A stretch of DNA of 9,160 bases from Candidatus Schekmanbacteria bacterium (GTDB lineage Bacteria; Schekmanbacteria; GWA2-38-11; J061): assembly GCA_016219965.1 (NCBI GenBank), contig JACRJM010000011.1:1-9160 (forward strand), written 5' to 3'. The position numbers were made by a program, and so were the translations under genes. The notes below the pieces were generated by a model, which was given only the letters and a program-made list of their open reading frames with translations, was not told the origin of the DNA and ran no database searches. Shown piece after piece: positions 1-9,160 of the stretch. The stretch's first letter is position 1. The number at the start of each line of letters is the position of its first letter.

Positions 1-1
1 C

Positions 2-37
2 TTAGAAATTATTAGAAATTATTAGAAATAATTAGAA
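2..37. repeat. 10-bp tandem repeat in an AT-rich non-coding leader
   Basis: The hexamer TTAGAA occurs four times with an exact 10-bp period, starting at 2, 12, 22 and 32. The first two full units are TTAGAAATTA, the third is TTAGAAATAA and the fourth decays. The array may continue past the left edge. The surrounding 140 bases contain only 34 G or C and have stops in every forward frame, so I see no gene here. A 10-bp period puts every copy on the same face of the helix, which would suit a cooperative DNA-binding site, but it may also be simple low-complexity DNA. Further on, ATTACTAAT (58-66) and ATTAGTAAT (109-117) form a weak 9-bp inverted repeat with a 42-base loop. Confidence 0.6.
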
Positions 38-529
38 CAAACTGAGAGCAGGGAATTATTACTAATTGAAAGATAAGACTTTTTTACACGTTTGTTCAGG
101 AATAAATTATTAGTAATTTCCCCCTCAAATTAATAATTACATGCTATGCGAACACTGGGAGATTGAGGTATCAGATTGAGGCGCTGCGGGAGGCAATCGC
201 CAACGCCATCATTCATCGTGACTACAGTGTGCGCGGCACAAGCCTTATGGTTGAGGTGTATGATGACCGGGGCGAGATCGTCAATCCCTGCGTATTCCCG
301 CAGCACCGGAAAAAAGAGTTCGGCAAAATTTCTGTCCGGAGAAACGAGCACATAGCAGACCTCTTTTTCCGCATGGACAAGGTTGAACGGGCAGGCACCG
401 GGATAAGAAGGATGAAAGAGGCAATGACAACTGCAGGATTAGCGACACCAAAGATCCGGCAGACTGGCTTTTATACGATTGTCTTTAAACGGCCTGTGGA
501 GAGTGAAATAAAAAAGGATGTGGAAGATA

Positions 530-553
530 TTACCCAGGAAACTACCCAGAAAA
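530..553. repeat. 24-bp direct repeat, copy 1 (copy 2 at 927-950)
   Basis: The sequence starting TTACCCAG and ending CTACCCAGAAAA matches 927-950 at 23 of 24 positions. Both copies encode the same TQ-x-TTQK linker (TQETTQK and TQKTTQK) in the same codon phase, immediately before each winged helix. Recombination between them would therefore fuse the ATP-binding domain of the first fragment in frame to the winged helix of the second. Confidence 0.85.
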
Positions 554-577
554 GTTGGGTGAAAAAGTTGGGTGAAA
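552..577. repeat. Perfect 13-bp tandem duplication inside the linker
   Basis: AAGTTGGGTGAAA occurs twice back to back (552-564 and 565-577). It lies just after the TTQK linker and encodes part of KSWVKKLGENE. Because 13 is not a multiple of three, loss or gain of one copy would shift the frame. With one copy the reading becomes SWVKMKKRF followed by a stop, before the winged helix. Confidence 0.85.
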
Positions 578-717
578 ATGAAAAAAAGATTTTAGAAAAT
601 ATCGCTGAAAATAAGTTTGTAACAATACCTGAACTTTCTAATACGATGGGAATAAGCACAACAGCGGTGGAAAATAATCTTGCAAAACTGAAATCAAAAA
701 AAGTTATCAAGCGTAAT

Positions 718-753
718 GGCCCCGACAAGGGTGGGCATTGGGAGATAGTTGAT
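718..753. repeat. 36-bp direct repeat, copy 1 (copy 2 at 1079-1114)
   Basis: The block beginning GGCCCCGACAAGGG and ending GGGAGATAGTTGAT is repeated at 1079-1114 with 34 of 36 bases identical; the differences are at the 15th and 16th positions. Both copies encode GPDKG-x-HWEIVD at the very end of their winged helices and lie in the same codon phase relative to their ORFs. With the 24-bp repeat it brackets two alternative winged-helix cassettes. Confidence 0.9.
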
Positions 754-1123
754 GTTTGATCAGATGTACAGGATGATAGTGGCAGAAGAATTGTGGAAAT
801 GCAGTGAAACCGGCATGAAGTTTATTGCTACATTCAAGCGGAAAAGCTATTATCGTGGTCAGAAGGTCGGAGGAAGATTGGAGAATAGGTTGGCAGAAGA
901 GTTGGTAGAAAAGGGGGTAGAAAATCTTACCCAGAAAACTACCCAGAAAATCATAGAAGCTATAACTAAGAAATCAGATATTACTCAGAAAGAACTTGCA
1001 GCGGTTATAGGGATAACCGAAGACGGCGAAAAGTATCATATATCCATGCTTAGAAAAAAAGGTCTTCTAAAACGTATCGGCCCCGACAAGGGCTGGCATT
1101 GGGAGATAGTTGATAAGCTATAA
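752..1123 (+). pseudogene. Second fragment of the same regulator family: tail of the ATP-binding domain + winged helix
   Basis: This ORF starts at ATG 752 inside the stop region of the preceding fragment (TGA 757-759), or at TTG 749. Its first 35 residues, including RMIVAEELWKCSETGMKFIATFKRK, look like the end of the ATP-binding domain in this family (pattern ETG-x-x-F-x-x-TFKR). Next come a charged stretch, the linker NLTQKTTQK at about 59-67, and a winged helix with ITQKELAAVIGIT at about 77-89. It ends GPDKGWHWEIVDKL, nearly identical to the end of the upstream fragment. At about 123 aa it lacks the N-terminal domain and most of the ATP-binding domain, so it is probably a leftover of a partial duplication. 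It could be a free winged-helix protein, but no clear ribosome site was seen. Confidence 0.65.
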
Positions 1124-1184
1124 GTAAACTACCTAAATGGCTATATCAAGAACTAAGGAAGACATACTTATTATGAACATTGCC

Positions 1185-1192
1185 AAAAGGAG
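1185..1192 (+). promoter_or_regulatory. Shine-Dalgarno site of the protein kinase gene
   Basis: AAAAGGAG lies 6 bases before the ATG at 1199, an ideal spacing, and fixes the kinase start. The 75-base gap that precedes the ATG has no convincing promoter; TATTAT at 1169-1174 could be a -10 box but no good -35 is paired with it. Confidence 0.8.
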
Positions 1193-1198
1193 CTTATT

Positions 1199-2254
1199 AT
1201 GACAACGACTCCATTAGCCTCAAGACTTGAGGGGAAAACAATAGATGATAAGTGGGAAGTCATGAGAAAGCGCATTAAGACGGAGGATGATCATAGCGGT
1301 GCATTCTCAAGCTGCTATGAAGTCAAAAACATTGAAAATGGTGAAGTTGGATTTTTGAAAGCTATAAATTATGCATACGCATTTAAAGCAACAGGGCATG
1401 GGACATCTTCAACAGTATTTTTGCAAGAATTAACGCAGAACTATAATTACGAGAAAGACTTGCTGGAATTTTGTAGGGATAATAAAATGTCAAGAATAGT
1501 ATCTGCAATTGCTCATGGTGAATATAGAGATTCAGCGGAAATGTTTCCAGTACCTTACTTGGTATTTGAAACAGCTACAGGTAGCCTCAAAAATGTAAAA
1601 CGACAAAAGCAGAAGCAGATAGATTTAGCTTGGAAGTTAGGAGTAATACATGGGTTTCTTGTAGGGTTATCACAACTTCATCAAGAAAAGATAGTGCATC
1701 AGGATATCAAACCATCGAATATTCTTATATTCGGACACAATGTATCAAAGCTGGGCGACCTTGGAAACGCAACTAAGTTTGATAATAAATCACCTATGTG
1801 GGATAACGACGGTCATTGCGGGGATTTCAGTTATGCCCATATAGAGCTTTTGTATCGTTATTTTAGTCCGGATTGGAATACTATAAGATTAGGTGCTGAC
1901 TTGTTTATGGCGGGAGGAATAATATCATATATGATTACCGACTCAAATTTCCTTTCGCTGTTGGCTGCAAACATACCGGATATATATAAACCGACTAATT
2001 TTGGAGGCACTTTCGAGGACGTTAAACCTCATCTGATGCAAGCTTATAACAAAACTATTGCCGAAATAAAAGATCGAATAGATGAACCAATCAGAAAAGA
2101 TATTATAGAAATCATTGCTCAATTCACGCATCCTGTACCTGAGCTGCGCGGTATTCCCAAGGGCTTTAATAATAGTCTGCCTCAATATTCTCTCTGGCGC
2201 TGTATATCCATAATTGATCGCCTTGCCAAGAAGGTAGAAATGGGGAAAATATGA
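1199..2254 (+). CDS. Hanks-type (eukaryotic-like) protein kinase, cytosolic
   Basis: This 351-aa protein is a protein kinase, predicted to phosphorylate Ser/Thr on an unknown partner. Visible parts in order are a degenerate glycine loop (HSGAFSSCYEV, 32-42), the ATP-anchoring lysine in GFLKAI (K54), a likely helix-C glutamate in NYNYEKDLLE (E85), the catalytic loop HQDIKPSN (167-174: D169, K171, N174) and the metal-binding DLG at 187-189 in place of DFG. A later GADLFMAGGIISYMIT helix (232-247) corresponds to the usual D-x-x-x-x-G segment. The catalytic residues are intact, so activity is plausible. HQD replaces HRD, making it a non-RD kinase that may not need activation-loop phosphorylation. 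There is no membrane segment or PASTA-type sensor, unlike PknB kinases. The start follows a strong ribosome site. The stop overlaps the next gene's start (ATGA), so it is coupled to the TPR gene. A role in defence is inferred from position. Confidence 0.88.
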   Translation: MTTTPLASRLEGKTIDDKWEVMRKRIKTEDDHSGAFSSCYEVKNIENGEVGFLKAINYAYAFKATGHGTSSTVFLQELTQNYNYEKDLLEFCRDNKMSRIVSAIAHGEYRDSAEMFPVPYLVFETATGSLKNVKRQKQKQIDLAWKLGVIHGFLVGLSQLHQEKIVHQDIKPSNILIFGHNVSKLGDLGNATKFDNKSPMWDNDGHCGDFSYAHIELLYRYFSPDWNTIRLGADLFMAGGIISYMITDSNFLSLLAANIPDIYKPTNFGGTFEDVKPHLMQAYNKTIAEIKDRIDEPIRKDIIEIIAQFTHPVPELRGIPKGFNNSLPQYSLWRCISIIDRLAKKVEMGKI

Positions 2255-3732
2255 ATAATCCCCAGACACATAAAAGAAGCCATGTTGTTCCAAAGTGGTT
2301 TGAATATCCAAAAGCGATAGAAAAAGGTGAGTTGGCTATCCCAAGGGAAACCCCTTTTGAAATAAATAGAGCGACCAAGGAAAGCATTCACATTGATTTA
2401 GAAGAGTTTAAGGCAGATTCAACACCGGAAATGGCCTGCCGTTTGATGGGCGCCGGCATAGTTATTGGTGATGAGCAACTTGCACATGATATGGCTACGT
2501 TCATAACTAAGAAAGGTGGGGTGGATCCATTATCAATTAAACTCGCAGATAAGATATTGAATGTTAATAGTGAGATAGAGAATGTGTCAGAAGTAAGTGT
2601 TCGTATTTCTAAGCTACGAAAATGGGTGTCAGAATACCCAAACAGCGCAATAGCGTGGATTGAGCTGTCAAGGGCATTTACAATAAAAGGACAGAATGAG
2701 AAGGCAAAGAGAGCAGCAAAAAATGCCATCCAACTTGCACCTTATGACCGTTATATAGTTAGATGTGCTGTAAGGTTATTCCTTCATACGGGTGATTTTG
2801 ACATAGCGTGGCATTATATAAAGAGGGCATCGAAGCACCATTTTGACCCTTGGATCAAGGCAACAGAAGTGAATGTTGCCCTTATATCAGAACATCAGAC
2901 TCCTGATATAAATAAGTTCATCCCGCAGGATCTTTCTGGGGATCGGTTATTCCATTATTCTGAACTGCTTGAAAGTGCCGGCTATCTTGAGCTTAATTCA
3001 GGGAACGAGAGAAAGGCAAAGAAACAGCTTCGGCTCGCTTGGACAAAACCAAGCGAGAATGTTATTTCACATGCAGAATGGCTTCTCAGGAATAAAATAC
3101 CTTGGATGAGGGAAACGACATTATTGGAGTTTGGGCGAAGTCTTGAGGCAACAACATGGATAAATTATATAAACTTCAAACTAATGGAGGCATTAGATGC
3201 TGCACGGGAATGGGAATTGGAAGAACCATACTCAAAATATCCATTTGTTGTAGGATCAAGTATAGCCTGTAGTGCCGGTAAGCCAGAGATTGGCGTAGAA
3301 ATAGCAATGAGAGGTTTACATAGTAATCCACATGACAGAACAATTTATAATAATCTATGCTATTCATTACTAAGAGTGGGGAAAGTTGAGGAGGCTGGTA
3401 AATATATTAATAAACTCAAGGTTACAAAAGGGCCGGAATCAGATATATACTGTCAAGCAACTATAGGATTGTATGAGTTTAAAAACAAAAATATTGATGG
3501 GGGACGACAAACCTATCGTAAAGTTATTGAGCAATTCAAACAAAACGGAGAGCCTCAGTTGCAGGCAGAAGCTTTGTTGAATTTTGCACTTGCTGAAGTA
3601 GAATCCTCAACGGCTGAAGCAAAAATAATAGCCACTAAATCATTGGAAAGAACTGAAACAATGAAATCTCCTGAAATCATTCTGCTTCGTAATCTTGTGC
3701 AGAATAAATTGAATTTGCTTAATAAAAGTTAG
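2251..3732 (+). CDS. TPR-repeat protein coupled to the kinase
   Basis: The 493-aa product has tetratricopeptide-like helical pairs. The clearest are at 131-164 (NSAIAWIELSRAFTIKGQNE then KAKRAAKNAIQLAP), 165-198, about 326-360 and 361-394 (IYNNLCYSLLRVGKVEEAGKYINKL), with a further one at about 395-430. Residues 1-120 are not TPR and match no domain I recognise; they open with a basic stretch, HKRSHVVPKWFEYP. No signal peptide or membrane segment is seen. TPR arrays bind peptides or partner proteins, so this is probably the kinase's scaffold, substrate or sensor. Translation starts at ATG 2251 with GGGG at 2242-2245 upstream, and the ATG shares bases with the kinase stop, implying coordinated synthesis. 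Specific function is unknown. Confidence 0.82.
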   Translation: MNNPQTHKRSHVVPKWFEYPKAIEKGELAIPRETPFEINRATKESIHIDLEEFKADSTPEMACRLMGAGIVIGDEQLAHDMATFITKKGGVDPLSIKLADKILNVNSEIENVSEVSVRISKLRKWVSEYPNSAIAWIELSRAFTIKGQNEKAKRAAKNAIQLAPYDRYIVRCAVRLFLHTGDFDIAWHYIKRASKHHFDPWIKATEVNVALISEHQTPDINKFIPQDLSGDRLFHYSELLESAGYLELNSGNERKAKKQLRLAWTKPSENVISHAEWLLRNKIPWMRETTLLEFGRSLEATTWINYINFKLMEALDAAREWELEEPYSKYPFVVGSSIACSAGKPEIGVEIAMRGLHSNPHDRTIYNNLCYSLLRVGKVEEAGKYINKLKVTKGPESDIYCQATIGLYEFKNKNIDGGRQTYRKVIEQFKQNGEPQLQAEALLNFALAEVESSTAEAKIIATKSLERTETMKSPEIILLRNLVQNKLNLLNKS

Positions 3733-3781
3733 GCAGGGAAGCACGCTGAACATTCTCCAGTTTTTTATTATATGCGATTTG

Positions 3782-3825
3782 AATAGGTAGCAACTATGGT
3801 TATGTGGTACCTATTTTAAAATAGG
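3782..3825. promoter_or_regulatory. Candidate operator/hairpin region upstream of the OLD nuclease gene
   Basis: Within the 136-base gap between the TPR gene and the OLD gene, CCTATTTTAAAATAGG (3810-3825) is a perfect 16-bp palindrome. Its left half, as TACCTATT (3808-3815), also pairs with AATAGGTA (3782-3789). Thus three AATAGG half-sites sit in alternating orientation, at 3782, 3810 (inverted) and 3820. This could be a dimeric repressor operator or two mutually exclusive RNA stems. No convincing sigma-70 promoter was found beside it, so the role is inferred. Confidence 0.5.
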
Positions 3826-3856
3826 CAGGATGAACTGGTTAATGAGTACTTAGTAA

Positions 3857-3863
3857 AGAGGTG
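3857..3863 (+). promoter_or_regulatory. Shine-Dalgarno site of the OLD nuclease gene
   Basis: AGAGGTG lies 5 bases before the ATG at 3869 and supports that start. An independent strong site suggests the OLD-helicase pair can be translated separately from the kinase-TPR pair. Confidence 0.75.
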
Positions 3864-3868
3864 AAGTA

Positions 3869-5620
3869 ATGTTCCTTAAGAAGCTCTCAATAAAAAAGTT
3901 TCGATGTATAGAAAATTTAACACTCGATTTTCATAAAGGGGTAAATATCCTTATTGGCGAAAACAACTCTGGCAAAACAGCAATTATTGATGCCTTACGA
4001 ATATGTTTTAGTTATGGAAATCAATATCGTGACACTTATGTTGCCATTAATGATTTCTTTATCGATACTACAAGTCCATCCAGAGAACTCACAGATATTG
4101 AGTTTGACTTAATCTTTGAAATTGTCAATGACGAAAAGGCGGGTATTTTTTATGATATGTTATCAGTGGGTGAAGAAAGGAAAAAGGAGTTGCAGCTTCA
4201 TTTCAGATATTCCATAAATGAAAAAAGTGGAAGCAAAAAGGTTAGATATAAAGTCTGGGGAGGAGAGAATGAGGGACAATCGGTAGCTCCTGAAGTACTT
4301 GAATTGATATACGCTGTTTATCTTGGCCCCTTAAGGGATGCGGTACAGAGTCTCAGGCCCGTTAAAGGAAATATACTGGGCGATTTATATTCTAATATTG
4401 AACAGGACTCAGATAAGCAACAATGTCTTGCCGGCAAGGTACACAATCTCTTGCAGGATGATACCGAGTGGCGTAGCCTTATTAACTCAGGAAAGGATGC
4501 AGTTAATGAACATATAAAGAAGACCTCAATATTGGGTAAGCAATATAGCGTTGATATTGAGTTTCTTCCTTTCGAGTTCAGGAGAATATTAGATACGCTG
4601 AGAATTCAAATACCGATTTATGATAACCTTTCTGAAGGTACCACAGTCGAAAGAAAGTATTTTAACCTTGCCGAGTATGGTCTGGGATATAACAACCTCA
4701 TCTACATGGCAGTAGTATTGGGTAATTTGACAAGGCGCAAGGAGGTTGAGGCAGATACATATATTTCCTTATTGCTTGAAGAGCCGGAAGCGCACCTCCA
4801 TCCTCAACTGCAAAATATCCTTTTTGCTTATCTAAACGAGATAAATGATAAAGGCATTCAGATATTCATAACCTCACATTCACCAACGATAACAGCAAAA
4901 GCAAACTTAGATTCTCTAATTGTGTTACAGAACCAGGATAAATCAATTTATTCTCTTCCTCTTATCAATTCAAATCTTGATGAGAATAACAGGAAATATC
5001 TGCAAAAATTCTTAGATGTCACGAAATCACAGTTCTTCTTTTCTAGTGGCGTAATTCTTGTTGAGGGTATATCGGAGGCGCTCTTATTGCCAGTCTTTTC
5101 AAGAATAATGGGAAAAGGATATAACTTAGAAAAGAATGGGATCGAAATTGTGAACATTAATGGAGTTGCTTTTGAGCATTTCGGCAAATTGTTCAACCCT
5201 GAATTACTTGAACAAGGTCTTCGGTGCCGATGCGCAATTCTAACTGATGATGATCTGAATAGGGAGACGGATGAGATATCATCTCGAGCAAAGAAGGCAA
5301 AAGACCTTGAAAAGAGTAACCTGAAGGTTGAGCTTGCAAAAGAAACCTTTGAGTTTGAACTTTTTATGGCTGGGAACAAAGATTTACTGCTCTCAATTTT
5401 CAATGAGATGCATCCAAGAGCTGCACAAAATATTACCGAAGGCAATACAATTGAAGAACATTCAAGAAGTTTCGTAGATAAGGTAATTTCTAACAAAGCA
5501 AAGTCAGAGTTGTCACACAGGCTTTCAGTATTGCTTGCTGAACGTGAAGATATTAGAAATAACTTCACGGTGCCTGAATATATTCAAAATGCTATTCGAT
5601 GGGTGGTCAAGGGTGAGTAA
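3869..5620 (+). CDS. gajA: OLD-family ATPase/Toprim endonuclease, GajA-like (class 2 OLD)
   Basis: This 583-aa protein couples an ABC-type ATPase to a Toprim DNA nuclease. The ATPase shows Walker A GENNSGKT (30-37), a signature-like YGLGYNNLIY (270-279), Walker B LLLEEPEAHLHP (301-312) and a switch histidine in ITSHSP (334-339). The Toprim half has the metal-binding glutamate in ILVEGISEALLLP (396-408), NGVAFEHFGKL (431-441), the acidic triad in AILTDDDLNR (456-465), and TFEFELF (493-499), equivalent to the TLEYDL-like motif of OLD nucleases. All key acidic residues seem present. Length is close to the roughly 580 aa I recall for GajA. The immediately overlapping UvrD-like helicase gene is the hallmark of class 2 OLD/Gabija systems, in which the nuclease and helicase form one anti-phage complex. 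The symbol is a family-level assignment; a non-Gabija class 2 OLD protein cannot be excluded. Confidence 0.85.
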   Translation: MFLKKLSIKKFRCIENLTLDFHKGVNILIGENNSGKTAIIDALRICFSYGNQYRDTYVAINDFFIDTTSPSRELTDIEFDLIFEIVNDEKAGIFYDMLSVGEERKKELQLHFRYSINEKSGSKKVRYKVWGGENEGQSVAPEVLELIYAVYLGPLRDAVQSLRPVKGNILGDLYSNIEQDSDKQQCLAGKVHNLLQDDTEWRSLINSGKDAVNEHIKKTSILGKQYSVDIEFLPFEFRRILDTLRIQIPIYDNLSEGTTVERKYFNLAEYGLGYNNLIYMAVVLGNLTRRKEVEADTYISLLLEEPEAHLHPQLQNILFAYLNEINDKGIQIFITSHSPTITAKANLDSLIVLQNQDKSIYSLPLINSNLDENNRKYLQKFLDVTKSQFFFSSGVILVEGISEALLLPVFSRIMGKGYNLEKNGIEIVNINGVAFEHFGKLFNPELLEQGLRCRCAILTDDDLNRETDEISSRAKKAKDLEKSNLKVELAKETFEFELFMAGNKDLLLSIFNEMHPRAAQNITEGNTIEEHSRSFVDKVISNKAKSELSHRLSVLLAEREDIRNNFTVPEYIQNAIRWVVKGE

Positions 5621-7325
5621 CGCATTCGAATCATTGTCGGACATCCAGAAGACCATTGTCTTTGATAAGAAAGGCAAGTTTGTTGTGCGGGCTTGTCCCG
5701 GTAGTGGTAAGACATATTCCGTAGCGGCACGACTTGCACGTTTAATTGGAGAATGGGACAAAAAACAACAGGGCATTGCAGCTATTTCTTTTACGAATGC
5801 TGCTTGGCAGGAAATAAGACACCAACTTGAAACACACTTTGGAATTGCTACAAGTATTAGCTATCCTCACTTCTTAGGCACTATAGATAGCTTTATCAAT
5901 CAGAACATATTTCTACCATTTGGGCATCTTGCCCTGGGGTGCAAAAAAAGACCTGAATTAGTTGGAGAGCCTTACGGTCCTTGGTATGGAAAAAAATATT
6001 CTGATAAATTGTTTGATAATATTACATTTAATATAAACGATAACCTTGTAGCCCTTAATAAACTGCGCATGCCGAAAAACTGGGTATCAAATCAGTATAT
6101 ATGTAAAGCAAAGGAAGGATTTCTTAAGGCTGGTTTTGCTATTCAGCATGATGCCGACTATTATGCGATGAAACTCCTTGAGAAGTATCCTCAAGTTGCC
6201 GCTGCTTTAGCTTATAGATATCCGACACTGATAATTGATGAAGCACAAGATACATCTGATATTCAGATGCGGATTATAGACATCTTAATATCTCATGGTC
6301 TAAGGGAACTTATGTTAGTTGGAGATCCCGACCAAGCAATTTTTGAATGGAATGACGCAAAACCACAACTGTTTCTCCAAAAATATAATGAATGGCGGGA
6401 AGAGTCTATTAAATTAAATGAAAACCGACGCAGTTCACAGAAAATTTGTGACTGCACATTCAAATTGTCATCACTGCATGAGACCTCTATGGCAGTGACG
6501 GAAGAAGTTAAGGACTGCACTTTCTCCCCCATCGTTATAACCTATGATTCAGGTAATATTAATACAACTATTGAATACTTTATCTCACTATGTCATGAGA
6601 ATGGAATCGTAGTTAATAGAGAAAATGTGGCAGTTATTTATAGAAGTAAAGAAATTTTCAATCTAATTACAGGCATCGTGCCTATAAATCAAGAACCCTG
6701 GAGAGATGGAGATTACCATACAAAGGACTTTGCGAAAGGCAAATATTTATTTGATGCAAGAGAGATCAAGAAGGGATTGCTGCTAATCGAGAAGGCATAT
6801 ATAAAAATGATGACTGGAAATACAACATGCAATCCACTGGAGATTGAGAAAAGGATAAACGATGTTGGATTCACCACGCATAGAAAAGAGATTCATAAAG
6901 TTTTATATATCTTGCCTGAAACTACATGCAGTATCGGGGAATGGGTTGATAGAACAAACGAGGGATTTGCCTTGAGCAACATGAAATCATCCTTATCAAT
7001 AAACGATTCCATGAGAGATGTTATGAGAGATGTTACGTTTAAACAGATATTCAGAAACGAAAATGAAGCACTTCAGTGTCGAGACTATAGGCTTGGGACT
7101 GTCCACTCAGTAAAGGGAGAAACCTTTGAAGCGGTATTGTTATTCCTTAAACAGAAGGGAATTGGCAAATATTATAAGACCTTGATAAGAGAGGGTGCTT
7201 CGATTTCAGACAATGAAGAACTTAGGATAGTATATGTGGGCTTAACAAGGCCGAGAAAATTACTTGTTCTCGCTGTGCCAGATAATGAAAACAAGCAGGT
7301 CTGGGAATCAAAACTCTTATCCTGA
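5613..7325 (+). CDS. gajB: UvrD/Rep-type superfamily 1 DNA helicase, GajB-like
   Basis: The product carries all core SF1 helicase motifs. Numbered from GTG 5613 these are a Q-like motif LSDIQ (8-12), Walker A CPGSGKT (28-34), Ia ISFTNAAWQEI (59-69), Ib GTIDSF (89-94), Walker B IIDEAQD (207-213), III LVGDPDQAIFEW (235-246), IV NENRRS (269-274), V VHSVKGETFE (497-506) and VI YVGLTRPRK (541-549). It is 570 aa from this start, somewhat longer than the roughly 490-500 aa I recall for characterised GajB. The start is ambiguous: GTG 5613 gives an 8-base overlap with the OLD stop, while ATG 5589 gives 578 aa and a longer overlap; neither has a strong ribosome site, which fits translational coupling. 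In Gabija the helicase partner regulates or processes DNA for the nuclease; here that role is inferred from the pairing. Confidence 0.87.
   Translation: MSNAFESLSDIQKTIVFDKKGKFVVRACPGSGKTYSVAARLARLIGEWDKKQQGIAAISFTNAAWQEIRHQLETHFGIATSISYPHFLGTIDSFINQNIFLPFGHLALGCKKRPELVGEPYGPWYGKKYSDKLFDNITFNINDNLVALNKLRMPKNWVSNQYICKAKEGFLKAGFAIQHDADYYAMKLLEKYPQVAAALAYRYPTLIIDEAQDTSDIQMRIIDILISHGLRELMLVGDPDQAIFEWNDAKPQLFLQKYNEWREESIKLNENRRSSQKICDCTFKLSSLHETSMAVTEEVKDCTFSPIVITYDSGNINTTIEYFISLCHENGIVVNRENVAVIYRSKEIFNLITGIVPINQEPWRDGDYHTKDFAKGKYLFDAREIKKGLLLIEKAYIKMMTGNTTCNPLEIEKRINDVGFTTHRKEIHKVLYILPETTCSIGEWVDRTNEGFALSNMKSSLSINDSMRDVMRDVTFKQIFRNENEALQCRDYRLGTVHSVKGETFEAVLLFLKQKGIGKYYKTLIREGASISDNEELRIVYVGLTRPRKLLVLAVPDNENKQVWESKLLS
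7011..7034. repeat. Perfect 12-bp tandem duplication in the helicase gene
   Basis: ATGAGAGATGTT occurs twice back to back (7011-7022 and 7023-7034), encoding MRDVMRDV at residues 467-474, just ahead of motif V. It is in frame, so it looks like a recent slippage duplication that the protein tolerates. Confidence 0.85.
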
Positions 7326-7386
7326 GGTGATGGAGTAAAATTTGGATAAGAAATTTATAAGTTCATTATCCGCACTGTCGGATAAT
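7316..7386. promoter_or_regulatory. Alternating TTATCC/GGATAA inverted repeats around a translation start
   Basis: CTTATCC (7316-7322) pairs with GGATAAG (7344-7350), enclosing the helicase stop, the GGAG ribosome site (7332-7335) and most of the TTG start of the next ORF. Just downstream ATTATCCG (7365-7372) and CGGATAAT (7379-7386) form a perfect 8-bp stem with a 6-base loop. The second and third elements could also pair with each other, giving mutually exclusive RNA folds. This may be a translational switch for the small ORF and coupled mod gene, or a clustered protein-binding site. Confidence 0.5.
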
Positions 7387-7488
7387 AAAGAAGTTTTGCC
7401 GCAGTTTATTAATGTAAACAAGGAGTTACAGGAAGTTTTATTATCCTGCAGGAAGAAAATGATAGCAGGCAAGGTAAAAGAAGAATGA
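7342..7488 (+). CDS. 48-aa hypothetical protein between the helicase and mod
   Basis: This ORF starts at TTG 7342 and opens LDKKFISSLSALSDN. GGAG at 7332-7335 is 6 bases upstream, and an ATG at 7330 is followed almost at once by TAA, so it is not the start. The product is predicted to be a small helical, mildly basic cytosolic protein with no cysteine cluster or membrane segment. Its TGA overlaps the ATG of mod as ATGA, and it begins 16 bases after the helicase stop, so it links both neighbours in one transcription unit. I do not recognise a family. It may be a leader peptide for mod, an accessory R-M protein, or the tail of a lost gene. Confidence 0.55.
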   Translation: MDKKFISSLSALSDNKEVLPQFINVNKELQEVLLSCRKKMIAGKVKEE

Positions 7489-9160
7489 CGAATAAAAACC
7501 AGAAACTTGAACTCACATGGATAGGCAAGGAGAATCAGCCGAGGCTGGAGCCTAGGATATTGATTGAAGACGCTGGAAGGTCTTACCCCCCGCAGTCCCC
7601 CCTTATTAAGTGGGGAAGTAAAGGGGTAGTCGAAAACATGCTTATCCAGGGTGACAACCTCCTTGCTCTGAAGGCACTTGAGCAGGATTTTGCAGGGAAG
7701 GTCAAGTGCATCTATATTGACCCGCCTTATAATACCGGCAATGCGTTTGAACATTATGATGATGGGCTGGAGCATTCAATATGGCTGAGTCTGATGAAGC
7801 CGAGGATTGAGATGTTGCATAGGTTGTTGAGCAATGACGGTACGCTCTGGATTTCTATTGATGACAATGAGAGCCATTATCTGAAGGTGTTGTGTGATGA
7901 GGTTTTTGGAAGGAAGAACTTTGTAAATAATGTGATATGGGAAAAGAAATATTCTCCACAGAATGATGCAAAATGGCTTTCGGACAGCCATGATCATCTT
8001 CTGGTCTATGCAAAGGACAAAGAGATATGGAGACCGAATCTATTGCCGAGAACAGAGGAGATGGATGCCAGATATAAGAATCCTGACAATGATCCGAGAG
8101 GTCTGTGGAAATCAAGTGATATGTCAGTAAAAACATATACTGCTGCAACGGACTATCCTATTACCCTTCCTTCTGGCCGCATCGTTAATCCTCCAGAAAG
8201 TAGATGTTGGGTTATTTCAAAAGGAAAATATGAAGATATGGTCAAAGATAACAGGATTTGGTTTGGACGAGATGGTAATAGTGTTCCCTCAATCAAACGT
8301 TTCTTATCTGAAGTTCAGGAGGGAACTGTTTCTAAAACCATCTGGTACAGAACAGAGGTTGGCGATAATCAGGAGGCAAAACGTGAGATAAAGGTATTCA
8401 ATGATGACGATGTCTTTCAGACCCCAAAGCCAGAACGTTTAATTCAACGCATTCTTACCTTAGCAAGCAATGAAGGCGACCTTGTCCTTGACTCCTTCCT
8501 CGGCTCCGGCACGACCGCTGCTGTTGCCCATAAGATGAAACGGAGATGGATCGGCATTGAGCTTGGCGAGCATTGCTATACACATTGCCTGCCCCGATTG
8601 AAAAAGGTTGTTGACGGCACGGATGAGGGCGGCATATCCAAAGCCGTAAACTGGCAGGGCGGAGGAGGTTTCAAATACTATTACCTGGCGCCGAGTCTGC
8701 TGAAAGAGGATAAACACGGCAACTGGGTGTTTGATGAGCGGTATAATGCCGACATGCTGGCCGCTGCGATGGCAAAGCATGAGAGTTTTAAATACTCCCC
8801 TGATGAGCAGATTTACTGGAAGCAGGGGAGGTCAACGGAGAAGGATTATATCTTTACAACCACAAACTTTGTCACTGTTGAGTTTCTCGATAAAATCCAC
8901 GAAGAGATGCAGCCTGACGAGAGCCTGCTGATCTGCTGTAAGTCCTTCTCAAAGGCGTGTGAGAGTAGATACCTGAATATTACTGTCAGGAAGATTCCAA
9001 AGATGCTCCTGGGCCGCTCCGAATTTGGAAAAGAGGATTATAGCCTGAATATTGTGAATATGCCGGTTGATGAAAATGAACCGCAACCCGATCCGGTTAA
9101 AGTACAGAATAAATCAGCACTCAAGATTAAAGACAAGACACAGGGGGAGCTTTTTGTTGA
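7485..9160 (+). CDS. mod: Type III restriction-modification DNA methyltransferase (Mod), 3' end outside the window
   Basis: The frame is open from ATG 7485 to the right edge, with 558 complete codons and no stop. It is the modification and recognition subunit of a type III R-M system, transferring methyl from S-adenosylmethionine to a base, most likely adenine N6. Motif IV DPPYN is at 79-83, the middle (about 145-315) is the target-recognition region, and motif I DSFLGSGTTA is at 336-345, so the order IV-TRD-I is that of beta-class enzymes. NWQGGGGFKYYYLAPSLL follows, then the C-terminal domain typical of COG2189 Mod proteins. The last residues (KTQGELFV) look close to a natural end. The start overlaps the small ORF by ATGA and has only a weak ribosome site, implying coupling. 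Two oddities are a 15-codon palindromic insert at residues 34-48 and a sharp GC step after the recognition region. A res gene is expected next. Confidence 0.92.
   Translation, partial: MTNKNQKLELTWIGKENQPRLEPRILIEDAGRSYPPQSPLIKWGSKGVVENMLIQGDNLLALKALEQDFAGKVKCIYIDPPYNTGNAFEHYDDGLEHSIWLSLMKPRIEMLHRLLSNDGTLWISIDDNESHYLKVLCDEVFGRKNFVNNVIWEKKYSPQNDAKWLSDSHDHLLVYAKDKEIWRPNLLPRTEEMDARYKNPDNDPRGLWKSSDMSVKTYTAATDYPITLPSGRIVNPPESRCWVISKGKYEDMVKDNRIWFGRDGNSVPSIKRFLSEVQEGTVSKTIWYRTEVGDNQEAKREIKVFNDDDVFQTPKPERLIQRILTLASNEGDLVLDSFLGSGTTAAVAHKMKRRWIGIELGEHCYTHCLPRLKKVVDGTDEGGISKAVNWQGGGGFKYYYLAPSLLKEDKHGNWVFDERYNADMLAAAMAKHESFKYSPDEQIYWKQGRSTEKDYIFTTTNFVTVEFLDKIHEEMQPDESLLICCKSFSKACESRYLNITVRKIPKMLLGRSEFGKEDYSLNIVNMPVDENEPQPDPVKVQNKSALKIKDKTQGELFV
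7584..7628. repeat. 45-bp palindromic repeat element inserted in frame in mod (SPLNKGGLRGV type)
   Basis: The element opens TACCCC and closes GGGGTA, with an inner imperfect inverted repeat CCCCCCTTATTAAGTGGGG (7597-7615). It is exactly 15 codons long and adds YPPQSPLIKWGSKGV to Mod between the RILIEDAGRS segment and ENMLIQGDNLLAL, which are normally close together in this family. The antisense reading gives SPLNKGGLRGV, the peptide I recall from a widely dispersed C/G-rich palindromic repeat often mis-called as protein. It resembles, in behaviour, the protein-coding palindromic elements of Rickettsia. Element ends are judged by eye. Confidence 0.75.

Follow-up and report, generated by a model that had tools for sequence, protein, structure and literature searches.

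Protein kinases recur in phage defence, and for few of them are the trigger and the aiming known. Some, like MADS mad6 and BREX PglW, act within multi-gene defence systems, and the PD-T4-6 kinases bring a defence kinase domain that, to our knowledge, is defined without a coupled TPR gene. Stk2, an abortive-infection kinase of Staphylococcus (PMC6532042), is a eukaryotic-like Ser/Thr kinase serving phage defence from a single gene, without a TPR partner. A two-gene defence made of a kinase and a partner is represented by DS-6/HipAD, a system that defends E. coli against phage and depends on the catalytic residue of the kinase; its kinase is of the HipA family and its partner is a DUF3037/DUF1829 protein rather than a TPR protein (PMC13092281). 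Finally, the phage defence candidates (PDC) came from a guilt-by-embedding search and mostly await validation (PMC12988326).

One of these candidates, PDC-M71, has the same arrangement as the gene pair analysed here, in which a kinase gene is followed by a gene for a TPR protein; both proteins match over their full length, and we found no defining difference between the two. PADLOC-DB 2.0.0 (2023) already holds profiles, PDC-M71A and PDC-M71B, for precisely this combination. The kinase matches PDC-M71A (PDLC04780) with 323.7 bits and an E value of 4e-97 (residues 6-348 aligned to 8-347 of 352), and the TPR protein matches PDC-M71B (PDLC04781) with 303 bits and an E value of 1e-90 (residues 1-486 aligned to 1-508 of 515), in both cases over the full length and with the genes adjacent. 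We conclude that the pair is a member of a candidate defence family that had already been listed. The original prediction had called the module possibly undescribed; this fails with respect to the database, and it stands for the literature that we searched, where we found no paper naming PDC-M71 or testing it experimentally. The existence of the family is thus not what is new; the novelty lies in its anatomy, its boundaries and how it is likely to work.

Known defence kinases match the kinase of this pair weakly. Stk2 reaches 28.7 bits over residues 137-247 only, as against 324 bits for PDC-M71A, and PD-T4-6 reaches 47 bits at best. With mad6 and PglW the kinase core alone aligns (61 and 11 bits, respectively); measured against the curated scores, MADS6 reaches 36 of 460 bits and PglW 11 of 990 bits, and the partner genes of both systems are absent from the window. 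Among the kinase systems described in the main-text passages on DefensePredictor that the search covered, none is a published experimental match.

The window, by which we mean the whole stretch of DNA analysed, is one complete contig of 9160 bp from an 18-contig, 3.58-Mb genome, so the neighbourhood of the pair could be read only within those 9160 bp. Just four species of the host phylum were searchable. The tetranucleotide profile of the window correlates with that of its own genome at r 0.946, in line with nine other contigs (0.885-0.972), and there is thus no sign of a mis-binned contig. From left to right the window carries ATPase/winged-helix remnants, the kinase gene (351 aa; 1199..2254), the TPR gene (493 aa; 2251..3732), gajA (Gabija ATPase/TOPRIM; 3869..5620), gajB (UvrD-like helicase; 5613..7325) and a type III DNA methyltransferase gene (mod) that runs off the contig (7485..9160), with all genes from the kinase onward on the + strand. 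The kinase and TPR genes share an ATGA stop-start overlap (2251..2254, +). The three downstream neighbours, which lie outside the pair, match PADLOC profiles PDLC00091 (520 bits), PDLC00138 (632 bits) and PDLC03636 (665 bits).

The remnants, AlbA/RecG-C-type ATPase and winged-helix genes at 163-1123, are two partial genes, an HATPase_c_4 domain with a winged helix and then a second winged-helix piece. Both end C-terminally in GPDKGxHWEIVD, and together they look like a decayed partial duplication; no ORF similar to the winged-helix fragment at 749-1123 was present in the relatives compared. A small unannotated frame of about 48 residues with a TTG start (7341-7487) has a stop that overlaps the start of mod. 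A search for a non-coding RNA partner with Rfam gave zero matches in the window.

The kinase matches the Pfam Pkinase model (61 bits, E 1e-16), and its AlphaFold2 model (pLDDT 88, pTM 0.89) shows a full kinase fold whose best matches are SRPK/CLK kinases, at Z about 25 across 270-280 residues. Among 27 family members, the beta-3 lysine K54 (1358..1360, +) and the alpha-C glutamate E85 (1451..1453, +) are invariant. The catalytic loop, HQDIKPSN (residues 167-174; 1697..1720, +), is of the non-RD type with D169 as catalytic base; H167, D169, K171 and N174 are invariant and Q168 is found in 26/27. The metal-binding motif is DLG (187-189; 1757..1765, +) in place of DFG, with D187 and G189 invariant and the middle position L in 23 members and F in 4. 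The entire catalytic set (K54, E85, H167, D169, K171, N174, D187, G189) is therefore unchanged in 27/27 homologues, and, with the complete fold, each element looked for in an active eukaryotic-type kinase is present: the beta-3 lysine, the alpha-C glutamate, the aspartates of HxD and DxG, and the asparagine. No hydrophobic stretch long enough to span a membrane was seen in the window's kinase. Given these invariant residues, the complete predicted fold and the lack of a membrane span, the kinase is very probably an active, soluble enzyme.

The partner matches TPR_14 and further TPR models, whereas the Pfam search assigned no domain to its first ~100 residues. Its model is all-helical (pLDDT 88), and a fold search returned OGT and other TPR superhelices, TPR-like ones included, as best matches, with low TM-scores. 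A nuclease or other enzyme domain was sought with Pfam and NCBIfam and not found, and the fold search yielded TPR/TPR-like superhelices here too. The description in the original prediction, of a catalytically plausible non-RD kinase lacking a membrane sensor, joined by an ATGA to a 493-aa TPR protein with an unassigned N-terminal domain, proved correct in coordinates, motifs and coupling, and the genes that it had placed after the pair as Gabija-like and type III mod score more strongly than 'Gabija-like' implies.

Two parts of the TPR protein are conserved. Near the N-terminus, a VVPKW motif (2284..2298, +) contains P14 and W16 (P-x-W), invariant in 27/27. Further along, the TPR signature is strongest in the repeat starting at 133, and the next repeat, residues 167-200 together with W201 (2749..2853, +), holds the invariant residues R167, R171, R175, D199, P200 and W201. 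In TPRs generally, the concave groove is lined by positions 2, 5, 9, 12, 13, 33 and 34, and since these choose the ligand they vary more than any others (PMC1261162). In repeat 167-200, by contrast, positions 5, 9, 33 and 34 (R171, R175, D199 and P200, assigned by repeat phase rather than mapped on model coordinates) show zero entropy over the 27 members, 24 of which have His at position 13, and R167 and W201 are likewise invariant. From its sequence conservation, this groove looks like a basic site for one conserved ligand; candidates would be the kinase, a host protein or substrate that is itself conserved, or a peptide that is acidic or phosphorylated. Such constancy over at least 12 phyla does not resemble a surface that tracks changing phage proteins.

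We asked how widely the two genes occur together. A TPR alignment used to scan 84,980 species genomes found 24 loci; once the window, plasmid records and one additional genome were included, 28 loci had sequence on the upstream side of the TPR gene, and the kinase lies immediately upstream in 28/28. The hosts, judged by name, belong to at least 12 phyla. Spacing was measured in 27 pairs, one of them from E. coli, and runs from -26 to +9 nt, with a 4-nt overlap in 13. Searches that began from the kinase found the TPR partner in 13/13 E. coli genomes and in 4/4 viral contigs, and kinase and TPR searches of 386 species retrieved the identical two. The PADLOC E-values and the 28/28 adjacency rule out chance or mis-called ORFs.

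The two proteins also share a history. Their distance matrices correlate at r 0.76, a value reached in none of 10,000 permutations, and their trees concur at nearly every fork with good support, with a Deinococcus plasmid copy (L003) placed differently. The nearest relatives of the window pair are in deltaproteobacterium (71% kinase and 64% TPR identity), Nitrospirota and Cloacimonadota genomes; the window shares no neighbouring gene besides the pair with these three, and no conserved third gene was found among the relatives. Upstream of the kinase, small MarR/IclR-like HTH genes occur in only two loci, both alphaproteobacterial (L005 and L016). Kinase and TPR gene are almost certainly a conserved two-gene unit, and these comparisons of sequence show the two to be inherited and moved jointly, with nothing else along.

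The boundaries of the unit are clearest in E. coli, where 13/5,426 genomes carry the pair; in EC0026B it spans L034:14497-17220. In four copies examined it lies within one integrative element that carries a DotA/TraY protein and a MobQ relaxase, joined by RepL and TraD in the better-preserved copies. The DotA/TraY gene of this element occurs in 78/5,426 genomes, and 65 of the 78 element copies lack the pair. Five copies without the pair were inspected; in these, the genes on either side of its site are ~0.37 kb apart, and in four compared with a pair-bearing copy the similarity ends ~32 bp past the DotA/TraY gene. These empty sites and the sharp end of similarity indicate that the movable unit is exactly these two genes. 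Close to this site the element also holds genes for ApeA, TIR and a reverse transcriptase; it is mobilisable and swaps its defence cargo, the pair included, at fixed spots (L033-L041), and could be mined for new systems. Elsewhere the pair resides on plasmids of Deinococcus, Arthrobacter and Rhizobium.

To survey the surroundings, we compared 69 neighbouring proteins from 24 loci with the PADLOC profiles at thresholds of 1e-15 to 1e-20. Matches were found for 18/69, in 11 loci, or in 12/25 loci with the window included. Gabija lies near the pair in the window and in Pseudomonas gingeri (L028), type I R-M genes in L009 and L018, type III genes in the window and L022, and type IIG in L023 and L030. 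Also represented are pAgo (L023), Hma and NsnB (L019), PD-T4-6 (L014), PDC-S01 (L010), a DpnI-like enzyme (L008), a mad3-like ATPase (L032) and RmrA (L022). In L018 the pair begins 12 nt past a type I methyltransferase gene, and in L019 HmaB begins 9 nt past the TPR gene. As a control, 110 proteins taken from other genomes yielded no more than 14 PADLOC matches, of which several fell on generic profiles for helicases or regulators, and against this crude control the enrichment is modest (18/69 vs at most 14/110, Fisher p 0.03). As the control is an upper bound from family tallies, the enrichment is real, though its size is imprecise; a stronger argument than this statistic comes from the tight gene runs and from how varied the neighbouring systems are. 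Several loci have no defence neighbour among the genes scanned, and defence islands collect non-defence cargo too. The original prediction had named two outcomes that would count against it, genes that are rarely neighbours in other genomes and a fixed housekeeping context; neither is borne out, as the two genes are always adjacent and the contexts of the pair are variable, mobile and rich in defence genes, and a defence setting is supported.

The type III mod of the window (7485-9158) and that of L022 (L022:13637-15178) share 59% identity over 362 residues, while the pairs of these loci are distant (kinase 38%, TPR 23% identity).

Some copies are broken. The kinase of L023 (L023:8946-10001), in the locus with pAgo and type IIG restriction, has one in-frame stop next to an intact TPR gene. 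In E. coli 0H26 and five sister genomes (0H15-0H26), an IS5 between the genes (L036:14497-18419) truncates the C-terminus of the kinase and leaves the TPR gene intact. In a Deinococcus plasmid, IS6 is found together with loss of the TPR gene. That the kinase is the damaged member in broken copies slightly favours it as the costly one; because most loci were found via the TPR gene, this bias is partly built in. An IMG/VR contig (L048:7595-8968) carries an orphan TPR homologue without a kinase and without the N-terminal P-x-W segment, adjoining phage structural genes (terminase- and portal-like ORFs, judged from sequence); it is a decayed copy, or possibly a phage-borne decoy of the system. A tblastn search of phage records with the TPR protein gave zero matches.

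What might the pair do? An antiphage or anti-mobile-element function is likely, and we infer that the pair protects its host against phage. Given defence, kinase activity is likely to be required. We lean towards a self-contained, horizontally moving two-gene immune module in which a TPR adaptor restrains or aims the kinase and infection leads to growth arrest. Infection would activate the kinase; the TPR protein, a constant adaptor rather than a fast-evolving phage sensor, would hold one conserved ligand in its groove and restrain or aim the kinase, which would phosphorylate core host proteins such that growth stops before the phage matures, as with Stk2. That the TPR protein is an adaptor or regulator of the kinase is reasonably probable, although its invariant groove could bind a ligand unrelated to the kinase, and we give growth arrest as the outcome an even chance. 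Stk2 is the precedent for the latter (PMC6532042) and DS-6/HipAD for a kinase with a partner (PMC13092281).

The same gene overlap and joint inheritance would suit an obligate pair of the toxin-antitoxin kind, with the kinase as a growth-arresting toxin, the TPR protein as its bound neutraliser and infection freeing the kinase. The readable broken pairs (L023, nonsense codon; E. coli 0H15-0H26, IS5), with kinase damaged and TPR intact, fit this reading, as does the protection of E. coli by the HipAD kinase and partner through a catalytic residue (PMC13092281). We nonetheless consider it unlikely: the bias in how loci were found weakens the broken pairs as evidence, and the TPR protein exceeds the usual size of an antitoxin and has no recognised DNA-binding domain. 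The residence of the pair in a RepL/MobQ/TraD/DotA-TraY element and on the three kinds of plasmid could instead mark a non-immune signalling or maintenance device of mobile elements, controlling transfer or replication. Such a role is improbable, as most copies of the E. coli element (65/78) do without the pair, its host elements are unrelated, and in L018 and L019 it forms tight runs with genes for restriction and for Hma. Those same runs, with type I R-M in L018 and Hma genes in L019, together with the second Gabija-associated copy in P. gingeri and a gap of 136 nt, free of any terminator-like site, between the TPR gene and gajA, would fit an accessory that modulates whichever system lies beside it, in the window Gabija or the type III methyltransferase, and is not autonomous. 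This is the least probable of the alternatives, since the neighbours differ in almost every locus and the E. coli pair stands alone between two element genes. Nor does Gabija own the pair: the kinase and TPR protein are not Gabija proteins and are mostly found without it.

For the self-contained immune module, a more specific version, which we hold less likely than not, has the TPR protein read one universally conserved acidic or phosphorylated ligand through R167/R171/R175 and D199-P200-W201 and direct the non-RD kinase to some core process of the host that is itself conserved. If true, this would make the pair an immune switch based on phospho-signalling, with a recognition part that stays the same from phylum to phylum, outside any arms race. 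The pair reduces the problem of how a defence kinase is triggered and aimed to two proteins with exact unit boundaries, in an E. coli version whose element has natural pair-less copies, and it offers residues through which, by prediction, catalysis (D169) can be told apart from the binding of a ligand (R171, R175). A database label thereby becomes a directly testable two-protein system.
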